A stretch of 64,000 bases of DNA from Marinobacter algicola DG893 (GTDB taxonomy: Bacteria; Pseudomonadota; Gammaproteobacteria; Pseudomonadales; Oleiphilaceae). Within the stretch, counting starts at the first letter, position 1. Each line of letters opens with the position of its first letter. The notes under the pieces were generated by a model. It was not told where the DNA came from. It ran no database searches and saw only the letters and a list, made by a program, of their open reading frames with translations. The stretch covers positions 62,001-126,000 of the forward strand of contig NZ_ABCP01000001.1 of the NCBI RefSeq assembly GCF_000170835.1. The letters run 5' to 3'. The position numbers and the translations under genes were made by a program. Of the stretch, positions 1-64,000 are shown piece by piece.

Positions 1-1080
1 AAAAGCCAACAGAAGCGCATTGGTCACCGTCTCTACGGCCTTGGTCACCAGATCCGCCTGGTTGTAATAGGGCTCAAAACGAACCCCACTCGGAAGCGCC
101 TGATTTATGCGATCAATGCGGGCCTCGATGCCGTCGATGGTGGCTTTTGTATTGGCCCCCATTCGTTTGAGTACAATGCCAGAAACCACTTCACCCAGTT
201 GTTCAACTTGACCGTCTTCATCCTTCCGGGTCATGGTCACCGCACCCTGGCGAATTTCAGTGCCCAGCGCTACTTGGGCGACATCGCTCACCGTCACTGT
301 AATGCCATCACTGGTTTTAACGGGCACTTGACCGATCTGCTCCAGCCCCTGCTCGCCATTACCCAGCCAGCCCATACCGCGAATAACCAACTGTTCCTGT
401 CCGCGGCCCATATACCAGCCCCCAACATTGGAGTTGTTGTTCTCCAGGGCGTCCATGACGTCGTTCTGTGATAAGTCATAGGACAGCATTCGCGCCGGGT
501 TCAGGTTGACCTGGTATTGACGGACCTCCCCGCCAAACGACAGAATCTCTGTTACCCCTTCGGCGGGTATCAGCAACAGCTTGACCAGCCAGTCGTGCAA
601 GCTGCGTAATTCCATTGCGTCGTACCCAGAATCCGGGTCAGCTATTAGCAAGTACTGGTAGACCTGGCCGAGACCGGACGTATTCGGGCCCATTTCAGGC
701 ACCCCGACCCCGTCCGGAATCAGCTCCCGCGCGGCCTGCAACCGCTCGAATACCAGTTGGCGCGCGAAATAGATATCCGTGCCCTCTTTAAAGACCACGG
801 TGACACCAGACAACCCGGTTTTGGAGATGGACCGAACCTCCTCAACATCCGGCAATGCATACATAACCGCTTCAATGGGATAGGTGATCAACTGCTCGAC
901 TTCCTCAGCCGCAAGTCCGGGTGCCTCTGTATTAACAGCAACCTGGACGTTTGTAACGTCAGGGAAAGCATCAAGATTCAGTTTTGGGATCTGAAACGCG
1001 GCCGTGGCGATAAGCACTGCAAGCGCAATAAGAACCAACAGGCGGTTCTGAACCGCCCAGTCGACAACTCGGTTGAACAT
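1..1080 (-). CDS. czcA: Heavy-metal efflux RND transporter, N-terminal part (cut by window edge)
   Basis: Inner-membrane proton-driven pump of the HME-RND (CzcA/CusA) family; 360 codons are visible and the gene continues past base 1. The translation opens with a cytoplasmic stub, TM1 at about residues 13-30, and the family-typical DAFPDVTNVQV at 37-47, followed by porter-domain sequence with IYFARQLVFERL. It is the last visible gene of an operon read from 3587 downward (OMF, adaptor, pump), 14 bp after the adaptor stop. The metal-determining central loop is outside the window, so Zn/Co/Cd versus Cu/Ag cannot be settled. The His/acid-rich adaptor upstream hints at divalent cations, which is inference. 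Confidence 0.93.
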   Translation of the reverse strand, partial: MFNRVVDWAVQNRLLVLIALAVLIATAAFQIPKLNLDAFPDVTNVQVAVNTEAPGLAAEEVEQLITYPIEAVMYALPDVEEVRSISKTGLSGVTVVFKEGTDIYFARQLVFERLQAARELIPDGVGVPEMGPNTSGLGQVYQYLLIADPDSGYDAMELRSLHDWLVKLLLIPAEGVTEILSFGGEVRQYQVNLNPARMLSYDLSQNDVMDALENNNSNVGGWYMGRGQEQLVIRGMGWLGNGEQGLEQIGQVPVKTSDGITVTVSDVAQVALGTEIRQGAVTMTRKDEDGQVEQLGEVVSGIVLKRMGANTKATIDGIEARIDRINQALPSGVRFEPYYNQADLVTKAVETVTNALLLAF

Positions 1081-1094
1081 AATGGCTCCCGGAA

Positions 1095-2345
1095 TCAGTG
1101 GTTGTGTGGGTCAAAGCCGCCTTTGGCAATTTCAGAGGCCACAAAAAACGCGCCCCGCGAAACGATCCGTTGGCCCGCAGTCAGGCCGAAAATTTCACGG
1201 AGTCCGCCAATTGAGCGACCCAGTTTCACTTCAACAGGCTCATACTCCCCTTCAGCCTCTTCCACATAGACCGTCCAGTCGCCATCGGCGCCTCGCATCA
1301 ACGCACTCTCCGGCACCGCAAGCACCGGCTCCCTGGTTTTAAAAAGGAAATACACATCTGCAAACATTCCGGGATGGAAACGATCTTCAGGATTGTCCAG
1401 TTCCAACCGAACAATCCGCGTGCGGGTCACAGCGTCAATGGTATGAGCTTCCTGGGATACCGTTGCCACAGCTACACGACCTGCAACTCTTACTTCCGCT
1501 TCTGCCCCTTGCTTAAGAACAATGTCGGAGTTTGCTGGCAGGTGAGCCTCTACCCAAAGTTCGCTTTCATTAGCCAGAGTCACCAGCGGTTGGCCTGCTT
1601 CAACTCTTTGTCCTTGCTCAAACTCATCGGTCAGCACTGCGCCATCCACGCGAGCCCTGAGCGTGTATTCACCGAGACTACCTACGCCGCTGGCCTTCAA
1701 CGCACCAATGTCATCATCGTTTAGCCCATAAGCAAGAAGAGTCGCCCTCGCCGCTTCAATATTGGCTTTCGCGGTATTGAACCGTTGATCACCAACCACG
1801 GAACGACCCAGCCCGCTGATTCGCTCCCATTCAGGAAAAGCTTTCCTGTAATCGGCCTGCGCCTGTGCCACCGTCTCACTGAACAGGGTTACCAGTTGCT
1901 GACCTTTGGTTACGTGCTCACCCAATTCCACGTGACGTCTCAACACCACCGAGGCAACCCGGGGGGACACGTGATAGCTGGTATAGCCGTTGGTCAGCAG
2001 CTCACCGGGAGCGTAGATTTCATAGTCAACGCGCTTGCTCTCGAGGGTTGCTACCTCAATGCCGGCGAGCTCTTTCTGTTTGGCATTGATGCTTGCGGTA
2101 GCTGCTTCTTCATGCCCACCATCGCTCTCCTCTTCGTGGCCATGACCTTCTTCCTCTTCATGCTCACGTTCTTCAGCATGCCCGCCCTCATACTCATCCT
2201 CTTCACCGGTGCCTTCTCGATGATTGTCGCCACCGGCGGCATGATCATGGCCCGCCTCGTTATGAGCATCTTCCTCTGCCTGCACCAATGAAGGGGGAGC
2301 TATAAACAGCGTCAAAACAAATACTGAAATCAGAGTTTTTTTCAT
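1095..2345 (-). CDS. czcB: RND efflux periplasmic adaptor (CzcB family) with His/Glu-rich N-terminus
   Basis: Membrane-fusion protein linking the RND pump to the outer-membrane channel. A signal peptide (about 1-23, ending SLVQA) is followed by a strikingly acidic and histidine-rich stretch at about 24-85, full of HD, GH and EE pairs, probably a periplasmic metal-binding segment. Barrel-sandwich and beta-barrel domains follow (416 residues in all, normal for CzcB). It lies between the OMF gene and the pump gene in one operon. The function call rests on family architecture and context; metal binding by the His-rich segment is inference. Confidence 0.93.
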   Translation of the reverse strand: MKKTLISVFVLTLFIAPPSLVQAEEDAHNEAGHDHAAGGDNHREGTGEEDEYEGGHAEEREHEEEEGHGHEEESDGGHEEAATASINAKQKELAGIEVATLESKRVDYEIYAPGELLTNGYTSYHVSPRVASVVLRRHVELGEHVTKGQQLVTLFSETVAQAQADYRKAFPEWERISGLGRSVVGDQRFNTAKANIEAARATLLAYGLNDDDIGALKASGVGSLGEYTLRARVDGAVLTDEFEQGQRVEAGQPLVTLANESELWVEAHLPANSDIVLKQGAEAEVRVAGRVAVATVSQEAHTIDAVTRTRIVRLELDNPEDRFHPGMFADVYFLFKTREPVLAVPESALMRGADGDWTVYVEEAEGEYEPVEVKLGRSIGGLREIFGLTAGQRIVSRGAFFVASEIAKGGFDPHNH

Positions 2346-2369
2346 GATGAATATCCAGTTTCCAGAATA

Positions 2370-3587
2370 TTATTGGAAGGGGGTGGTCAGTTCGCCAGAC
2401 TGTCTCAAGAGCTCAATCAGGCCCAGCTGCGCCAGCTTTTCCAGTTCAATACCGGTTTTCAGGCTCTCCGCGCGCTGGCCCAGCGCCTGGAGATACTCAG
2501 AGGTGGAGAGGTCGCCGACCTGCCACTGCTTCTCCAACAAGTCGGCACTTCGCTGTACACGCCCCTGGGACAGCTCTTTCCATCGACGGAGTTGCTTGTC
2601 GTATCGCTTCCAGGCAGCCCGGGCGCCCGATAGGTCATATTGCTGTTTCCGATAAAGTGCCTGAAACCGCGCTTCAGCCTCCAAAGCCCGTCGATTCGCA
2701 GCCCGGATTTCAGCGCTGTAGTTGTTACGGACATTCAAAGGGATCGAGAATGTCAGGCCAACCACATTCTCGCCCCCGTCACGCCCTCCGCTCAGCCCTA
2801 CTGTCGGCGATGCCTTGGCTTTACGTCTGGCAACCTCTGCCTCACTTTTCAGCACCTGCCACTCGGCTCGAGCGACTGCAACGGAGGGGTGTGCCAGCAG
2901 ATCAGCCTCACCAATCTGGGACTCCAGCGCTGGCCAGATATACTCGGGGATTCCCCCATCCTGAGGCTTCCAGTCCGGCAGACGTTCTCTAACCTGAGTT
3001 TCTGCCCGATCAACTGCGGCCTTTGCCTGGGCAACTTCGCTCAACTGACGGGATAGATTTAAAAACAGAAGCTCTGCGTCGGCTCGCCCCAGATCACCTG
3101 CCTGCTGGCGCTGTTCAACCTGGTCCAGCAAGGCATCCAGGCGCTGCTGTTGGGATTCAGCAATTTCCTCAAACAGCTCAGTAGCGCGCCACTCGACAAG
3201 CGCAAACAATGATTCAGACGTTTGTGTCAGAACTGCTTCGCTCAAGCCAGCTTGCGCAGAAAGCCTGATCAGCTTTGCCTTCTCCTTTAATGCGCCCTGT
3301 TGATCAGACCAATCGATCGTTTGTGACAGTCCTGCCTCAAAGTTATTCTCACTGCCCGTTCTGTCTGCTCCCACGGACAATTCCGGGTTATACAGCGGTT
3401 GTTCGCTTGCCTCAGCGTCCTCTTTCCGCGCTGCCGCCTGCTCTGTCGCTGCCAGTACCTCTGGGTGCTTGCTTATCTGGCCATTGAGCCAATTCGCCCA
3501 ATTAACAGTCTCCGCTTGACCTAACAGAGGAATGGACAATAGTACTGAACACAGCAACGCCCGAGGCGAGTGCTTGCTTGCCTTCAT
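2370..3587 (-). CDS. czcC: TolC-family outer-membrane efflux channel (CzcC family)
   Basis: Outer-membrane factor of the first RND system, about 405 residues, with a signal peptide (ending LLGQAE) and the long helical repeats expected of TolC-like channels. An in-frame ATG lies 30 bases further upstream (3617), but the ATG at 3587 is preceded by GGGAG at good spacing and gives a normal signal peptide, so it is preferred. It heads the operon czcC-czcB-czcA; its promoter region carries the 11-bp-spaced repeat described at 3664-3695. Confidence 0.9.
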   Translation of the reverse strand: MKASKHSPRALLCSVLLSIPLLGQAETVNWANWLNGQISKHPEVLAATEQAAARKEDAEASEQPLYNPELSVGADRTGSENNFEAGLSQTIDWSDQQGALKEKAKLIRLSAQAGLSEAVLTQTSESLFALVEWRATELFEEIAESQQQRLDALLDQVEQRQQAGDLGRADAELLFLNLSRQLSEVAQAKAAVDRAETQVRERLPDWKPQDGGIPEYIWPALESQIGEADLLAHPSVAVARAEWQVLKSEAEVARRKAKASPTVGLSGGRDGGENVVGLTFSIPLNVRNNYSAEIRAANRRALEAEARFQALYRKQQYDLSGARAAWKRYDKQLRRWKELSQGRVQRSADLLEKQWQVGDLSTSEYLQALGQRAESLKTGIELEKLAQLGLIELLRQSGELTTPFQ

Positions 3588-3663
3588 CGTCTTTCTCCCG
3601 AAGCGATTAATAGCCAAAAATCGTAGGCGTAAGGCGCCTATGACGAGGTAGGAAAAGATCGAA

Positions 3664-3695
3664 ATAATAAGTGCAAACTTTGAAATGAGTTTGAA
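3664..3695 (-). promoter_or_regulatory. Direct-repeat regulator site plus -10 box upstream of the first czc operon
   Basis: Read on the minus strand: TTCAAACT, 3 bp, TTCAAAGT, 7 bp, TATTAT. The two half-sites are 11 bp apart, as for OmpR/PhoP-type response regulators, and the second takes the place of a -35 box. The same layout occurs before five other genes up to 18 kb. Confidence 0.65.
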
Positions 3696-3814
3696 TTCGG
3701 AAAAACAGTTCAGATATGAGTCGCTAAAAACTCTTTGTAACGCTTCTCAATGAGGCTAAGAACGGCAGCTCGCGACCAATCGCCGCGATGCCACCGTCTC
3801 ATTCCAGGAAGGGG

Positions 3815-4159
3815 CTAGATTGAAGTGGGTTGGAGTGCGCTTTCGTCGGTCGCACCGTCTTCAATACGAACGGCCTGAACCAGGCGGGATACCAGTACCT
3901 TGCCATCCCCCGGGTGCCCATCCCGGGTCCTGCTCGTTCGCACAATGATGTCCACAACTTCATCGGCAACCGCATCGGTCGCTACATCTACTTCCAGCTT
4001 GACCATCTGCACTTTTTCCAGAGGCGATTCATCGCCAACCAGATGACCAAATTCGTTGAGAGACACTACGGCAATGCTTGCCACTCCTTTAACTTTGGCC
4101 AGAGCATCAACCACATGCTCTGCCATCACTTCCCTGACATACGCCTTTATTTCATACAT
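3815..4159 (-). CDS. PII-like signalling protein of the metal-efflux (PII-NG) group
   Basis: A 114-residue protein with the PII fold pattern: an N-terminal MYEIKAYVRE strand, a variable T-loop region, then DEVVDIIVRTSRTRDGHPGDG, which matches the GlnB/GlnK core where GxxGDGK closes the nucleotide site. It lacks the PII-typical uridylylation tyrosine segment. It is last in the second RND operon, 17 bp after the pump gene. A PII subgroup, PII-NG, has been described next to CzcABC-type efflux genes. A role as a metal- or nucleotide-responsive modulator of the pump is inference. Confidence 0.8.
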   Translation of the reverse strand: MYEIKAYVREVMAEHVVDALAKVKGVASIAVVSLNEFGHLVGDESPLEKVQMVKLEVDVATDAVADEVVDIIVRTSRTRDGHPGDGKVLVSRLVQAVRIEDGATDESALQPTSI

Positions 4160-4176
4160 AAGCCTTCTCCTGCCTA

Positions 4177-7100
4177 TCAGACTTCAACGTCACGACGTTC
4201 GGATGCAAACCACTGATACACGCTGGGCAACACTACCAACGTCAGCAACGTTGACGTGATCAGACCACCAACCACAACCGTTGCCAGTGGCCGTTGGACA
4301 TTAGAGCCAATGCCATCGGCCAGCAGCAGGGGAATCAGCCCCAGAATAGCCACAGAGGCGGTCATCAGAACCGGCCGCAAACGGCGTTGAGCGCCCAGCT
4401 TGACCGCTTCAATGACTTCGTAGCCTTCGTCCCGCAACTGATTGATGTAGCTCACCATCACCACACCGTTAAGTACGGCTACGCCAAACACCGCAATGAA
4501 CCCCACCGCAGCGGGCACGGAGAGGTAAAGCCCAGTCACAAACAGCGCGACAATGCCACCGGTAATCGCAAAGGGCACGTTCATGAAGATCAGCGCCGCA
4601 TAGCGCAGACTACTGAATGCCGAAAAGAGAAGCAGGAAAATGAGCGCCAGGGTAATGGGTACAACGATCGCAAGCCGCGCCATGGCCCTTTCCTGATTCT
4701 CGAACTGACCGCCGAACTCCACGAAATACCCCGGCGGCATATCCACTTGCTCCTCGATCCGCTTGCGCAAATCCTGAACAACACCGCCCATATCGCGACC
4801 ACGTACGTTCATCTGCACGTACTGTCGGCGACTGGCATTGGAGCGTGAAATTTTCTTGGGGCCTGCGTACATTTCAACATCAGCCACCCGTGAAAGCGGG
4901 ATAAGCTCGCCACTGTTGCCCCTGAGGGGAAGCTTTCTGATTTCATCGATGGACCCGCGATAGGACTCTTGCAGCCGGGCAAAAATCTCAAATCGACGGA
5001 CACCGTCGAAGACCAGCCCGGCGCCTTTACCACCTATACCGGTTTCAACGGTACTCATCAGGTTATCGACGCTGATGCCGAACTGCGCCAGCACTTCACG
5101 GTCGGGGCGAATAACGATCTGTTTTTTACCCGCACTCTGCTGAGCGCGGACGTCCGTTGCACCCGGCACCTCTTGCGCCAGTGCCGCCACTTCCCTGCCG
5201 ATCCGGCCCAACTCGTCCAGGTCGTCGCCGAAAATGCTGGCAACCAGTTGCGCCTGAACGCCTGACAGGAGTTCGTCGGTTCTGAGCTGAATCGGTTGGG
5301 ACAGATTGTTGGCAAGCCCGGGAACCCGCTCATCCAAAGCATCCGCAATCCTGCTTTGGAGATCCTCGTAGCTCACGTCCTCTCGCCACTGATCCAGGGG
5401 CTTCAGATTGACAAGCGTCGCGACAACGTTCACAGGTTCAGGATCACCACCGACCTCGGCACGACCGATCCTGGCATAGGTGCCGGTGACCTCTGGAAAT
5501 TCGTCTACAACGGACTGAATCCGTTTGCCATATTTGATGGCGGATTCAAGACTGGCTCCAGGAGGCAGTGTCGAGCGAATCTGGAACGTGCCTTCCCTGA
5601 GCGTGGGCACGAATTCGCTCCCGAGATAGGGAAACAGCAGAAGACTGCCGGCAAAAGCAATGACGGCAACGCCCATCACAATCTTAGGGGCTTTGACGAC
5701 AGTATTCACTACCGGCTTGTATAGCCGGTTCAAGAACAGAACCAGCTTCGGCTCTTTGTGACGCCCGCCCATCTTGAATGACAGAGAGGCCAGAACAGGC
5801 ACCAACGTCAACGCGAGTAACAGCGCACCGATCAACGCAAAGCTGATGGTGTATGCCATGGGCGAAAACAGCTTGCCCTCAACGCCCTGTAGCGTAAACA
5901 ACGGAAGAAAAACGATGATAATAATGCCAATCGCAAATACGATCGGACGGGCCACTTCCCGGGCTGACTCACCTACAAGCCTCAGAACGCTGATCTTTTC
6001 ATCGGATCGCTCCTCAAGGTGTCGGAAGATGTTCTCTATCATCACGACAGCGCCGTCCACCATCATGCCGATGCCGATAGCCAGCCCCCCCAGACTCATC
6101 AGGTTGGCCGACAGGCCCGACATGCGCATAGCAATGAACGCAAAGAGTACAGACAACGGCAACGTCGCCACCACGATCAGTGTGGAACGAATATTTCCTA
6201 GGAACAGATAGAGAAAAACCAGCACCAGAACCGAGCCTTCAAGCAGCGCTTTCTCGACAGTGCCTATAGCCTTGCCCACCAAGTCTGCCTGAGAGTAGTA
6301 CGCTTCTATTTTCAGCCCTTCGGGAAGTGACTTGTTCAGATCATCGATTTTTGCGTTGACATCCTCTAGAACCTTACTGGTGTTGGTGCCAATCAATTTC
6401 ATCACGTAGCCGCCCACGGACTCCTCACCTGAGGACACCTCTGCGCCACGGCGAATTGCCGGTCCAAGGCCTACCTCCGCCACATCCTTGACGTAAATAG
6501 GAGATTCTCCCTCACTCTTGGACACAATGATGTTCCGGATATCTTTGATGCCTGCGGTACCGGAGTTGACCCAGCCGTAACCACGGACAATGTATTCTTC
6601 ACCTCCTCGAGTAATGAATGAGGCGCCGACGTTACGATTATTCTGGGTGAGGGCACCGCGAACATCAGACACCGTCAGGTTCCTTGCCTGAAGCTTCTGC
6701 GCATCAATATTGACCTGGTACTGCTTTACCTCGCCGCCGATAGAAAGCACACCGGTTACGCCCGGCACGGTCCTGAGCTGGGGTTTGACAATCCAGTCCT
6801 GAATCGTGCGAATTTCCTGCAGGCTGTATTGATCTTTATCCTCAGCTTCCAGGGAATACATCAGGATGCGCCCAAGACCGCTTGCGATGGGCCCGAGTTC
6901 GGGTTCCCCCATCCCTTCGGGAATCTGGCGCTTGGCCTCGGATAGCCGTTCGTTAACTAGCCGCCTGGCGAAGTAGATATCGGTGCCATCTTCGAAATAG
7001 ATGGTCACCCGCGAAAGTCCGAAAATCGAAGTGCTCTGCACTTTTTCTAACTTGGGAATACCATACATGCTGATCTCAACGGGATAGGAAATCAGCGTTT

Positions 7101-7284
7101 CGATATCAACCGGCGACAATCCAGGACTGGTAGTGAATACCTGAACCATGGTCGGTGTCGCATCCGGAAACGCATCCACCGGCAGTTTTTGAAATGAAAA
7201 TACGCCGGCAACGATCACGGCGATAGCAAAGACAAGCGTCATCAGACGATTGTTCAGCGCATAATTCACAATTGCGTTGATCAT
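4177..7284 (-). CDS. czcA: Heavy-metal efflux RND transporter (CzcA family)
   Basis: Full-length 1035-residue HME-RND pump: TM1, porter domains, TM2-6, second porter half and TM8-12. The transmembrane proton-relay motif of the family is present at about residue 400 (GMMVDGAVVMIEN). The central loop reads SQPIQLRTDELLSGVQ, which fits the CzcA-like divalent-cation branch rather than the Met-rich CusA branch, so export of Zn/Co/Cd is more likely than Cu/Ag (inference). It is 14 bp downstream of the adaptor gene and 17 bp upstream of the PII-like gene. Confidence 0.95.
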   Translation of the reverse strand: MINAIVNYALNNRLMTLVFAIAVIVAGVFSFQKLPVDAFPDATPTMVQVFTTSPGLSPVDIETLISYPVEISMYGIPKLEKVQSTSIFGLSRVTIYFEDGTDIYFARRLVNERLSEAKRQIPEGMGEPELGPIASGLGRILMYSLEAEDKDQYSLQEIRTIQDWIVKPQLRTVPGVTGVLSIGGEVKQYQVNIDAQKLQARNLTVSDVRGALTQNNRNVGASFITRGGEEYIVRGYGWVNSGTAGIKDIRNIIVSKSEGESPIYVKDVAEVGLGPAIRRGAEVSSGEESVGGYVMKLIGTNTSKVLEDVNAKIDDLNKSLPEGLKIEAYYSQADLVGKAIGTVEKALLEGSVLVLVFLYLFLGNIRSTLIVVATLPLSVLFAFIAMRMSGLSANLMSLGGLAIGIGMMVDGAVVMIENIFRHLEERSDEKISVLRLVGESAREVARPIVFAIGIIIIVFLPLFTLQGVEGKLFSPMAYTISFALIGALLLALTLVPVLASLSFKMGGRHKEPKLVLFLNRLYKPVVNTVVKAPKIVMGVAVIAFAGSLLLFPYLGSEFVPTLREGTFQIRSTLPPGASLESAIKYGKRIQSVVDEFPEVTGTYARIGRAEVGGDPEPVNVVATLVNLKPLDQWREDVSYEDLQSRIADALDERVPGLANNLSQPIQLRTDELLSGVQAQLVASIFGDDLDELGRIGREVAALAQEVPGATDVRAQQSAGKKQIVIRPDREVLAQFGISVDNLMSTVETGIGGKGAGLVFDGVRRFEIFARLQESYRGSIDEIRKLPLRGNSGELIPLSRVADVEMYAGPKKISRSNASRRQYVQMNVRGRDMGGVVQDLRKRIEEQVDMPPGYFVEFGGQFENQERAMARLAIVVPITLALIFLLLFSAFSSLRYAALIFMNVPFAITGGIVALFVTGLYLSVPAAVGFIAVFGVAVLNGVVMVSYINQLRDEGYEVIEAVKLGAQRRLRPVLMTASVAILGLIPLLLADGIGSNVQRPLATVVVGGLITSTLLTLVVLPSVYQWFASERRDVEV

Positions 7285-7298
7285 GCTCCCCCCGAGTA

Positions 7299-8483
7299 TT
7301 AGTGTCCGTGAGCGGCGCTGCGGCCACTGGCGGTAATGGCCGACATCAGATCAAAAGCGCCCACTGAAACCACTTCCGTGTTTGCGCTGATGCCGGACTT
7401 AATCTCTATCCAGTCGTTAGCCTCCTTACCGAGAGTGACTGGAACCGCCTTGTAGGCTCCCCCTTCATTACCCGGAACAAATACAACGGACTCGTCATCG
7501 ATGGTTTGCACGGCATCGTGTGGAACTAGGGGCAGTGATGCCGCCGATTGAGTCATGACTCTCGCTTTGGCATAGGTATTTGGACGAAGGTCGCCGTTGG
7601 GGGATTCGAGTACAACGCGAACCGGAATGGTGCGGGTTTCCTCATCAAGCTCATTTGAGATCCAGGACACTTCCCCGGTGTGAAAGCGGTCTGCAACCGA
7701 CTTTGAGAAGACCTGAACTTCATCTCCGACGGATACCCTTCCAATGTCAGTTTCGGCAACTTGCAACATCACCCACACCACAGAGGTATCAGCTACGGTA
7801 AAAGGCGTATCTGAAGAGCTTAAGGTTTGCCCCAACCGGGCATCCATGCGCTCAATGCGCCCCTGGATAGGAGAACGGAGCGCGTACTGTGCGAGACTGC
7901 TATCTGAGCCAGAAGAATCACTGCCAAAAACCTCCAGTTGCTCACGAATCGAATCATACTCGGCCGTAATCTCCAGATAAGCGGCCTTGGCGTCCAGGAA
8001 CTCTTCTTCGCTGGTGAAGCTTTCACTCCGCAATTGCTTTTCTCGCTGATACTCCGCAGTCGCGGCTTCTTTCCGAGCATTCAACGAGTTCAGGCGGGAA
8101 CGAATGCGTGCCAACTCAACGCTGTTCAACGCGGCCAACAACTGGCCTTTTTCAACCTGGTCCCCCAGATCAACAGCCAGTCTCGTAAGCTTTCCCTGCA
8201 ATAGCGGCCCTACATCAGCGACGCGATCCGGAACATAGTGAACTTCAGCTGGCGCAGTGACGATATTGTCAGCACGGCCTCGGGGAACCGTTACAGTCTG
8301 CACGGAGAGCAACTCCCTCTGCTCTGGAGTCAGATGAACTTCGCGAGCCTCACTGCCTTCAGCCGAGTGCCCAGCCTCACCCTTTTGGTGCTGCCCTCCT
8401 TCGGCTTCTTCGGCGCCGTACGCCAGTGGCTGATAGACCAGAAAACTGATCGCGACAAACAATATCTGCAGATTTCGAATCAT
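7299..8483 (-). CDS. czcB: RND efflux periplasmic adaptor (CzcB family)
   Basis: 394-residue membrane-fusion protein. The signal peptide (about 1-23) ends at AYGAEE, then a short His/Glu-containing segment (GGQHQKGEAGHS), then HlyD-like domains with a coiled-coil hairpin around 120-180 and C-terminal beta-barrel. The His-rich part is much shorter than in the first adaptor. Second gene of the operon starting at 9834, between the channel and the pump. Confidence 0.94.
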   Translation of the reverse strand: MIRNLQILFVAISFLVYQPLAYGAEEAEGGQHQKGEAGHSAEGSEAREVHLTPEQRELLSVQTVTVPRGRADNIVTAPAEVHYVPDRVADVGPLLQGKLTRLAVDLGDQVEKGQLLAALNSVELARIRSRLNSLNARKEAATAEYQREKQLRSESFTSEEEFLDAKAAYLEITAEYDSIREQLEVFGSDSSGSDSSLAQYALRSPIQGRIERMDARLGQTLSSSDTPFTVADTSVVWVMLQVAETDIGRVSVGDEVQVFSKSVADRFHTGEVSWISNELDEETRTIPVRVVLESPNGDLRPNTYAKARVMTQSAASLPLVPHDAVQTIDDESVVFVPGNEGGAYKAVPVTLGKEANDWIEIKSGISANTEVVSVGAFDLMSAITASGRSAAHGH

Positions 8484-8532
8484 CTAAACACCTTCGATAT
8501 AAGAGAACGTTCAACCATTAATTTTCTTGTCA

Positions 8533-9834
8533 TCAGGAACCGGATGACATTGAAAGGGCACCGCCGGTGCTCACTTCCAACGCCCGGACGGCGTCGATAT
8601 AGTCGTGTTGCACTTGGACGTATTCCTTCCTCACTGACAAAAGATTGTCCTGAGCGGACAGGACATCGGAAGCATCGACTTTTCCCGCTTGAAGAGCTTT
8701 CTGCATAAGTTGCAGCGTTTCCTCCGAACGCTCGAGAATCGACTCGTTCATCTGGCGCAATCTGCGTACGGCGGATTCGTACTGAGCTACAGCAGATACG
8801 ACCTGGCGTTCAGTCGCCAAACGCAGCGCCTCGGCCTCAAGCTCGGAGATTTTCAACTGAGCCGAGGCCTTCCTTTTTTCGCCGGAATAATCATGAAACA
8901 CGGTCAGAGGCATCGACACACCTGCACCAAAAAGGTTGGAGCTTTCCTCCCGCTCGTAGAATCCGAACACTTTCAGGTTCGGAATCGTTAGACTCTTGGC
9001 CAGTTCCAGGCCGGACTCATTCGCAGCAATTCTGGCTGCTGCCGCCTTCAGATCCCCTCTCTGGCGCTGAGCCATCGCGACAAGCCGATTAGTTGGTGGC
9101 AAATTGGCACGAGCTACATTGAACTCTCCCGCGACCCCTACCGCATCGGAGGGGGACACTCCAAGAACTTCCGTCAGGTCAATTTTTGACTGCCTAAGCT
9201 TTTGCGCCGCTTCGGCCTTTTGGTTCTTAGCTCTTGCCAAGCCAATGACGGCGGTATTGAGCTCAACCCGGGTCTGTTTGCCCCGCTCAACGGACACCTC
9301 AACCAGCTCTTTGGTTCGCTGCATCAGCTCAACGGTGCGGGTTGCGGTTTCCAGCTCTTTCTGTGCAAGCAGTATCTTGAAGTAGGCTGACCGCACTCGG
9401 GCCTTAATCGCCACCTTCAGGTATTCAAGTTCCTGCTGTTGAGAAGTGAGAGTGCTCTGAGCACGCGACTGACCGAGATCGCCCCGATTGCCCATCCAGA
9501 CTTCCTGAGTAACCCGAACCTCGTAATTCAGTGACTGATCCGCCTGATCTGGGTTGTCACGGCCACTCAGCTCAAGCTCGGGGTTGCTGGGCGCCCAGCG
9601 GCTGGCATGATCGAGCCCAGCTTCCTGCATGGACACCGCAGCCCGCCTCAAAGCCAACACCGGGCTATTCTCAAATGCCATTACCATTGCCTCGTTCAAG
9701 GAGACAGCCTGGCTGCCCTTGGCTTGCTGGTACTCCTTGAGTGACACGCTCTCCCCGGCCGTGGCCGCCGCCGAAGGCATGACGTTCAAGACTCCGGGTA
9801 CTATCAGCACCCACAACAACAGTCGTTTGTTCAT
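8533..9834 (-). CDS. czcC: TolC-family outer-membrane efflux channel (CzcC family)
   Basis: 433-residue outer-membrane factor with a signal peptide (MNKRLLLWVLIVPGVLNVM... to about 24) and two helical repeats (LEYLKVAIKARVRSAYFKIL and later matching segments). First gene of the second RND operon (channel, adaptor, pump, PII-like). Its promoter has the shared 11-bp repeat (9901-9932). Confidence 0.93.
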   Translation of the reverse strand: MNKRLLLWVLIVPGVLNVMPSAAATAGESVSLKEYQQAKGSQAVSLNEAMVMAFENSPVLALRRAAVSMQEAGLDHASRWAPSNPELELSGRDNPDQADQSLNYEVRVTQEVWMGNRGDLGQSRAQSTLTSQQQELEYLKVAIKARVRSAYFKILLAQKELETATRTVELMQRTKELVEVSVERGKQTRVELNTAVIGLARAKNQKAEAAQKLRQSKIDLTEVLGVSPSDAVGVAGEFNVARANLPPTNRLVAMAQRQRGDLKAAAARIAANESGLELAKSLTIPNLKVFGFYEREESSNLFGAGVSMPLTVFHDYSGEKRKASAQLKISELEAEALRLATERQVVSAVAQYESAVRRLRQMNESILERSEETLQLMQKALQAGKVDASDVLSAQDNLLSVRKEYVQVQHDYIDAVRALEVSTGGALSMSSGS

Positions 9835-9900
9835 TCAATATCATCCTGGCTATTTGACTGAGATACATGAATCAGCGTTTTCGCCGTAAATGCCAGGACG

Positions 9901-9932
9901 ACCCTACAGATAGACCTTTAAATCAGTCTGAA
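9901..9932 (-). promoter_or_regulatory. Direct-repeat regulator site plus -10 upstream of the second czc operon
   Basis: Minus strand: TTCAGACT, 3 bp, TTAAAGGT, 7 bp, TAGGGT. Same geometry as the site at 3664-3695; the half-sites are degenerate and the -10 is weaker. The site lies about 70-100 bp upstream of the start codon. Confidence 0.55.
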
Positions 9933-10060
9933 TTCGGCGTCATCAGACCTTAACTCGTACGGAGTGCGACGGAACTATGGCGAGATATAGTCAAAAATCG
10001 GGGAAAGAAAGGGATAAAAGAGGAGAACTTCATCCAGCGCATCGGAGGGAACTGGAGATA

Positions 10061-10091
10061 AAAAACGACGGGCTTATCTAAGCCCGTCGTT
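10061..10091 (-). terminator. Rho-independent terminator of the porin gene at 10125
   Basis: A perfect 13-bp stem (arms 10064-10076 and 10079-10091) with a minimal loop, followed on the minus strand by a run of five T. It sits 34 bp after the porin stop codon. Confidence 0.85.
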
Positions 10092-10124
10092 GGGTCCAAT
10101 GGTGTGGAGCAACACTATGAACGA

Positions 10125-11378
10125 TTAAAAATCGAACTGTGCAGCCAGTTGCAGTCGAGTGTTGTCAGCAGATTCGCCGTTGGCCAGCTCTTTGTCCGCG
10201 AAGGAAAGCTCCAATCCCAGCGTTACCGGGTCAGCAATTTTGTAAAAGTTGCTGAAGTGAACGCTTTGCAGAGTTTCGAAGGAGTTCGGGAACAAATCTT
10301 CTGGCTGATCACCCTCTACGCGCCCATAGGACAGACCAGAGGAGAACTTTGGCGTCCACTGTTGACTAATAGCAACGTTGGCGCCATATGCCTCAATGGT
10401 TTCAAGGTTTCCGTTGGCGTCAACGTATGCCTCGCCAATACCAGTGCGGCTAGCGCTGCTATCATTATTGCTGAAGGAACTATAAATGTAACGACCCACG
10501 CCGTCACCAAAGATTGCCCCTGCCATGACCGTGGTGGTGTCGGTCAGGTTTAGCCGACCAGCAACCAAAACACCGTAACCAAAGGCGTTGTCGTCGCCCG
10601 TAGCAGCGGCAGAGTCAGTCTGAAACGAACGTGCAAGACCGGCAACTTCAATGCCACCAGCACTACCGGCCCACTTGTATTTGGCGGTTAGATCCGGCGC
10701 ATTATCGCGAGAGCCGTCAAAACCCGTTGTCTCAGGATTCTCAGCGGAAACTGAAAAATTAGCACCGCCACCCAGAGGCATGGTGTAGCGTAGCTGTGCC
10801 TGACGAATAAACGAAACACCTACAGGGCCGTCAAAATCAACGGTGGACGGATAGGCGGTAAACTGCATGAAGTTGGTCCAAGTCTGACCTGCGAGCAGAC
10901 CGTTCAGCTCACCATAAGCGTGACGAAGACGCAGCCCTCTGGAGTTCGAGAAAATTTCGTTGCCGCCACCACCGAAGAAGTCACCTTCAACGGTCGTTTT
11001 GACATCGCCCACGTCGGTTGGCGTGGTTGTCTTAATGCGAACCCGTGATTGTTGAGCATGGGCTCGGAATGAAGGGTCGCTTTCGCTATTAGCAGTGTCA
11101 AGACCTGCTACGAACAGACTGTCTCCCATGTCCTGATCGAAATCATAGATCATATCCAGTTTGACATAGCCACCTATTGTTACGGTGGTATTGGTGCCGG
11201 GCACCATCCAACCTTCCGCTCCCTTACTATCTGCCATATCATCCAATTGGCGCTGCAAATCATTAATCTGTGTCTGAAGTTCAGTTGCGGATTGCGCTTG
11301 AACAGACGTGGACACCAGACCCGCAGCAGCAAGCGCTAGAGTCGCTCTTATCGCTAACCTGAGTTTATTAGTTTGCAT
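10125..11378 (-). CDS. DcaP-like trimeric outer-membrane porin
   Basis: 417 residues. A signal peptide (about 1-28, ending SVQA) is followed by a short coiled coil (LQTQINDLQRQLDDM, about 35-50) and a beta-barrel beginning VTIGGYVKLDMIYDF and ending in a C-terminal Phe (AAQFDF), the usual outer-membrane assembly signal. The N-terminal coiled coil plus this barrel start is typical of the DcaP family, which imports small organic acids. The substrate here is unknown. Its promoter holds the best copy of the 11-bp repeat found across this region, so it may be co-regulated with the RND operons. Confidence 0.82.
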   Translation of the reverse strand: MQTNKLRLAIRATLALAAAGLVSTSVQAQSATELQTQINDLQRQLDDMADSKGAEGWMVPGTNTTVTIGGYVKLDMIYDFDQDMGDSLFVAGLDTANSESDPSFRAHAQQSRVRIKTTTPTDVGDVKTTVEGDFFGGGGNEIFSNSRGLRLRHAYGELNGLLAGQTWTNFMQFTAYPSTVDFDGPVGVSFIRQAQLRYTMPLGGGANFSVSAENPETTGFDGSRDNAPDLTAKYKWAGSAGGIEVAGLARSFQTDSAAATGDDNAFGYGVLVAGRLNLTDTTTVMAGAIFGDGVGRYIYSSFSNNDSSASRTGIGEAYVDANGNLETIEAYGANVAISQQWTPKFSSGLSYGRVEGDQPEDLFPNSFETLQSVHFSNFYKIADPVTLGLELSFADKELANGESADNTRLQLAAQFDF

Positions 11379-11527
11379 TGTAAATCAGTCTCCATGAGCC
11401 TTCGTTGTAAGTCACCTGGCCGGTAATTGACGCCGAACAAACCGACCGCTAGCTCGCTTCAGTTGTTGGCCACTACCGGTAAGTGGTTCATTGATCTCGC
11501 ACTTTTCGCCAGAACAACGACTTGCCA

Positions 11528-11559
11528 TTGATAGCAGATGAACTTGAAACGAACTTGAA
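11528..11559 (-). promoter_or_regulatory. Near-ideal direct-repeat regulator site and -10 for the DcaP-like porin
   Basis: Minus strand: TTCAAGTT, 3 bp, TTCAAGTT, 7 bp, TATCAA. The two half-sites are identical and 11 bp apart, the clearest example of the motif. It lies in the 336-bp divergent gap (11379-11714) that also holds the site for the plus-strand gene at 11715. Confidence 0.75.
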
Positions 11560-11648
11560 AACAATGCCCCTCTAATACCTTTGTATTAACGATCGCGTCG
11601 CAACCGTTCTTCTAACCGTGTTCTCTTTTCAACATCTAATTTCATTTT

Positions 11649-11680
11649 TTCAAGCTGAGTTAAAGTTCATCTGTTTCCAT
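11649..11680 (+). promoter_or_regulatory. Direct-repeat regulator site upstream of the small periplasmic protein
   Basis: Plus strand: TTCAAGCT, 3 bp, TTAAAGTT, 7 bp, TTCCAT. The half-sites fit the shared motif but the expected -10 is poor; TACAGA at 11686 is an alternative -10. Confidence 0.5.
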
Positions 11681-11714
11681 CTGGGTACAGATCATTCAAC
11701 TTTAAGGTGACTCT

Positions 11715-12011
11715 ATGAGAAAACATCTATTGCTCACATCTCTAGCACTAACCTTGGCTGCAGGAAGTCTTCATGCGTCTGAGGCTAATGATGACAACCT
11801 GGAACAAAACAAGCTCTCCGAAAGCAGCGTTCAGGACATGAAGAGACAGCATAGGGTGATGACACAGGCGGCCTCATCTGAAGTGGGCATGGAGGCACGA
11901 CGGAAATTGATGTTATCGAATAAGGACGATATCTATCACGAGATGATCAAATCGGGAGATATTAATCTATCTCAATTGGACCAGTTTTCGAAAGATCAGT
12001 TTATTCATTAG
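11715..12011 (+). CDS. Small secreted protein of unknown function
   Basis: 98 residues with a clear signal peptide (MRKHLLLTSLALTLAAG, cleavage near SLHA/SE) and a hydrophilic, helical, charged mature part without cysteine. I do not recognise a family. It is divergent from the DcaP-like porin, has its own copy of the shared regulator site, and is followed by a strong terminator before the histidine kinase. A periplasmic stress or sensor-accessory role is only a guess. Confidence 0.75.
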   Translation: MRKHLLLTSLALTLAAGSLHASEANDDNLEQNKLSESSVQDMKRQHRVMTQAASSEVGMEARRKLMLSNKDDIYHEMIKSGDINLSQLDQFSKDQFIH

Positions 12012-12132
12012 AACGAATTTAGAACTAAGCGCCTGCCGATTGAATATGGCCGGTGAATTAAGAAGACAATTTTGCCAATAGATAATATTTAAAAACCAGT
12101 TGCATCGTGAATGGTCTCCACCATTCCGTCTT

Positions 12133-12162
12133 GCCGCACTACTTTTGTAGTGCGGCTTTTTT
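12133..12162 (+). terminator. Strong rho-independent terminator
   Basis: Perfect 10-bp stem (GCCGCACTAC and its complement), TTTT loop, then six T. It separates the small secreted protein from the histidine kinase gene, so the kinase needs its own promoter. Confidence 0.92.
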
Positions 12163-12213
12163 AGGCCTAGATTTAGTCGATAACAACTCCTAACCACTTG
12201 CTTGGCAGACCAC

Positions 12214-13527
12214 ATGCCCAGAAAAAAACAACGCCCTTCAATAAAACGGAAACTACTTACTTTCCTGACACTAACGGGTTTCGCGTGTACGGGGCTAGTA
12301 TTTATCTCACACACCCTTTTAATCGATTATATCCACGATGAACTTCACAGACAGCAGTTACAAACCGCAGCTACCCAGCTCTCAAAGGTACTAATAAACA
12401 ATAAGAAAGAAATTACAAAATCTTCTCTCAGAAATTTTTCTTTGTCTCAATATTCTTTTCACATCGAAGGCAGTCAAAGCCAGAATTTTACAAGTGAAAA
12501 CATTAAACCAAAATTACACATAGTAGAGGAGTTTAGAAAACCCGGAATTTTTCACATCTCGGACGACGGTCGATCAATACTTGGTTACAACAAAATATTT
12601 AATGACGGAAAAGATAAAATAAGCGTTACTATAATTGAAAGAAACTCCTACTCACCGAACACACTTGACAAACTCCATGTTGTTATATGGATTATATCTT
12701 TTACAATTCTAGTTACGATATCAATGATCATATTTCTTGGGGTAAATATCGCACTAAAACCTCTAAAACTGATGAGCGCCCAATTAACGTCGCTTAAAAA
12801 AGGTGAGCGCAATAGACTGGATGAGAATGTACCTGAAGAGTTCAATGAACTTGTCAAGCATCTTAATCGCCTACTAGAGTCTTACGACAAAAAACTCACC
12901 CGTTCTCGCCACCTAGCCGCGGATATTTCTCATAGCTTGAAAACACCGCTTGCCGTCATAAACTCCGTGATCAATAACGAAGCTGTCCCCACCACAATCG
13001 TGAGTCAACTTAAGTCTCAACTGTCTGAAATACACGAGCTGATCGACACTCAGATGAGAAAAACCGAGATGGCTGGTCAATACATTGGGAAGGCGACACC
13101 AATCATTGAGAAAGCTCTGGCACTGGTGGATGTAGTCAGTCGAATCTATCCTTACAAACAGATCCACCTTCAAGAAACATTACCCAGAGAGCTTGTCTGG
13201 CCAATTGATGAGCGTGATTTTAATGAGATTTTGGGTAATGTGCTTGATAATGCAAGCAAATGGTGCTCTCAGGAAGTCCATTTACACCTGAAGCTTGACG
13301 ATGACACTTTGACTATTCTTGTTGAAGATGACGGCCCAGGAGTGGCCCCACACCAACTTGCCGATCTCACCAGGCGCCAGAAAAGACTGGACGAAAAAAC
13401 CCCTGGCTATGGCCTTGGCCTATCAATCGTTGAGGAAATCATCAATGACTACGGTGGCGCCATGCATTTTTCTATATCATCCAAAGGTGGTCTTCGGGTT
13501 CTAATCGAGCTTCCAAGAAGCATTTGA
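12214..13527 (+). CDS. PhoQ-like sensor histidine kinase (orphan)
   Basis: About 437 residues: TM1 (about 14-38), a periplasmic sensor of about 115 residues, TM2 (154-180), HAMP linker, HisKA H-box with ISHSLKTPLAV (His about 240), and HATPase_c with N-box GNVLDNASKWC, G1 VEDDGPGVAP and G2 YGLGLSIVEEI. SHSLKTPLAV and GNVLDNA closely resemble PhoQ. No response-regulator gene is adjacent, which is unusual. A TTG 12 bases upstream could extend it by 4 codons; the ATG was chosen. The gene is visibly more AT-rich than its neighbours. A link to the 11-bp repeats at nearby promoters is plausible but unproven. Confidence 0.88.
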   Translation: MPRKKQRPSIKRKLLTFLTLTGFACTGLVFISHTLLIDYIHDELHRQQLQTAATQLSKVLINNKKEITKSSLRNFSLSQYSFHIEGSQSQNFTSENIKPKLHIVEEFRKPGIFHISDDGRSILGYNKIFNDGKDKISVTIIERNSYSPNTLDKLHVVIWIISFTILVTISMIIFLGVNIALKPLKLMSAQLTSLKKGERNRLDENVPEEFNELVKHLNRLLESYDKKLTRSRHLAADISHSLKTPLAVINSVINNEAVPTTIVSQLKSQLSEIHELIDTQMRKTEMAGQYIGKATPIIEKALALVDVVSRIYPYKQIHLQETLPRELVWPIDERDFNEILGNVLDNASKWCSQEVHLHLKLDDDTLTILVEDDGPGVAPHQLADLTRRQKRLDEKTPGYGLGLSIVEEIINDYGGAMHFSISSKGGLRVLIELPRSI

Positions 13528-13557
13528 CGACGACTAAGACAGTTTATCCAGTTTTAG

Positions 13558-15096
13558 TCAGCGACCTGCAGGCATAGCAGCCCGATACACCAACGTCTCG
13601 ACGTCAAAACTGTCGTTTTGAACTGAGTTCTCATCAGGCGACATAAAAAACAACCCTGTATTGCCTGATACTGGGGACACCGGAGCCGACGTTAGAAGAC
13701 TTGTTGACTGCGTTTTGGGAGATTTCCCGGATCTCAGCGTCAACCAATCAACTCGAGTATCATAAACACCTATCATATCTTCGGCTGCAATGGATTCCTG
13801 TGGAATCCCGATATTAACGGCATCCCCACCGGAGCGTACGAGCAGGTTCGGCAAGAATAGTGTTTGCCTCGGACTAAACACCAACTCAGGCGACACGTCG
13901 TAAGTCATACTCGTGCCTGCCACCCGGTTTCCAATCTCATAGTCCAGATGTGGCCCCTCAGTGCCAGCAGGGAAAAATGAAACCTTTCCTTGGGAGACGG
14001 TCACCATATTCAAAGGTCTCGGTTTGTTCCGAACAACGGCACCGATCACCCGAAACACTGGTGTGTATCGGCTTAATTCTTCATGAACGGCCTTATCAAG
14101 ATCTGGCCTGTTCGGTGAGATTAATATCTCATAAATCTCTGAACCAAATCCCTGCTCTGAGTAGAAAGACTGCCCAAGAATAGTTTCCCGGCGACCGTCA
14201 GCATCCAAATCCTGCAACCCCAACATTAAGGGCATGAAACCGATGGCTTTAGCCTTCCCTTCGGCCAACTGAATCAAAGAACTTGAAACGCGACGGCCAT
14301 TCCACTGATTTAAAATGAGGTAGTATGAGTTTTCTGAAACGTACCAGTCCATTCGGATGACTTTCTCCCGACGGGGCACCTCAATGGACGCCAGGCTCTG
14401 AACAGCCCCACTGGAATCAACAAGGAAAAAGCTGAGTTTATTTCCATGCTCCGCCGCAAAATAGTAGTCGTTGCCAGAACGAAACGCAGACAACGACTTT
14501 GCGTTGATGGGCAGCCTGGCAATTGGAGGTGCTGAAGCCTCCCCCTCAACTGAACCTACCCGGCGTTCTTCAGCATCGGTCTGTACGATGCCGACCAACC
14601 AGGTGTTGTTGTAGGTCGCAACGGCCTGACCTCTCCCGGTAACCTGAAAACGCACCAATGGCACATCACTTGACGCCGCTGGCTCGTCCTGCCACAAAAG
14701 ATCAGGAAATCTGGATTTCAACGCCGGCGTTGCCGGCCCGGGTTCGCCGGCTCTGTTAGTAAACACTGCCGGGATACCGTAAAAGCGTTTCGATACAGCT
14801 CCAACGGATGGCATCGTTCCAAACAGCACTTTCCCTACCGCCCGATCCTTTCCAATACTCTCGATGCCGATGACTGCAAGGTTTTTTACCGGGATGCCTG
14901 CATCTTCAGGCTCCCGTAACACAGCAAATAAATCACCTACCTCAACAGTGGCATCATCAACTGTAAGCGAAAGCACTTTTTGATCAATATCTACCTCAGT
15001 GACCTCTGCCTTTGCTGGATGCCCACGCTCAACAGCCTGCACCAAACCGGCTAGTAGGAGCGTCAGGAACACAAATACAGCAGAACGAGTAATCAT
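13558..15096 (-). CDS. Secreted protein of unknown function, possibly beta-propeller-like
   Basis: 512 residues with a signal peptide (about 1-21, ending GLVQA). The mature protein is rich in beta-strand patterns and has a calcium-repeat-like phrase (LGLQDLDADGRRETILGQSF, about 292-311) seen in FG-GAP/VCBS-type propellers, but no clear repeat series. It follows the porin gene at 15170 with a 73-bp gap containing a hairpin (15134-15169) and is probably co-transcribed with it. I cannot assign a function; a surface or periplasmic partner of that outer-membrane protein is an inference from synteny. Confidence 0.72.
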   Translation of the reverse strand: MITRSAVFVFLTLLLAGLVQAVERGHPAKAEVTEVDIDQKVLSLTVDDATVEVGDLFAVLREPEDAGIPVKNLAVIGIESIGKDRAVGKVLFGTMPSVGAVSKRFYGIPAVFTNRAGEPGPATPALKSRFPDLLWQDEPAASSDVPLVRFQVTGRGQAVATYNNTWLVGIVQTDAEERRVGSVEGEASAPPIARLPINAKSLSAFRSGNDYYFAAEHGNKLSFFLVDSSGAVQSLASIEVPRREKVIRMDWYVSENSYYLILNQWNGRRVSSSLIQLAEGKAKAIGFMPLMLGLQDLDADGRRETILGQSFYSEQGFGSEIYEILISPNRPDLDKAVHEELSRYTPVFRVIGAVVRNKPRPLNMVTVSQGKVSFFPAGTEGPHLDYEIGNRVAGTSMTYDVSPELVFSPRQTLFLPNLLVRSGGDAVNIGIPQESIAAEDMIGVYDTRVDWLTLRSGKSPKTQSTSLLTSAPVSPVSGNTGLFFMSPDENSVQNDSFDVETLVYRAAMPAGR

Positions 15097-15169
15097 AGGG
15101 AAAAGTCACCTAATGCGAATTCATTTTGGAGAGCAAACACGGGGTGGCGTTACCACCACCCAGTGTTTG

Positions 15170-16576
15170 TTAGAACTTGTACCTTACCCGACCGGCAACA
15201 TGAACAATGTCCTGATCGCTTTTGCCATCCTGCAGGGCAGTTTCCTCCAGCGCATCCATGGCATCGCCTGATACCAGGTATGCAGCTTCTGCCGACAGCT
15301 CCAGCGAAGGGTATGGGAAGTAGGAGATCTTGGAACCAAATTCCAGCCCGAGATCTTTTGAGGACGATCCATCTGCAAGTGCAATATTCTCAGCCAAGCG
15401 GTTGTAGACAATCATTCCGCTGACCGTAATATTGGCCGCTACTTTGTGATCGAGCTGAAGTTTGTTCATGAAATACCCTTTGTCGAGAATATAGGGCGTT
15501 TCGGCGAAGTAGTCATCGCTCGTCATGTTTTCCTGAAAAATCATACTGTCACTGAAGTCGACATCCGTGGCGATGAAGGCGTCGAAGTCTCCATCTTGCT
15601 CATTGCTATCGCCCGATGCGTAAAGCACGGTGTACGTCAGTTGGTTTGGCCCAAATTGCAGCCCGAGCTCGCCGCGCCCCAGAAAGGTCGAAAGGTCGTA
15701 GTTCGTATTGGGATTAGTAGCACCATTCAAAGGAACGAAGTTTACACCCTCTATTGTTCCGCTTTGGCCAATCACCGTACCCTTCACGAACATGCGTCCC
15801 AGCGACGTCTCCTGACCGTAATCCAGCTCCACCCCAACGCTGGAAACGGAATATTTGGAGTTATCAGCGATGCTCTTCAGTTCATATTCCCTGCTATTTA
15901 CCGTACCTACTCCCTCAGCAATTTGATCATTCATCTGATAGAGGTAGAAGAGGCCCGCACTCAAGTTCGGTGAGTAACGCTTGTTCAGGTTGATCGCGAA
16001 GTTGTCCGCGCCATCCCAGCCTTCGTCCTGTTCTGAGTCGACGCCGCTCTCATTGGAAGAGTCACCCCGCCCCCACAACAACTGATAGTTAATTCCGGAA
16101 CCCAGTGAGCCTTTCCAAACAGCGGCGGTGGCGGTTTCAGTCCAGACATGTCGGTTCACTGACACTGGCTGCAAACCCAGCGATACACGCTGGTCTAGCG
16201 TGTTGGGCACCAAGAAATCCACGTAGGCCCACCGTGTTTCAACATTAACACCATCACCAGAAAAGTCCCCACCAGAGCCCTCGCCGTATCGGATGCCACC
16301 AATCTCCGTCGCGAATACACCGGTAACTTTTTTGTCATCGGATGTTGCTTTCGCCCAAAACCGGTATTTGACCTCACCAAAGCTCTCGGTCGGCTCGTCA
16401 TCTTTCAGCGTACCGCCACCTGAGTTACCACCAACAAACCAGTCTCTTTGATTGGTGTAAGCTTGAAATCGGTTGTCCATATCACCGTGGAATTCAATCT
16501 CCGCTGCCGTCGCGGTCCAGCTTCCCGACAATGTTGTAATCCCTGCAATCGCAGTGGCCAGAATGTTGCGTTTCAA
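15170..16576 (-). CDS. Outer-membrane beta-barrel (porin-like) protein
   Basis: 468 residues: signal peptide to about residue 24 (WTATAA), then a barrel starting IEFHGDMDNRFQAYTNQRDW and ending AGRVRYKF with a terminal Phe, the outer-membrane sorting signal. Alternating strand and turn sequence throughout. The substrate is unknown. It is co-directional with the secreted protein gene downstream and the porin gene upstream. A perfect hairpin with a T run lies in its upstream region (16677-16707), and a regulator-like repeat lies beyond that (16736-16767). Confidence 0.8.
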   Translation of the reverse strand: MKRNILATAIAGITTLSGSWTATAAEIEFHGDMDNRFQAYTNQRDWFVGGNSGGGTLKDDEPTESFGEVKYRFWAKATSDDKKVTGVFATEIGGIRYGEGSGGDFSGDGVNVETRWAYVDFLVPNTLDQRVSLGLQPVSVNRHVWTETATAAVWKGSLGSGINYQLLWGRGDSSNESGVDSEQDEGWDGADNFAINLNKRYSPNLSAGLFYLYQMNDQIAEGVGTVNSREYELKSIADNSKYSVSSVGVELDYGQETSLGRMFVKGTVIGQSGTIEGVNFVPLNGATNPNTNYDLSTFLGRGELGLQFGPNQLTYTVLYASGDSNEQDGDFDAFIATDVDFSDSMIFQENMTSDDYFAETPYILDKGYFMNKLQLDHKVAANITVSGMIVYNRLAENIALADGSSSKDLGLEFGSKISYFPYPSLELSAEAAYLVSGDAMDALEETALQDGKSDQDIVHVAGRVRYKF

Positions 16577-16676
16577 CGTATTCCCCTCCAGTTTCTTTCT
16601 TGATTGTTTGTGATATTCGATTCGTACGGATAGTGGCGTAAATTTTAAAACCAGCTAGAACACCGGACTAAAGGTC

Positions 16677-16707
16677 AAAAAAAAGGCGGGAATGAAGCAT
16701 TCCCGCC
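16677..16707 (-). terminator. Rho-independent terminator (or leader attenuator)
   Basis: Nine-bp perfect stem (16685-16693 with 16699-16707), 5-base loop, followed on the minus strand by eight T. It would terminate the porin gene at 16825. However, a regulator-like repeat lies upstream of it on the same strand, so it could instead sit in the leader of the gene at 16576. Confidence 0.8.
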
Positions 16708-16735
16708 ATTAAATAACCTTCGTTAACTCGCAAGT

Positions 16736-16767
16736 AGGCTCTCACACGAACCTTAAATGAACTTGAA
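16736..16767 (-). promoter_or_regulatory. Direct-repeat regulator-like site between two porin genes
   Basis: Minus strand: TTCAAGTT, 3 bp, TTAAGGTT, 7 bp, GAGCCT. The half-sites are good and 11 bp apart, but the predicted -10 is poor and a terminator lies between this site and the next gene (16576). Confidence 0.45.
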
Positions 16768-16824
16768 ATCCGGAAAATATTTCAGATACGTCGCTCTCCC
16801 TGTATTCAGCGATCACGCTCGACG

Positions 16825-17820
16825 CTACATGGAAAACTTATGCTCGAAGCCCACGCCAAATGTGGAGTCCTCAGAGTCAGCCAAGTCCGCCTCCACCCGA
16901 GACACGTAAGCATAAACCTTACTCTTACTAGCCAGTTTATAATCGAGCCCCAAGGCCAGCAGGGTTAGCTCCTCGTTTGTGGTCTCAGCTTCTGTCAGTC
17001 CGTACTGCGCCTTGATCTTCCAACGCTCAAGGTTAACGGCACCGCCAACCAGATAAGACGTATCTTCTCCAGGACCATCGCTTTCTTCTGCCAACTGGTA
17101 AACTGCGCCGATCTCAAAGTTGCTCAATCGGACCTTCCCTACAGTTCGCAGGATATTGAGACGACTATCGCCACTTGGATCGGCTTCCAGTGAATCCTCG
17201 ATATCAGAATCGTAGGCAATACTTCCGTAGAAATGATCATTTTCAAACGTAAAAGAGCTGGAAATTGCATCCGCAGGTCCGTCGTTCTCTGCTCCGGTTG
17301 ATTGGTCTTCACCCGGGATAACAGCAACATTGACGCCCACAGCATCAAACAGACGAGGGGAACTGTACTGAACAATGTTGCTGGTCCGATTTTCGCCAGC
17401 CATGATGTTTTTTATATCCGCTTGTAGGTCGTTGAACTGGTCAACCTTGCCCTGCGCTGACTTTAAAGGAGTGTCAAATTTTCCCGCAATCAGTGCACCG
17501 AGATTCGCCTGCTTGAAGCCACCGTAGATATTACGCTGCGAGAAGGTTTGGCCATCCTTATCTCCATCATCAATCGATATTTCAAATTCCGCCTTGTAGA
17601 TTGCCTCCAGGCCTTCGAGATCGGTATCAAACACCCCTTTTACACCCAGACGGGAAGCATTGCTCTGAAGCTTCCAGGCATCGCTGCTACCGTCATCCTG
17701 GTTTTCATACGAAACATTCGCTTTGCCGTACAGGATAGGACCGTCCGCCGCAAGTGCACTCATTGAAGTTGCTGCAACCCCACCAATCACCAACATCGAT
17801 AGACACTTTTTCATGAACAC
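16825..17820 (-). CDS. Gram-negative general porin (Porin_4/OmpC-like)
   Basis: 331 residues: signal peptide (about 1-24, ending SALA), barrel start GPILYGKANVSYENQDD, an ASRLGVKG phrase and an ETLxG-like GLEAIYKAEFE segment typical of neisserial/proteobacterial porins, and a C-terminal FGVGFEHKFSM in which Met follows the usual terminal Phe. It forms a diffusion channel. It has its own promoter with a perfect TATAAT preceded by the shared repeat (17960-17991). Confidence 0.88.
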   Translation of the reverse strand: MFMKKCLSMLVIGGVAATSMSALAADGPILYGKANVSYENQDDGSSDAWKLQSNASRLGVKGVFDTDLEGLEAIYKAEFEISIDDGDKDGQTFSQRNIYGGFKQANLGALIAGKFDTPLKSAQGKVDQFNDLQADIKNIMAGENRTSNIVQYSSPRLFDAVGVNVAVIPGEDQSTGAENDGPADAISSSFTFENDHFYGSIAYDSDIEDSLEADPSGDSRLNILRTVGKVRLSNFEIGAVYQLAEESDGPGEDTSYLVGGAVNLERWKIKAQYGLTEAETTNEELTLLALGLDYKLASKSKVYAYVSRVEADLADSEDSTFGVGFEHKFSM

Positions 17821-17959
17821 CTCTTCAGATTAGATAGATTCAAAATGACACTTGAAGTCTTTCAAATGCTGAATAGATGGTGCTTGTCACTTATTGCAGA
17901 ATTGTTAAATTGCGATATTTTTCTCTTTATTTCAACAACATAAAATTCAAAAACTTTTT

Positions 17960-17991
17960 ATTATATCCTTTGACACTGAATTGAACTTGAA
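17960..17991 (-). promoter_or_regulatory. Direct-repeat regulator site with perfect -10 upstream of the porin
   Basis: Minus strand: TTCAAGTT, 3 bp, TTCAGTGT, 7 bp, TATAAT. This copy anchors the geometry of the motif because the -10 is consensus. The transcript would have a leader of about 130 bases before 17820. Confidence 0.72.
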
Positions 17992-18055
17992 TCTAAGAGA
18001 TCATCTTCGTAAATTTATTCATGAGCACGAAAGCACTTTCCACTAGACTCAAAAT

Positions 18056-19183
18056 TCATCCGTCAAATTTTGACGTTCGATTCCCGTACTGCTCACTAAA
18101 GCGATACCAGAAGCCTTCTTCCTGAAGTTTATCGAGAAACCACTTATCTTGACTGACCCACTCACCCAGATATCCGTAGCCCGGACGCATACCGGAATCT
18201 CCCAAAAGAGACTCGCAAAGAATCGCGGTAGGGATTGCGGTGGCGCGATAAAGCTCATGGTGACCAATTGATACTTGGCGCGATGCGCGATCACCACGGC
18301 TCTCTGCAGTCAATGCCAGACCGAATGGTTCTTTAGTGAAGCGCTGAAGCGTTGAATAGAATGCGCGTTGGCGCGTCTCGAAGGAAAAGCAGCCAAGCAT
18401 TCCAGTTCTCTCAAATGTCATCAGCGCATCGGTAACCGGGTTTAGGCCGGCGTGGTAAAAGCTGAAGTGATCAAGGGAGAGCTCATTCGGTAAGGTTTGG
18501 AGTTCATCCAGGAAAACTGGAACACAGATACTGCTTCCCAACCCGCCTTCGAACCTTCGAAAGCGGATGTCCCAAAGACGGGATTGTGTCCACCCACGAT
18601 CATATTTCCAACCCTGGCTTTTGGCCGCACCAAGGATGTCGGCAACCCCGCCCCAGCCTATACCTGTGGAACGATATCGCCCATACATCGCAATCTCGTT
18701 CACTCGCCCTGAGCTACCGCCACAAAGCCATCGCGCTAGCCATCCTGGCAACCCCGGGTCGGCACCTGCATCCAGTATGAACCGGCTATCGCTCGCTTCA
18801 ATGAGTGTTCGCATGCTCTGGAATACTCCAAGCTTGCTCGGATTCGGAGTGATATCGATGTAATCGGCTCGATTCGCGATACAGCCTTTAATCAGGTTCT
18901 CAATAGCAGACACCGAAAGACCACACGCGACAATAACGACATTCTGCCCATGCGGGCATTGCCTGATTTGTTCGGCGTCGGCCACATCAATTGACCTAGC
19001 ACCGAAGCGCCCTGTGACACCGGCTTCGCGATCTAACTGATCCGCCCGTTTGCGCCCTTTTTCCAGTGACCGGCCTGCCAAGACGATATTGCCTTCGATC
19101 CGCTGCCCCAAGAGAGTTGCAATCGCCGCCCCTGCAGCTCCGTAGCCACCAAGGACAAGTACGCTCTTATTGCCCTGCCTCAC
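18056..19183 (-). CDS. Saccharopine dehydrogenase-like NAD(P)-binding protein
   Basis: 375 residues with an N-terminal Rossmann motif (VLVLGGYGAAGAAIA, about 8-22), an SDR/saccharopine-like segment (IVLAGRSLEKGRKRADQL) and DYIDITPNPSK, typical of the Sacchrp_dh_NADP family. The start is GTG (MRQGNKS), with an AAGAAG stretch upstream. The substrate is unknown; most family members outside lysine metabolism are uncharacterised. It stands alone between the porin gene and the metal-exporter module, and its link to metal stress is unclear. Confidence 0.75.
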   Translation of the reverse strand: MRQGNKSVLVLGGYGAAGAAIATLLGQRIEGNIVLAGRSLEKGRKRADQLDREAGVTGRFGARSIDVADAEQIRQCPHGQNVVIVACGLSVSAIENLIKGCIANRADYIDITPNPSKLGVFQSMRTLIEASDSRFILDAGADPGLPGWLARWLCGGSSGRVNEIAMYGRYRSTGIGWGGVADILGAAKSQGWKYDRGWTQSRLWDIRFRRFEGGLGSSICVPVFLDELQTLPNELSLDHFSFYHAGLNPVTDALMTFERTGMLGCFSFETRQRAFYSTLQRFTKEPFGLALTAESRGDRASRQVSIGHHELYRATAIPTAILCESLLGDSGMRPGYGYLGEWVSQDKWFLDKLQEEGFWYRFSEQYGNRTSKFDG

Positions 19184-19301
19184 TTCTTGCTACCCCATTC
19201 TATATTTCGAAAGCTTCAACTCGGTAGCTACTCTAAGGTCAAGCGGTGACTCTTAGATATGTGCTGGTTCATGAGTCTCGTATCCAGCCATAGACTGCCT
19301 A

Positions 19302-19332
19302 TTGACCCTATAGCTACTACAGGGTTTTAGAT
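19302..19332 (+). promoter_or_regulatory. MerR-family (PbrR/CadR-type) promoter-operator
   Basis: TTGACC (19302-19307), a 19-bp spacer and TTAGAT. The spacer holds the dyad ACCCTATAG-CTA-CTACAGGGT (19305-19325). Over-long spacers with a central dyad are the hallmark of MerR-activated promoters. Nearly the same operator recurs at 21207. Confidence 0.88.
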
Positions 19333-19365
19333 AACGTTATTTGAAAGAACACCGGGGACGTGAAA

Positions 19366-20262
19366 ATGAGGAGCGACTGTAATGGAAAGTGTGGCAGTAA
19401 AGAATTTGTCACAGACAATAACTTTCAAAAACCCACTATCACCGAATCTGACGCCCATCTCAGCACTTACAAGGTGCCCAAGATGGATTGCCCTTCGGAA
19501 GAACGAATGATTCGAATGGCGCTCACTGGCTTTGACAACATTCAGGCACTCTCATTCGACCTATCGAATCGAAAGCTGGAAATTATCCATCTAGGCGAAA
19601 TCGGAGCTATCACCAGCAAACTGGAAACCCTGGGTCTGGGCGCTTCACTGCAGACGACGGAACACGCCAGCCTTGAATCCGTCAGGGCGGCTGAATCGTC
19701 GAGTGCCAACGAGACCGAGGAATCCGGCACTCTATGGATACTGCTGGCAGTAAACGGTTTGATGTTCCTGGTCGAGATGACGATGGGCCTGATCGCCCAG
19801 TCTGCTGGCTTGATTGCAGACTCGCTTGACATGCTCGCTGACGCGGCCGTTTATGGTCTCGCGCTTTACGCCGTTGGGCATGGCATCAAAATGCAGGTCA
19901 GAGCGGCCCATGTTGCTGGCATTCTCCAGCTTATCCTTGCCGCCGGAGTAATGATTGAAGTTGGCAGGCGCTTTCTATTTGGCAGTGATCCACAGTCACT
20001 GATGATGATGGCCATCGCATCCGTGGCCCTTTTTGCCAACATCAGTTGCCTGCTCCTGATCGCCAAACACCGTGACGGCGGCGCCCACATGAAAGCCAGT
20101 TGGATCTTTTCAGCCAATGATGTGGTTATCAATCTGGGGGTTATCCTTGCGGGGCTTCTTGTTGCCTGGACCGGCTCCAATTACCCGGACCTGGTTATTG
20201 GCGGCATTGTGGGAGGCATCGTACTCATTGGTGCCAAGCGCATACTTGCGCTAAAAGGATAA
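19366..20262 (+). CDS. CDF-family cation exporter with N-terminal HMA-like domain
   Basis: About 298 residues. The N-terminal 90 residues form an HMA-like fold with a non-canonical metal loop (PKMDCPSEERMIRMAL, one Cys instead of CxxC), preceded by a short Cys-containing stretch (DCNGKCGS). The rest is a six-helix cation-diffusion-facilitator domain; the metal-site Asp pair is in ADSLDMLADA. It exports Zn/Cd/Pb-type ions from the cytoplasm by family. The ATG at 19366 has GGGG at better spacing than the GTG at 19360. It lies directly behind a MerR-type promoter and 4 bp before lspA, as in lead-resistance (pbr-like) loci. Confidence 0.85.
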   Translation: MRSDCNGKCGSKEFVTDNNFQKPTITESDAHLSTYKVPKMDCPSEERMIRMALTGFDNIQALSFDLSNRKLEIIHLGEIGAITSKLETLGLGASLQTTEHASLESVRAAESSSANETEESGTLWILLAVNGLMFLVEMTMGLIAQSAGLIADSLDMLADAAVYGLALYAVGHGIKMQVRAAHVAGILQLILAAGVMIEVGRRFLFGSDPQSLMMMAIASVALFANISCLLLIAKHRDGGAHMKASWIFSANDVVINLGVILAGLLVAWTGSNYPDLVIGGIVGGIVLIGAKRILALKG

Positions 20263-20266
20263 TTCG

Positions 20267-20803
20267 ATGTTTAAAGACCGCGCTAGTTTATCAACGCTTA
20301 CCTTTCTCGGCTTTTCCACACTGGTAGCGCTAGCCGACCAGATTATTAAATGGCTCGTCCAGCAATCCATGGCTTATGGCCAATCCATTGAGATCACTCC
20401 TTTCTTTAATTGGGTGCACGTATGGAATGAAGGCGCGGCTCTCAGTCTCTTTGCCGATAGCAGTGGCTGGCAGCGATACTTTTTTATCGCAATAGCCATT
20501 GTCGTCTCGGTTGTTCTCGTCAAATTAATCCAGGACAGCCGTCAACGAGCAGAAGCCCTGGCTTGCGCTATGGTGCTTGGAGGCGCACTAGGAAATGTCA
20601 TCGACCGAGTTTTTCGAGGCTACGTTGTCGATTACTTGGATTTCCATTGGCAATCCTGGCATTGGCCTGCGTTCAACCTTGCCGACGTATTTATAGTCCT
20701 GGGCATGATCATGATTTTGGCCATGAGCTTCAGGGCCAACAAAAGTCCCAACAAACAGGTGGAAGACTCACCCTCACAACCGGGCGACTACAGAAGGGAG
20801 TAG
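20267..20803 (+). CDS. lspA: Signal peptidase II (LspA), metal-operon copy
   Basis: 178 residues with four membrane segments and the two catalytic Asp motifs (GNVIDRVFRGYVVDYLDF and FNLADVFIV). It processes prolipoproteins. A second, dedicated LspA inside a metal exporter operon is known from pbr lead-resistance operons (PbrC, or the LspA half of PbrBC). Here it follows the CDF exporter after 4 bp and precedes the DUF3703 gene. The chromosomal housekeeping lspA is presumably elsewhere. Confidence 0.92.
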   Translation: MFKDRASLSTLTFLGFSTLVALADQIIKWLVQQSMAYGQSIEITPFFNWVHVWNEGAALSLFADSSGWQRYFFIAIAIVVSVVLVKLIQDSRQRAEALACAMVLGGALGNVIDRVFRGYVVDYLDFHWQSWHWPAFNLADVFIVLGMIMILAMSFRANKSPNKQVEDSPSQPGDYRRE

Positions 20804-20815
20804 GAGGAGGAATCA

Positions 20816-21166
20816 ATGCACAGTGAATTGAAGCACTTCTTTCGCGTGGAACTTCAGGCTGCCGACGAGGCAGAAAAAAGGGGCGATTTTCAGGCAGCGT
20901 TCACCTATCTTGAACGCGCCCATATCCTCAGCCAGAAATTCACTCTGGCGCACGCAGCAACTCATATACGGATGCTCAGACTGGGGTGGCGGACGAGAAA
21001 TGTTCGCGAAGTCCTTGGGCAGTTTACTCGAGCGATTGCCGCCCTACTCTTCTCCCGCATCTGGGTTCCGGCTGGGAACACAGGGCGCGCAAACGTCAGT
21101 GCATTTGCGCGCATGCCAGTGCCAGAGGATTTAGCACGTGTACTAAAGGAAACGCGCGGACCGTAG
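20816..21166 (+). CDS. DUF3703-family small protein
   Basis: 116 residues, soluble, Arg/Ala-rich and helical, with ERAHILSQKF and AHAATHIRML in the first half, resembling the DUF3703 family that often accompanies CDF/LspA metal operons. No signal peptide, no TM segment. A strong AGGAGG lies just before the ATG. Third gene of the operon starting at 19366. The His-containing helix (residues about 30-60) could bind metal, but this is speculative; the function is unknown. Confidence 0.78.
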   Translation: MHSELKHFFRVELQAADEAEKRGDFQAAFTYLERAHILSQKFTLAHAATHIRMLRLGWRTRNVREVLGQFTRAIAALLFSRIWVPAGNTGRANVSAFARMPVPEDLARVLKETRGP

Positions 21167-21206
21167 GTTAGCTCCCCAGAGAGCGGAAGAAACCAACGGC
21201 AAACAT

Positions 21207-21237
21207 TTGACCCTGTAGCTACTACAGGGCTCATAAC
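21207..21237 (+). promoter_or_regulatory. Second PbrR/CadR-type MerR-family promoter-operator
   Basis: TTGACC (21207-21212), 19-bp spacer, CATAAC (21232-21237). The dyad ACCCTGTAG-CTA-CTACAGGG lies at 21210-21229. It differs from the operator at 19305 at only two positions across the shared 21 bp, so the same regulator should control both. The transcript would start near 21244, which rules out the upstream GTG at 21239 as start codon of the next gene. Confidence 0.88.
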
Positions 21238-21268
21238 TGTGAACAAATCTTCGTTGATAGAGGCAGAC

Positions 21269-22174
21269 ATGCACGACCACAGTCACGATCATAGCCATCA
21301 TTTCGACACTCATAACCGTTCATTTGCGATTGCGGTCATACTCAATACGCTATTTGTCGTTATCGAAGCGGTGTATGGAATTATCTCCGGCTCTCTGGCG
21401 TTGCTGGCCGATGCTGGACACAACCTGAGCGACGTGATGGGCCTGATTCTGGCCTGGGTGGCCAGTTGGCTCGCCAGTAAAGCCGCAACATACGGCAAAA
21501 CCTATGGTCTGAAGAAAACCACCATTCTGGCGGCGCTTTTCAATGCTTTGATTTTGATCGCCGCTGTCGGTGGCATCACCTGGGAAGCCATTCAACGTCT
21601 GACAGAGCCTGCTGATGTTGCTGGTCTCACTGTAGTGATCGTGGCTGGTATTGGCGTGTTGATCAACGGTGCCACTATGATGCTGTTTCTCAAAGGGCAG
21701 AAAGGCGATATCAATATCCGCGGCGCCTTTTTACATATGGCCGCAGATACGGCGGTTTCGGTGGGCGTCGTGATCTCTGGCACGGTACTGATGTTTACCA
21801 ACCTGACCTGGATTGACCCCATCGTCAGCCTCATTATTGCCGTTGTGATCTTTATGGGCACCTGGCAGTTGCTGAAAGATTCCGTAAAACTGGCCGTCGA
21901 TGCTGTTCCCAAGGGCATTGATCCTTCGGCCGTCCATGAACGCCTGGAGAATCTACCTGGCGTTCAATCGGCCCATCACCTTCACATCTGGGCACTGAGT
22001 ACCACTGAAAATGCACTAACCGTTCACTTGGTGAAACCGGACCCGGAAAGTGACGACCGGGTCCTTAGCGAGGCCGCTGACATGCTGAACGAGCGCTTCG
22101 GCATCCAGCATACAACCATCCAATGGGAGCGCGGTGACGATCAATGCCCGAACACTGCCCACTGCGGAACGTAG
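21269..22174 (+). CDS. czcD: CDF-family cation exporter (CzcD/ZitB-like)
   Basis: About 302 residues beginning with a His/Asp-rich stretch (MHDHSHDHSHHFDTH), six TM helices, metal-site motifs LADAGHNLSD (TM2) and HMAADTAVS (TM5), and a C-terminal cytoplasmic domain (AVHERLENLPGVQSAHHLHI). It exports Zn/Cd/Co by proton antiport in this family. The start was fixed at the ATG because the -10 box lies only two bases upstream of the alternative GTG. It is controlled by its own MerR-type operator. Confidence 0.93.
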   Translation: MHDHSHDHSHHFDTHNRSFAIAVILNTLFVVIEAVYGIISGSLALLADAGHNLSDVMGLILAWVASWLASKAATYGKTYGLKKTTILAALFNALILIAAVGGITWEAIQRLTEPADVAGLTVVIVAGIGVLINGATMMLFLKGQKGDINIRGAFLHMAADTAVSVGVVISGTVLMFTNLTWIDPIVSLIIAVVIFMGTWQLLKDSVKLAVDAVPKGIDPSAVHERLENLPGVQSAHHLHIWALSTTENALTVHLVKPDPESDDRVLSEAADMLNERFGIQHTTIQWERGDDQCPNTAHCGT

Positions 22175-22423
22175 GCTCACTGACAAGGCATGCAAGCGGG
22201 AAGGCGACACAGAAATTGTACGCTTGCTGTTTTTTGGGCTGCGTTCCTGCGTGGACTTAGTAGAAATCAAAGCGGGCATTCTCACGGTCATGATGAGTGT
22301 GGTGCAGTCACCGATGGAACCGTTTGGAATGATGTTTATCTGAGGTGGGCGCCCAATCGGCTGCAACCGAACACCTGAAAAGTCTGACACTCTTTGAACT
22401 CATCTAAAATAGGGAAATCTCAC
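22175..22423 (+). other. Intergenic, no gene seen
   Basis: 249 bp between czcD and the DsbA-like gene. Short open frames have no start signals or family resemblance. No hairpin with a T run was found. Confidence 0.5.
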
Positions 22424-23062
22424 TTGCGTACCCGAACCCTGGTCATAAGTCTCGTTCTGTTTTGTCTGGTTATCTTTGCAGCCGCTTTTATTTATTACGA
22501 TCGCTCTCAGGGCACTAATGAACCCGCCGTTGTTGAAAAAACGCCATTGGTGAGGGATTACTCTCCTGTTATCGGCCCTGAGGACGCTCCGGTAACCATT
22601 GTCGAGTTCTTCGACCCATCTTGCGAAGGCTGTCGCGCCATGTACCCCTACGTAAAACAGATTAGGGCGGCTTACCCAGACAGAGTGCGCCTGGTATTGC
22701 GATATGTGCTGTTTCACAAAGGCTCGGAAGAGGCCGTCAGAATGGTAGAAACCGCCGGCGAACAGGGGATCTACGAGCCGGTGCTTGACGCTGTCATGGA
22801 AGCACAGCCCCAGTGGCATGACGATCCCGATGTCACCGCAGCATGGGATGCGGCGGAGTCAGCCGGGCTGGATGTAGAAGCCGCTCGGGCCAGTATGAAC
22901 TCGCCCGAAATCGACGGTATTGTTCAACAGGATGCTGCGGACGTTAAAGCGGTTGGAATTTCCGGAACTCCAACATTCTACGTCAACGGAGAAAAGTTGA
23001 GCCGGCTGGGGCCTCAGGAACTGTACGACTTGGTGACGTCCAAGGTAGAGTCATCAAAATAA
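22424..23062 (+). CDS. DsbA-family thiol-disulfide protein, membrane-anchored
   Basis: About 212 residues: an N-terminal membrane anchor (LVISLVLFCLVIFAAAFIYY), then a thioredoxin fold with active site CEGC (about 67-70) in FFDPSCEGCRAMYPYV and the cis-Pro loop GISGTPTFYVNG. It is close to the disulfide oxidoreductases of the DsbA/DsbG type found with Sco/CtaG genes. No ATG is present; TTG at 22424 has AGGGA 8 bases upstream and is preferred over TTG at 22394. First gene of a three-gene operon for copper-centre maturation (inference). Confidence 0.85.
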   Translation: MRTRTLVISLVLFCLVIFAAAFIYYDRSQGTNEPAVVEKTPLVRDYSPVIGPEDAPVTIVEFFDPSCEGCRAMYPYVKQIRAAYPDRVRLVLRYVLFHKGSEEAVRMVETAGEQGIYEPVLDAVMEAQPQWHDDPDVTAAWDAAESAGLDVEAARASMNSPEIDGIVQQDAADVKAVGISGTPTFYVNGEKLSRLGPQELYDLVTSKVESSK

Positions 23063-23084
23063 CAACACCAGAACCGGCAACGCT

Positions 23085-23927
23085 ATGTCACTGCTTGACT
23101 ACCTTCTGCCCTACGATTTTTCGCCGCTGACCGTGCTGAGCTACATGCTCGTTATGGGGTTCTATGGCATCGGACTGCTTCGGATACCGGATCAGGATCG
23201 GCCTGGCGCGCTGCGGATCTTTGCGTTCACCTTGGGTGTAATCATTTGCTATGCGGTGATGCAGACGCGCTTCGATTACTACGCGCAATACATGTTCTTC
23301 GTCCATCGGGGCCAGCACCTCATTCTTCATCACATCGGGCCTATCCTGATCGCGCTTTCCAATCCCTTGCCGGTCATGCGGTTCTGGTTTGAAAAGATAA
23401 GCCCAGGCTGGAGGCGCACGCTCCAGCCTCTGGGTTGCGTTTATCACGTTCTGCAACAGCCCTTCATCGCCCTTTTCCTGTTTGTTGGGCTCATTTATTT
23501 CTGGCTGTGGCCATCGATCCATTTCGACGCCATGCTCAGCCGGGATCTGTACTGGGTCATGAACTGGAGCATGTTGCTAGATGGCCTGCTGTTCTGGTGG
23601 TTGATCTTTGACCCAAGACCGCCAGCGATCACCTCGTCGCTGGGATATGGCAGACGCATGTTGGTTCTGGCTGCCGCAGGTGTACTTCAGATGTTTCTTG
23701 GTGCGTGGATCGTGTTCTCACGTGACATGGTCTACGACGTTTACGAAGTCTGTGGCAGGGCCTGGCCCCTGGACCCGGAAGTCGACCAACTCCTCGGCGG
23801 TATGCTGACCTATATTCCACCGGCCATGATGAGCATTCTCGGCATTCTCCTTATTCTCCGTCGTGCCATGCACGAAGATGGGAAATACACGAATCATTCC
23901 AAAAATCTTGAGAGAAAAGCATCATGA
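23085..23927 (+). CDS. CtaG-type (caa3_CtaG) membrane protein, cytochrome oxidase assembly
   Basis: 280 residues with about seven TM helices and conserved His-containing phrases (FFVHRGQHLILHHIGPI, about 64-80), typical of caa3_CtaG proteins that help deliver copper to cytochrome oxidase. It follows the DsbA-like gene by 22 bp and overlaps the next gene by 4 bp (ATGA). Copper handling is known for the family; the exact partner oxidase is not in the window. Confidence 0.88.
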   Translation: MSLLDYLLPYDFSPLTVLSYMLVMGFYGIGLLRIPDQDRPGALRIFAFTLGVIICYAVMQTRFDYYAQYMFFVHRGQHLILHHIGPILIALSNPLPVMRFWFEKISPGWRRTLQPLGCVYHVLQQPFIALFLFVGLIYFWLWPSIHFDAMLSRDLYWVMNWSMLLDGLLFWWLIFDPRPPAITSSLGYGRRMLVLAAAGVLQMFLGAWIVFSRDMVYDVYEVCGRAWPLDPEVDQLLGGMLTYIPPAMMSILGILLILRRAMHEDGKYTNHSKNLERKAS

Positions 23928-24544
23928 GCACCCGTTTCCGTCGACACCGCACCAAAATCATACCGGCCATTTCAACGGTAGTAATGGCCATATTGCTGAC
24001 TGGTTGCCTTGGCAACGAAGAGGACTGGCATGGGAAAAACATCAGTGGCCTGATGCCTGAGCTGGAATTTGACCTGATCAACAGCCAGGGCGATCCAGTA
24101 TCTAGCAATGATTACAGTGGCCGCGTAAGAATGCTGTTTTTCGGGTTTACCTCGTGCCCCGATGTGTGCCCGACGACTCTGCAAAAACTCAATCAGGTAA
24201 CTAGCGGCTTGTCCCCAGAGCTTCAAGAGGAAGTGCTCACTTTGTTCGTAAGTGTCGACCCGCAACGTGACAATCCTGAGCGCCTGGCAGAGTACGTCGA
24301 TTTTTTCGGTGACGATATTGTCGGTCTCACCGGGGAAGAGCTGCAACTTCGAGAACTGGCCAAACGATATCGGACTACCTTTGGTTATGAGGAACCTGGC
24401 CCAGACGGCAACTATGCTGTTTCCCACAGTAGCGCGATTTATGTATTTGATCGCGAAGGTAACCCCCGCCTGCTAATACGGCCCGATTTGAGTGGAGAAG
24501 AAATTCGGCATGACCTCGTAGCTCTCATTCAAGAGGGTTCCTGA
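23924..24544 (+). CDS. Sco1/SenC-family copper chaperone lipoprotein
   Basis: 206 residues. The N-terminal TM/lipobox ends in LLTGC (Cys 28), so it is probably a lipoprotein. The thioredoxin fold carries the copper motif SCPDVCPTTL (Cys 78 and 82) and a conserved His in AVSHSSAIYV. It delivers copper to the CuA site of cytochrome oxidase or acts as a redox partner. The start overlaps the CtaG stop codon, indicating coupled translation. Confidence 0.93.
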   Translation: MSTRFRRHRTKIIPAISTVVMAILLTGCLGNEEDWHGKNISGLMPELEFDLINSQGDPVSSNDYSGRVRMLFFGFTSCPDVCPTTLQKLNQVTSGLSPELQEEVLTLFVSVDPQRDNPERLAEYVDFFGDDIVGLTGEELQLRELAKRYRTTFGYEEPGPDGNYAVSHSSAIYVFDREGNPRLLIRPDLSGEEIRHDLVALIQEGS

Positions 24545-24888
24545 ATTCAGTCGGAGTTGATGCCTCGGTTCACATTTCCACGTCCACGGTCACCGTTGTT
24601 GCAAAATTTGAAGCACCCGCAAAGGCAGCCGATGATAGGACTGCCTCGTTACCTTTAAATAGCCTGTTTTCAACGCACAGCTCTCTTCGCTCCGTTTAGT
24701 TGCGAGATGCCAATTGAGGAACTAATCGAATCTTAGGGCACATAGGTGGGAACCATTTCCGATGACACAAATGTTTTTGGGGGCATAAATAAACTACCTG
24801 AATTTAATTTACATTTATAAACAATTATTTAGCGATAGATATTAGTCCTGCCGGGGGTACCATACCAGCAATAAAATCATATGGTTAA
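24545..24888. other. Intergenic, no gene seen
   Basis: About 340 bp of relatively AT-rich DNA between the Sco gene and a ccdA remnant. I see no open frame with family resemblance and no clear terminator. Confidence 0.5.
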
Positions 24889-25005
24889 AGATCTGCCTCT
24901 GGTTTGGTATTAATTGTAATGGGCGTGATGGTATTAACAGGCCAGATGACCCGATTTGCTACCCGGATGCTATCCACGTTCCCAGTACTGGGAGGGCTCG
25001 GATAA
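24889..25005 (+). pseudogene. Remnant of a CcdA-like membrane protein (C-terminus)
   Basis: In one frame the sequence reads LVLIVMGVMVLTGQM followed by TRFATRMLSTFPVLGG and a stop, which resembles the C-terminal end of cytochrome c biogenesis/CcdA proteins often found beside mer genes. There is an in-frame stop just before the stretch and no start. It is interpreted as the 3' end of a deleted gene. Short, so the family call is tentative. Confidence 0.5.
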
Positions 25006-25058
25006 TGTTTTTCATAAACTGGAGGCGCCCGCTTTTAGAATCTCAATGACCGATCCCC

Positions 25059-25487
25059 TCAAACCTCCGGGGCTTTGCTGATCCCGGTGTGCAATGACGC
25101 GATGAGAGGGCAGGCAATGTCCCCTTTTTGTTCATGGCACCGGGCAACCATATCGCTCAGAACACTCTCAATTCTTTCCAATTTTTTGATCTTCCCACGC
25201 ACGGACTCCAGTTTGTGCTCGGCCAGGACACTGGCCTCCTGGCAGTGGGCGCCATCTTCCAGTCGAAGCAGGTCGATAATCTCGTCGAGGCTAAAGCCCA
25301 GGTTCTGCGCCGATTTCACGAACGTCAATCGATCAATATCGGCAGAACCGTAGCGTCTGATCCCACCGGGAGGCCGTTGGGGCTCCGTTAACAGGCCCCG
25401 CCGCTGGTAGTAGCGAATGGTCTCGATATGGACACCGCTCGCCTTGGCCAGTCCACCGATAGTCAGTGGTTTTACGTAATTCACCAT
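25059..25487 (-). CDS. merR: Mercury-responsive regulator MerR
   Basis: 142 residues: winged-helix HTH ([20 protein letters not shown]), a long dimerisation helix, and the three Hg-binding cysteines at exactly the classic positions (Cys 82 in HCQEAS, Cys 117 in ARCHEQ, Cys 126 in ACPLIASL). It represses and, with Hg(II), activates the mer operon. Unusually it is downstream of merA and co-directional instead of divergent. Its GGAG ribosome site overlaps the right arm of an operator dyad (25499-25514), suggesting autorepression. Confidence 0.96.
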
Positions 25488-25498
25488 GCGGGCTTACT

Positions 25499-25514
25499 CC
25501 GTAGTTGACTACGG
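25499..25514 (-). promoter_or_regulatory. MerR operator directly upstream of merR
   Basis: Perfect dyad CCGTAG-N4-CTACGG, the same arms as in the merT promoter (27712-27729). The dyad contains the ribosome binding site of merR, so bound MerR would block its own expression. A conventional -35/-10 pair further upstream is not clear. Confidence 0.75.
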
Positions 25515-25584
25515 TATCAGTTTACTTCATCAAACAAGGTCACTAATAGAGCATTTGCCCATGCAATCCATGGGCTGGCTTGCC

Positions 25585-27290
<1,706 letters not shown>

Positions 27291-27303
27291 GATGTATGGC
27301 CTC

Positions 27304-27666
27304 TCAGTAAAATAGCGGTAAGACGAAAGGGAATGCCAACGCGATCAGTACGAGCAGCGCGACGATCCAGAAGGTGATCTTGTAAGCGGTTCGCACTTGC
27401 GGTACTGCGCAGACCTCGCCCGGATCGCAATCCTGTGCAGGCCGGTATATCCGACGCCAGGCAAAGACCATCGCCACCAGAGCAGCACCAATGAACCACG
27501 GCCGGTAGGGCTCCAGAGCGGCAAGGTTGCCAATCCAGGCGCCGGAAATACCCAGCGAGATCAGAACTAGGGGGCCAAGACAGCAGGCCGATGCGAGCAC
27601 TGCTGCCACCCCCCCTGCGACTAACGATCCGCGACCGGATTTGGACTCTGATTTCAACTCTGACAT
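27304..27666 (-). CDS. merT: Mercuric ion transporter MerT
   Basis: About 120 residues, three TM helices. The first holds the paired cysteines ASACCLGPL (Cys 28 and 29) and the cytoplasmic loop another pair (DCDPGEVCA). It imports Hg(II) for reduction by MerA. Longer starts at 27705 and 27684 exist, but the -10 box covers 27704-27709 and AAAGGAA precedes the ATG at 27666, which fixes this start. First gene of merTPA. Confidence 0.95.
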   Translation of the reverse strand: MSELKSESKSGRGSLVAGGVAAVLASACCLGPLVLISLGISGAWIGNLAALEPYRPWFIGAALVAMVFAWRRIYRPAQDCDPGEVCAVPQVRTAYKITFWIVALLVLIALAFPFVLPLFY

Positions 27667-27703
27667 TACGATGGTTCCTTTCATGACTTTTCTGGCTATC
27701 TTC

Positions 27704-27734
27704 AAAATACTTCCGTAGTCGGCTACGGAGTCAA
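27704..27734 (-). promoter_or_regulatory. mer operon promoter-operator
   Basis: Minus strand: TTGACT (27734-27729), 19-bp spacer, TATTTT (27709-27704). The spacer holds the dyad TCCGTAG-N4-CTACGGA. This is the classic MerR-controlled layout and matches the merR operator arms. Confidence 0.93.
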
Positions 27735-27765
27735 GCCCTGCACTCCTATAGAATGTTCAGCACTC

Positions 27766-27797
27766 TTGACCCCGTACCGTGGTACGGGCACTAATGT
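27766..27797 (+). promoter_or_regulatory. MerR-family promoter-operator of the MerR-HMA gene
   Basis: TTGACC (27766-27771), 20-bp spacer, TAATGT (27792-27797). The dyad CCCGTACC-GT-GGTACGGG (27771-27788) is perfect. It is back-to-back with the mer promoter. Its arms differ from both the mer (CCGTAG) and the Pb/Cd-type (ACCCTRTAG) operators, but resemble the one at 38886. Confidence 0.9.
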
Positions 27798-27829
27798 GAG
27801 CTGAGAATTCGCGAGTTGAGGATGCCGCC

Positions 27830-28504
27830 ATGACTGACATGACAATTGGCAAAGTGGCTGACGTGGTGGGTGTCGGTGTCGAGACGATTCGTTTTTACGA
27901 ACGCCGCAAGCTCATTGAACAACCGTCACGTCCCAGGGAAGGTGGCTATCGGATTTACTCGGACGCCACGGTAAAGCGATTACATTTTATTCGCCGTGCG
28001 CAAGAGTTGGGGTTCTCCCTGAAAGAGATCGCCGAGCTGCTTGAGCTGCGAGATGCCGACGCCCCCCGCGCCGACGCAAGTAATGTGCAGCAACGGGCAA
28101 TGGCAAAGCTGCGCGATGTAGACCAGAAGATTGACCAGCTACGACAAATCCGACAGGGACTTGCGGCACTTGTGGACCGGTGTCCCGGGCAGGGCCCTTT
28201 GCGGTGCTGCTCCATATTTGAAGCGCTGGAGCAGAACGCAGTACCTGCTAGCAGGCCGACAGTGAGTGAGGAGATAGGCATGCAGACAATCAGGCTTTCA
28301 ATCGGTGGCATGCATTGCCACGGGTGCGAGGAAATTGTCCGTCATGTTCTCGAACAGCAAACAGGTGTAAAGGGATGTTCTGTTTCCCACGAAAGCGGTG
28401 AAGCGCGGGTGGCAGTTGACGAATCAGAAATTTCGGACGAGCAGCTTGCAGAGGCTGTGCGTGGCGCGGGCTATTCTGCAAACATCATGAACATACCAGA
28501 GTAA
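27830..28504 (+). CDS. MerR-family regulator fused to an HMA metal-binding domain
   Basis: 224 residues. Residues 1-75: MerR HTH (TIGKVADVVGVGVETIRFYE). 80-115: dimerisation helix. 118-135: RCPGQGPLRCCSIFEALEQ, close to the ZntR metal-binding tail with Cys 118, 126 and 127. The upstream Cys of ZntR (position 79 there) is replaced by Ala/Asp. 152-224: a complete HMA domain with GGMHCHGCEEIV (Cys 163 and 166). The ATG inside at 28280 is in frame, so the fusion is real at sequence level. It lies behind its own MerR-type operator. The metal is uncertain (Zn/Cd/Hg/Cu). Confidence 0.9.
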   Translation: MTDMTIGKVADVVGVGVETIRFYERRKLIEQPSRPREGGYRIYSDATVKRLHFIRRAQELGFSLKEIAELLELRDADAPRADASNVQQRAMAKLRDVDQKIDQLRQIRQGLAALVDRCPGQGPLRCCSIFEALEQNAVPASRPTVSEEIGMQTIRLSIGGMHCHGCEEIVRHVLEQQTGVKGCSVSHESGEARVAVDESEISDEQLAEAVRGAGYSANIMNIPE

Positions 28505-28593
28505 CCTTCTTGGAATTCTCGGCGGCCCTGCCTCTGACCGGAGGCCCTGAACTATGAACCTTTCCCGCGGCTTGGGACCGGACCGAACATTCC

Positions 28594-28620
28594 GGGAATA
28601 AATCCCGGTCAGATGACGCC
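28594..28620 (+). promoter_or_regulatory. ECF-sigma-type promoter upstream of the cytochrome/propeller gene
   Basis: GGGAATAAA (28594-28602), 14 bp, CGCC (28617-28620). The same -35 element at the same spacing, with CGTC, precedes the ECF sigma gene (30187-30213). The -35 is part of an inverted repeat (CCGGGA-N5-TCCCGG). Confidence 0.72.
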
Positions 28621-28718
28621 TTTGGCACCAGAGATCGCTTTCGACCGGCCAGTTGCTGACGAAATCTTGCCAAAACACCACTCCGGTCGAACTTCATTTA
28701 GCACTTGGAGTTTGTAAC

Positions 28719-30170
28719 ATGCCTCCACAGATCCACCATGCCATCACATCGCTCGTCGCCGGAACCATACTCATTGCCACTATGCCCGTGAGCGCGACGG
28801 CAAATACCCGTTTTGAGCGCGGCAGTGAGGTATATAGCCAGCAGTGCGCAGCCTGCCATCAGGCACAGGGCCAGGGCATACCGGGTTCGTTTCCGCCCCA
28901 GAAAGGCCACACCGCTGAACTGTACAACGCCACCGACGGCATTGGTGGCCGCCAGTATCTTGGCCACGTGCTGCAATACGGCCTGACGGGTTCCATCGAA
29001 GTGGAGGGCACGACCTACAACGGCAACATGCCCGCCTGGGGCGGTGCGCTCACGGACCAGCAGATCGCGGATGTGCTGAACTACGTGCTGACAGCCTTCG
29101 GCAACGAGCAGCGTCTTGCAGGAGAGTTTCAGCCCTACACCGCTGAGGAGATAAAGGCGATTGCGAGCCAGAACCTGTCCGGCAAGGACGTGTACCAGTT
29201 ACGGCAGGCGGTGCTGGGTCAGTCAACAGCGCCATCCCGGGATGATTCCACCGCCCAGTCGGCGCCAGAGCTGAGCCTGAAGAAGGCCATCCGCGATCCG
29301 CTTTATGTGGCCGTCCAGAACAGCGGTATTGTAAGAGCCTTACCGTCAAAACAAGGCTGGCCCGGCGTGGCAGGGGCACACTACGATGCCCTGAGCCCGG
29401 ATGGCTCTCGCCTGATGGTGTCTGGCTTTAAAACCGGCAACGTCTATGTTCTGGATACGGCCAATGGCGACGTCATGGCCAGTGTGGCGATTGGCGAGGT
29501 GGCCCAGGGCGTCAAGATCTCACCGGATGGCCGCTATGGCCTCGCTGTTGCGCCGACCCAGGGCGACGTTGCGGTGATCGACATGAACACTCTGGAACTG
29601 GTCAAGAAAATTCCGGTTGGCAAGGTACCCCATAACCTCATCTACAGCGCCGACGGCGAATTTGCCTACGTCACTCTGCAGGGCGAAGGCGCGCTGGCGG
29701 TAGTGAATATGCAGACCCTGGAAAAACAGCATCAGATTCCGACGCCGGGGCTTGAGACGCCTCACAACGTTGACATCAGCGCCAACGGCCAACGGCTGTG
29801 GCTGCGCGACTTTACGGGCAATGTGGGCGTGATGGACCTGGCAAGCGAAACCATGCTGAAAACCTTCAAGGTGGGTAGTGGGCATGGCGGTATCGACGTG
29901 GTGCCTGGCGGGCAATACGTCGCAACAGGGGCGATTTCCGCGTCCGCCGTGACCCTGATCGACCCCGAAAGCCTGGAAATTGTCAAGAACGTCGATGTGG
30001 GCGTCGGCCCCCATGGCGTTCGCGCCAGCCGTGACGGCCGGTTCATTTACGCCTCGGTCACGGCGGATAACCAGATCGCCGTGATTGATAGTCAATCCTT
30101 GAAGGTCGTTCGCCGGCAACCCGTGGACGGCAAATTCCCGTTCTGGATTGCGGTTCCCGGCAACCCTTAA
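28719..30170 (+). CDS. Secreted c-type cytochrome fused to a YVTN beta-propeller
   Basis: About 483 residues: signal peptide (1-27, ending VSATA), cytochrome c domain with CAACH (about 43-47) and a likely axial Met in GNMPAWGG, then a seven-blade-type YVTN/cytochrome-d1-like propeller from about 200 (repeats such as GNVYVLDTANGDV and GDVAVIDMNTLELVKKIPVG). The architecture resembles NirS/NirF-like proteins, but d1-heme ligands were not identified. The start was moved to the ATG at 28719, with GGAG 8 bases upstream. It probably transfers electrons in the periplasm. Its promoter matches that of the ECF sigma gene. Confidence 0.85.
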   Translation: MPPQIHHAITSLVAGTILIATMPVSATANTRFERGSEVYSQQCAACHQAQGQGIPGSFPPQKGHTAELYNATDGIGGRQYLGHVLQYGLTGSIEVEGTTYNGNMPAWGGALTDQQIADVLNYVLTAFGNEQRLAGEFQPYTAEEIKAIASQNLSGKDVYQLRQAVLGQSTAPSRDDSTAQSAPELSLKKAIRDPLYVAVQNSGIVRALPSKQGWPGVAGAHYDALSPDGSRLMVSGFKTGNVYVLDTANGDVMASVAIGEVAQGVKISPDGRYGLAVAPTQGDVAVIDMNTLELVKKIPVGKVPHNLIYSADGEFAYVTLQGEGALAVVNMQTLEKQHQIPTPGLETPHNVDISANGQRLWLRDFTGNVGVMDLASETMLKTFKVGSGHGGIDVVPGGQYVATGAISASAVTLIDPESLEIVKNVDVGVGPHGVRASRDGRFIYASVTADNQIAVIDSQSLKVVRRQPVDGKFPFWIAVPGNP

Positions 30171-30186
30171 GAAAAGTGTCGGGACA

Positions 30187-30213
30187 GGGAATAAACTGAA
30201 CACAGGCGACGTC
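30187..30213 (+). promoter_or_regulatory. ECF-sigma-type promoter of the sigma factor gene
   Basis: GGGAATAAA (30187-30195), 14 bp, CGTC (30210-30213). Matches the element at 28594 exactly in the -35 and spacing, indicating autoregulation. Transcription would start near 30220, so the TTG at 30215 is unlikely as start codon. Confidence 0.75.
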
Positions 30214-30253
30214 CTTGGTCAACAAGTCCACCGATTCCAAACGGGTACTTAAA

Positions 30254-30838
30254 ATGCGCAGCACCGGAAGCAGGCAGCAGTTTGACACCCTGGTACGTCC
30301 CTGGCGTTATCGGCTGTACGGTGTGGCGCAACGCCAGTCCGCCTCGCCTGAAATAGCGGAGGACTGGACTCAGGAGACCCTGCTTCGGGCCTGGCGGGAT
30401 TTTGGCCAGTTGGACGACCACGTAGCAATCTATGCCTGGCTGCTCAGAATTCTCAACCGTGTGGTTGCCGATGGCTACCGCCGGGACAATCGGCGGCAGC
30501 AACTGGCCCCGGTGCTCACAACCGAAGACGCCGCACTGAACGAACACCCCTGCGCCGCTCCCGGCCCGTTCGAGCAGGCACTGAAACATCAGACCGATGC
30601 GCAGTTGACGGCCGCCGTTCACGACTTGCCGGACAGCTTCCGGCAGGTGGTTCTGTTGCGGGACTTTGAGGATCTGAGCTATCAGGACATTGCGCAGATT
30701 CTGGACCTGGCGCCGGGCACGGTGATGAGCCGCCTGTCACGAGGCCGCCGCCTGCTGGCCGAGCGACTGATCAAGGTGGCATCCGACAACCCGGCTGCCA
30801 GTAACAACACGCACACAAGGGTGAACCCCCATGAGTGA
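30254..30838 (+). CDS. ECF-family RNA polymerase sigma factor
   Basis: About 194 residues. Region 2 (EDWTQETLLRAWRDFGQL with the downstream ILNRVVADGYRR) and region 4 (LPDSFRQVVLLRDFEDLSY, then QDIAQILDLAPGTVMSRLSR) are typical of ECF sigma factors. The ATG at 30254 was chosen on promoter position. It overlaps the anti-sigma gene by 8 bp. ECF sigma factors are known to control sulfite dehydrogenase genes in Sinorhizobium (RpoE1/RpoE4), which suits this context. Confidence 0.93.
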   Translation: MRSTGSRQQFDTLVRPWRYRLYGVAQRQSASPEIAEDWTQETLLRAWRDFGQLDDHVAIYAWLLRILNRVVADGYRRDNRRQQLAPVLTTEDAALNEHPCAAPGPFEQALKHQTDAQLTAAVHDLPDSFRQVVLLRDFEDLSYQDIAQILDLAPGTVMSRLSRGRRLLAERLIKVASDNPAASNNTHTRVNPHE

Positions 30839-31676
30839 CACGCCTCCTTTCACCTCCGCTACGGAAAACCGTCAATGGTCTGACCTGCACGACCAGATTC
30901 AGGACTGGCTGGCGGGCTATGCCGATGGCGAGCTGGATGAGCATCACACCACTCTGGTTGAAGCTCACCTTGCTGGCTGCGAGGCCTGCCGACACGATGT
31001 CGAACGCCAGCGGATGCTTTCTGAACGACTACAAGAGATACCCGCGCCCAGATTGTCCCCCGCATTTGCCAAGCGCCTCGACGACACGCTTGTAAGCGCC
31101 CAGGCCAGTAACAAGCGCCCGATCGGCCACCGGCCACTGACGGGCCTGAAACACTGGCTAGCCCGCCTGAGCCCATCAGCTGTAATCGGAGGCGGCGGCT
31201 GGGCGGTGGCCATGGTGCTGGCGGCGATGCTTCTGGTACCCAACCTGGCGCCCGACCGTTCCAATCAGATTGCGGTGGCCAATCACATTCCCATGGTCAG
31301 CGACGTGCTGGCCGATTATCAGCGTGCGGTGGGCAACGACCTGCCAACGCCGTCTCGCGACGCCGACCTGTCGCCTCCCATGCCATGGCCCAATGGCCGC
31401 GTTCTGGCCCGCTGGACAACCAGCGTAGGTGGCGAGCCCGCCGAGGCCTACGCCGTGCGGCTGGGCAACAGCTTGATCGTTCAGTACCAAATCTCAGAGC
31501 GCGTGTTCTTCCGAAATCCGGACGTGCGACAGGCCGTGGCCCGTGCCGGCGATTTTCGAACTCGTGACAACGAGCTGGAAGTGATTGGGGTGCCGATGCA
31601 GGCATCGGGCTTATTGGTTGTGGCGCCATCAGGTAATCTGCCACCAATCGACAAGTCAGCGATGAGTGCTTCCTGA
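30831..31676 (+). CDS. Membrane anti-sigma factor with zinc-binding domain
   Basis: 281 residues: cytoplasmic ZAS motif (EHHTTLVEAHLAGCEACRHD, about 43-62; HxxxCxxC type), a TM helix around 120-142 (WAVAMVLAAMLLVPNLA) and a periplasmic sensor domain. It holds the ECF sigma factor inactive until a periplasmic signal arrives. The start overlaps the sigma gene, which implies coupled synthesis. The signal is unknown; sulfite is a reasonable guess from the adjacent sulfite dehydrogenase. Confidence 0.9.
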   Translation: MSDTPPFTSATENRQWSDLHDQIQDWLAGYADGELDEHHTTLVEAHLAGCEACRHDVERQRMLSERLQEIPAPRLSPAFAKRLDDTLVSAQASNKRPIGHRPLTGLKHWLARLSPSAVIGGGGWAVAMVLAAMLLVPNLAPDRSNQIAVANHIPMVSDVLADYQRAVGNDLPTPSRDADLSPPMPWPNGRVLARWTTSVGGEPAEAYAVRLGNSLIVQYQISERVFFRNPDVRQAVARAGDFRTRDNELEVIGVPMQASGLLVVAPSGNLPPIDKSAMSAS

Positions 31677-31791
31677 CCCGACCTCGGTGGTTATTTTCTA
31701 ATCACCCCCTACACTTAACTCATGCATTCGCAATCAGCCCAACAACAAAAACCGGATTCAGTCCGGGATGATCAACAATGAGGGAAATACC

Positions 31792-33021
31792 ATGTCGATC
31801 AATGATTCGCCCGCCATTGCCTCCCAGTCTCCGGCAGAGCCAGTCCAAATGAGCCGTCGACGCCTTTTATTGGGCTCCGCCGGTGCCATGGCATCCGTCA
31901 GCCTGCTCGGGCTCAGCCCACTGGCCAAAGCGGCAGAACCCAAAACCCTGCCCGACTACGTGCGCTGGAAAAACGCCAATGACATGATCGTGCACAGCGC
32001 CAATACCATCGAAACCCAGCGCGGTGCCGTTGGTAGCGGTGTGGTGACTGCCAGCGACAAGCTTTATGTCAGAAACAACCTACCAGCCCCCGACGCTAAC
32101 ATCGTGGCGGACCGGGATGCGTGGAAAATCACGTTCGAAGGCGTCAACTCACCGCAGTCCCTGACTCTTGGCGACCTTAAAAAGATCGGCGTCGAAACCG
32201 TGACCACTGTGCTTCAGTGTTCAGGAAACGGGCGGGCCTACTACGAGCATGGGCCAGGTGGCACCCAGTGGGGCACGGGCGCAGCAGGCTGCTTGATCTG
32301 GACGGGTGTGCCACTGCGGGAGGTTGTCGCAAAACTCGGCGGCGTTAAACCCGGGATGAATTACATCACCAGCACTGGCGGGGAAACCCTTCCCGAGGGA
32401 CTGGATCCGAACACCATTATGGTTGAGCGGTCTGTTCCGGTAAAAGCGCTCGATCAAGCGCTGCTGGCCTGGGACATGAATGATGAGCCCATGCCTCTGG
32501 CCCACGGCGGCCCATTGCGTATGGTTGTGCCCGGCTATTTCGGGGTCAACAACGTGAAATACGTGGACCGGGTTGCATTCACCGAGGGCCAGTCGGACGC
32601 CAAGATTCAGGCCTCCGGCTATCGCATTCGTCCCATTGGCGAGAAAGGAGCACCCGACCAGCCGTCCATGTGGGAAATGTCCGTTAAATCCTGGGTCACG
32701 GCTCCCCTGACCACCGCCAGCCAGGGCAAAAACCTGATATACGGCGTCGCCTTCGGCGGCATGAACGCTGTCAGCAAGGTGGAGGTGTCAGCCGACGGTG
32801 GTGAAACCTGGAAGAAGGCCCGCTTTCTGGGACCCGACATGGGGCGCTATGCCTGGCGGCCGTTTGTGGTGTCGATGGACCTGAGCGCCGGCGATCATCG
32901 GATTGTCAGCCGCGCAACCGACACCGACGGCAATACCCAGCCGCCCACACGTACTGAAAACGAGCGCGGTTACGGCAACACCAGTTGGAAAGACCATGGC
33001 GTGACCGTCACCGTTTCATGA
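31792..33021 (+). CDS. sorA: Sulfite dehydrogenase molybdenum subunit (SorA/SoxC-like)
   Basis: About 409 residues. Tat-type signal SRRRLLLGSAG (about 21-31). Oxidoreductase molybdopterin domain with the Mo-ligating Cys in TVLQCSGNGR (Cys 143), followed by the dimerisation domain. It oxidises sulfite to sulfate in the periplasm. The ATG at 31792 follows GAGGGA. The downstream mono-heme cytochrome completes a SorAB pair. SoxC of thiosulfate oxidation is the alternative, but no other sox gene is present. Confidence 0.85.
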   Translation: MSINDSPAIASQSPAEPVQMSRRRLLLGSAGAMASVSLLGLSPLAKAAEPKTLPDYVRWKNANDMIVHSANTIETQRGAVGSGVVTASDKLYVRNNLPAPDANIVADRDAWKITFEGVNSPQSLTLGDLKKIGVETVTTVLQCSGNGRAYYEHGPGGTQWGTGAAGCLIWTGVPLREVVAKLGGVKPGMNYITSTGGETLPEGLDPNTIMVERSVPVKALDQALLAWDMNDEPMPLAHGGPLRMVVPGYFGVNNVKYVDRVAFTEGQSDAKIQASGYRIRPIGEKGAPDQPSMWEMSVKSWVTAPLTTASQGKNLIYGVAFGGMNAVSKVEVSADGGETWKKARFLGPDMGRYAWRPFVVSMDLSAGDHRIVSRATDTDGNTQPPTRTENERGYGNTSWKDHGVTVTVS

Positions 33022-33087
33022 ACGCGTGAACCCTGTGGCGGTCCGCCCATCGGGCCGCCTGTTTCCTTGACCTAACCAGGATTTTCT

Positions 33088-33402
33088 ATGTCACTACGCA
33101 CATTGTTATTCGCTGTACTTGCCTCTGCGTCTGCCACTTCGATGGCGGACGAGCAACTCGAACTCGGCAAGAAAGTGTTCACCGAGCAGGCTCAACCTTC
33201 CTGCACCATCTGCCACGCACTGAACGACGCAGGATCGGCTGGCGAAATCGGCCCCAATCTGGACGAACTCAAACCTTCTGCGGAGCAGGTCAGCAATGCG
33301 GTGAAGAGTGGCGTTGGTATCATGCCGGCCTTCGGTGATTCGCTGTCAGAGCAGCAGATCAAGGCGGTTGCACACTATGTTGAATCTGTAACCGGGAAAT
33401 AA
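33088..33402 (+). CDS. sorB: Mono-heme cytochrome c subunit of sulfite dehydrogenase (SorB-like)
   Basis: 104 residues: signal peptide (about 1-20, TSMADE), heme motif SCTICHALNDAG (CxxCH about 39-43) and a C-terminal axial Met in GIMPAFGDSLSEQQI. It accepts electrons from SorA. It follows sorA by 66 bp and converges on the multicopper oxidase gene. Confidence 0.87.
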   Translation: MSLRTLLFAVLASASATSMADEQLELGKKVFTEQAQPSCTICHALNDAGSAGEIGPNLDELKPSAEQVSNAVKSGVGIMPAFGDSLSEQQIKAVAHYVESVTGK

Positions 33403-33457
33403 ACGCAGGAAGGACCGCCGTGCCGGTCCCGAAGCTCACCCTACCCTGCTGCGTTGC

Positions 33458-35047
33458 CTAGACCTTGCGCACCTCGTAATAGCGCATCATGCCATTGTCC
33501 TCGTGCTCCATATTGTGACAATGGTAGGGATAGAGTCCCGGGAAGTCCGTGAAGGTCAGGGCAATCCGGACCCTCTCTCCGGGCAGCACCAGCACGGTGT
33601 CGTGCAGCCCTGAATCCACGATGCCGGCCGCCAACTGCCCGGCAGACCGTGCATCGGCGTAGTGTCGGCTTAGCACCCTGAACTGCAACCCATGGACATG
33701 CATGGGATGCGGCATCATGGTGTCGTTGAAGAACTCCCAAACCTCGCTTTCGCCCAACGAAACAGCTTCGCCATCGGCCACCGTCGCACCTTCAAACTGA
33801 CGACCGTTGATGGTAAAGCCTTGCATCATTTTCATGCCAAGCCTGAACAATCGGGGGGCTGTGGTCTTGTCCGGGCGTGGCAGGTCGGCCAGTTCATTGC
33901 TCAGCCGCTCAGGGCGTGTGGATACACCGTCTTCACCCCGACCATTCACCTCCAGGGTAAGTAACGGCGTAGCCTGGTCAGAAGCGGTGTCAGAACCACC
34001 CATCATGCCGCCCATCATCATGCCACCACCCATCATGCCGCCTGCATCGTGTGGTCTATTGAGCAACTGGATCCGGGTGCCTTGCGCAGCCTTCTCGAAA
34101 CTGATCCAGATATCAACACGCTGCGCTGGTGCCAGGGTAATGTAGGGAAAATCTTCCGGCGCTTCCAGCAGCCCGCCGTCTGTCCCAATCACGGTAACAG
34201 GGCGACCGTCACTCCAGGCCAGCTTGTAGATGCGCGCGTTGGAGCCGTTCATGATTCGCAGACGGTGAGCCGCTGCTGACACCTCTTGCATCGTTGCCGG
34301 TTTGCCATTCACCAGCAGGTGTTCTCCCCTGAATCCGTGCATGCGGGTCATCATCGACCCCATGCCACCGCTGAGATAGGTTAATTCGTTGTCGCCGGCG
34401 AAACTGCGGTCCTGGAGCACCAGAATCCGTTCCTGATCACCCTGGGGCAAATCCAGCCCGCGCTCGTTGTCATCCTCAATCACCAACGGGCCTGCCAGCC
34501 CCGCATAGGACTGGAAACCAACACGTCCGCCGTCCTTGCCATGGGGGTGCGGGTGATACCAGTAAAGCCCCGCGCGATCATCCACCACAAAACTGACGGT
34601 CTTTTGAGCGCCCGATTGAATGGGAAAGCGCGGCTGGCCGTCCACGTCCGGTGGCACATGCAACCCGTGCCAGTGCACAGTTGTGGCTTCAGGCAGTTGA
34701 TTGTCAATATGGATCCGGACACGCTGACCACGGCGTAAACGTATCAGCGGACCGAGATAACCGTCGCCCAGGCGGGTGAGTGTATCATCCGGCCCCTTGA
34801 GCAAACTGGCGGTGTAACGCCATACTTCACTGGCAGCACCTGGAAGAATCGGCGCGACGTCCGGGCGCGCAAACAACGTCAATTCGACATCAAAAGGCCC
34901 CTGCTCCAGGCCCGACGTCTCCGCATGGGTTGCAGCACCTCCCGGCTGACAGCCACCGAGCAACAACGGCGCGGGCAGCAGTGCAACCGTAGACAGACCG
35001 CCCACCGACTTTAAAAAGGTTCGTCGCGCCGGAATAAAATCTCGCAT
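33458..35047 (-). CDS. Multicopper oxidase (CueO/CopA-like), Tat-exported
   Basis: 529 residues. Tat signal ARRTFLKSVGG (Arg 8-9) overlapping a lipobox-like LLLGGC (Cys 33). All four copper motifs are present: HWHGLHVPP, YWYHPHPHG, HPMHVHGLQF and YPYHCHNMEHEDNGMM. A Met-rich loop (GMMGGGMMMGGMMGG, about 340-355) suggests Cu(I) capture, as in CueO. It probably oxidises Cu(I) in the periplasm. It is followed upstream in transcription order by the Met-rich peptide gene at 35068. Confidence 0.94.
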   Translation of the reverse strand: MRDFIPARRTFLKSVGGLSTVALLPAPLLLGGCQPGGAATHAETSGLEQGPFDVELTLFARPDVAPILPGAASEVWRYTASLLKGPDDTLTRLGDGYLGPLIRLRRGQRVRIHIDNQLPEATTVHWHGLHVPPDVDGQPRFPIQSGAQKTVSFVVDDRAGLYWYHPHPHGKDGGRVGFQSYAGLAGPLVIEDDNERGLDLPQGDQERILVLQDRSFAGDNELTYLSGGMGSMMTRMHGFRGEHLLVNGKPATMQEVSAAAHRLRIMNGSNARIYKLAWSDGRPVTVIGTDGGLLEAPEDFPYITLAPAQRVDIWISFEKAAQGTRIQLLNRPHDAGGMMGGGMMMGGMMGGSDTASDQATPLLTLEVNGRGEDGVSTRPERLSNELADLPRPDKTTAPRLFRLGMKMMQGFTINGRQFEGATVADGEAVSLGESEVWEFFNDTMMPHPMHVHGLQFRVLSRHYADARSAGQLAAGIVDSGLHDTVLVLPGERVRIALTFTDFPGLYPYHCHNMEHEDNGMMRYYEVRKV

Positions 35048-35067
35048 TATGGCTGCCCCGCCCGGAT

Positions 35068-35310
35068 TCAGGACCTTCCGCGCCGCAGAAGCCTGACCAG
35101 CGCCACTATCCCAAGCACCACCAGAGTCAGCAGCAGCAGACCCGCCAGCATACAGAAGATCATCATGCCACTGCCCATCATGCTGCCATCCATCATTCCG
35201 GCCATCATTCCGGATTCGCCCATACGGCCCGGGCCAGACGAGGTGTCGGCAAACGTGACGGCAGAGTAGAAGAACAAAACCAGCGCTGCGAATCGGCTGA
35301 GTATTACCAT
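35068..35310 (-). CDS. Small Met-rich membrane protein
   Basis: About 80 residues: signal/TM segment (LSRFAALVLFFYSAVTFA), a Met-rich loop (GESGMMAGMMDGSMMGSGMM), a second TM helix and a basic end (RLLRRGRS). Met clusters bind Cu(I) in many copper-resistance proteins. The ATG at 35310 follows GAGG at good spacing; a GTG 9 bases upstream is less likely. It is 20 bp upstream of the multicopper oxidase, so they are probably co-transcribed. Confidence 0.8.
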   Translation of the reverse strand: MVILSRFAALVLFFYSAVTFADTSSGPGRMGESGMMAGMMDGSMMGSGMMIFCMLAGLLLLTLVVLGIVALVRLLRRGRS

Positions 35311-35492
35311 GGTGTGCACCTCAAAAGATTGACCGGAGAGATTCAGAATAAACTTATGAGTAGCTCAAGGGTCAAGAGACAGGCTTTCTGGCAATTCAAT
35401 CACCTAATCGTCATACCTGGTGCTCACGAACTCGGTCATGCAGTGAGAGCGCCCTAGAACAAAAGATTTGGTTACTGACTTCACCGGGTGAC

Positions 35493-35601
35493 TGGACTTA
35501 CCCCGTTCACTAGACCCTCCTAACCTATGATAGGAACATAGGAGGAACTGTCATGAGCAGCCAACGTTATCCCCCGGGATTCAAAGACGAAGCGATTCGA
35601 T
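35493..35601 (+). mobile_element. Truncated IS3-family insertion sequence, left end
   Basis: The reading MSSQRYPPGFKDEAIR (from 35553) is the N-terminus of an IS3-family OrfA transposase, preceded by a typical IS left end (TGGACTTACCCCGTTCACTA at 35493) and a GGAGGA site. The similarity stops near 35601 and no OrfB or right end is found, so only the left end remains. Confidence 0.72.
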
Positions 35602-35688
35602 TCCCAACTGCAACGCCTTCAGTTCAAACAGTTTTACGAGATAACCATCCGCACCGCAATCGAACCCTTTTTCTTCTCGCTCAGAGCA

Positions 35689-37215
35689 CTAAGGGAGGCA
35701 CCAGAGCAACAGGAACCGCATATTGCAGGTCCTGACGACTGCGCTGGCGACAGAGACGGATTGCTGACTCCCTTGCAAAACCTCAATTGCCAGCAATTGG
35801 TAGCGGCGATTCTCAAGGACTCTGGTAGCCGACCCGGTTAACTCAGCTACCTGCCGGGCAGACCAGTCTCGGGGAACTGCCAAATAAAGGTGTCGATAGT
35901 CACCTTGTTGTTGCATATCGATCACTCCTTCCTCAGTGACCTCCCGAGCCGCTCCCTGCGAGTAAAACCTGGCCGAAAATGGGATATCGTCCAAATAGAG
36001 CAATGGGCTGTCATCGGCCTTTCTTGTCTGCTGATAGAAGAGTACCAGCTTTTTTTCTGTTTTCAGTGTCTCCCAGCCTGTCGCGGCCACGCCCACAAAT
36101 ACGGTCAGTAAGAGGGGAACGAGCCCCACCATCACGGCCCGCCCCCGAAACAACCAACCAGATTCCAGTTTCGCTACCCAACGTCCGATCAAGGGGGCCG
36201 TAAAAGGCAACGAGGGCAGCACGTATGTCCAAAGCGTATTGCCAGCAACTGTAAAAAACAACATCGGGGCCAGGGCGCTCATCAGCAAAAAACACGGGCC
36301 GGAGACCGAGACGGCTTTGCGCATGACGTCTAAGCCCCGGCCTTGAGACCAGCCAACAACCAAGCCCATCAGAGCGACAACGCCCCAAGGAAACGAAGCC
36401 CAAAACCAAAATACCCAAATCATACCTTTTGGTTGGTCATGAGCGCTGCCGTAAAGATCGCCAGCCCACCCCGGGTCCAGAAACCGTCGAATGTGCTCGC
36501 CGACAATAAAATAGTCTAAAAATCCAGGCGTTTTAAGCTCCGCCAGCACATACCACGGACCGGCCAAAAGAATCGTCAACACACTCCCTCTCCACCAAGG
36601 GAGCTTTCGTAAACTGCCAACCTCCTGCCGGAACAATAACAGCCACGAGACTATTGGAATTCCGATCAACACAACAGCCAGCGGGCCCTTCGAAAGTAAC
36701 CCGATGACCACTCCTATAAAGAAAAGCCATTGCCAAGGGCCGCGCTCACCCGACATCACCAGACAAAAGCTGACCAGCGCCAGGGTCGTTCCAAGGGCCA
36801 GAAAAGAATCCGTCATTACCGCGCCGGCACTGATGTAGGTCAGAGCCATGGTGGCAAAGACCAGACTACTCCATTTCGCCGTCTGAACATCCCAGATTTG
36901 CCGGGCCAAACGCCAAACCAGCCAAACCATGGCAATGGTTGCCAGCCAGGACGGCAAACGTAGCGAGAATTCCGACAGACCCAACACCTTGATAGCCGCA
37001 GCCTGAGCCCAGAAAGACAATGGTGGCTTGCCCCAGAACGGCACACCGGGCTCAAACCAGGGGGTAATCCAGTCACCGGTTTCGGCCATCCATCGAGCGA
37101 TTTCCGCGTAGCGGGGCTCGGTGGTGTCGGCAAAGGGAAAAAACGCCATACCGATAAACCGGCTGATCAACACAGCTGCCAGCACCAGTAGCCAAAGGTT
37201 AAACCGCTTTGACAT
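35689..37215 (-). CDS. ArnT/GT83-like membrane glycosyltransferase
   Basis: About 508 residues with roughly a dozen TM segments. The catalytic first loop has TTEPRYAEIARWM and KPPLSFWAQAAAIKVLG, typical of GT83/PMT-type lipid-linked sugar transferases such as ArnT. It overlaps the GtrB-like gene by 17 bp. The start is the ATG at 37215. The last 15 or so residues run toward the IS fragment and look unlike the family end, so the C-terminus may be altered by the insertion. It probably transfers a sugar from undecaprenyl phosphate to LPS or another surface acceptor. Confidence 0.85.
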   Translation of the reverse strand: MSKRFNLWLLVLAAVLISRFIGMAFFPFADTTEPRYAEIARWMAETGDWITPWFEPGVPFWGKPPLSFWAQAAAIKVLGLSEFSLRLPSWLATIAMVWLVWRLARQIWDVQTAKWSSLVFATMALTYISAGAVMTDSFLALGTTLALVSFCLVMSGERGPWQWLFFIGVVIGLLSKGPLAVVLIGIPIVSWLLLFRQEVGSLRKLPWWRGSVLTILLAGPWYVLAELKTPGFLDYFIVGEHIRRFLDPGWAGDLYGSAHDQPKGMIWVFWFWASFPWGVVALMGLVVGWSQGRGLDVMRKAVSVSGPCFLLMSALAPMLFFTVAGNTLWTYVLPSLPFTAPLIGRWVAKLESGWLFRGRAVMVGLVPLLLTVFVGVAATGWETLKTEKKLVLFYQQTRKADDSPLLYLDDIPFSARFYSQGAAREVTEEGVIDMQQQGDYRHLYLAVPRDWSARQVAELTGSATRVLENRRYQLLAIEVLQGSQQSVSVASAVVRTCNMRFLLLWCLP

Positions 37216-38227
37216 GACGCGTCTCCACCGGGTTTTCGCTAACCTGGCGACTCGCGCCAACCGGATTTTCTACTACATCTTCGGTCAGATAGACGGGGCG
37301 TTGCTTCGCTTCCAGGTAGGTCTTGCCAACGTATTCTCCAACGATGCCAATACTCACCAACTGAATCCCTCCCAGAAAACTGATAATGGCGACAAGTGAC
37401 GGGTAACCACTGGTAGCATCCCCCAACATCAAGGCCTTGACCACAATCCACAGCCCGAACATCCCCCCGATACTTGCGGCAATAAGCCCGATGATTGTCG
37501 CCCAGCGCAGTGGTGATACTGAAAACGACGTCAATCCTTCGAGCGCCAGCCCGACCAATCCGGGGTAATCCCACTTTGTTTCCCCGGCTGCTCTTGGTTC
37601 GCGGTCGTACTGGATCACCCGGGTTGGCATGCCTATCCATGCAAACAGCCCTTTCATGTAGCGGTTGCGCTCCTTCAGGGTAAGCAACGCATTAACTGCC
37701 CTTCGGCTCATCAGCCGAAAGTCCCCAGTATCAACCGGGATATCGGTCCGGCTGGTCCGGTTCAACAACCGGTAGTACAGGTGGGCACTCCAGCGCTTGA
37801 GAAAGGTTTCCCCGCAGCGGGAACGGCGCTGCATCAAGACGACGTCGGAACCGGATTGCCAGCATTTGATCATTGCCGGTATCTGCTCAGGCGGGTCCTG
37901 CAGATCAGCATCCAGCACAATCACTGCGTCGCCTCTTGCATGCTCCAGCCCCGCCGTTACTGCGGCCTCCTTGCCAAAATTCCTGCTTAACTTAACCAGG
38001 CGAATGTCGGGATTGCGCGCGACCTGGCTACGTATGTATCCGGCGCTACCATCCTCACTGCCGTCGTCCACCAATACAATCTCGTGATGCTCCTCAAGGG
38101 CAGCGAGAATCGGTAGAACACGCTCAAAGAACAGTGGCAGCATCACTCGCTCATTAAAAACAGGCACCACCACCGACACCAGGCTTCGGCCTGCCCGGCC
38201 GACGGAATATTCAGTATTTCTGTTCAT
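37199..38227 (-). CDS. gtrB: GT2 polyprenyl-phosphate glycosyltransferase (GtrB/ArnC-like)
   Basis: 342 residues: GT2 catalytic domain with VVVPVFNERVMLPLFFE, LVDDGSEDGS, DADLQDPPEQ and GDFRLMSR, and two C-terminal TM helices. It makes polyprenyl-phosphate sugars for membrane transferases. It is in the middle of a gtrA-gtrB-transferase operon, overlapping both neighbours. Confidence 0.92.
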   Translation of the reverse strand: MNRNTEYSVGRAGRSLVSVVVPVFNERVMLPLFFERVLPILAALEEHHEIVLVDDGSEDGSAGYIRSQVARNPDIRLVKLSRNFGKEAAVTAGLEHARGDAVIVLDADLQDPPEQIPAMIKCWQSGSDVVLMQRRSRCGETFLKRWSAHLYYRLLNRTSRTDIPVDTGDFRLMSRRAVNALLTLKERNRYMKGLFAWIGMPTRVIQYDREPRAAGETKWDYPGLVGLALEGLTSFSVSPLRWATIIGLIAASIGGMFGLWIVVKALMLGDATSGYPSLVAIISFLGGIQLVSIGIVGEYVGKTYLEAKQRPVYLTEDVVENPVGASRQVSENPVETRHVKAV

Positions 38228-38600
38228 AAAACACCAATCTCTGATAGACCACGTAGTTCAATGCCGCTACCAGGCCTGTAGTAGCCAACTGAGAATGCAT
38301 GACTGACAGGCCAAGGGCGTGATTGAGCATGTAGAAAAAAACCAGGTTGCAAAGCCAGGCGAGGCCGCATGACGCCAGATAGCGCCATACAGTAGACCGG
38401 TGGGGGCCGGCGTTACGGAAAGCCAGATGGCGCTGAAGCCCGTAGTTCATTACCGCACCGGAAAAACTTCCACCCGCTGTAGCAAGAGTGGGTTCAAGCC
38501 CGACTCCAACCAGTCCGGCCATGACAAACCAATGAAACAGCGTGGCCAGACCGCCAGCGGTAAGAAACCCCCTTAGTTGGAGAAATCGGCGCTTGTTCAT
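38211..38600 (-). CDS. gtrA: GtrA-family flippase-like membrane protein
   Basis: About 129 residues, four TM helices (FLTAGGLATLFHWFVMAGLV and three more), the normal size of GtrA proteins that move polyprenyl-phosphate sugars across the membrane. The start is the ATG at 38600 (MNKRRFLQ), not the longer frame to 38696. Overlaps gtrB by 17 bp. Confidence 0.87.
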   Translation of the reverse strand: MNKRRFLQLRGFLTAGGLATLFHWFVMAGLVGVGLEPTLATAGGSFSGAVMNYGLQRHLAFRNAGPHRSTVWRYLASCGLAWLCNLVFFYMLNHALGLSVMHSQLATTGLVAALNYVVYQRLVFYEQKY

Positions 38601-38745
38601 GACGTGCGCAACCATATTGAACCCGGGAAAGACGGACAAACGATGGGTGCAAAGGTTAGCCCGTCCGATGTCAGGGCTGCGTGGGGGGTTCATCAAAAAA
38701 GTGTCAAAGTAAAAGCGTATGACACCAACGGCTTTTGACCATAGC

Positions 38746-38836
38746 GGCGTGGGCTATTCAGCAAACTTCATGAAGACAACAGAGTAACCCCTTGGAATTT
38801 TCAGTTGCCTTGCCTCTGGCCATCGGCCCTGAGTAT
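38746..38836 (+). pseudogene. Decayed copy of the end of the MerR-HMA gene
   Basis: The stretch reads GVGYSANFMKTTE then stop (stop at 38785-38787), matching GAGYSANIMNIPE-stop at the end of the gene at 27830. The similarity continues about 50 bp past the stop (28505-28553 against 38788-38836). No upstream coding part remains. Confidence 0.78.
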
Positions 38837-38885
38837 ATGGCCTTCGTTGAGCCCTGTTTCGCCGGGCTTCACACTCTACAGACCC

Positions 38886-38917
38886 TTGACTCCGTATCAT
38901 GGTACGGACCCTACACT
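38886..38917 (+). promoter_or_regulatory. MerR-family promoter-operator of the HMA/outer-membrane/NHL operon
   Basis: TTGACT (38886-38891), 20-bp spacer, TACACT (38912-38917). The dyad TCCGTA-N6-TACGGA lies at 38891-38908. Spacing and arms resemble the operator at 27766, so the MerR-HMA protein is a candidate regulator. It sits in the 464-bp gap between gtrA and the HMA gene, which otherwise holds only the decayed MerR-HMA end. Confidence 0.8.
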
Positions 38918-39064
38918 TGGCAGAAGCCGGCCCTGTTTTTCAATACGGTGGCGAGCGTGAGTGACTAAAAAAGCTGGTTGTCAAAAAAGTGCGTGATTCA
39001 GCTCATGCGCTAGAGTCAGCGCCAAGTGTCAAGCTGTATGCATATATCCATAGAGAGGTTCGTC

Positions 39065-39382
39065 ATGTTCACAAAAATGTCCCTGCTGTTAGCCGCTCTG
39101 GTGTTCAGCGTTTCCGCGCTGGCGGCCGAAAATCACTATCGACTGGGCGTAAACGGACTGGCATGTCCGTTTTGTGCCTATGGCATTGAGAAGCGCCTGA
39201 ACAAGATCGACGGTGTCACCGAGGTGCGGGTGGACATTGGTGACAGCGTGGTACAGGTAACCCTGAAAGAGGGCAACACACTCACCGAAGAGCAGGCGCG
39301 CCGGGCCGTTGATGAGGCTGGCTTCACGCTGCGATCCTACGCAGAGGTTGACGGCGAAACCGGAGGTGGCAATGCTGAATAA
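39065..39382 (+). CDS. Periplasmic HMA-domain metal-binding protein
   Basis: About 105 residues: signal peptide (1-21, SVSALA) and an HMA domain with VNGLACPFCAYGIEKRL (Cys 34 and 37; CxxC with PF between). It is MerP-like in size and location, but the CPFC loop differs from MerP. The ATG at 39065 has GAGAGG upstream. First gene of a three-gene set and overlaps the next gene by 11 bp. It probably captures a soft metal in the periplasm. Confidence 0.87.
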   Translation: MFTKMSLLLAALVFSVSALAAENHYRLGVNGLACPFCAYGIEKRLNKIDGVTEVRVDIGDSVVQVTLKEGNTLTEEQARRAVDEAGFTLRSYAEVDGETGGGNAE

Positions 39383-40289
39383 CAACCATTCCGTTCGCAA
39401 TTCCATGCTGGCTAGCGCTCTGATACTGACCGGTGTATCTGTAGTACAAGCCGCCCCCAACACGTTCAACACTGCCCTACCCGTGCCACAAGGCGAAACC
39501 ATCTGGCGCGAGCAACTGGTGCTGCGGGAACGCTCCGATGACGGGCCCATGGACCGCGAAGTCTCGGTACAGGCCCTGGGCAGCGTACTGGGTTACGGCG
39601 TGACCCCGAAGCTCGCGGTGTTTGGGGTCGTCCCCTACTTCTTCAACAAGGAACTGGATGTCTCCACGCCAATGGGCCGGATTAGCCGTGATACTAATGG
39701 CATCGGCGACGTCTCGTTGTTCGGTCGTTACACAGCTTACCAATACGATTTCACCGGCGGAACCTTTCGGGTCGCGCCACTGTTTGGGGTCACTGCGCCC
39801 ACTGGAGACAGTGACGATCGCGATCGTTTCGGCGAACTGCCGCGACCGTTGCAGGTCGGCGACGGGGCCTGGGATGGCTTTGCCGGCGTGGTGGCCACCT
39901 ATCAGAGACTGCAATACCAAATGGACGCGCAGTTACTTTACCGCGGAAACGGGCGCCACGACGGCTTCGCCCACGGCGACGAGACCCGCCTCGACGCCTC
40001 ACTGCAATACCGGATCTGGCCTTTCAGCCTTGAAGGCATCTCCGGCACACCCGGCTTTACCTACGCCCTGCTCGAATCCAGTCTTGTTCACCGCGAGCGC
40101 AACGAGATTAGCACTGGTACCGATGCCAACTCCGGCGGCACCCAGTGGCTGCTGGCGCCGGGTCTTCAGTTCATCACCCGGCGCTGGGTCGTTGAGGGCA
40201 CGATACAACTGCCCGTGGCCGAGGACCCCAATGGCGACGCCATTCAGGACGATTACATTGTTCGCGTTGGCTTTCGCCGCAATTTCTAG
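39372..40289 (+). CDS. Outer-membrane beta-barrel protein of the MetA/phenol-degradation type
   Basis: About 305 residues: signal peptide (to about 27, VVQAAP), then a barrel with FGVTAPTGDSDDRDRFGE and a terminal Phe (VRVGFRRNF). It resembles the Phenol_MetA_deg/transporter family of outer-membrane proteins, whose substrates are mostly unknown. Its start lies within the end of the HMA gene, so the two are co-translated. It could be an outer-membrane exit or entry for a metal bound by the HMA protein (inference). Confidence 0.75.
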   Translation: MLNNNHSVRNSMLASALILTGVSVVQAAPNTFNTALPVPQGETIWREQLVLRERSDDGPMDREVSVQALGSVLGYGVTPKLAVFGVVPYFFNKELDVSTPMGRISRDTNGIGDVSLFGRYTAYQYDFTGGTFRVAPLFGVTAPTGDSDDRDRFGELPRPLQVGDGAWDGFAGVVATYQRLQYQMDAQLLYRGNGRHDGFAHGDETRLDASLQYRIWPFSLEGISGTPGFTYALLESSLVHRERNEISTGTDANSGGTQWLLAPGLQFITRRWVVEGTIQLPVAEDPNGDAIQDDYIVRVGFRRNF

Positions 40290-40317
40290 GACTTGAGGGC
40301 ACGATTTTGAGGGCACT

Positions 40318-41253
40318 ATGAAGAAAATGGGTAAGCGGTTTGCCTACAGCACGCTCGGGCTCGCGATAGCACTCACCCTGCTCGGCTGCGCGGGCGGCGC
40401 CATCAACTGGAACCAGGAACCGCCCTACTCGCGGTCTCTTGCGTGGGGTGAAAAAGGCAGCGGCCCGGGGCAGTTCAACGACCCTACCGGCATTGCAGTG
40501 ACGGCCGATGAAGTATATATCGCGGATGCACGCAACAGCCGCATCCAGGTCTTTGACAAGCAAGGCAAGTTCCGGCGGGCCTTTGGGGGGGACATACTCG
40601 GCCGCCCGATGAACATGGATATCGCCGGCAACCGACTTTACGTTCCTGACTATTTCAAGGACGTGATTCACGTTTTCACGCTGGCCGGCGAGTACTGCGA
40701 AGCGATCAAAACGGACGACGGATTAACCAGCCCGGGGGGCCTGGCGGTGCGCGATGACGGCACGTTGCTGATTGCCGATACCTACGGACAGCGGGTGGTC
40801 CATCTCGCACCAGATGGCGAAGTGCTCAGAAGCTGGGCAGGCACTGGCATCGGTGCAGGCGACTTCAACTACCCCACGGATATCGCCATTGCGCCTGATG
40901 GTGGTTTCTACGTCGCCGACGGCTATAACGACCGGATCCAGCAGTTCGACCCAGACGGAGAGTTCGTTCGCAAATGGGGCGGCCCGTTCGCAATGAACAT
41001 CTACGGGCCGTTCAAAGGCTGGTTTACCACAGTGACGTCGGTCGCCGTAGGGCTAGAAGGGAGTGTCTACGCAGCCGATTTTTACAACGACCGCATTCAG
41101 AAATTCACGGCTGAAGGCGACTATCTCACCGCATTTGGTAGCGAGCCGGCTAACGCCGGGCATACCGCAATGGCGGTTGCCGTTGATAATGAAGGAACCG
41201 TGTGGAGCGTCAATTTCGCCGACAACCGTGTCGAAAAGTGGCAACCGGATTAG
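40318..41253 (+). CDS. NHL-repeat beta-propeller lipoprotein
   Basis: 311 residues: lipobox LTLLGC (Cys 24), then NHL repeats (for example GPGQFNDPTGIAVTADEVY, YIADARNSRIQVF, FYVADGYNDRIQQFDPDG) forming a six-blade-type propeller. It starts 28 bp after the outer-membrane gene and converges with the vibrioferrin operon (4-bp overlap of the ends). NHL propellers bind proteins or ligands; the role here is unknown. Confidence 0.85.
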   Translation: MKKMGKRFAYSTLGLAIALTLLGCAGGAINWNQEPPYSRSLAWGEKGSGPGQFNDPTGIAVTADEVYIADARNSRIQVFDKQGKFRRAFGGDILGRPMNMDIAGNRLYVPDYFKDVIHVFTLAGEYCEAIKTDDGLTSPGGLAVRDDGTLLIADTYGQRVVHLAPDGEVLRSWAGTGIGAGDFNYPTDIAIAPDGGFYVADGYNDRIQQFDPDGEFVRKWGGPFAMNIYGPFKGWFTTVTSVAVGLEGSVYAADFYNDRIQKFTAEGDYLTAFGSEPANAGHTAMAVAVDNEGTVWSVNFADNRVEKWQPD

Positions 41254-42089
41254 CCTGTCTCACTCTGAGCGGTGGCGTGGACCGGACTCGATTCACTCGC
41301 TGGCGGGTTGCCCCTGGCGGATTCGGAAAATCCGGAACAGAATGGACGGCCGTCCCGCCCCAGGGTGACGCTGGTCTGTACCCGAAACACACGGTTGATC
41401 AGGGGTTCGGTTATCACCTCCCGGGGGCTACCGATGGTGTCGAGTTGGCCACCTGCGAGCACCGCAATCCGATCCGCAAATTGCGCGGCCTGGTTGAGAT
41501 CGTGGAGTGACATAACCACGGTCAGCCCGTGCTCGCGATTCAGCGTGGATAACAACTCCAGCACTTCCAACTGATAACCCCAGTCGAGAAACGTGGTGGG
41601 TTCATCCAACAGAAGAATGTCGGTTTCCTGAGCTAGCGCCATGGCGATCCATACCCGCTGCTGTTGCCCTCCGGACAGCGCTTCCACCGGTCGTTCCGCC
41701 AACTCGGAGACCCCTGTCATTGCCATGGCTTCGAAGGTTGCGTTGTTGTCGGTGGTGAGGTTGCGTTGCCACCATTTGCGATGTGGAAAACGACCCAGCG
41801 CCACCAGATTCTGAACCTGGATACCATCGGGCACAATCGGTTTCTGGGGAAGCATGGCAAGTCTTAAGGCCAGCTTGCTTCGGTCCCATTGTTCGACGGG
41901 TCGATCATCCAGGTAAACCTGGCCGGACCGGGCCGATAGCAGGCCCGCGAAACTTTTCAGCAAGGTACTTTTACCAGAACCGTTGGGGCCCAGCAGGCAG
42001 GTAATCCCACCTTCGGGAATGGCCAGCGAGACGTTGTTCACAACCGGCTTGTCGCCGTAGGCAAGAGAGAGATGCTCGGTTCGTAACAT
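41250..42089 (-). CDS. pvuE: Ferric-siderophore ABC transporter ATPase (PvuE)
   Basis: About 280 residues: Walker A LGPNGSGKSTLL, signature LSGGQQQRVWIAMALAQ, Walker B ILLLDEPTTFLD. FhuC/FepC family. The open frame continues upstream, but the ATG at 42089 (MLRTEHLSLAYG) is the family start. Last gene of the pvuABCDE-type uptake set. Confidence 0.93.
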   Translation of the reverse strand: MLRTEHLSLAYGDKPVVNNVSLAIPEGGITCLLGPNGSGKSTLLKSFAGLLSARSGQVYLDDRPVEQWDRSKLALRLAMLPQKPIVPDGIQVQNLVALGRFPHRKWWQRNLTTDNNATFEAMAMTGVSELAERPVEALSGGQQQRVWIAMALAQETDILLLDEPTTFLDWGYQLEVLELLSTLNREHGLTVVMSLHDLNQAAQFADRIAVLAGGQLDTIGSPREVITEPLINRVFRVQTSVTLGRDGRPFCSGFSESARGNPPASESSPVHATAQSETG

Positions 42090-42103
42090 GGAGGATCCGG
42101 GCC

Positions 42104-43189
42104 TCAGGGTTGACGCGATAACAGATAGAGAAAAAACGGTACGCCAAGGACAGCGGAAACCACGCCCACGGGCACTTCGTACGGTGTAAACAGCGTCCGG
42201 CCGAGTAAATCCGCCAGTACCGCCAGCACCGCTCCCAATAGTACACACAAGACCAACTGAACCGGAAGATTGGCACCCGCCAGCCGTCGGCTGATGTGAG
42301 GGATCAACAAGCCGATGAAGCCAACCGGCCCCACCACTCCGACAGCACTGGCCGCCAGCAGGGTGGCAATCAGCAGAGCAAAGGCTCGCCAACGGTTCAG
42401 GCCCAGGCCCAGGGTGCGAACGTGTTGATCGTCAAGCTGCATGACTTCCAGGGGGCGTACTAGCAGCGCGACACCGACAAGACCAATAGCTGTCCATGGC
42501 AGCAACGTGCGGAGGTGTTGCCATTGCGAACCGTACAGTGATCCGGCCAGCCACTGGGCAACCAGCTCAGTATGGGCGTGGCCCCAGAACGCCAGCGCAC
42601 CGGTGGTCAGTGCATGCAACATACCGGCAATGACTGCGCCGGTCAGTGTCATTTTGACCGGTGACAACTGGCCATGCCGCATGCCAAGGAAATAAACCGC
42701 GAGCGCCGTTACCAACCCGCCGGCCATGGCAAACAGGGGCAAATACTGAAGGGCAAACGATGTGTTGTTGTAAGGATCGGCACTGGATACCACCCAGTCT
42801 CCGATAATAAAAGCGACGACCGCCACCAGGCTGGCGCCGGCGGAGATGCCGAGAATGCCGGCTTCTGCCAACGGGTTGCGGCTAAGCAACTGTAACAACC
42901 AACCCGACAGGGCGAAATGAACACCAATCAGGGCGCCGGTCAGGGTACGGGGCAACCGTAATTCGAAGACCACTCGCTGAACGTGTTGCGAACTGTCACC
43001 GGTCAACCCGGACCATACCTGGGACCATGTCAGGTCCACCGCTCCGAGTTGGACGCCCGCGACGACGACAACAACCAGACTGAGCCCACCAGCCAGAAGC
43101 AGCCGGGCAACAGAGCCAGTGCCTGGAATCCGAATGCCGCGGCGGCCTGCCCGAGGAGTTGTCGTAGCCGGGTGGGTCACCTTATGCAC
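42104..43189 (-). CDS. pvuD: Ferric-siderophore ABC permease (PvuD)
   Basis: 361 residues of the FecCD family, about 9-10 TM helices, with LRLPRTLTGALIGVHFALSG and a C-terminal GFIGLLIPHISRRLAG motif that contacts the ATPase. The start overlaps the preceding permease by 8 bp. A longer basic N-terminus (about 30 residues) precedes TM1. Confidence 0.92.
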   Translation of the reverse strand: MHKVTHPATTTPRAGRRGIRIPGTGSVARLLLAGGLSLVVVVVAGVQLGAVDLTWSQVWSGLTGDSSQHVQRVVFELRLPRTLTGALIGVHFALSGWLLQLLSRNPLAEAGILGISAGASLVAVVAFIIGDWVVSSADPYNNTSFALQYLPLFAMAGGLVTALAVYFLGMRHGQLSPVKMTLTGAVIAGMLHALTTGALAFWGHAHTELVAQWLAGSLYGSQWQHLRTLLPWTAIGLVGVALLVRPLEVMQLDDQHVRTLGLGLNRWRAFALLIATLLAASAVGVVGPVGFIGLLIPHISRRLAGANLPVQLVLCVLLGAVLAVLADLLGRTLFTPYEVPVGVVSAVLGVPFFLYLLSRQP

Positions 43190-44186
43190 TCCGGGGTGAG
43201 GTTCGCGAATTGAGCAGATAGATCAGCCAGGGGGCCCCAATAAGGGCCGTCAGCATACCGACGGGTAGCTCCTGGGGAAAGGCCAGTTGCCGAGCCAGGA
43301 TATCCGCCGCCAGCAACAACATCCCTCCAAACAGAGCACTCAGGGGCAGCCAGTGCTGGATCTGGTTGCCGGCCAGCCGCCTGGCTATATGTGGCGCCAC
43401 CAAACCAATAAAAACGATTGGGCCGGTGAAAGCGACCAGTGCAGCAGCCAGCAGTAAAGCCAGCATCAGAAAAATCAGGCGCCAGCGACCGACGGCCAGC
43501 CCCATGGCCAGCGCCAGATCATCATCAAGTTGCAGCAAACGGAAGGGCCTCTGCATCACAAACAGGGCACCGAGCGGAAGCAGCAGCCAGGGCAGCACCA
43601 TCTGGAGTTGAAGCCAGCCCCGCCCCATCAGGCTACCCGCCAGCCAATAGTAGAGCTCTGCCGCTTCCGCACCGGAAACCAACAGAAGGCCCGTGGTCAG
43701 TGCCGTAGCCAGTGACGTGACAGCGATGCCGGCCAGTACTACCCGTTCGGGCTGAAGCTGGCGGCGGCCAGCGATGGCGAACGTCAGGGCTCCGCCCAGC
43801 AGGCCGCCGCCAAGGGCCATCAACGGCAGCCACATGGCGCCCGGTGAACTCAGGGTTCGAAGCGACACGATCGCCAGGGCTGCGGAGGCGATCACGCCGG
43901 TCAGACCGGGGGATGCCAGTGAATTCCGGGTAACGCCCTGCATGACAGCACCTGCAACCCCGAGAGCGGCACCACCGAGAATACCGAGCAGGTTGCGCGG
44001 CAACCGCAGTTCCAGCACGGTGATGCGCGTCAGCAAGTCGCTGCTGCCGTCGATGGCTGACAACAACAAGGCCGGCGACACCCATCGTGAGCCCGCCATC
44101 AGGCCAACGAAGAACAACAGCACGAGAAGAAGTACCGTTGTTCCATAAAGGCCCATGGGACGTGTGGTTGAATCGTCACCCGTCAT
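43182..44186 (-). CDS. pvuC: Ferric-siderophore ABC permease (PvuC)
   Basis: 334 residues of the FecCD family: LRLPRNLLGILGGAALGVAG near the N-terminus and FIGLVAPHIARRLAG near the C-terminus. Overlaps the binding-protein gene by 4 bp (ATGA). Pairs with the next permease as a heterodimer. Confidence 0.92.
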   Translation of the reverse strand: MTGDDSTTRPMGLYGTTVLLLVLLFFVGLMAGSRWVSPALLLSAIDGSSDLLTRITVLELRLPRNLLGILGGAALGVAGAVMQGVTRNSLASPGLTGVIASAALAIVSLRTLSSPGAMWLPLMALGGGLLGGALTFAIAGRRQLQPERVVLAGIAVTSLATALTTGLLLVSGAEAAELYYWLAGSLMGRGWLQLQMVLPWLLLPLGALFVMQRPFRLLQLDDDLALAMGLAVGRWRLIFLMLALLLAAALVAFTGPIVFIGLVAPHIARRLAGNQIQHWLPLSALFGGMLLLAADILARQLAFPQELPVGMLTALIGAPWLIYLLNSRTSPRSA

Positions 44187-45106
44187 TTTTCGGCTTCCGA
44201 CGTCAGCAACAGTCGCTGGATATCGTCCAGGATACGTTCCCGGGCAATCGGACCGGCACCCTCTTTCCAGTAGTGCGGCACTTCGTAGACCTGGTCAGTC
44301 CGCACGGCCTTGAGATAAGGCCAGATGGGGTTCATCGTGAACGCGCGCTGACGGCTGGTGGGCAACAGCAGAATGGTATCCGGGTTCAGTTCCAGCAGGG
44401 CTTCAAGACTAATCCGGTAGCCCAGTGGGACGCCACTGTCGGGATTCGGCGTCTGCCCACCGACATTGTCGAAACCCAGACTCTCCAGCAATGCCGTCGG
44501 CAGAAAATGATCGTAATAGACAAAGGGCGTTTCACTACCGCTGGTCAGCAGGGCCACCGTCTCGGTAGGCTTCGATGTGTTGCGATCCGCGAGTAACTGA
44601 ACGCGATCGAGAAAGCGGGCATTGAGTGCGCTGGCTTTCGCCGGTGCACCCAGTGCCTGCCCCGCTAACTCAACACCCCGCAGGCTGTCCTGAACCGTGA
44701 TGAGATCCAGGGCCAGCATCGGGGCGATGGCTTCGATCTGGTCGCCGTCTTTCTCGGTATAACGACGAATGGCAATGACAAGGTCCGGCCGGACCGACGA
44801 CAGCACTTCCAGATTGGGCTGATGTCGGGGGCCTAGCCCCGTCACCCCATCCAACTGTGACGCCAGGTAGTCGGGCACGCCCTGCAGTCCGTAGTCGGTG
44901 ACCGCCACCGGCGGTTTATCCAGCGCCAGTGCGACATCCGCCCCAAAGGTTGAGATCGCAGCGGGCCGGGCCGCCGGTGCGGACAACCGCAGGGTCTCCC
45001 CGCGGTCGTCCGTCAACCGGATAGTCTCATCCTGCGCCCATCCTGACGCAGGCGATAGCAAAACAACGAGCAGGATCTTTACGATCCGGTTCCGTAAGCA
45101 GGCCAT
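44183..45106 (-). CDS. pvuB: Periplasmic ferric-siderophore-binding protein (PvuB)
   Basis: 307 residues, type III periplasmic binding protein (FecB/BtuF fold): signal peptide ending GWAQ (about 24), then ISTFGADVALALDKPPVAV and ALLELNPDTILLLPTS typical of the family. Its start shares a base with the receptor stop codon. Carries ferric vibrioferrin to the permease (by synteny). Confidence 0.91.
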   Translation of the reverse strand: MACLRNRIVKILLVVLLSPASGWAQDETIRLTDDRGETLRLSAPAARPAAISTFGADVALALDKPPVAVTDYGLQGVPDYLASQLDGVTGLGPRHQPNLEVLSSVRPDLVIAIRRYTEKDGDQIEAIAPMLALDLITVQDSLRGVELAGQALGAPAKASALNARFLDRVQLLADRNTSKPTETVALLTSGSETPFVYYDHFLPTALLESLGFDNVGGQTPNPDSGVPLGYRISLEALLELNPDTILLLPTSRQRAFTMNPIWPYLKAVRTDQVYEVPHYWKEGAGPIARERILDDIQRLLLTSEAEK

Positions 45107-47214
45107 CAGAAGTCGAGCTGTGCCTCAAGGATAAAGCTTCGGCCGGGCTGGGGTACACGTCCGACGGGACTCACGTCCACGCCCCGGAAATAGTAATCCT
45201 CATCCAGCAGGTTGTTGACGGCCAGGCCAAGGTTCAGCACACGATCACCGCCAATGGCGAAATCGCGACCGACTCTGGTGGTGACCAGATGGTAGTCCGG
45301 CAACTCACCGGCGCTGCCATTGCTGGTTTCTTCTTCCGTGTTGTCTGCATCGCTATAGCTTGAGCTGACATACACCCAGTTCAGGCTGGCATCCCAGGCC
45401 TGGTAGCTGTACACCGCATCGGCGCTGACTTTATGGGTGGGAGCATTGGGTAACTCGTTGCCCTCGTTGTCGCCGGTCAACTGTTCGGTATCGAGGAAGG
45501 TATAGCCAAGGCCCAGCTCCCACTGGCTGTTGAGATTCCAGCGGTTTGTCAGCTCGACACCCTGGTGGCGGGTTTCTCCGAGGTTTTCGAAACGACTGGT
45601 CGAACGGTTAAACTGAATCTGATCCTCGTAATCGATGCGGAACAGGGTTGCTGAAGACAGCAGGTCGGGTGTGACTTGCAGGCGGGCGCCCAGCTCGTGG
45701 TTCCACGAGGTTTCATTGGCAACGGCACCCTCACGGGTGGTCTGGGCAATCTGGACCGGCACCAGGGAACGCTGACTGTTGGCAAAGACAAAAAGATCGT
45801 CAGACGCCTGATAGCCTACGGTCAGGCCCGGCAACAGCTCATCAGCATTGTTTTCCTCAGTGTTGCCGGTAAGGTTGTCACGGAAGTCCATGTCGACATC
45901 TTCATAACGCAGGCCCGGCGTCACCGTCAGGCGGTCATCCAGGAACGACACGGTATCACTGATGTAAAATGCCATAGCCCGGGTGTCCAGGTGCCAGTCG
46001 CGCGCCACGGAACGGTTACCGGAGGAAAATTCCAGGCGATTAACGTCGAACTCCACATCCTCGCTGACAAATCGTGCACCCAGAGTAATGTCGTGGCGGC
46101 CATGGCGAATAGCAAGCCGGGGCTCCGTGCCCAATACCGTAAACAAACGCGGTGAATCCGCAACGTGGGTCGAATCCAGCCCTGGGTCCGCCCAGTGGCC
46201 GGTGCCGCTCAGGTTCTGGCCGAAGAAGAAGGTGCGGTCGGCGTCATGCACAAAGTTGCGCCACTGGAATTCCACGTTGTCGACCGGCGTGTACGTCCAG
46301 GTGAAGGTGGCGCGACTCATGTCCGCTTCGTATCCGTCGTGAGGTCGCTGGCTTTGGCTACGGTCCTGCTCATACGCTTGCGGTGTCAGGGCTCCGGGAA
46401 GTTCGGCCTCGACGCGGTAGTATTGCAGCTGGGTGGCCAGTTCATGCTGGTCGTTCAGGTAATAGCGGGCGTCCAGGATCAGATTATCCACTTCGGTGTC
46501 GGAGTGGTCGCGAAATCCGTCACCACGCTGGACGTTGGCCTGAAACTGAAGGTCGAGCTTGTCGGTCGCCCGGCCGCCGACGCGGTAATAGGTATCGGTA
46601 AAGACGTTGCCGGTTTCTTCCGCGATGGTCACCCGCTCACGAAGGGTCTGGGAGGTTTCCGCCGGAATCGGTTTGGTGACGAAATTCACCACTCCGCCAA
46701 CGTTGTTGGGGCCGTAGTGAACGGAGGCGCCGCCCCGAACGATGTCCACAACTTCCAGGCTCGGCAGCGTCACCGGGAACAGCGACACGCCGACGTTGCT
46801 GTAGGGGCCGATGGCAATTGGGTAGCCATCCAGCAGAATCTGAAGCCGTTCGCTACGCAGCGGGTTCAGACCCCGTACGCCGATGTTGGGCAGAATGCCG
46901 GTGCCAGTTTCATCAAGCACCGTAAGCCCTGGAACCGGGCGCAGGGCATCGTCCAGATTCAGCGCTCCGGTCGCCTGGAGCTGTTCCTCCTCCACTACCG
47001 TGCGCGCCCCAGTGTACGTCCTCTCGGACTCTTCAGTCGGTGGCCCCAGCCAGTCGGCGGTAACGTTGATACCGGGTAGCTGGACGGGCGCATCAGCCTG
47101 CTCCTGTGCCAGAACAGGTGCTGAGCCAATAGCCAGGAGCGACACGGGGAGCATGGCTATGGCAACAGACAGTCGGTGGCGGCGCAGCGATTTTGAGACT
47201 TCGGACTTCGACAT
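45106..47214 (-). CDS. pvuA: TonB-dependent ferric-siderophore receptor (PvuA-like)
   Basis: About 703 residues: signal peptide (ending VLAQEQA), plug domain (NLDDALRPVPGLTVLDETG, GPNNVGGVVNFVTKPI) and a 22-strand barrel ending in LEAQLDF. It imports the ferric siderophore. The ATG at 47214 is preceded by GGAGAAC; the longer frame to 47274 would run through the Fur box and is rejected. It has a Fur-like box upstream (47260-47278) and heads pvuABCDE. Confidence 0.93.
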   Translation of the reverse strand: MSKSEVSKSLRRHRLSVAIAMLPVSLLAIGSAPVLAQEQADAPVQLPGINVTADWLGPPTEESERTYTGARTVVEEEQLQATGALNLDDALRPVPGLTVLDETGTGILPNIGVRGLNPLRSERLQILLDGYPIAIGPYSNVGVSLFPVTLPSLEVVDIVRGGASVHYGPNNVGGVVNFVTKPIPAETSQTLRERVTIAEETGNVFTDTYYRVGGRATDKLDLQFQANVQRGDGFRDHSDTEVDNLILDARYYLNDQHELATQLQYYRVEAELPGALTPQAYEQDRSQSQRPHDGYEADMSRATFTWTYTPVDNVEFQWRNFVHDADRTFFFGQNLSGTGHWADPGLDSTHVADSPRLFTVLGTEPRLAIRHGRHDITLGARFVSEDVEFDVNRLEFSSGNRSVARDWHLDTRAMAFYISDTVSFLDDRLTVTPGLRYEDVDMDFRDNLTGNTEENNADELLPGLTVGYQASDDLFVFANSQRSLVPVQIAQTTREGAVANETSWNHELGARLQVTPDLLSSATLFRIDYEDQIQFNRSTSRFENLGETRHQGVELTNRWNLNSQWELGLGYTFLDTEQLTGDNEGNELPNAPTHKVSADAVYSYQAWDASLNWVYVSSSYSDADNTEEETSNGSAGELPDYHLVTTRVGRDFAIGGDRVLNLGLAVNNLLDEDYYFRGVDVSPVGRVPQPGRSFILEAQLDF

Positions 47215-47259
47215 TGTGTTCTCCAGCACGTGGTATAAATTTTGATTGAGCATTCTACT

Positions 47260-47278
47260 GATAATAATTCGCATTACA
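47260..47278 (-). promoter_or_regulatory. Fur-like box upstream of the receptor gene
   Basis: GATAATAATTCGCATTACA matches 13 of 19 positions of the Fur consensus. It lies about 45 bp upstream of the receptor start, between pvsE and pvuA, and would allow iron-responsive expression of the uptake genes. Confidence 0.68.
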
Positions 47279-47319
47279 ATTAAAATAGATTATTGCGACT
47301 TGAAGATCCGCTTACCGGG

Positions 47320-48516
47320 TTATTCTATGAAGTACTCTTCTGGGTGGGGGTGCATCAGAAACGCTTGATGGGAAATGTTCCAGGCGTAAGCACCGGCATA
47401 ACGGAATACGACCAGATCACCAACCCCGAGCGACGCAATATGAACCTGGCGGGCAAACACATCTTTGGGCGTACACAACTGACCGACCAGGGTGACGGAA
47501 TGATCAGTAACGCATGGCGTTGCAGCGTCCGTGTTGTTGGTGGGCAGTATGTCAAACGGATGGTTGTGGGCCTGGGCCGCTGGTGTCCGGAAGTGGTGAG
47601 TGCCGCCCCTGCAGACGGCAAACCATTCCTCGCCGCAGCGTTTAACATCCAGAACCTCGCCAACATAGTAACCACAGGGAGCGGTTATGAAACGGCCACA
47701 TTCAAAACGGATCCTCCAGGCGCGGTCCACGTAGGCCTGAAGTAATTCATCCAGGCCGGTACAGAATCCGGACCAGTCAAACTGCTGATCAGGTTGGGTG
47801 TAATTAATCCCGATTCCGCCCCCGACATTGATCTCGGTAAGACTCAGTCCATACTGGGCCTCCCAGGTACGAACGGTTTCCAGGTAGTGCTTTATCAACG
47901 TCAGGTGGCGTTTCTCATCGAGTTGATGCGACATCAGGTGGAAATGAAAACCACGCAGCCTGACCCTCCCCTGCCTTGCCAGCAGCGCAAGCGCGTCGGG
48001 TATACAAGCCTCTTCCATGCCAAACGGAGTAGGCACACCGCCCATGGTAAGCCGTGTAGAGGGTGTATCTGCCAGTTCGAGATTGATCCTCAGAAGAATG
48101 TCCTGGTTAGCCTGCCTGCGACCGGCAATGTCGCACAGACGCTGCAATTCCAGCAGGCTTTCCACATGGATCAGTTCAACGTTCTGATCGATGGCCTTTT
48201 CCAGATCGGAGGCCAGTTTGCCGGGACCACCAAAAATCACAGACGTGTCTGGAAAATGACGGCGCACCCAGTCCAGCTCACCGCCAGATGCCACTTCAAA
48301 GCCATGTACAAAGGACGCCAAAGCGCTGAGCACCGGTAAAGCGGGATTCGCTTTGGCGGCATAGAACATCTCACAGCCGGGTGGTAAACACCCAACAATG
48401 TTCTGCGCCCGGTTACGGAGCTCAGGCAGGTCATACACATAGGCGCACAGCGGGTCGCTGTTTTGAACTTTCAGTTCGTTGATGGCTCGCTGAACGGAAA
48501 CAGGTACTTCAGGCAT
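47320..48516 (-). CDS. pvsE: PLP-dependent decarboxylase of vibrioferrin synthesis (PvsE)
   Basis: About 398 residues, fold-type III (LysA/ODC-like) decarboxylase: PLP-lysine in MFYAAKANPALPVL, GGxGI-type phosphate loop in NVGGGIGINY, and a C-terminal CVTDHSVTLVGQLCTPKDVF segment. In vibrioferrin synthesis it provides the ethanolamine part by decarboxylating the serine-derived unit. Start ATG at 48516 with a strong GGGGGAGGG and 8 bp overlap with pvsD. Confidence 0.9.
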   Translation of the reverse strand: MPEVPVSVQRAINELKVQNSDPLCAYVYDLPELRNRAQNIVGCLPPGCEMFYAAKANPALPVLSALASFVHGFEVASGGELDWVRRHFPDTSVIFGGPGKLASDLEKAIDQNVELIHVESLLELQRLCDIAGRRQANQDILLRINLELADTPSTRLTMGGVPTPFGMEEACIPDALALLARQGRVRLRGFHFHLMSHQLDEKRHLTLIKHYLETVRTWEAQYGLSLTEINVGGGIGINYTQPDQQFDWSGFCTGLDELLQAYVDRAWRIRFECGRFITAPCGYYVGEVLDVKRCGEEWFAVCRGGTHHFRTPAAQAHNHPFDILPTNNTDAATPCVTDHSVTLVGQLCTPKDVFARQVHIASLGVGDLVVFRYAGAYAWNISHQAFLMHPHPEEYFIE

Positions 48517-50359
48517 CGCGCTGCCCTCCCCCGTTGTCCACGGCACGAGGCGGCGTCATCGCCAGCGGGTTCGGGACCCGGGTGTACTGAGATTCCCGAT
48601 CCGGACGCTTGAACAATCGAGTCATCAGGTTACTTTTGTTCGGAATGGGCTCGCCAGCCAATAGCCGGCCCAGAACATCGGCCGCCCAGGGATCGTCGGT
48701 GCCTGCGAGCCAGTCGCGTACTTCCCTGGCAAGCGCGTCCCACAACCGGAGTTCGATGTGGTTCTCCCCCCGGGATAGGCAGGCCACGGCCTGAAACAGA
48801 TGGTTCACCAACAGACAGTACGCAATGCGTTTCCAGGCTTTGTCCTGGCTGTAATGAACAGACGCCAGCGTTTGTTCATCAAGAGAGTCAGGCAGCGCTC
48901 CTGACCAGCGACCAGGCACCAGCTTTGTTCCCTCCAGGTCACGGATAAAGACCTGAGCAGGGTATCCCTCCCGGATGCCAACCACCACGTTCTGAAGGTG
49001 TGGTTCAAAAACCACACCGTGGTGGAACAGCGACTCAAAGAGAGGGGGAATTAGCAAGGCGAGATACTGCTCAAACCATTGCACCCTGGCTTCCTGATCC
49101 GTGGTTCCTGTGGCAGCAGCCCAGGCTCCCGCTGCCTCCGTGGCTGGGCAGCGGCCAAAGCGATCATCGCTGAACAACGCTGCGGCCAGCATCGGTGTTA
49201 CGCCTGTGTCGAGGTAGGGTTCCAGATTGTCCCGCAGGATAACGCCGAAACCTTCCGCAATGGTTCGGCGATCCGGCTCGGAGTGGTCGGTGAAATCAAG
49301 GGTCTGGTAAGCCGGTTCGTACAGCAACCGGAATCCTCGCCACCGGGCCAGTGAGGGCGCAAGGTGAGCCTTCAGGGCTGCGGAGAGGGCCACAGCGCTC
49401 TCCAATTCATAGACGGCGTTTTTCCGGATGCAGTTGGTCAGGCGAACATGGGTTGAGAATTTCAGGAAATAGGGGTTGCCCGGCTGGTAAAGCGTACGAA
49501 CCGATGCGGTTGGGTAGAATCGTTGGCCGGCCTGGCCCAGCGGCAAGATCCGCCCGGATCGGATGGCGCTGCGAACAATGGGCAGACGCATGAGGTAGCG
49601 CGCCTGCCAGGGGTGCACAGGAACGGTGACCCATCCGTCTGGCACATCCACCTCAATATCCGCGTCTGACCCGGCTACCGGCCCGGCCACGTCACCCCGG
49701 GTACGAAGGTCGTCCGGGTGAACCGCAAAGTAATAGAGGGCAAACCCCGCGCCCATTTCAGGGGAGTACTGCAGGATGTCCTCGGTGTCGAACCCTTCCC
49801 GGGATTTTGGCGCCGGATGATAACGATGTCCGAAACTCAGGGACTGCTCAGACCAACGGAACGCCTCCAGCCCCTGCCCCCAATCGGCGGGCACGCGAGT
49901 ATATGCAAGAATGCTCTGCATGACATTCCGGCTGAGGAGAATCTGCCGGTAGAGTTCGCTGTTGAATGGTTCATTGAAGCGCTGCGCCATTTTATGAAGC
50001 AGTATCCGGCCCAGTTGCTCCAGCCCCAGTACCCGCCATCCCTTAAGCGCAGACTTGTAATATGGCGCAGACAGGTAGCGGTAGTTGCATGTCCGTGAGT
50101 CTCCCGCCACCAGAACCAGCAGGACCTCTTCGCAATCGGGGAATCCGATTTTCAGTACACTGGCTGGCTCCAGCGCCAGACGGACCCGAAGCCCCTGGGG
50201 CCAGGACCGGCTCCCGTCGCCGACCTGAACCAACAACTCCCCAGACGGCTGGGCAATATCCCGGCAGTAGCAATTCAACAGGGCTTCCATACTGGCTTGA
50301 TCCGCCTGATAGTCGCAGTGCTGATCCCTGAAATAATGGTGTGACGCTGTCACTGACAT
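48509..50359 (-). CDS. pvsD: NIS siderophore synthetase (PvsD)
   Basis: About 617 residues, IucA/IucC family. Substrate/ATP motif HRYHPAPKSREGF and the C-terminal kinase-like lobe with FEPHLQNVVV and FIRDLEGTK. It condenses citrate with the serine-derived unit in vibrioferrin synthesis. The ATG at 50359 has AAGGAA; an ATG at 50386 overlapping the exporter stop is also possible. Confidence 0.9.
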   Translation of the reverse strand: MSVTASHHYFRDQHCDYQADQASMEALLNCYCRDIAQPSGELLVQVGDGSRSWPQGLRVRLALEPASVLKIGFPDCEEVLLVLVAGDSRTCNYRYLSAPYYKSALKGWRVLGLEQLGRILLHKMAQRFNEPFNSELYRQILLSRNVMQSILAYTRVPADWGQGLEAFRWSEQSLSFGHRYHPAPKSREGFDTEDILQYSPEMGAGFALYYFAVHPDDLRTRGDVAGPVAGSDADIEVDVPDGWVTVPVHPWQARYLMRLPIVRSAIRSGRILPLGQAGQRFYPTASVRTLYQPGNPYFLKFSTHVRLTNCIRKNAVYELESAVALSAALKAHLAPSLARWRGFRLLYEPAYQTLDFTDHSEPDRRTIAEGFGVILRDNLEPYLDTGVTPMLAAALFSDDRFGRCPATEAAGAWAAATGTTDQEARVQWFEQYLALLIPPLFESLFHHGVVFEPHLQNVVVGIREGYPAQVFIRDLEGTKLVPGRWSGALPDSLDEQTLASVHYSQDKAWKRIAYCLLVNHLFQAVACLSRGENHIELRLWDALAREVRDWLAGTDDPWAADVLGRLLAGEPIPNKSNLMTRLFKRPDRESQYTRVPNPLAMTPPRAVDNGGGQRDA

Positions 50360-50382
50360 GGCTTCATTCCTTTTCCAAGCGT

Positions 50383-51567
50383 TCATGGTTGTCGACGGCC
50401 GGGGCGTTGGCCCGGTAGCCGCCGAGATTGACGGAGAGTGACGGTGAGAGTGATGGTGAAAAGGGTCGCCACAGCGCCCAGCCAGAGTGGCGCAGTCTGG
50501 TTGCTCATACCCGTGGCGACACCCGCGAGCACCCCGGCCGCGACACCGGCCCATTTACCAGCGCTGTCAAGAGCGCCAAAGCTTTGGCCCGCGTTTTCCG
50601 TTCGTGTGAGACGTGCGGTTTCGGCGTTGAGGGCAAAAAGACAGGTCGTCATGCCCAACCCCATGACCAATCGTCCGGCGAGAATGGCGGCCGTTGTTCC
50701 GGCCGTCGCCTGAATAACGTAGGACAGTGCAAACAGTGTCAGGCCCGCTGGCAAGGTCCACGGGTTACCGAAAAACACGCTTCGTCGCAGTGGGCTGACC
50801 AGAATGATCAGGTAGATGGCATGAGGGAGGCTGTAGAGAACGCCGGCCATAGCGGCGGTACTGCCCGTTCGTTCCTGGGTCCAGGGAATAAAGTAGGGAA
50901 AACTGGCCACCAGCGCGAAATTGAAACCGAAGTAAAGCAACCTTAACCGCAGCCAACTGGCGGATGCCGAAACCCTTTCACGGGAATGTTTCTGGTCACC
51001 AGGCCCACCCGAAACCGGGTCCGGGGGAGCGAGTTTCCATACCAGCAGTGCCGACAGAAGAGGCAGGATGGCCATGTAGAGGTACAGACGCTGAGCCGGG
51101 ACCCAGGTCATGAAAAAACCGAAAAGGATGGGCGCCAGTATCATGGCCGACCTGGCCGAGCCCTGCATCCAGTTCAGTGACTGGGTCAGGTTTTGACCGC
51201 GAGCAACGGTGGAGAGGTACGCGCTCGATGCGGCAAAGGTTCCACCCAGAAAGCCCTGAACCATCAGTGCCATGGCAAAGGTGACCACGCCCGGCGCCAA
51301 TCCGGCGATTACGAAGGCCACGGCCAGACCAATCTGGGCCCGCAGCAGCGACCAGCGGCGGCCGAAACGGTCCGCTATCCTTCCCCAGAACGGCGCCGCC
51401 AGTGCGGTGCAAACCGTCGGGATAATATAGAACCAGCCCACCCAAACGGTGTGTTCAACCGCAAATGTGTCGGTCAGGATCAGCCCAAAAAATGGTGGCA
51501 TCCCCAGCGCCACCAAGGCCGCGATAAAGTGGCTGAGCAGGACCACTGGCAGAACAGACTGGCTCAT
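50383..51567 (-). CDS. pvsC: MFS siderophore exporter (PvsC)
   Basis: 394 residues, 12 TM helices, with the MFS loop motif GRIADRFGRRWSLL between TM2 and TM3. By position between the two synthetase genes it is the PvsC-type exporter of vibrioferrin. Overlaps pvsB by 4 bp (ATGA). Confidence 0.92.
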   Translation of the reverse strand: MSQSVLPVVLLSHFIAALVALGMPPFFGLILTDTFAVEHTVWVGWFYIIPTVCTALAAPFWGRIADRFGRRWSLLRAQIGLAVAFVIAGLAPGVVTFAMALMVQGFLGGTFAASSAYLSTVARGQNLTQSLNWMQGSARSAMILAPILFGFFMTWVPAQRLYLYMAILPLLSALLVWKLAPPDPVSGGPGDQKHSRERVSASASWLRLRLLYFGFNFALVASFPYFIPWTQERTGSTAAMAGVLYSLPHAIYLIILVSPLRRSVFFGNPWTLPAGLTLFALSYVIQATAGTTAAILAGRLVMGLGMTTCLFALNAETARLTRTENAGQSFGALDSAGKWAGVAAGVLAGVATGMSNQTAPLWLGAVATLFTITLTVTLRQSRRLPGQRPGRRQP

Positions 51568-53360
51568 GACACCTGCCCAAGAAAATTTGGAGCCAGCTTG
51601 CCATAGAATTTATTGATGTCAGCGGCACCCGTGCGGGACTTGCTTTCCAGGCTGCCAGCCCTGAGAAGATACTTGGTATAAAGCTGGCGATCCTCCAGTA
51701 GCACCTCACGCGCTGACTGGGTATTAACACCATCGTCGTCCAGCTGACCGAGTACGCTGATCAGTTCCTCACGGAGCAACTTGTACCACTGGGTCCGTGA
51801 TCCGAGCCCCCGTGCGGCCAGGCCCTCCAGGATAACGGCCAGGTTCAGTTGCAGGGTGATGGTGGTAAACATCTGTGCCAGGGGTGTTTCATCGTTGACC
51901 AGAATGCGTCGGTCCCGAAGTTGCGCCACTATTGGCTCCACGGACAGCATCCGGGCGCATAGTCTGCCTGGCCACACCCTGGGGGCGTCGTTGTCCTTGA
52001 AAAGCAACTGCGGTGGCCGTCCTGGCGTGAGCAACACCATGGAGTTCTGCTGGTTGGATTCCAGTGCAATGCCGTAGACCAGCCAAAGTCGCAGGTGCAC
52101 CGTCAACGTCAGCGCAACGTACTGGCGCACCCACTTCGTCAGGTCGCCATGATTGAACTCGTCCGCCATCATCTGGGCGACGCAACGGCCGTCCGGGCTG
52201 TCGGCTAACAAAGAGGCAACCGGCACAATTTGCTGCTGGTCGGAAAACCCGCAAAACCGGCGCACAATGCAGCCTAGCCACGGCAAATCGCCAACGTGAA
52301 GGCCTGAGGATTCGTCGGTTACGTTGAAGGCCCCCTGAAGAGCGGGGTCGCTACCGGATATCTCCTGCAGGATTTGCTGAACCGTATGCCCATCGTAAAG
52401 CGTGCTCGGTTTGACCGTTCGAATGTTCCGGTTGCCCAGTGTGCGAATGGTCAAAGGGACTTTCACGTGAACATCGGGCGCGGCTTCAAGCTGGAGGGTG
52501 CGTACTGACAGTGTTGGCCGAACCCAAAGCGCAGGCGCTGGTGCGCGGACGACCCTGGCACCGATCTCTGTGTTCGACAGATAGTCACTCAGCGCGGTGT
52601 CCCAGAGATGAGGGTGTACCGGCAACAAGTGGTGGCTGTCAGCAAGCTGGTTATCCAGCCCTACCTCGCTGAACTCCGGCCAACAACCCGGGAGCTCGCC
52701 CAACGCAGTGACTTCCGAGCCTGGGACGGCAAGCCACCGTAACTGGAAACGCGGGGCAAATTCAGGCGCGTACGCCGCCAGTGCCGCCTCATCAAAACCG
52801 CTCTTGGCGCGGGCGCTGGGATAGAATGGGTGATCTAGAAAGGCCGCGAGGCGATCAAAGTAAAGCAGGCGCTCGGATAGTCGGGAAAGGTCCTTCCAGC
52901 TTTGTCCCTGGTGGCGAATTTCGTCAAACCACCTTAATCGCTCCTTCTGGCAGAAGGCGGCGTGAGACTCCGCCGTTCTACACTCGTCGGCATAGACCGC
53001 CAACTGCTCTCCAGAGTCGTCGTGTTCGTTCGCGGTGAGGCATGCCAGAACCTGTTCGTAGTGATCCACTTCTGAGACGCCTTCGGTTTGATCTGCGGGC
53101 TGCCAGATGAGCGCGTCACCACTCCACTGCCAACGCTGCATAAAGGTTGCCGGATTGACCGGCAACCACAGAACACCTCGCGCCAACGTCCACCGTAACC
53201 AGGTGGCTGGCCTTTCGGGGGAGCCGGGCACTGTGGCCGTCCCGACGGCCTGAGAATCACTTTGGCAGCCAGCCACGTCCTCGCGGATCAGGGCATCGAT
53301 CAGCCTCCGGGTCAGATACTGCCCGGGGTCGGTTGAAGACAGAGCGGTGTCCCTGGTCAT
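51564..53360 (-). CDS. pvsB: NIS siderophore synthetase (PvsB)
   Basis: About 598 residues, IucA/IucC family, with DHPFYPSARAKSGFDE and the C-terminal lobe ALESNQQNSMVLL and LLFKDNDAPRVW. In vibrioferrin synthesis it joins the amide side to citrate. The ATG at 53360 overlaps the ATP-grasp stop (TGATG-type coupling); the frame upstream to 53375 is less likely. Confidence 0.9.
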   Translation of the reverse strand: MTRDTALSSTDPGQYLTRRLIDALIREDVAGCQSDSQAVGTATVPGSPERPATWLRWTLARGVLWLPVNPATFMQRWQWSGDALIWQPADQTEGVSEVDHYEQVLACLTANEHDDSGEQLAVYADECRTAESHAAFCQKERLRWFDEIRHQGQSWKDLSRLSERLLYFDRLAAFLDHPFYPSARAKSGFDEAALAAYAPEFAPRFQLRWLAVPGSEVTALGELPGCWPEFSEVGLDNQLADSHHLLPVHPHLWDTALSDYLSNTEIGARVVRAPAPALWVRPTLSVRTLQLEAAPDVHVKVPLTIRTLGNRNIRTVKPSTLYDGHTVQQILQEISGSDPALQGAFNVTDESSGLHVGDLPWLGCIVRRFCGFSDQQQIVPVASLLADSPDGRCVAQMMADEFNHGDLTKWVRQYVALTLTVHLRLWLVYGIALESNQQNSMVLLTPGRPPQLLFKDNDAPRVWPGRLCARMLSVEPIVAQLRDRRILVNDETPLAQMFTTITLQLNLAVILEGLAARGLGSRTQWYKLLREELISVLGQLDDDGVNTQSAREVLLEDRQLYTKYLLRAGSLESKSRTGAADINKFYGKLAPNFLGQVS

Positions 53361-54571
53361 CAGCCTATCTCCCACTCTGCTTCAAGATCGGTGGCCCATT
53401 CGGCCAACGTATCCTTTACCCGGGAGGGATCGCTTGAAAACAACCGCAACACACCCAGGTAGTCCTTGTTTGAATGGGTTAAGTGGACGTCATCCCCCAC
53501 TTCCCTCAGCGGTTCAAACTCTGCAATACCATCGCCGCACGGCTCACTGCGACTGTGGGCTGAACGGCGAACCCGCCCACTGGTTGAAGCGCTGAGATAG
53601 CGTATCTGAGCGGCCTGCTTGGGAGCGGATAACTCCAGAGGGTTGCCGAGATGGGTCTGAAGGATGGCACGGAACAGTCCATGATCCATCATACGGTCAA
53701 GCAGGAATTCGCGACCGTCTCCCACCGTGCGATAATTGATCTCGATAAGTCTTGGACCATTGGCGGTTATCACAAACTCGGAATGACAGGAGCCAAGGCC
53801 GACACCGAAGCGCCGTACCTGCCTGAACATCTCCTGCAGGTGAGGACTGTCCGGCTGGTAGGGCACCCATGCCGCTTCAAGTTCGACAAAGTGCGGCGGC
53901 TCGGAAAGCCGTACTTCAAATCCTCCGAGCGCCATCAGGCTGTTTCCGTCTCCAATGGTCTCCAGAGTGTGAACGGGGCCTGACAGAAATTCTTCCAGCA
54001 ACAACGGTTGCCCGGCTTGCCCTTGCCAGAACTGATCACAGAACGATTGCAGTTGCGCCGCGTTGTCGAGGCGCCTGACATTGAGGCTGGCGACGCCCTC
54101 ACGGGGCTTGGCGATACATGGGAATGGAACGTCGTTGATCACTTCCGCCAGGGATGCCTGATCATTCACCACCCGGAACCAGCATGCGCCATCATCGAGC
54201 GCTTTCAGGTACTGGCGCATGGCCGCCTTGTTTTTTGCCCGGTAGCAGGCTTGCCAGTCTTTGCCCGGTAGATTCAGGTAGGCTGCGGTCAGGGCGGTCA
54301 CCGTCTGCAGGTGGTCGCTGTTGGAGAATACGCCCACCGGCGCCGGGAGTTCTGAGAGAAGATCAATAACAGACAGGGGATTAAAGACATCACACTGGAG
54401 AATCTGTTCCGGATAGGCGGGAAGGTCCGGTTGACTGAAGTAGTGGTGATGCGTCGCCGCCTGGTCGGTCAGCAGGATCACTTTCAGCCCCATCGACTGT
54501 GCCGCTGGCAGAAATCCCCGGTTCAGGGCTTCCGTTGGAACATGAGCAAGAAAAAGAACGGTATCACGCAT
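53360..54571 (-). CDS. pvsA: ATP-grasp ligase of vibrioferrin synthesis (PvsA)
   Basis: 403 residues with ATP-grasp signatures: NKAAMRQYLKALDDG, FPCIAKPREGVASLNV, LLLEEFLSGPVHTLE and the Mg-binding LIEINYRTVGDG. PvsA is proposed to couple alanine and 2-oxoglutarate in the vibrioferrin pathway. First pvs gene, 41 bp after the aldolase gene. Confidence 0.88.
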   Translation of the reverse strand: MRDTVLFLAHVPTEALNRGFLPAAQSMGLKVILLTDQAATHHHYFSQPDLPAYPEQILQCDVFNPLSVIDLLSELPAPVGVFSNSDHLQTVTALTAAYLNLPGKDWQACYRAKNKAAMRQYLKALDDGACWFRVVNDQASLAEVINDVPFPCIAKPREGVASLNVRRLDNAAQLQSFCDQFWQGQAGQPLLLEEFLSGPVHTLETIGDGNSLMALGGFEVRLSEPPHFVELEAAWVPYQPDSPHLQEMFRQVRRFGVGLGSCHSEFVITANGPRLIEINYRTVGDGREFLLDRMMDHGLFRAILQTHLGNPLELSAPKQAAQIRYLSASTSGRVRRSAHSRSEPCGDGIAEFEPLREVGDDVHLTHSNKDYLGVLRLFSSDPSRVKDTLAEWATDLEAEWEIG

Positions 54572-54612
54572 AGGAAAACTCTTGTCAGGCTTGAAGAAAA
54601 AGAACGATTGCC

Positions 54613-55398
54613 TCAGGGAGACAGCGGGCTCGACTCGGCACGGCAGGTCGCAAGGTGGGACTTGAGATATTTAAAGAGCAAACTACGGTCTTCTCCCAGG
54701 AGAAAGGCCCTTGCCCCCCAATCCTGCCATTCCGTTAATTGGTCAGGACTTCGGGGCAAGGCGCAAAACTCCACTGAACACCGGCGGCAACTCGCTGCCA
54801 GTTCCGTAATGGCATGATTGACAGAAGGATGGAACGGGTCGCCCGGGCAGCCCAGTGATTGCGACAGATCGACTGCTCCCGGAAGCACCCAGTCAACACC
54901 GGGAACACCCAGAATGGCTTCGCGGTTATCCATGCCTTCCTGGTCCTCAATCATGAGCACAATGAGGATTTCCTGGTTCGCCTGGCTGAGATAGTCTTTC
55001 AGCGGGAGGGTTCCGAAACCGGTCGTCCGGCCGCCGGTAATACCACGTTGCCCTGCCGGCGCGTAACGTGCCATCTGAACAACGTCGCGCGCCTCTTCTG
55101 CATTACGGATACGGGGAACAACAATCCCCTGGGCACCACTGTCCAGAGCCCGGGTAATCGCAGCACGATCAACCCCCGGCACGCGCACCAGAGGTGTGAC
55201 GGAGGCACACTCGGCGGCGCGAATCATGTGTTCGAGGGACTCCGGGTTCGTGGACATGTGCTCGGTGTCCAGTATGACAAAGTCATAGCCGGCATGGCCG
55301 ATCATCTCTACCATCCATGGTGTTGGCACAGCGTTAAGTAGTCCATACGCCGAGCGGCCCTGGGCGACCTTCTGGCGCGTCTGGTTAACTGTCAGCAC
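54613..55398 (-). CDS. HpcH/HpaI-type aldolase, SbnG-like citrate synthase candidate
   Basis: 261 residues of the HpcH/HpaI family: DFVILDTEHM (metal site Glu), PLVRVPGVDRAAITRALDSG and YAPAGQRGITGGRT match the family. In staphyloferrin B clusters SbnG, from the same family, makes citrate from oxaloacetate and acetyl-CoA. Its place as first gene of the pvs operon, behind the Fur box at 55422-55440, suggests that it feeds citrate or a 2-oxo acid into vibrioferrin. This gene is not part of the classic Vibrio pvs operon. Confidence 0.85.
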   Translation of the reverse strand: MLTVNQTRQKVAQGRSAYGLLNAVPTPWMVEMIGHAGYDFVILDTEHMSTNPESLEHMIRAAECASVTPLVRVPGVDRAAITRALDSGAQGIVVPRIRNAEEARDVVQMARYAPAGQRGITGGRTTGFGTLPLKDYLSQANQEILIVLMIEDQEGMDNREAILGVPGVDWVLPGAVDLSQSLGCPGDPFHPSVNHAITELAASCRRCSVEFCALPRSPDQLTEWQDWGARAFLLGEDRSLLFKYLKSHLATCRAESSPLSP

Positions 55399-55421
55399 AT
55401 ATACTCCGCAATCAATATAAT

Positions 55422-55440
55422 TTAAATGTTAATCATTTTC
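55422..55440 (-). promoter_or_regulatory. Fur-like box upstream of the siderophore biosynthesis operon
   Basis: Minus strand GAAAATGATTAACATTTAA matches 13 of 19 positions of the Fur consensus, in an AT-rich stretch just upstream of 55398. It would place the whole operon under iron control. Confidence 0.68.
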
Positions 55441-55547
55441 ATTCGTATTTAAAGATATATCGATTCTAAAATCAAGCGCTACGCGGATGACATCGGGGTA
55501 ATGTGAGGGACTGCCATGTTGCGGAACATTCCAGCCCATGCCGGACA

Positions 55548-56789
55548 TCATGGAACTATAGGCCTCCCAGAACCCGGCATCAGGGGGCGCAAGGCTTCGT
55601 ATCGCGCTCTGGCACTGAACAGGTCGCGAATAACGGCTTCCCGACGGAGCTTTACGCCAGTGAGCTGTCTTGCGCTGTTGATGGCGTTTTCCAGTCTGCC
55701 AGTGCCGCTGGCCAGCTCGTTCAGGCTGGCTTCCCAATGGGCGCGCTGATTGGGAAGGTGTCGCTGGTCGAGGATTTCAAGGCGGCCATAGCCTGCCTGA
55801 ACGGACGCCTTTACATCACCAATTGACGCCAGCAAATCGCGGTGGGCTTGAGTGGTTTGCCACTGTCGCTGAGAGACTTCAGCCGCCGCCCTGCGAACGG
55901 TACTGTTCTGTCGTTGCCCGCTGAACGGAATCTGAACGCCCACGCCCACCATCCAGCGCTTGCTTTCGTCAGCCCAAAGGCTGTTGTAGCCCGCACTCGC
56001 GGTAAACACGGGCCTGCGGTTGGCTTCTGCGACGTCCAGTCGGGCCCGCGCTTCAGCGGTTCGCGCCTCGGCGGCCTGAACCAGTGGGTGATCGGTTTCC
56101 ACGGGAATATCCGCCACCATCGGCATGCGGGGAGGCACGGGCAACTCCAGCTCGGATGGTTGCGGACGACGCCCCAACAAAGGAATCAGGCTGGCGGAGA
56201 GGCGGGTCTGATCAGCCTGAAGCTCAACCAGTTGCGCATCCAGAGTATCCAGTTCCGTTTCTGTCCTGAGCAACTCGCTCTGGGTACCTTCGCCGTATTC
56301 CAGTCTTTGCCGGGTTATGTCCGCTAATTGTTCCACCAGGGCGCGGGTCTCGTGATGCAACTCAATAGCCTGGGCCGAATACCACAAGCGGGCGTAGGCC
56401 TCCTTAACGGAGGCAGTCAGTTTTCTTGTCTGCCACAGGGTGTCCTGCCTTGCAGCACGCACGCCCGCCTCCGAGGCGCCACGGGACGCCGATAGCTGAT
56501 CCGGCCAGGGCAGCTTCTGACTGACCTCAAACCGGTGCCCGACCACATTGGGGCCTTCAAGCGTTTCCGGTGCGATGCCGTACTTGACGACGGGGTCAGC
56601 CCAGGTACCTGAACCTTCCACGTCCGCCTCCGCTGCCTCGATTGCGGCTTGCTGCGCACTCAGGGAGGCGTTGTTGGCCAGCGCCTCCGCAATCCATTGC
56701 TCCAACGTTTCACGGGTTTCTGCCACAGCCGGCATCGAAAGTGCGATGAATGCCGCCAGAGTTGCCTGAATTCCAGGGCGTCGAATCAT
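55548..56789 (-). CDS. cusC: TolC-family outer-membrane channel (CusC-like)
   Basis: 413 residues: signal peptide ending PAVAE, then outer-membrane factor helices (IEAAEADVEGSG, ARLWYSAQAIELHHE). It starts within the stop of the pump gene (ATGA overlap), an order of adaptor-pump-channel that differs from the two czc operons. Third RND system of the window. Confidence 0.9.
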   Translation of the reverse strand: MIRRPGIQATLAAFIALSMPAVAETRETLEQWIAEALANNASLSAQQAAIEAAEADVEGSGTWADPVVKYGIAPETLEGPNVVGHRFEVSQKLPWPDQLSASRGASEAGVRAARQDTLWQTRKLTASVKEAYARLWYSAQAIELHHETRALVEQLADITRQRLEYGEGTQSELLRTETELDTLDAQLVELQADQTRLSASLIPLLGRRPQPSELELPVPPRMPMVADIPVETDHPLVQAAEARTAEARARLDVAEANRRPVFTASAGYNSLWADESKRWMVGVGVQIPFSGQRQNSTVRRAAAEVSQRQWQTTQAHRDLLASIGDVKASVQAGYGRLEILDQRHLPNQRAHWEASLNELASGTGRLENAINSARQLTGVKLRREAVIRDLFSARARYEALRPLMPGSGRPIVP

Positions 56790-59700
56790 TGGATTGCTCC
56801 TTTTTGGGCAAGCTTTTTCAAGCGGGCGCGCTGCCAGAGATAGAAAATCACCGGAATCAGCAGCAGGGTCAGTATCAACGTGGTGACCATGCCACCGATC
56901 ATCGGGCCGGCAATCCGTTGCATCACTTCCGAGCCGGTCCCACTGCCCAGCATGATCGGCACCAGGCCAGCCACAATGGCGGCAAAAGTCATCATGATCG
57001 GGCGCACCCGTTGCGCAGCACCGTGGCTGATGGCCTGGCGCAGGGCATCCGCCGATAACTTCCCTGGCTGATGATCGACAGTTTCCAAAGCGTTTTGCAG
57101 GGACTGGTTCAGGTACACCAGCATCAGTACTCCGATTTCCACCGCCACCCCGGCCAGGGCAATAAAACCGACGGCCACGGCCACGGAGAGGTTGTAACCC
57201 AGCAGATACATCAGCCAGATGCCACCGATCATGCCGAATGGCAGGGTGCCGAGGATAATGCCCACCTCGGTCAGGTTGCGGAAGTTCAGGTACAACAGAA
57301 TGATGATGATCGCCAGGGTCAGTGGGACCACCAGCGTCAGGCGTTCCTTGGCACGCTGCATGTACTCATATTGGCCGGACCAGGCCAGTGAATAGCCGGC
57401 GGGCAGATCGATCTGTTTCTGCACCACGGACTGCGCTTCCCTTACCCAACTGCCCAGATCCCGGCCCTCGATATCCACCAGAGTCCAGCCATTGATACGG
57501 GCATTTTCCGACTTGATCATGGGCGGCCCCTTGTCGATCCGGATATCCGCCACATCCGCCAGCGCGATACGCTGGCCGTTGGGTGTCACCATCGGCAGCA
57601 GGCGCATCTGCTCCACCGAATCCCGGTACCCTTGCGGGTAACGCAGATTGATGGGATAGCGCTCCAGACCCTCCACCGTGCTGGCCACGTTCATGCCGCC
57701 AATCGCGGTGCGTACGACCGATTGAATGTCTGCGATATTCAGCCCGAAACGGGCGGCAGCCTCGCGCTGTATATCCACCTTGATGTAGCGTCCACCGGCC
57801 ACCCGCTCGGAAAACACAGAGGCTGTGCCGGGTATGTCAGTCAACACCCCCTCGAGCTTTTCCCCTATACCCTGGATCACCGTCAGGTCAGGACCGGCCA
57901 CCTTGATGCCCACCGGGGTCTTGATGCCGGTGGATAGCATGTCGATGCGGGTTTTAATGGGCATGACCCAGGCATTGGTAAGGCCCGGAAGTCTGACGGT
58001 TTTGTCCAGTTCCCGGCGCAGGGATTCCGGCGTCACGCCGGGTCGCCACTGGTCCCGTGGTTTGAACTGAATAAAGGTCTCAATCATGGTCAGCGGTGCC
58101 GGATCGGTGGCCGTCTCGGCGCGGCCGATTTTGCCGAATACCGTTTCCACTTCCGGAATATTGGCGATCAGCTTGTCGGTCTGTTGCAGAATCTGCCGGG
58201 CCTTGCCAATGGAAATGCCGGGATAGGTGGTGGGCATATACATCAGATCCCCCTCGTCCAGGGGTGGCATAAATTCACTGCCCAGCTTGTTGGCCGGCCA
58301 GAAGCCGATGATCAGCACCACCAGGCCTCCGGCAAGCATCAATGCCGGCCGCCGCAAAGCCCAGCCGATAGCCGGTCGGTACAGGGCGATCAGCAGTCGG
58401 TTGATGGGATTGCGATGCTCTGGCAATACCTTGCCACGGATGAAATAGCCCATCAGTACCGGCACCAGGGTAATGGCCAGCCCTGCAGCGGCCGCCATGG
58501 CGTAGGTTTTGGTGAACGCCAGGGGCGCGAAGAGCTTGCCCTCCTGAGCCTCTAGTGTGAAGACCGGCAGAAAGCTCACGGTGATGATCATCAGTGAGAA
58601 AAACAGCGCCGGCCCCACCTCACCCGCGGCCCGCGACATCACGGCCCATCGGTTTTCCGGTGTCAGCGGGGTTCGCTCCATGTGTTTATGGACGTTTTCC
58701 ACCATCACGATGGCCCCGTCCACCATGGCACCGATGGCAATGGCAATACCCCCGAGGGACATGATATTGGCGTTGATGCCCTGGGCGTGCATCACCACGA
58801 ACGCCGCAAGGATACCTACGGGCAGGCTGACGATGACCACCAGCGAGGAGCGAAGGTGAAACAGAAACACCGCGCAGATCAGGATGACCACCAGGAATTC
58901 CTGTAGCAGCTTTCCATACAGATTGTCCACAGCGTTGTTGATCAGCGTCGAACGATCGTAGGTGGGCACGACTTCTACCCCATCCGGGAGGCTGGCCTTG
59001 ATCTCCTCAAGCCGTTGTTTGACCCCCTGAATGGTTTCCAGTGCGTTTTCGCCGAAGCGCATCACCACGATGCCCCCGGCCACCTCGCCTTCTCCATTCA
59101 GTTCGGCGATACCCCGACGTATCTGGGGCCCTAACTGGATATCTGCCACATCCTTCAGTAACAGGGGCTTGCCATTGTCATTGACACCCAGCGGTACCTG
59201 GCGCAGATCATCCTCGTTCTGCAGATAGCCGGTAACCCTGACCATGTATTCCGCCTCGGCCATCTCCACCACGGAGGCGCCGGTTTCCTGGTTGGCGCTG
59301 TTGATAGCGACATGAATGCGCTGCAGCGTGATGTTGTGGGCTCGCAGTCGGTCCGGATTCACCACCACCTGGTACTGCTTGACCATGCCGCCAACGCTGG
59401 CCACCTCGGACACACCGGGCACGGTTTGCAGTTCAAATTTCAGAAACCAGTCCTGAATGGCCCGCAGTTCCGACAGGTCATGCTGACCGGTGCGGTCCAC
59501 CAGGGCGTAGGAGTATACCCAGCCGACGCCGGTCGCATCCGGCCCCAGCTCTGGTTTGGCGGCATCAGGCAATTGCCCGGCCACCTGGCTCAGGTATTCC
59601 AGTACCCGGGAACGGGCCCAGTACAGGTCGGTGTCGTCATCAAAAATCACGTAAACGAAGGAATCGCCGAAGAAGGAATAACCCCGAACCGTCTTGGCGC

Positions 59701-59932
59701 CCGGTACCGAGAGCATGGCGGTGGTCAGGGGGTAGGTCACCTGGTCTTCCACCACCTGGGGTGCCTGGCCCGGATAGGGAGTTTTGACGATCACCTGCAC
59801 ATCCGACAGGTCCGGGATGGCGTCAATGGGCGTTTCCTTGACGGAATACAATCCCCACCCCGTCAGGATGAGGGTGGCGAGCAGCACAAAAAAACGGTTA
59901 TGGAGTGACCACTGGATAATACGGTTAATCAT
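56786..59932 (-). CDS. cusA: Cu(I)/Ag(I) efflux RND transporter (CusA)
   Basis: 1048 residues, complete HME-RND pump. Proton-relay motif GAMVDGAIVMVEN, and the CusA-type metal loop NAWVMPIKTRIDMLSTG with its Met residues, plus DEGDLMYMPTTYPG. These Met positions are the Cu/Ag transport path in CusA, so this pump is Cu(I)/Ag(I)-specific by family. Overlaps the adaptor gene by 8 bp. Confidence 0.95.
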   Translation of the reverse strand: MINRIIQWSLHNRFFVLLATLILTGWGLYSVKETPIDAIPDLSDVQVIVKTPYPGQAPQVVEDQVTYPLTTAMLSVPGAKTVRGYSFFGDSFVYVIFDDDTDLYWARSRVLEYLSQVAGQLPDAAKPELGPDATGVGWVYSYALVDRTGQHDLSELRAIQDWFLKFELQTVPGVSEVASVGGMVKQYQVVVNPDRLRAHNITLQRIHVAINSANQETGASVVEMAEAEYMVRVTGYLQNEDDLRQVPLGVNDNGKPLLLKDVADIQLGPQIRRGIAELNGEGEVAGGIVVMRFGENALETIQGVKQRLEEIKASLPDGVEVVPTYDRSTLINNAVDNLYGKLLQEFLVVILICAVFLFHLRSSLVVIVSLPVGILAAFVVMHAQGINANIMSLGGIAIAIGAMVDGAIVMVENVHKHMERTPLTPENRWAVMSRAAGEVGPALFFSLMIITVSFLPVFTLEAQEGKLFAPLAFTKTYAMAAAAGLAITLVPVLMGYFIRGKVLPEHRNPINRLLIALYRPAIGWALRRPALMLAGGLVVLIIGFWPANKLGSEFMPPLDEGDLMYMPTTYPGISIGKARQILQQTDKLIANIPEVETVFGKIGRAETATDPAPLTMIETFIQFKPRDQWRPGVTPESLRRELDKTVRLPGLTNAWVMPIKTRIDMLSTGIKTPVGIKVAGPDLTVIQGIGEKLEGVLTDIPGTASVFSERVAGGRYIKVDIQREAAARFGLNIADIQSVVRTAIGGMNVASTVEGLERYPINLRYPQGYRDSVEQMRLLPMVTPNGQRIALADVADIRIDKGPPMIKSENARINGWTLVDIEGRDLGSWVREAQSVVQKQIDLPAGYSLAWSGQYEYMQRAKERLTLVVPLTLAIIIILLYLNFRNLTEVGIILGTLPFGMIGGIWLMYLLGYNLSVAVAVGFIALAGVAVEIGVLMLVYLNQSLQNALETVDHQPGKLSADALRQAISHGAAQRVRPIMMTFAAIVAGLVPIMLGSGTGSEVMQRIAGPMIGGMVTTLILTLLLIPVIFYLWQRARLKKLAQKGAIQ

Positions 59933-61451
59933 GAGCTGAGTCCGGTCTGGTGATCGAAGTCACCTGCTGGCCCTTGCCAGCGGGCGTCAGGGTGAAGACC
60001 ACCGTGTCATCCTTGCTCAGGCCATCCAGCGTTACTTCGGGCGCAACTGAAAACCCCATGGTCATGCTCGGCCAGTTCAGCGCCGGAATGGGCTCGTGAT
60101 TCAGCGTTACCTTGCGTTTTTCAGTGTTGATCTCGGTAATCACACCCCGGCTCTGGATCGGGCCCGCGGCCTCGTTGGTGTCCATACCGGACATCGAATT
60201 CATACCGTTGTCGGCCATGCTGGCGTTGTTTTGCTCCTCCGGTTCCAGGCGCAACATAGCGGCCTCAAGGCTAGTTTCTGAATCAATCAGGAACTGGGCG
60301 GACACCACCACCTGCTGCCCTTCCGTCAGCCCCTCGCGAATAACCACCCTGTCGCCTGCTTCCTGGCCGGTCTTGACGGGCACCGGACGAAAATAGCCGT
60401 CGTCTTCGGCCAGTAGCACGTGCTGACTGTCGCTTCGCTGGATAAGCGCCGGGCGCGGAATGGTGAGCAGGTTCTCACCGATGGGAGCGTCCATGGTGAG
60501 ATTCACGAACATATTCGGGCGCAACCGGCCATCGGGATTGGGGACGCGCACCCGAGCCCGCAGGGTCCGCGTCTTCGCATCCAGCTCCGGATAGACGTAA
60601 TCAATGGTGGCTTCCCAACGGGTGCCCGGCATGGATGGCGTGGCGAATTCAACGGCCTGGCCGGCCATGACCAGCCCGGACTGACGTTCGAAAAACTCGG
60701 CAATCACCCACACCGTATCGCGGCTGCCAATGGCCATGATTTCGGTATCCGGGCGCACGTACATACCGGCACGGGCGGGCAAGGCGGCCACATAGCCAGA
60801 GCCGGGGGCAAACACGGTGATGCGTTCGCGGATCTTTCCGGTTTTTTTCAGGTTGGCGATCTGGGCGTCGGTCATGCCAAGCGCACGCAGTTTGCCGCCA
60901 GCTGCCCCCGACTGCGAACCCCGGCTCATGCGCTCAGACATCAGAAATTCCTGCTGGGCGTTTACCAGCTCCGGTGAATAGATCTCGTACAGCGGCTCAC
61001 CACGGTTGACCGTTTCCCCCAGTGAGCGTACGTGCAGTACCTCAACCCAGCCGGCAATGCGGCTGTGAACGTGGATCAGTTGGTCTTCATCGTCGGTAAC
61101 GTAGCCCACGGTTCGAACCGGCACAGAAACGGCACCCCGGGACACCGCCTCGGTTTTAACGCCCAGATTGGCCCGGACAGCGGCGCTTATCGTCACCCCA
61201 CCATCGTCCCTTCCGCTGTTTTCCTCGGCATACACCGGCACCAGATCCATACCCATGGGAGACTGGCCGGGCTTGTCACGGCGGTAGTTGGCGTCCATGG
61301 GTGCAACCCAGTACAAGGGCTTGCTATCAGATGATTCCTCAGCAGGGTTGCCAGAACCGGCTGACTCGGACATCGACATGGTTTGTTGACTGGACAGCCA
61401 GCCAAGACCAAAGGCGACAGCGATCACTGTCACGATCAGGGCAATGCGCAT
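59925..61451 (-). CDS. cusB: CusB adaptor with C-terminal CusF-like domain
   Basis: 508 residues: membrane anchor (about 5-22), a degenerate heavy-metal-binding segment (LYWVAPMDANYRRDKPG, no Cys), the CusB adaptor domains, then from about 430 a CusF-like domain (ALNWPSMTMGFSV with the Trp and two Met that bind Cu(I)/Ag(I)). The fused CusF part would hand metal to the pump directly. Overlaps cusA by 8 bp. Confidence 0.92.
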   Translation of the reverse strand: MRIALIVTVIAVAFGLGWLSSQQTMSMSESAGSGNPAEESSDSKPLYWVAPMDANYRRDKPGQSPMGMDLVPVYAEENSGRDDGGVTISAAVRANLGVKTEAVSRGAVSVPVRTVGYVTDDEDQLIHVHSRIAGWVEVLHVRSLGETVNRGEPLYEIYSPELVNAQQEFLMSERMSRGSQSGAAGGKLRALGMTDAQIANLKKTGKIRERITVFAPGSGYVAALPARAGMYVRPDTEIMAIGSRDTVWVIAEFFERQSGLVMAGQAVEFATPSMPGTRWEATIDYVYPELDAKTRTLRARVRVPNPDGRLRPNMFVNLTMDAPIGENLLTIPRPALIQRSDSQHVLLAEDDGYFRPVPVKTGQEAGDRVVIREGLTEGQQVVVSAQFLIDSETSLEAAMLRLEPEEQNNASMADNGMNSMSGMDTNEAAGPIQSRGVITEINTEKRKVTLNHEPIPALNWPSMTMGFSVAPEVTLDGLSKDDTVVFTLTPAGKGQQVTSITRPDSAHD

Positions 61452-61530
61452 TGGTATTTCCTCGTTTAAAGCTTTTGAACGCTCGCTCGTGCCCTGGGAG
61501 CAGGGTTAACGTGCAAATTAAAGACTCAGT

Positions 61531-61926
61531 TCAGGCTTTTGAGGAATTGGGGGGAGGTGTGAGGGTATCGAGGATGATGCTGAGATAGCCTTCATGGGGA
61601 CGACGATGGGCGGAGTCTGACAGAGATTGCACCGGCGCGACTGCTTTTTCAGAAACCAGTGCACATAACATCGTACCGCAGTTGCCCTGATTGGCAGCGA
61701 TAGCACAATCCACCGATGTCATATCGCCACAAGCCATATTCTGTTCTGAACGCCCATTATTTGAGGCTAAACCAGCGTTGCAACAATCCATCGTCGCCAA
61801 TTGGCTGAAACGGACGGGAGGTTCCGTTTTGTCTGCCGTAAACTGCCCAAACGCCAGCACCGGCTGTATCGTCATGATCAGCAACAGCAGGTTAACAATG
61901 GCTTTAGGCGTTATTGAGCGCGGCAA
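61531..61926 (-). CDS. Small secreted Cys-rich protein
   Basis: 131 residues: signal peptide (ILLLLIM-type core, to about 26) and eight cysteines in pairs or short spacings (MDCCNAG, NMACGDM, VDCA, NCGTMLCAL). It is the first gene behind the promoter at 61968-61997 and precedes cusB. The cysteines may bind Cu(I) or form disulfides; no family recognised with confidence. Confidence 0.75.
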   Translation of the reverse strand: MPRSITPKAIVNLLLLIMTIQPVLAFGQFTADKTEPPVRFSQLATMDCCNAGLASNNGRSEQNMACGDMTSVDCAIAANQGNCGTMLCALVSEKAVAPVQSLSDSAHRRPHEGYLSIILDTLTPPPNSSKA

Positions 61927-61967
61927 ACGGAGTGACCCAGATTATTGAGTTTACGGGAATTTTCGAG

Positions 61968-61997
61968 ATAGTACGGCGCGCGCGCCTCAATCGTCAA
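61968..61997 (-). promoter_or_regulatory. Promoter of the cus operon with a GC palindrome in the spacer
   Basis: Minus strand: TTGACG (61997-61992), 18-bp spacer, TACTAT (61973-61968). The spacer contains the perfect 12-bp palindrome GGCGCGCGCGCC (61975-61986). It is suitably placed for the MerR-family protein encoded just upstream. Confidence 0.65.
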
Positions 61998-62020
61998 GCG
62001 AATAATCATGCCGGCTGGCA

Positions 62021-62422
62021 TCAGCTCCACTGCCGTATTAGCTGCTGGACAGAATACCCATCAGGGGCGGCTTCAGGCAGATGTTTCCACACGTCAACGC
62101 TCGCTCTCATATCGTCTCGAAGCCGCTCTAGCTCAATTAAGTGCTGTTCGAGCCGGGAAAGACGATCTGTAAACAGTTTCTTCAGTTCGTTGTTGGATAA
62201 ACCATCTTCCGTCGTTTGGGTGAGTATGGTTTTGACTTCCTCCAGCCCCAGGCCCAATTTATGGGCTTCGCGAATAAAACGTAGTCGTCTCAGGTCTTCC
62301 GAACCATACACGTAGTAACCATTTCGCAGGTTCTGCCGTGGACGGAGCAAACGTTCGCGACTATAAAAACGAACAGTGTCAGCGGAGACGTTTGCACATC
62401 TCGCAATTTCTTTAACTCGCAT
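62021..62422 (-). CDS. MerR-family regulator without C-terminal cysteines
   Basis: About 133 residues: MerR HTH (MRVKEIARCANVSADTVRFY) and dimerisation helix (LSRLEQHLIELERLRDDM), but the C-terminal part (VWKHLPEAAPDGYSV) has no Cys, so a classical thiolate metal site is missing. The only Cys is at position 9 in the HTH. The ATG at 62422 is the family start; the frame extends to 62578. It lies just upstream of the cus promoter and may regulate it, possibly through other ligands. Confidence 0.82.
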   Translation of the reverse strand: MRVKEIARCANVSADTVRFYSRERLLRPRQNLRNGYYVYGSEDLRRLRFIREAHKLGLGLEEVKTILTQTTEDGLSNNELKKLFTDRLSRLEQHLIELERLRDDMRASVDVWKHLPEAAPDGYSVQQLIRQWS

Positions 62423-62584
62423 AGTAACCGCCTTCCCAACAAATCGGCGCTTGGCCATGTCTGCTCTGAGCCACATCTTGAGGAAAAGTTCCTTCCCATT
62501 AAATTCGGGCCTGAACGCCGGCATAAACCGTTTTCTGATAGGAGCGACGACATCCCAGACATAACTGGGTGCCGGCAATCTTTG

Positions 62585-63385
62585 TCAGGGATTCACTGTC
62601 TTTGTGTTGCTTGCCGGCTGATATCTAGACCAAACAATTAGGACGAGTCCGCCGATGATCATCGGCAAGGTCAACAACTGCCCCATGGTCACCCAGCCGA
62701 GGGCGATGAACCCCAGTTGCGGGTCGGGGAGGCGAACAAACTCGACCACAAAACGGAAAATTCCATAGAGCACCGAGAACAAGCCGGAAGTTGCGCCCAT
62801 CCGACGAGGGTGGCTTGAAAACCACCACAGCACAGCGAACAGCACAACACCTTCCAGTGCAAACTCATACAGCGACGACGGGTGGCGTGGCTCTGGCCCA
62901 ATATTCGGTAACACCATGGCCCAGGGGGCATCGCTGACCCGCCCCGGAAGCTCGTGATTGATAAAATTGCCAAGGCGCCCTGCCCCCAGCCCAATCGGCA
63001 CCAGCGGCGCGATAAAGTCCGTAAGTCGGAAAAAACGCAGATTATGTTTGCGAGCAAAAACCAGGGCGGCGACCAATACTCCGGCAAAGCCTCCGTGAAA
63101 GCTCATGCCGCCTTCCCAGATTTTGAATAACCAGAACGGGTTGTCCGCCAGTTTGTCAAAGCCGTAGAACAGCGCATATCCCACGCGGCCACCCAGTATT
63201 ACGCCCACAGCACAGTAGAAAATCAGTGTTTCGATCGCCTCGGAGCTCAACCCTAAGCGGTGAGCCCGGCGACGGGCGAGCCACCAGGCCGACAAAAAGC
63301 CAACAAGGTACATCAGGCCATACCAATGGATCTGTAGCGGACCTAAAGAGATCGCTATTGGATCGATTTGTGGGTATTGCAGCAT
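62585..63385 (-). CDS. lgt: Prolipoprotein diacylglyceryl transferase
   Basis: 266 residues, seven TM helices, with the Lgt signature GAGRLGNFINHELPGR and HGGFAG. It adds diacylglycerol to lipoprotein cysteines. A housekeeping gene, so this end of the window is probably core chromosome. Confidence 0.96.
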   Translation of the reverse strand: MLQYPQIDPIAISLGPLQIHWYGLMYLVGFLSAWWLARRRAHRLGLSSEAIETLIFYCAVGVILGGRVGYALFYGFDKLADNPFWLFKIWEGGMSFHGGFAGVLVAALVFARKHNLRFFRLTDFIAPLVPIGLGAGRLGNFINHELPGRVSDAPWAMVLPNIGPEPRHPSSLYEFALEGVVLFAVLWWFSSHPRRMGATSGLFSVLYGIFRFVVEFVRLPDPQLGFIALGWVTMGQLLTLPMIIGGLVLIVWSRYQPASNTKTVNP

Positions 63386-63466
63386 TGGTTATCCTGATTA
63401 AATGTTTGAAAGTGCCCCCGGGCGCTAATCAAATACACCCGGGGTTCAATTATAGCGGTTTCCGTT

Positions 63467-64000
63467 TCACTTACGACCGGGTTGACGGGTAACCCGCAGA
63501 TACGGTGTTTGCTCATCCCATCCCTCAGGGAAACGTTCTTTGGCCTCTTCATCGGAAAGCGACGGAACGATGATCACATCCTCGCCGTTTTTCCAGTCAA
63601 CCGGCGTGGCCACTTTGTGGTTGTCGGTCAGTTGAAGTGAGTCAATGACTCGCAGGATCTCGTCCAGATTACGCCCGGTGCTTGGCGGATACGTCAGCAT
63701 CAGACGTATTTTTTTCGCGGAATCGATAATGAAAACCGTACGAACGGTCACCTTGGGGTCGGCTTTTGGATGGATCATTCCGTAAAGGTCTGCAACAACC
63801 TGATCCTTGTCCGCCAGGAGCGGAAAATTGAGCCCTGCGCCCTGGGTTTTCTCGATGTCCTTCGCCCAGTCGTTATGTGAATCGAGCGGGTCAACAGACA
63901 CCCCGATCAGCTTTACACCGCGCCCGGCGAATTCTTCCTTGCGTTTAGCGAAGGCGCCGAGCTCTGTGGTACAGACTGGCGTGTAGTCAGCGGGGTGTGA
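63467..64000 (-). CDS. Peroxiredoxin (Prx6/1-Cys type), N-terminus cut by window edge
   Basis: 178 codons visible. The peroxidatic motif reads DYTPVCTTELGAF near the edge, followed by GVSVDPLDSHNDWAKDI and a C-terminal domain with TYPPSTGRNLDEILRV. This is a Prx6-type peroxidase reducing peroxides. The start lies outside the window; the in-frame GTG at 63901 is internal. Confidence 0.93.
   Translation of the reverse strand, partial: SHPADYTPVCTTELGAFAKRKEEFAGRGVKLIGVSVDPLDSHNDWAKDIEKTQGAGLNFPLLADKDQVVADLYGMIHPKADPKVTVRTVFIIDSAKKIRLMLTYPPSTGRNLDEILRVIDSLQLTDNHKVATPVDWKNGEDVIIVPSLSDEEAKERFPEGWDEQTPYLRVTRQPGRK

Follow-up and report, generated by a model that had tools for sequence, protein, structure and literature searches.

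An HMA protein, outer-membrane barrel and NHL propeller gene trio of Marinobacter algicola DG893 as a putative accessory set of MerR-type metal resistance

The window analyzed here, a stretch of 64,000 nucleotides from Marinobacter algicola DG893, contains three closely packed genes on the forward strand, which encode a periplasmic HMA protein (39065-39382; 105 amino acids, with a CPFC motif and a signal peptide recognized by eye), a COG4313/MetA-type outer-membrane β-barrel (39372-40289; 305 amino acids) and an NHL β-propeller with a lipobox (40318-41253; 311 amino acids; LLGC, by eye). The HMA and barrel genes overlap by 11 bp and 28 bp separate the barrel and NHL genes. All three had been placed correctly in the original prediction, and Pfam supports the HMA and NHL assignments: the HMA protein, which carries CxxC, passes PF00403 (37.0 bits, cut-off 24.8), and the NHL protein passes PF01436 (91.7 bits, cut-off 20). 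Within the trio, invariant soft-metal ligands are confined to the HMA protein, whose C34 and C37 are unchanged in 52 aligned rows (the window plus 51 of 83 candidates). Like MerP, it is a periplasmic HMA domain with CxxC, but it differs in its CPFC/CPYC motif. The possibility that the trio represents standard mer genes was rejected, since the HMA protein scores 38.1 bits with the MerP model TIGR02052 (cut-off 92.55), the barrel has no NCBIfam match and the NHL protein matches no mer model; the view that this is not one of the standard metal-resistance sets thus holds where mer is concerned.

The NHL protein was modeled on an alignment of the window sequence and 53 of 58 candidates, giving a predicted structure (pLDDT 94.7) whose 24 strands are taken to form six four-stranded blades. 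M98 is nearly invariant in the NHL alignment, which has no invariant cysteine, methionine or histidine. A strict lipobox pattern fits 10 of the 58 NHL proteins, including all five from Marinobacter; most of the remainder seem, by eye, to be anchored through an N-terminal helix, and in a few the pattern overlooked a cysteine.

The window barrel itself has no Pfam match at E<=1, while both close relatives that were tested pass PF13557 (L004, 54.5 bits; L013, 26.1 bits; cut-off 22). An AlphaFold2 model built on 61 sequences (the window plus 60 of 80 loci; pLDDT 84.9, pTM 0.80) predicts that it folds like a COG4313 channel, as it superimposes on 4rl8 with a Z of 26.3 and an rmsd of 2.3 Å over 248 residues (Foldseek E 3e-9); a sequence search of the PDB with the barrel gave no match below E 0.27. 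The model contains 14 strand pieces by DSSP, and the Pput2725 fold is 12-stranded. Residues 1-35, the region tested for a lumen-folded N-terminus, have a pLDDT below 50. The barrel alignment, like that of the NHL protein, has no invariant cysteine, methionine or histidine. The trio barrel differs from the known COG4313/Phenol_MetA_deg (PF13557) channels (Pput2725, SphA and TcpY) in its linkage to HMA and MerR genes and in a conserved TFNTALPV stretch that, by eye, lies near the mature N-terminus. A similar barrel fold (Z 23.9) is seen in FapF, whose PDB title describes an amyloid secretion channel.

A MerR-type promoter precedes the trio, as had been predicted, with an operator at 38886-38917 on the forward strand (TTGACT and TACACT separated by 20 bp; dyad TCCGTAT-CATG-GTACGGA, 6/6). 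In the available excerpts of the source, the proteobacterial MerR(Hg) consensus is given as TCCGTAC-(4)-GTACGGA within a 19-bp spacer (PMC1526738); the trio site matches it at 13 of 14 half-site letters, but its spacer is 20 bp rather than 19. The predicted trio operator thus departs little from the MerR(Hg) consensus, as do two operators 11 kb away that serve a local mer cluster. One of these (27704-27734, reverse strand, 19-bp spacer) belongs to the merT, merP, merA and merR genes at 25059-27705 on the reverse strand, and the other (27766-27797, forward strand) precedes a merR-HMA fusion gene (27830-28504, forward strand), whose product is a candidate regulator of the trio. The dyads of the trio and of merR-HMA are identical but for two positions. 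A strict operator scan of the 64 kb found the trio site and only three more: those of merT and merR-HMA, and a weaker MerR-operator-like site at 12857 on the minus strand (20-bp spacer, dyad 5/6).

The merR-HMA gene is divergent from merT and consists of merR fused to a C-terminal HMA domain (GGMHCHGC); the same fusion occurs in two other Marinobacter loci (L031 and L032) and on plasmid pSMR5 of Marinobacter salarius. The best NCBIfam regulator match of its product is MerR(Hg), at 127.5 bits and so below the cut-off of 150.85, and the first Hg-type cysteine is absent from the protein by eye.

Comparison with these relatives indicates that the window copy is a deletion derivative. In L032 (Marinobacter alexandrii) and L031 (a Marinobacter MAG), the genes for merR-HMA, a DsbD-like protein, a P-type ATPase, the HMA protein, the barrel and the NHL protein are contiguous, with an operator before the ATPase gene and mer genes adjoining the set. 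The trio operator of the window aligns with the operator before the ATPase gene in L031, L032 and pSMR5, and directly behind it the last codons (3′ end) of a P-type ATPase gene remain at 38918-38968 (forward strand). At 38744-38861 (forward strand) lies a further remnant, in which the 3′ end of merR-HMA occurs for a second time and the beginning of a DsbD-like gene, since lost, can be recognized by eye. Judged from these alignments, a deletion removed the ATPase gene from the window copy and left only the ends of the missing genes. Relocation of the lost ATPase within the genome was rejected, since no close copy was found among its 104 contigs and the four strongest matches are 32-41% identical. 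The earlier statement that the set has no inner-membrane transporter therefore stands for the trio of the window, where the intervening genes have been deleted, but not as a general trait, given the contiguous ATPase of L031 and L032.

About 10 kb (28.55-38.75 kb) separates merR-HMA from the remnant. Part of this interval (28653-33402) is a block encoding a cytochrome d1-like protein, an ECF sigma factor, a zf-HC2 protein, a sulfite-oxidase-like molybdoenzyme and a cytochrome c. The order of this block is repeated on pSMR5, between merR-HMA and a DsbD-ATPase-HMA-barrel region that merT, merP and merA adjoin. The pSMR5 barrel gene matches query residues 1-128 only; in this record (L115, 8001-8420), the first part of the barrel gene is followed by crcB, and no NHL gene is annotated there.

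A profile scan for the barrel across genome contigs of 84,980 species, with one genome per species, recovered 145 relatives, and the loci of the best 80 of these were fetched (judging by record names, no fewer than four assemblies contributed two loci apiece). When same-strand matches separated by at most 400 bp were treated as one run, HMA shared the run with the barrel in 72 of the 80 loci, NHL in 54 and both in 51, figures that are counts of presence because the profiles were built from the same loci. The conserved co-occurrence on which the original prediction depended is thus borne out. The same runs also contain MerR (36 loci), MerT-like (23), a second barrel type (21), Trx-like (19), DsbD-like (13), reductase (6) and ATPase (6) matches, and counts over the whole fetched stretches are 58 for MerR, 24 for MerT-like, 23 for ATPase matches, 22 for MerT and 18 for MerF. 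Record titles place the trio loci in gamma-, beta- and zetaproteobacteria, Nitrospinota, Nitrospirota, Desulfobacterales and SAR324, although single titles may be wrong because most loci are MAGs; on the strength of this recurrence, the possibility that the trio genes are chance neighbors was rejected.

A sample of 369 genomes of the class was also searched with the NHL profile, which was found in 22 genomes at E<=1e-40 and in 18 at E<=1e-120. Among the latter, 17 have an HMA profile match within 2 kb, the remaining one being cut by a contig end, and 17 have a barrel match within 5 kb; this sample is not independent, as 10 of the 18 genomes were profile rows fetched for their barrel, and it shares the DNA of three loci with the barrel set (L055, L058 and L085). 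In the eight NHL genomes outside the profile, HMA lies within 2 kb in all eight and a barrel match within 5 kb in seven, and the eighth (G296, locus L123) has a barrel of the second type beside HMA and NHL. The HMA/NHL set occurs with this other barrel type in L117, L120, L122 and L123. Spread by known plasmids was considered and rejected, since the barrel was found in only 7 of 72,556 plasmid records and the HMA gene in 6; NHL matches occur in 40 plasmid records, all less than 60% identical, and among the 25 listed none is annotated as a metal gene.

Operators of the MerR type also recur. In the 75 loci examined (five with less than 250 nt upstream were dropped), a TTGAC/19-20/TAnnnT site with a dyad of at least 5/6 precedes the run in 39, as against 78 of 2250 random pieces from the same loci, the upstream site belonging in some loci to merR or merT because the run begins with that gene. 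A crude sorting of operators in the run and upstream of it divided all 80 loci into 10 mer-like, 21 ZntR-like, 14 other and 35 with none. NHL is present in 10 of the 10 mer-like loci, and MerT-like or Trx in none, whereas the 21 ZntR-like loci include 8 with NHL, 12 with MerT-like and 11 with Trx. These differing partners suggest that there may be at least two branches of the trio, with different inducers.

Taken with the local operators, these patterns are consistent with the trio being an accessory envelope module of MerR-controlled soft-metal resistance, which here would most likely act on Hg(II), a tentative reading to which we assign a probability of about 0.42. We infer a route in which the HMA protein would bind metal in the periplasm through its CPFC motif, the metal, most likely in a neutral or ligand-bound form, would cross the outer membrane through the COG4313-type barrel, and the membrane-tethered NHL propeller could hold or couple the HMA protein and the barrel. 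An inner-membrane partner (MerT, MerT-like or MerF, or elsewhere an atypical P-type ATPase) and MerA would complete this route. Neutral mercury species are fairly lipophilic, and a COG4313-type barrel is therefore a plausible path for them. The mer operon (MerT/MerP/MerA with MerR) shares similar operator half-sites and a periplasmic HMA protein with the trio, to which it is frequently linked; what sets the trio apart is its outer-membrane barrel and its NHL propeller.

The link to mercury in particular is drawn from gene neighborhoods and genome content. ORFs ending in a MerA-type cysteine pair are found in 23 of the 80 loci, and the other 57 show none within the fetched DNA (14 of the 80 stretches are shorter than 8 kb and 29 are at least 20 kb). 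Among the long reductase-like proteins (28 of 32), 18 match TIGR02053 and 21 match NF010311 at E<=1e-130, while a few instead match models of glutathione reductase or of other oxidoreductases. The trio lies directly behind merA in four loci, with 74 bp (L033, Marinobacter), 115 bp (L083, Candidatus Nitrotoga), 18 bp (L097, Aromatoleum) or 59 bp (L108, Rugosibacter) between the merA stop and the first possible HMA start. MerA scores over its cut-off in 14 of the 18 NHL genomes as against 59 of 351 others (Fisher p 7e-8, kinship ignored), and in 10 of 14 close-barrel genomes as against 63 of 355 others (p 2.7e-5, kinship likewise ignored); it lies no more than 20 kb from NHL in 7 of the 18.

A rather doubtful alternative is that the trio serves copper, silver or gold (or Zn, Cd or Pb in the ZntR-like branch), and that its linkage to mer reflects mere clustering of metal-resistance genes. 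This explanation would account for the ZntR-like operators in 21 of the 80 loci and for the regulators, as the Hg-type three-cysteine pattern is found in only 8 of 38 MerR proteins inside trio runs (37 of 81 in the fetched stretches), many of the others read NLC..GCPI with the first cysteine missing, and the local merR-HMA product also lacks this residue by eye. In addition, the ATPase linked to the trio scores above the cut-off of the copper model TIGR01511 (467.5 against 397 bits), but also above that of the cadmium model TIGR01512 (401.0 against 313.5 bits). However, the four loci with the trio behind merA, the MerA enrichment in both sets of genomes, the closeness of the window operator to the MerR(Hg) consensus and the best score of merR-HMA with the MerR(Hg) model, albeit under its cut-off, all argue for mercury. 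The accessory-module reading is in turn weakened by these regulator and operator counts, by the 57 loci that show no MerA-type ORF, by the 28 that show neither an import-type partner nor a long ATPase, by the lack of invariant cysteine, methionine or histidine in the barrel and NHL proteins, and by the low standing of the solved COG4313 channel Pput2725 as a passage for hydrophilic molecules; the count of Hg-type regulators inside trio runs lowered its probability and raised that of the other metals.

The direction of transport is addressed by the inner-membrane partners. Contrary to the notion of a stand-alone set, MerT, MerT-like or MerF proteins occur in 47 of the 80 fetched stretches and a long P-type ATPase in 14, with both in 9 and neither in 28. 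In 13 of the 15 long P-type ATPases in these stretches, MGYPC replaces the usual CPC (L031, L032, L043, two in L044, L054, L058, L062, L064, L072, L078, L079 and L089), and the YPC motif is not mentioned among the matches listed in the open-licence literature. Disposal from the periplasm to the outside, in which a P-type ATPase pumps the metal into the periplasm, the HMA protein takes it and the barrel lets it exit, is unlikely, even though the operator, ATPase, HMA, barrel and NHL genes are contiguous in L031 and L032 and the long ATPases with their unusual motif would fit such a role. Against it stand the greater number of loci with import-type partners, the trios placed directly behind merA, the loss of the ATPase from the window and the presence of ATPase matches inside the run in only 6 of the 80 loci. 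Inward capture and hand-over towards MerT/MerA is slightly preferred, because import-type partners outnumber long ATPases by 47 loci to 14; outward disposal would be most plausible in loci that have the ATPase.

A very improbable reading makes the barrel an entry route for a hydrophobic organic ligand or an organometal and gives the HMA and NHL proteins a part in sensing or in protecting the envelope instead of in metal flow. The tight linkage to HMA and metal regulators speaks against it; in its favor, the barrel has no conserved metal ligands and, in the available excerpts of one study, COG4313 channels are implicated in the uptake of hydrophobic molecules (PMC4493636). The same excerpts describe the solved channel Pput2725 as crossed in vitro by ions and certain small molecules, and judge it an unlikely channel for hydrophilic molecules (PMC4493636).

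Passage of mercury across the outer membrane is usually taken to be diffusion. A bolder form of the mercury reading, which is possible but doubtful, is that the trio represents an unrecognised outer-membrane branch of mercury or soft-metal resistance, in which a COG4313 channel, a periplasmic chaperone and a propeller adaptor would move mercury species across this membrane. If so, mer-type detoxification would gain a regulated outer-membrane step, with bearing on the entry or exit of mercury complexes in Gram-negative cells, on mercury cycling and on mercury-capturing strains, and a function would be suggested for a widespread COG4313 subfamily and for an NHL family now named by its repeat only. 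Two papers on mer each use the term "outer membrane" a single time, and in both the place is a figure legend (PMC3466566, PMC8261052). MerG, an accessory mer gene for phenylmercury, is tied to cell permeability in excerpts of the literature, a likeness by description only (PMC3737084, PMC3466566). The trio is undescribed among the matches listed in the open-licence literature, a scope narrower than print as a whole, and does not appear in the excerpts of seven related papers (PMC8261052, PMC3466566, PMC4493636, PMC6775863, PMC3737084, PMC1526738, PMC11371751).

A related type of cluster is also seen among the fetched loci. In L036, L055, L066, L067, L086, L087, L095 and L098, the HMA and barrel genes are accompanied by MerT-like and Trx-like genes, the MerT-like protein of L066 scoring 16.7 bits against the Pfam MerT cut-off of 32.9. 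These clusters have a MerR without the first Hg-type cysteine, and most also contain a second barrel and a DsbD-like gene.
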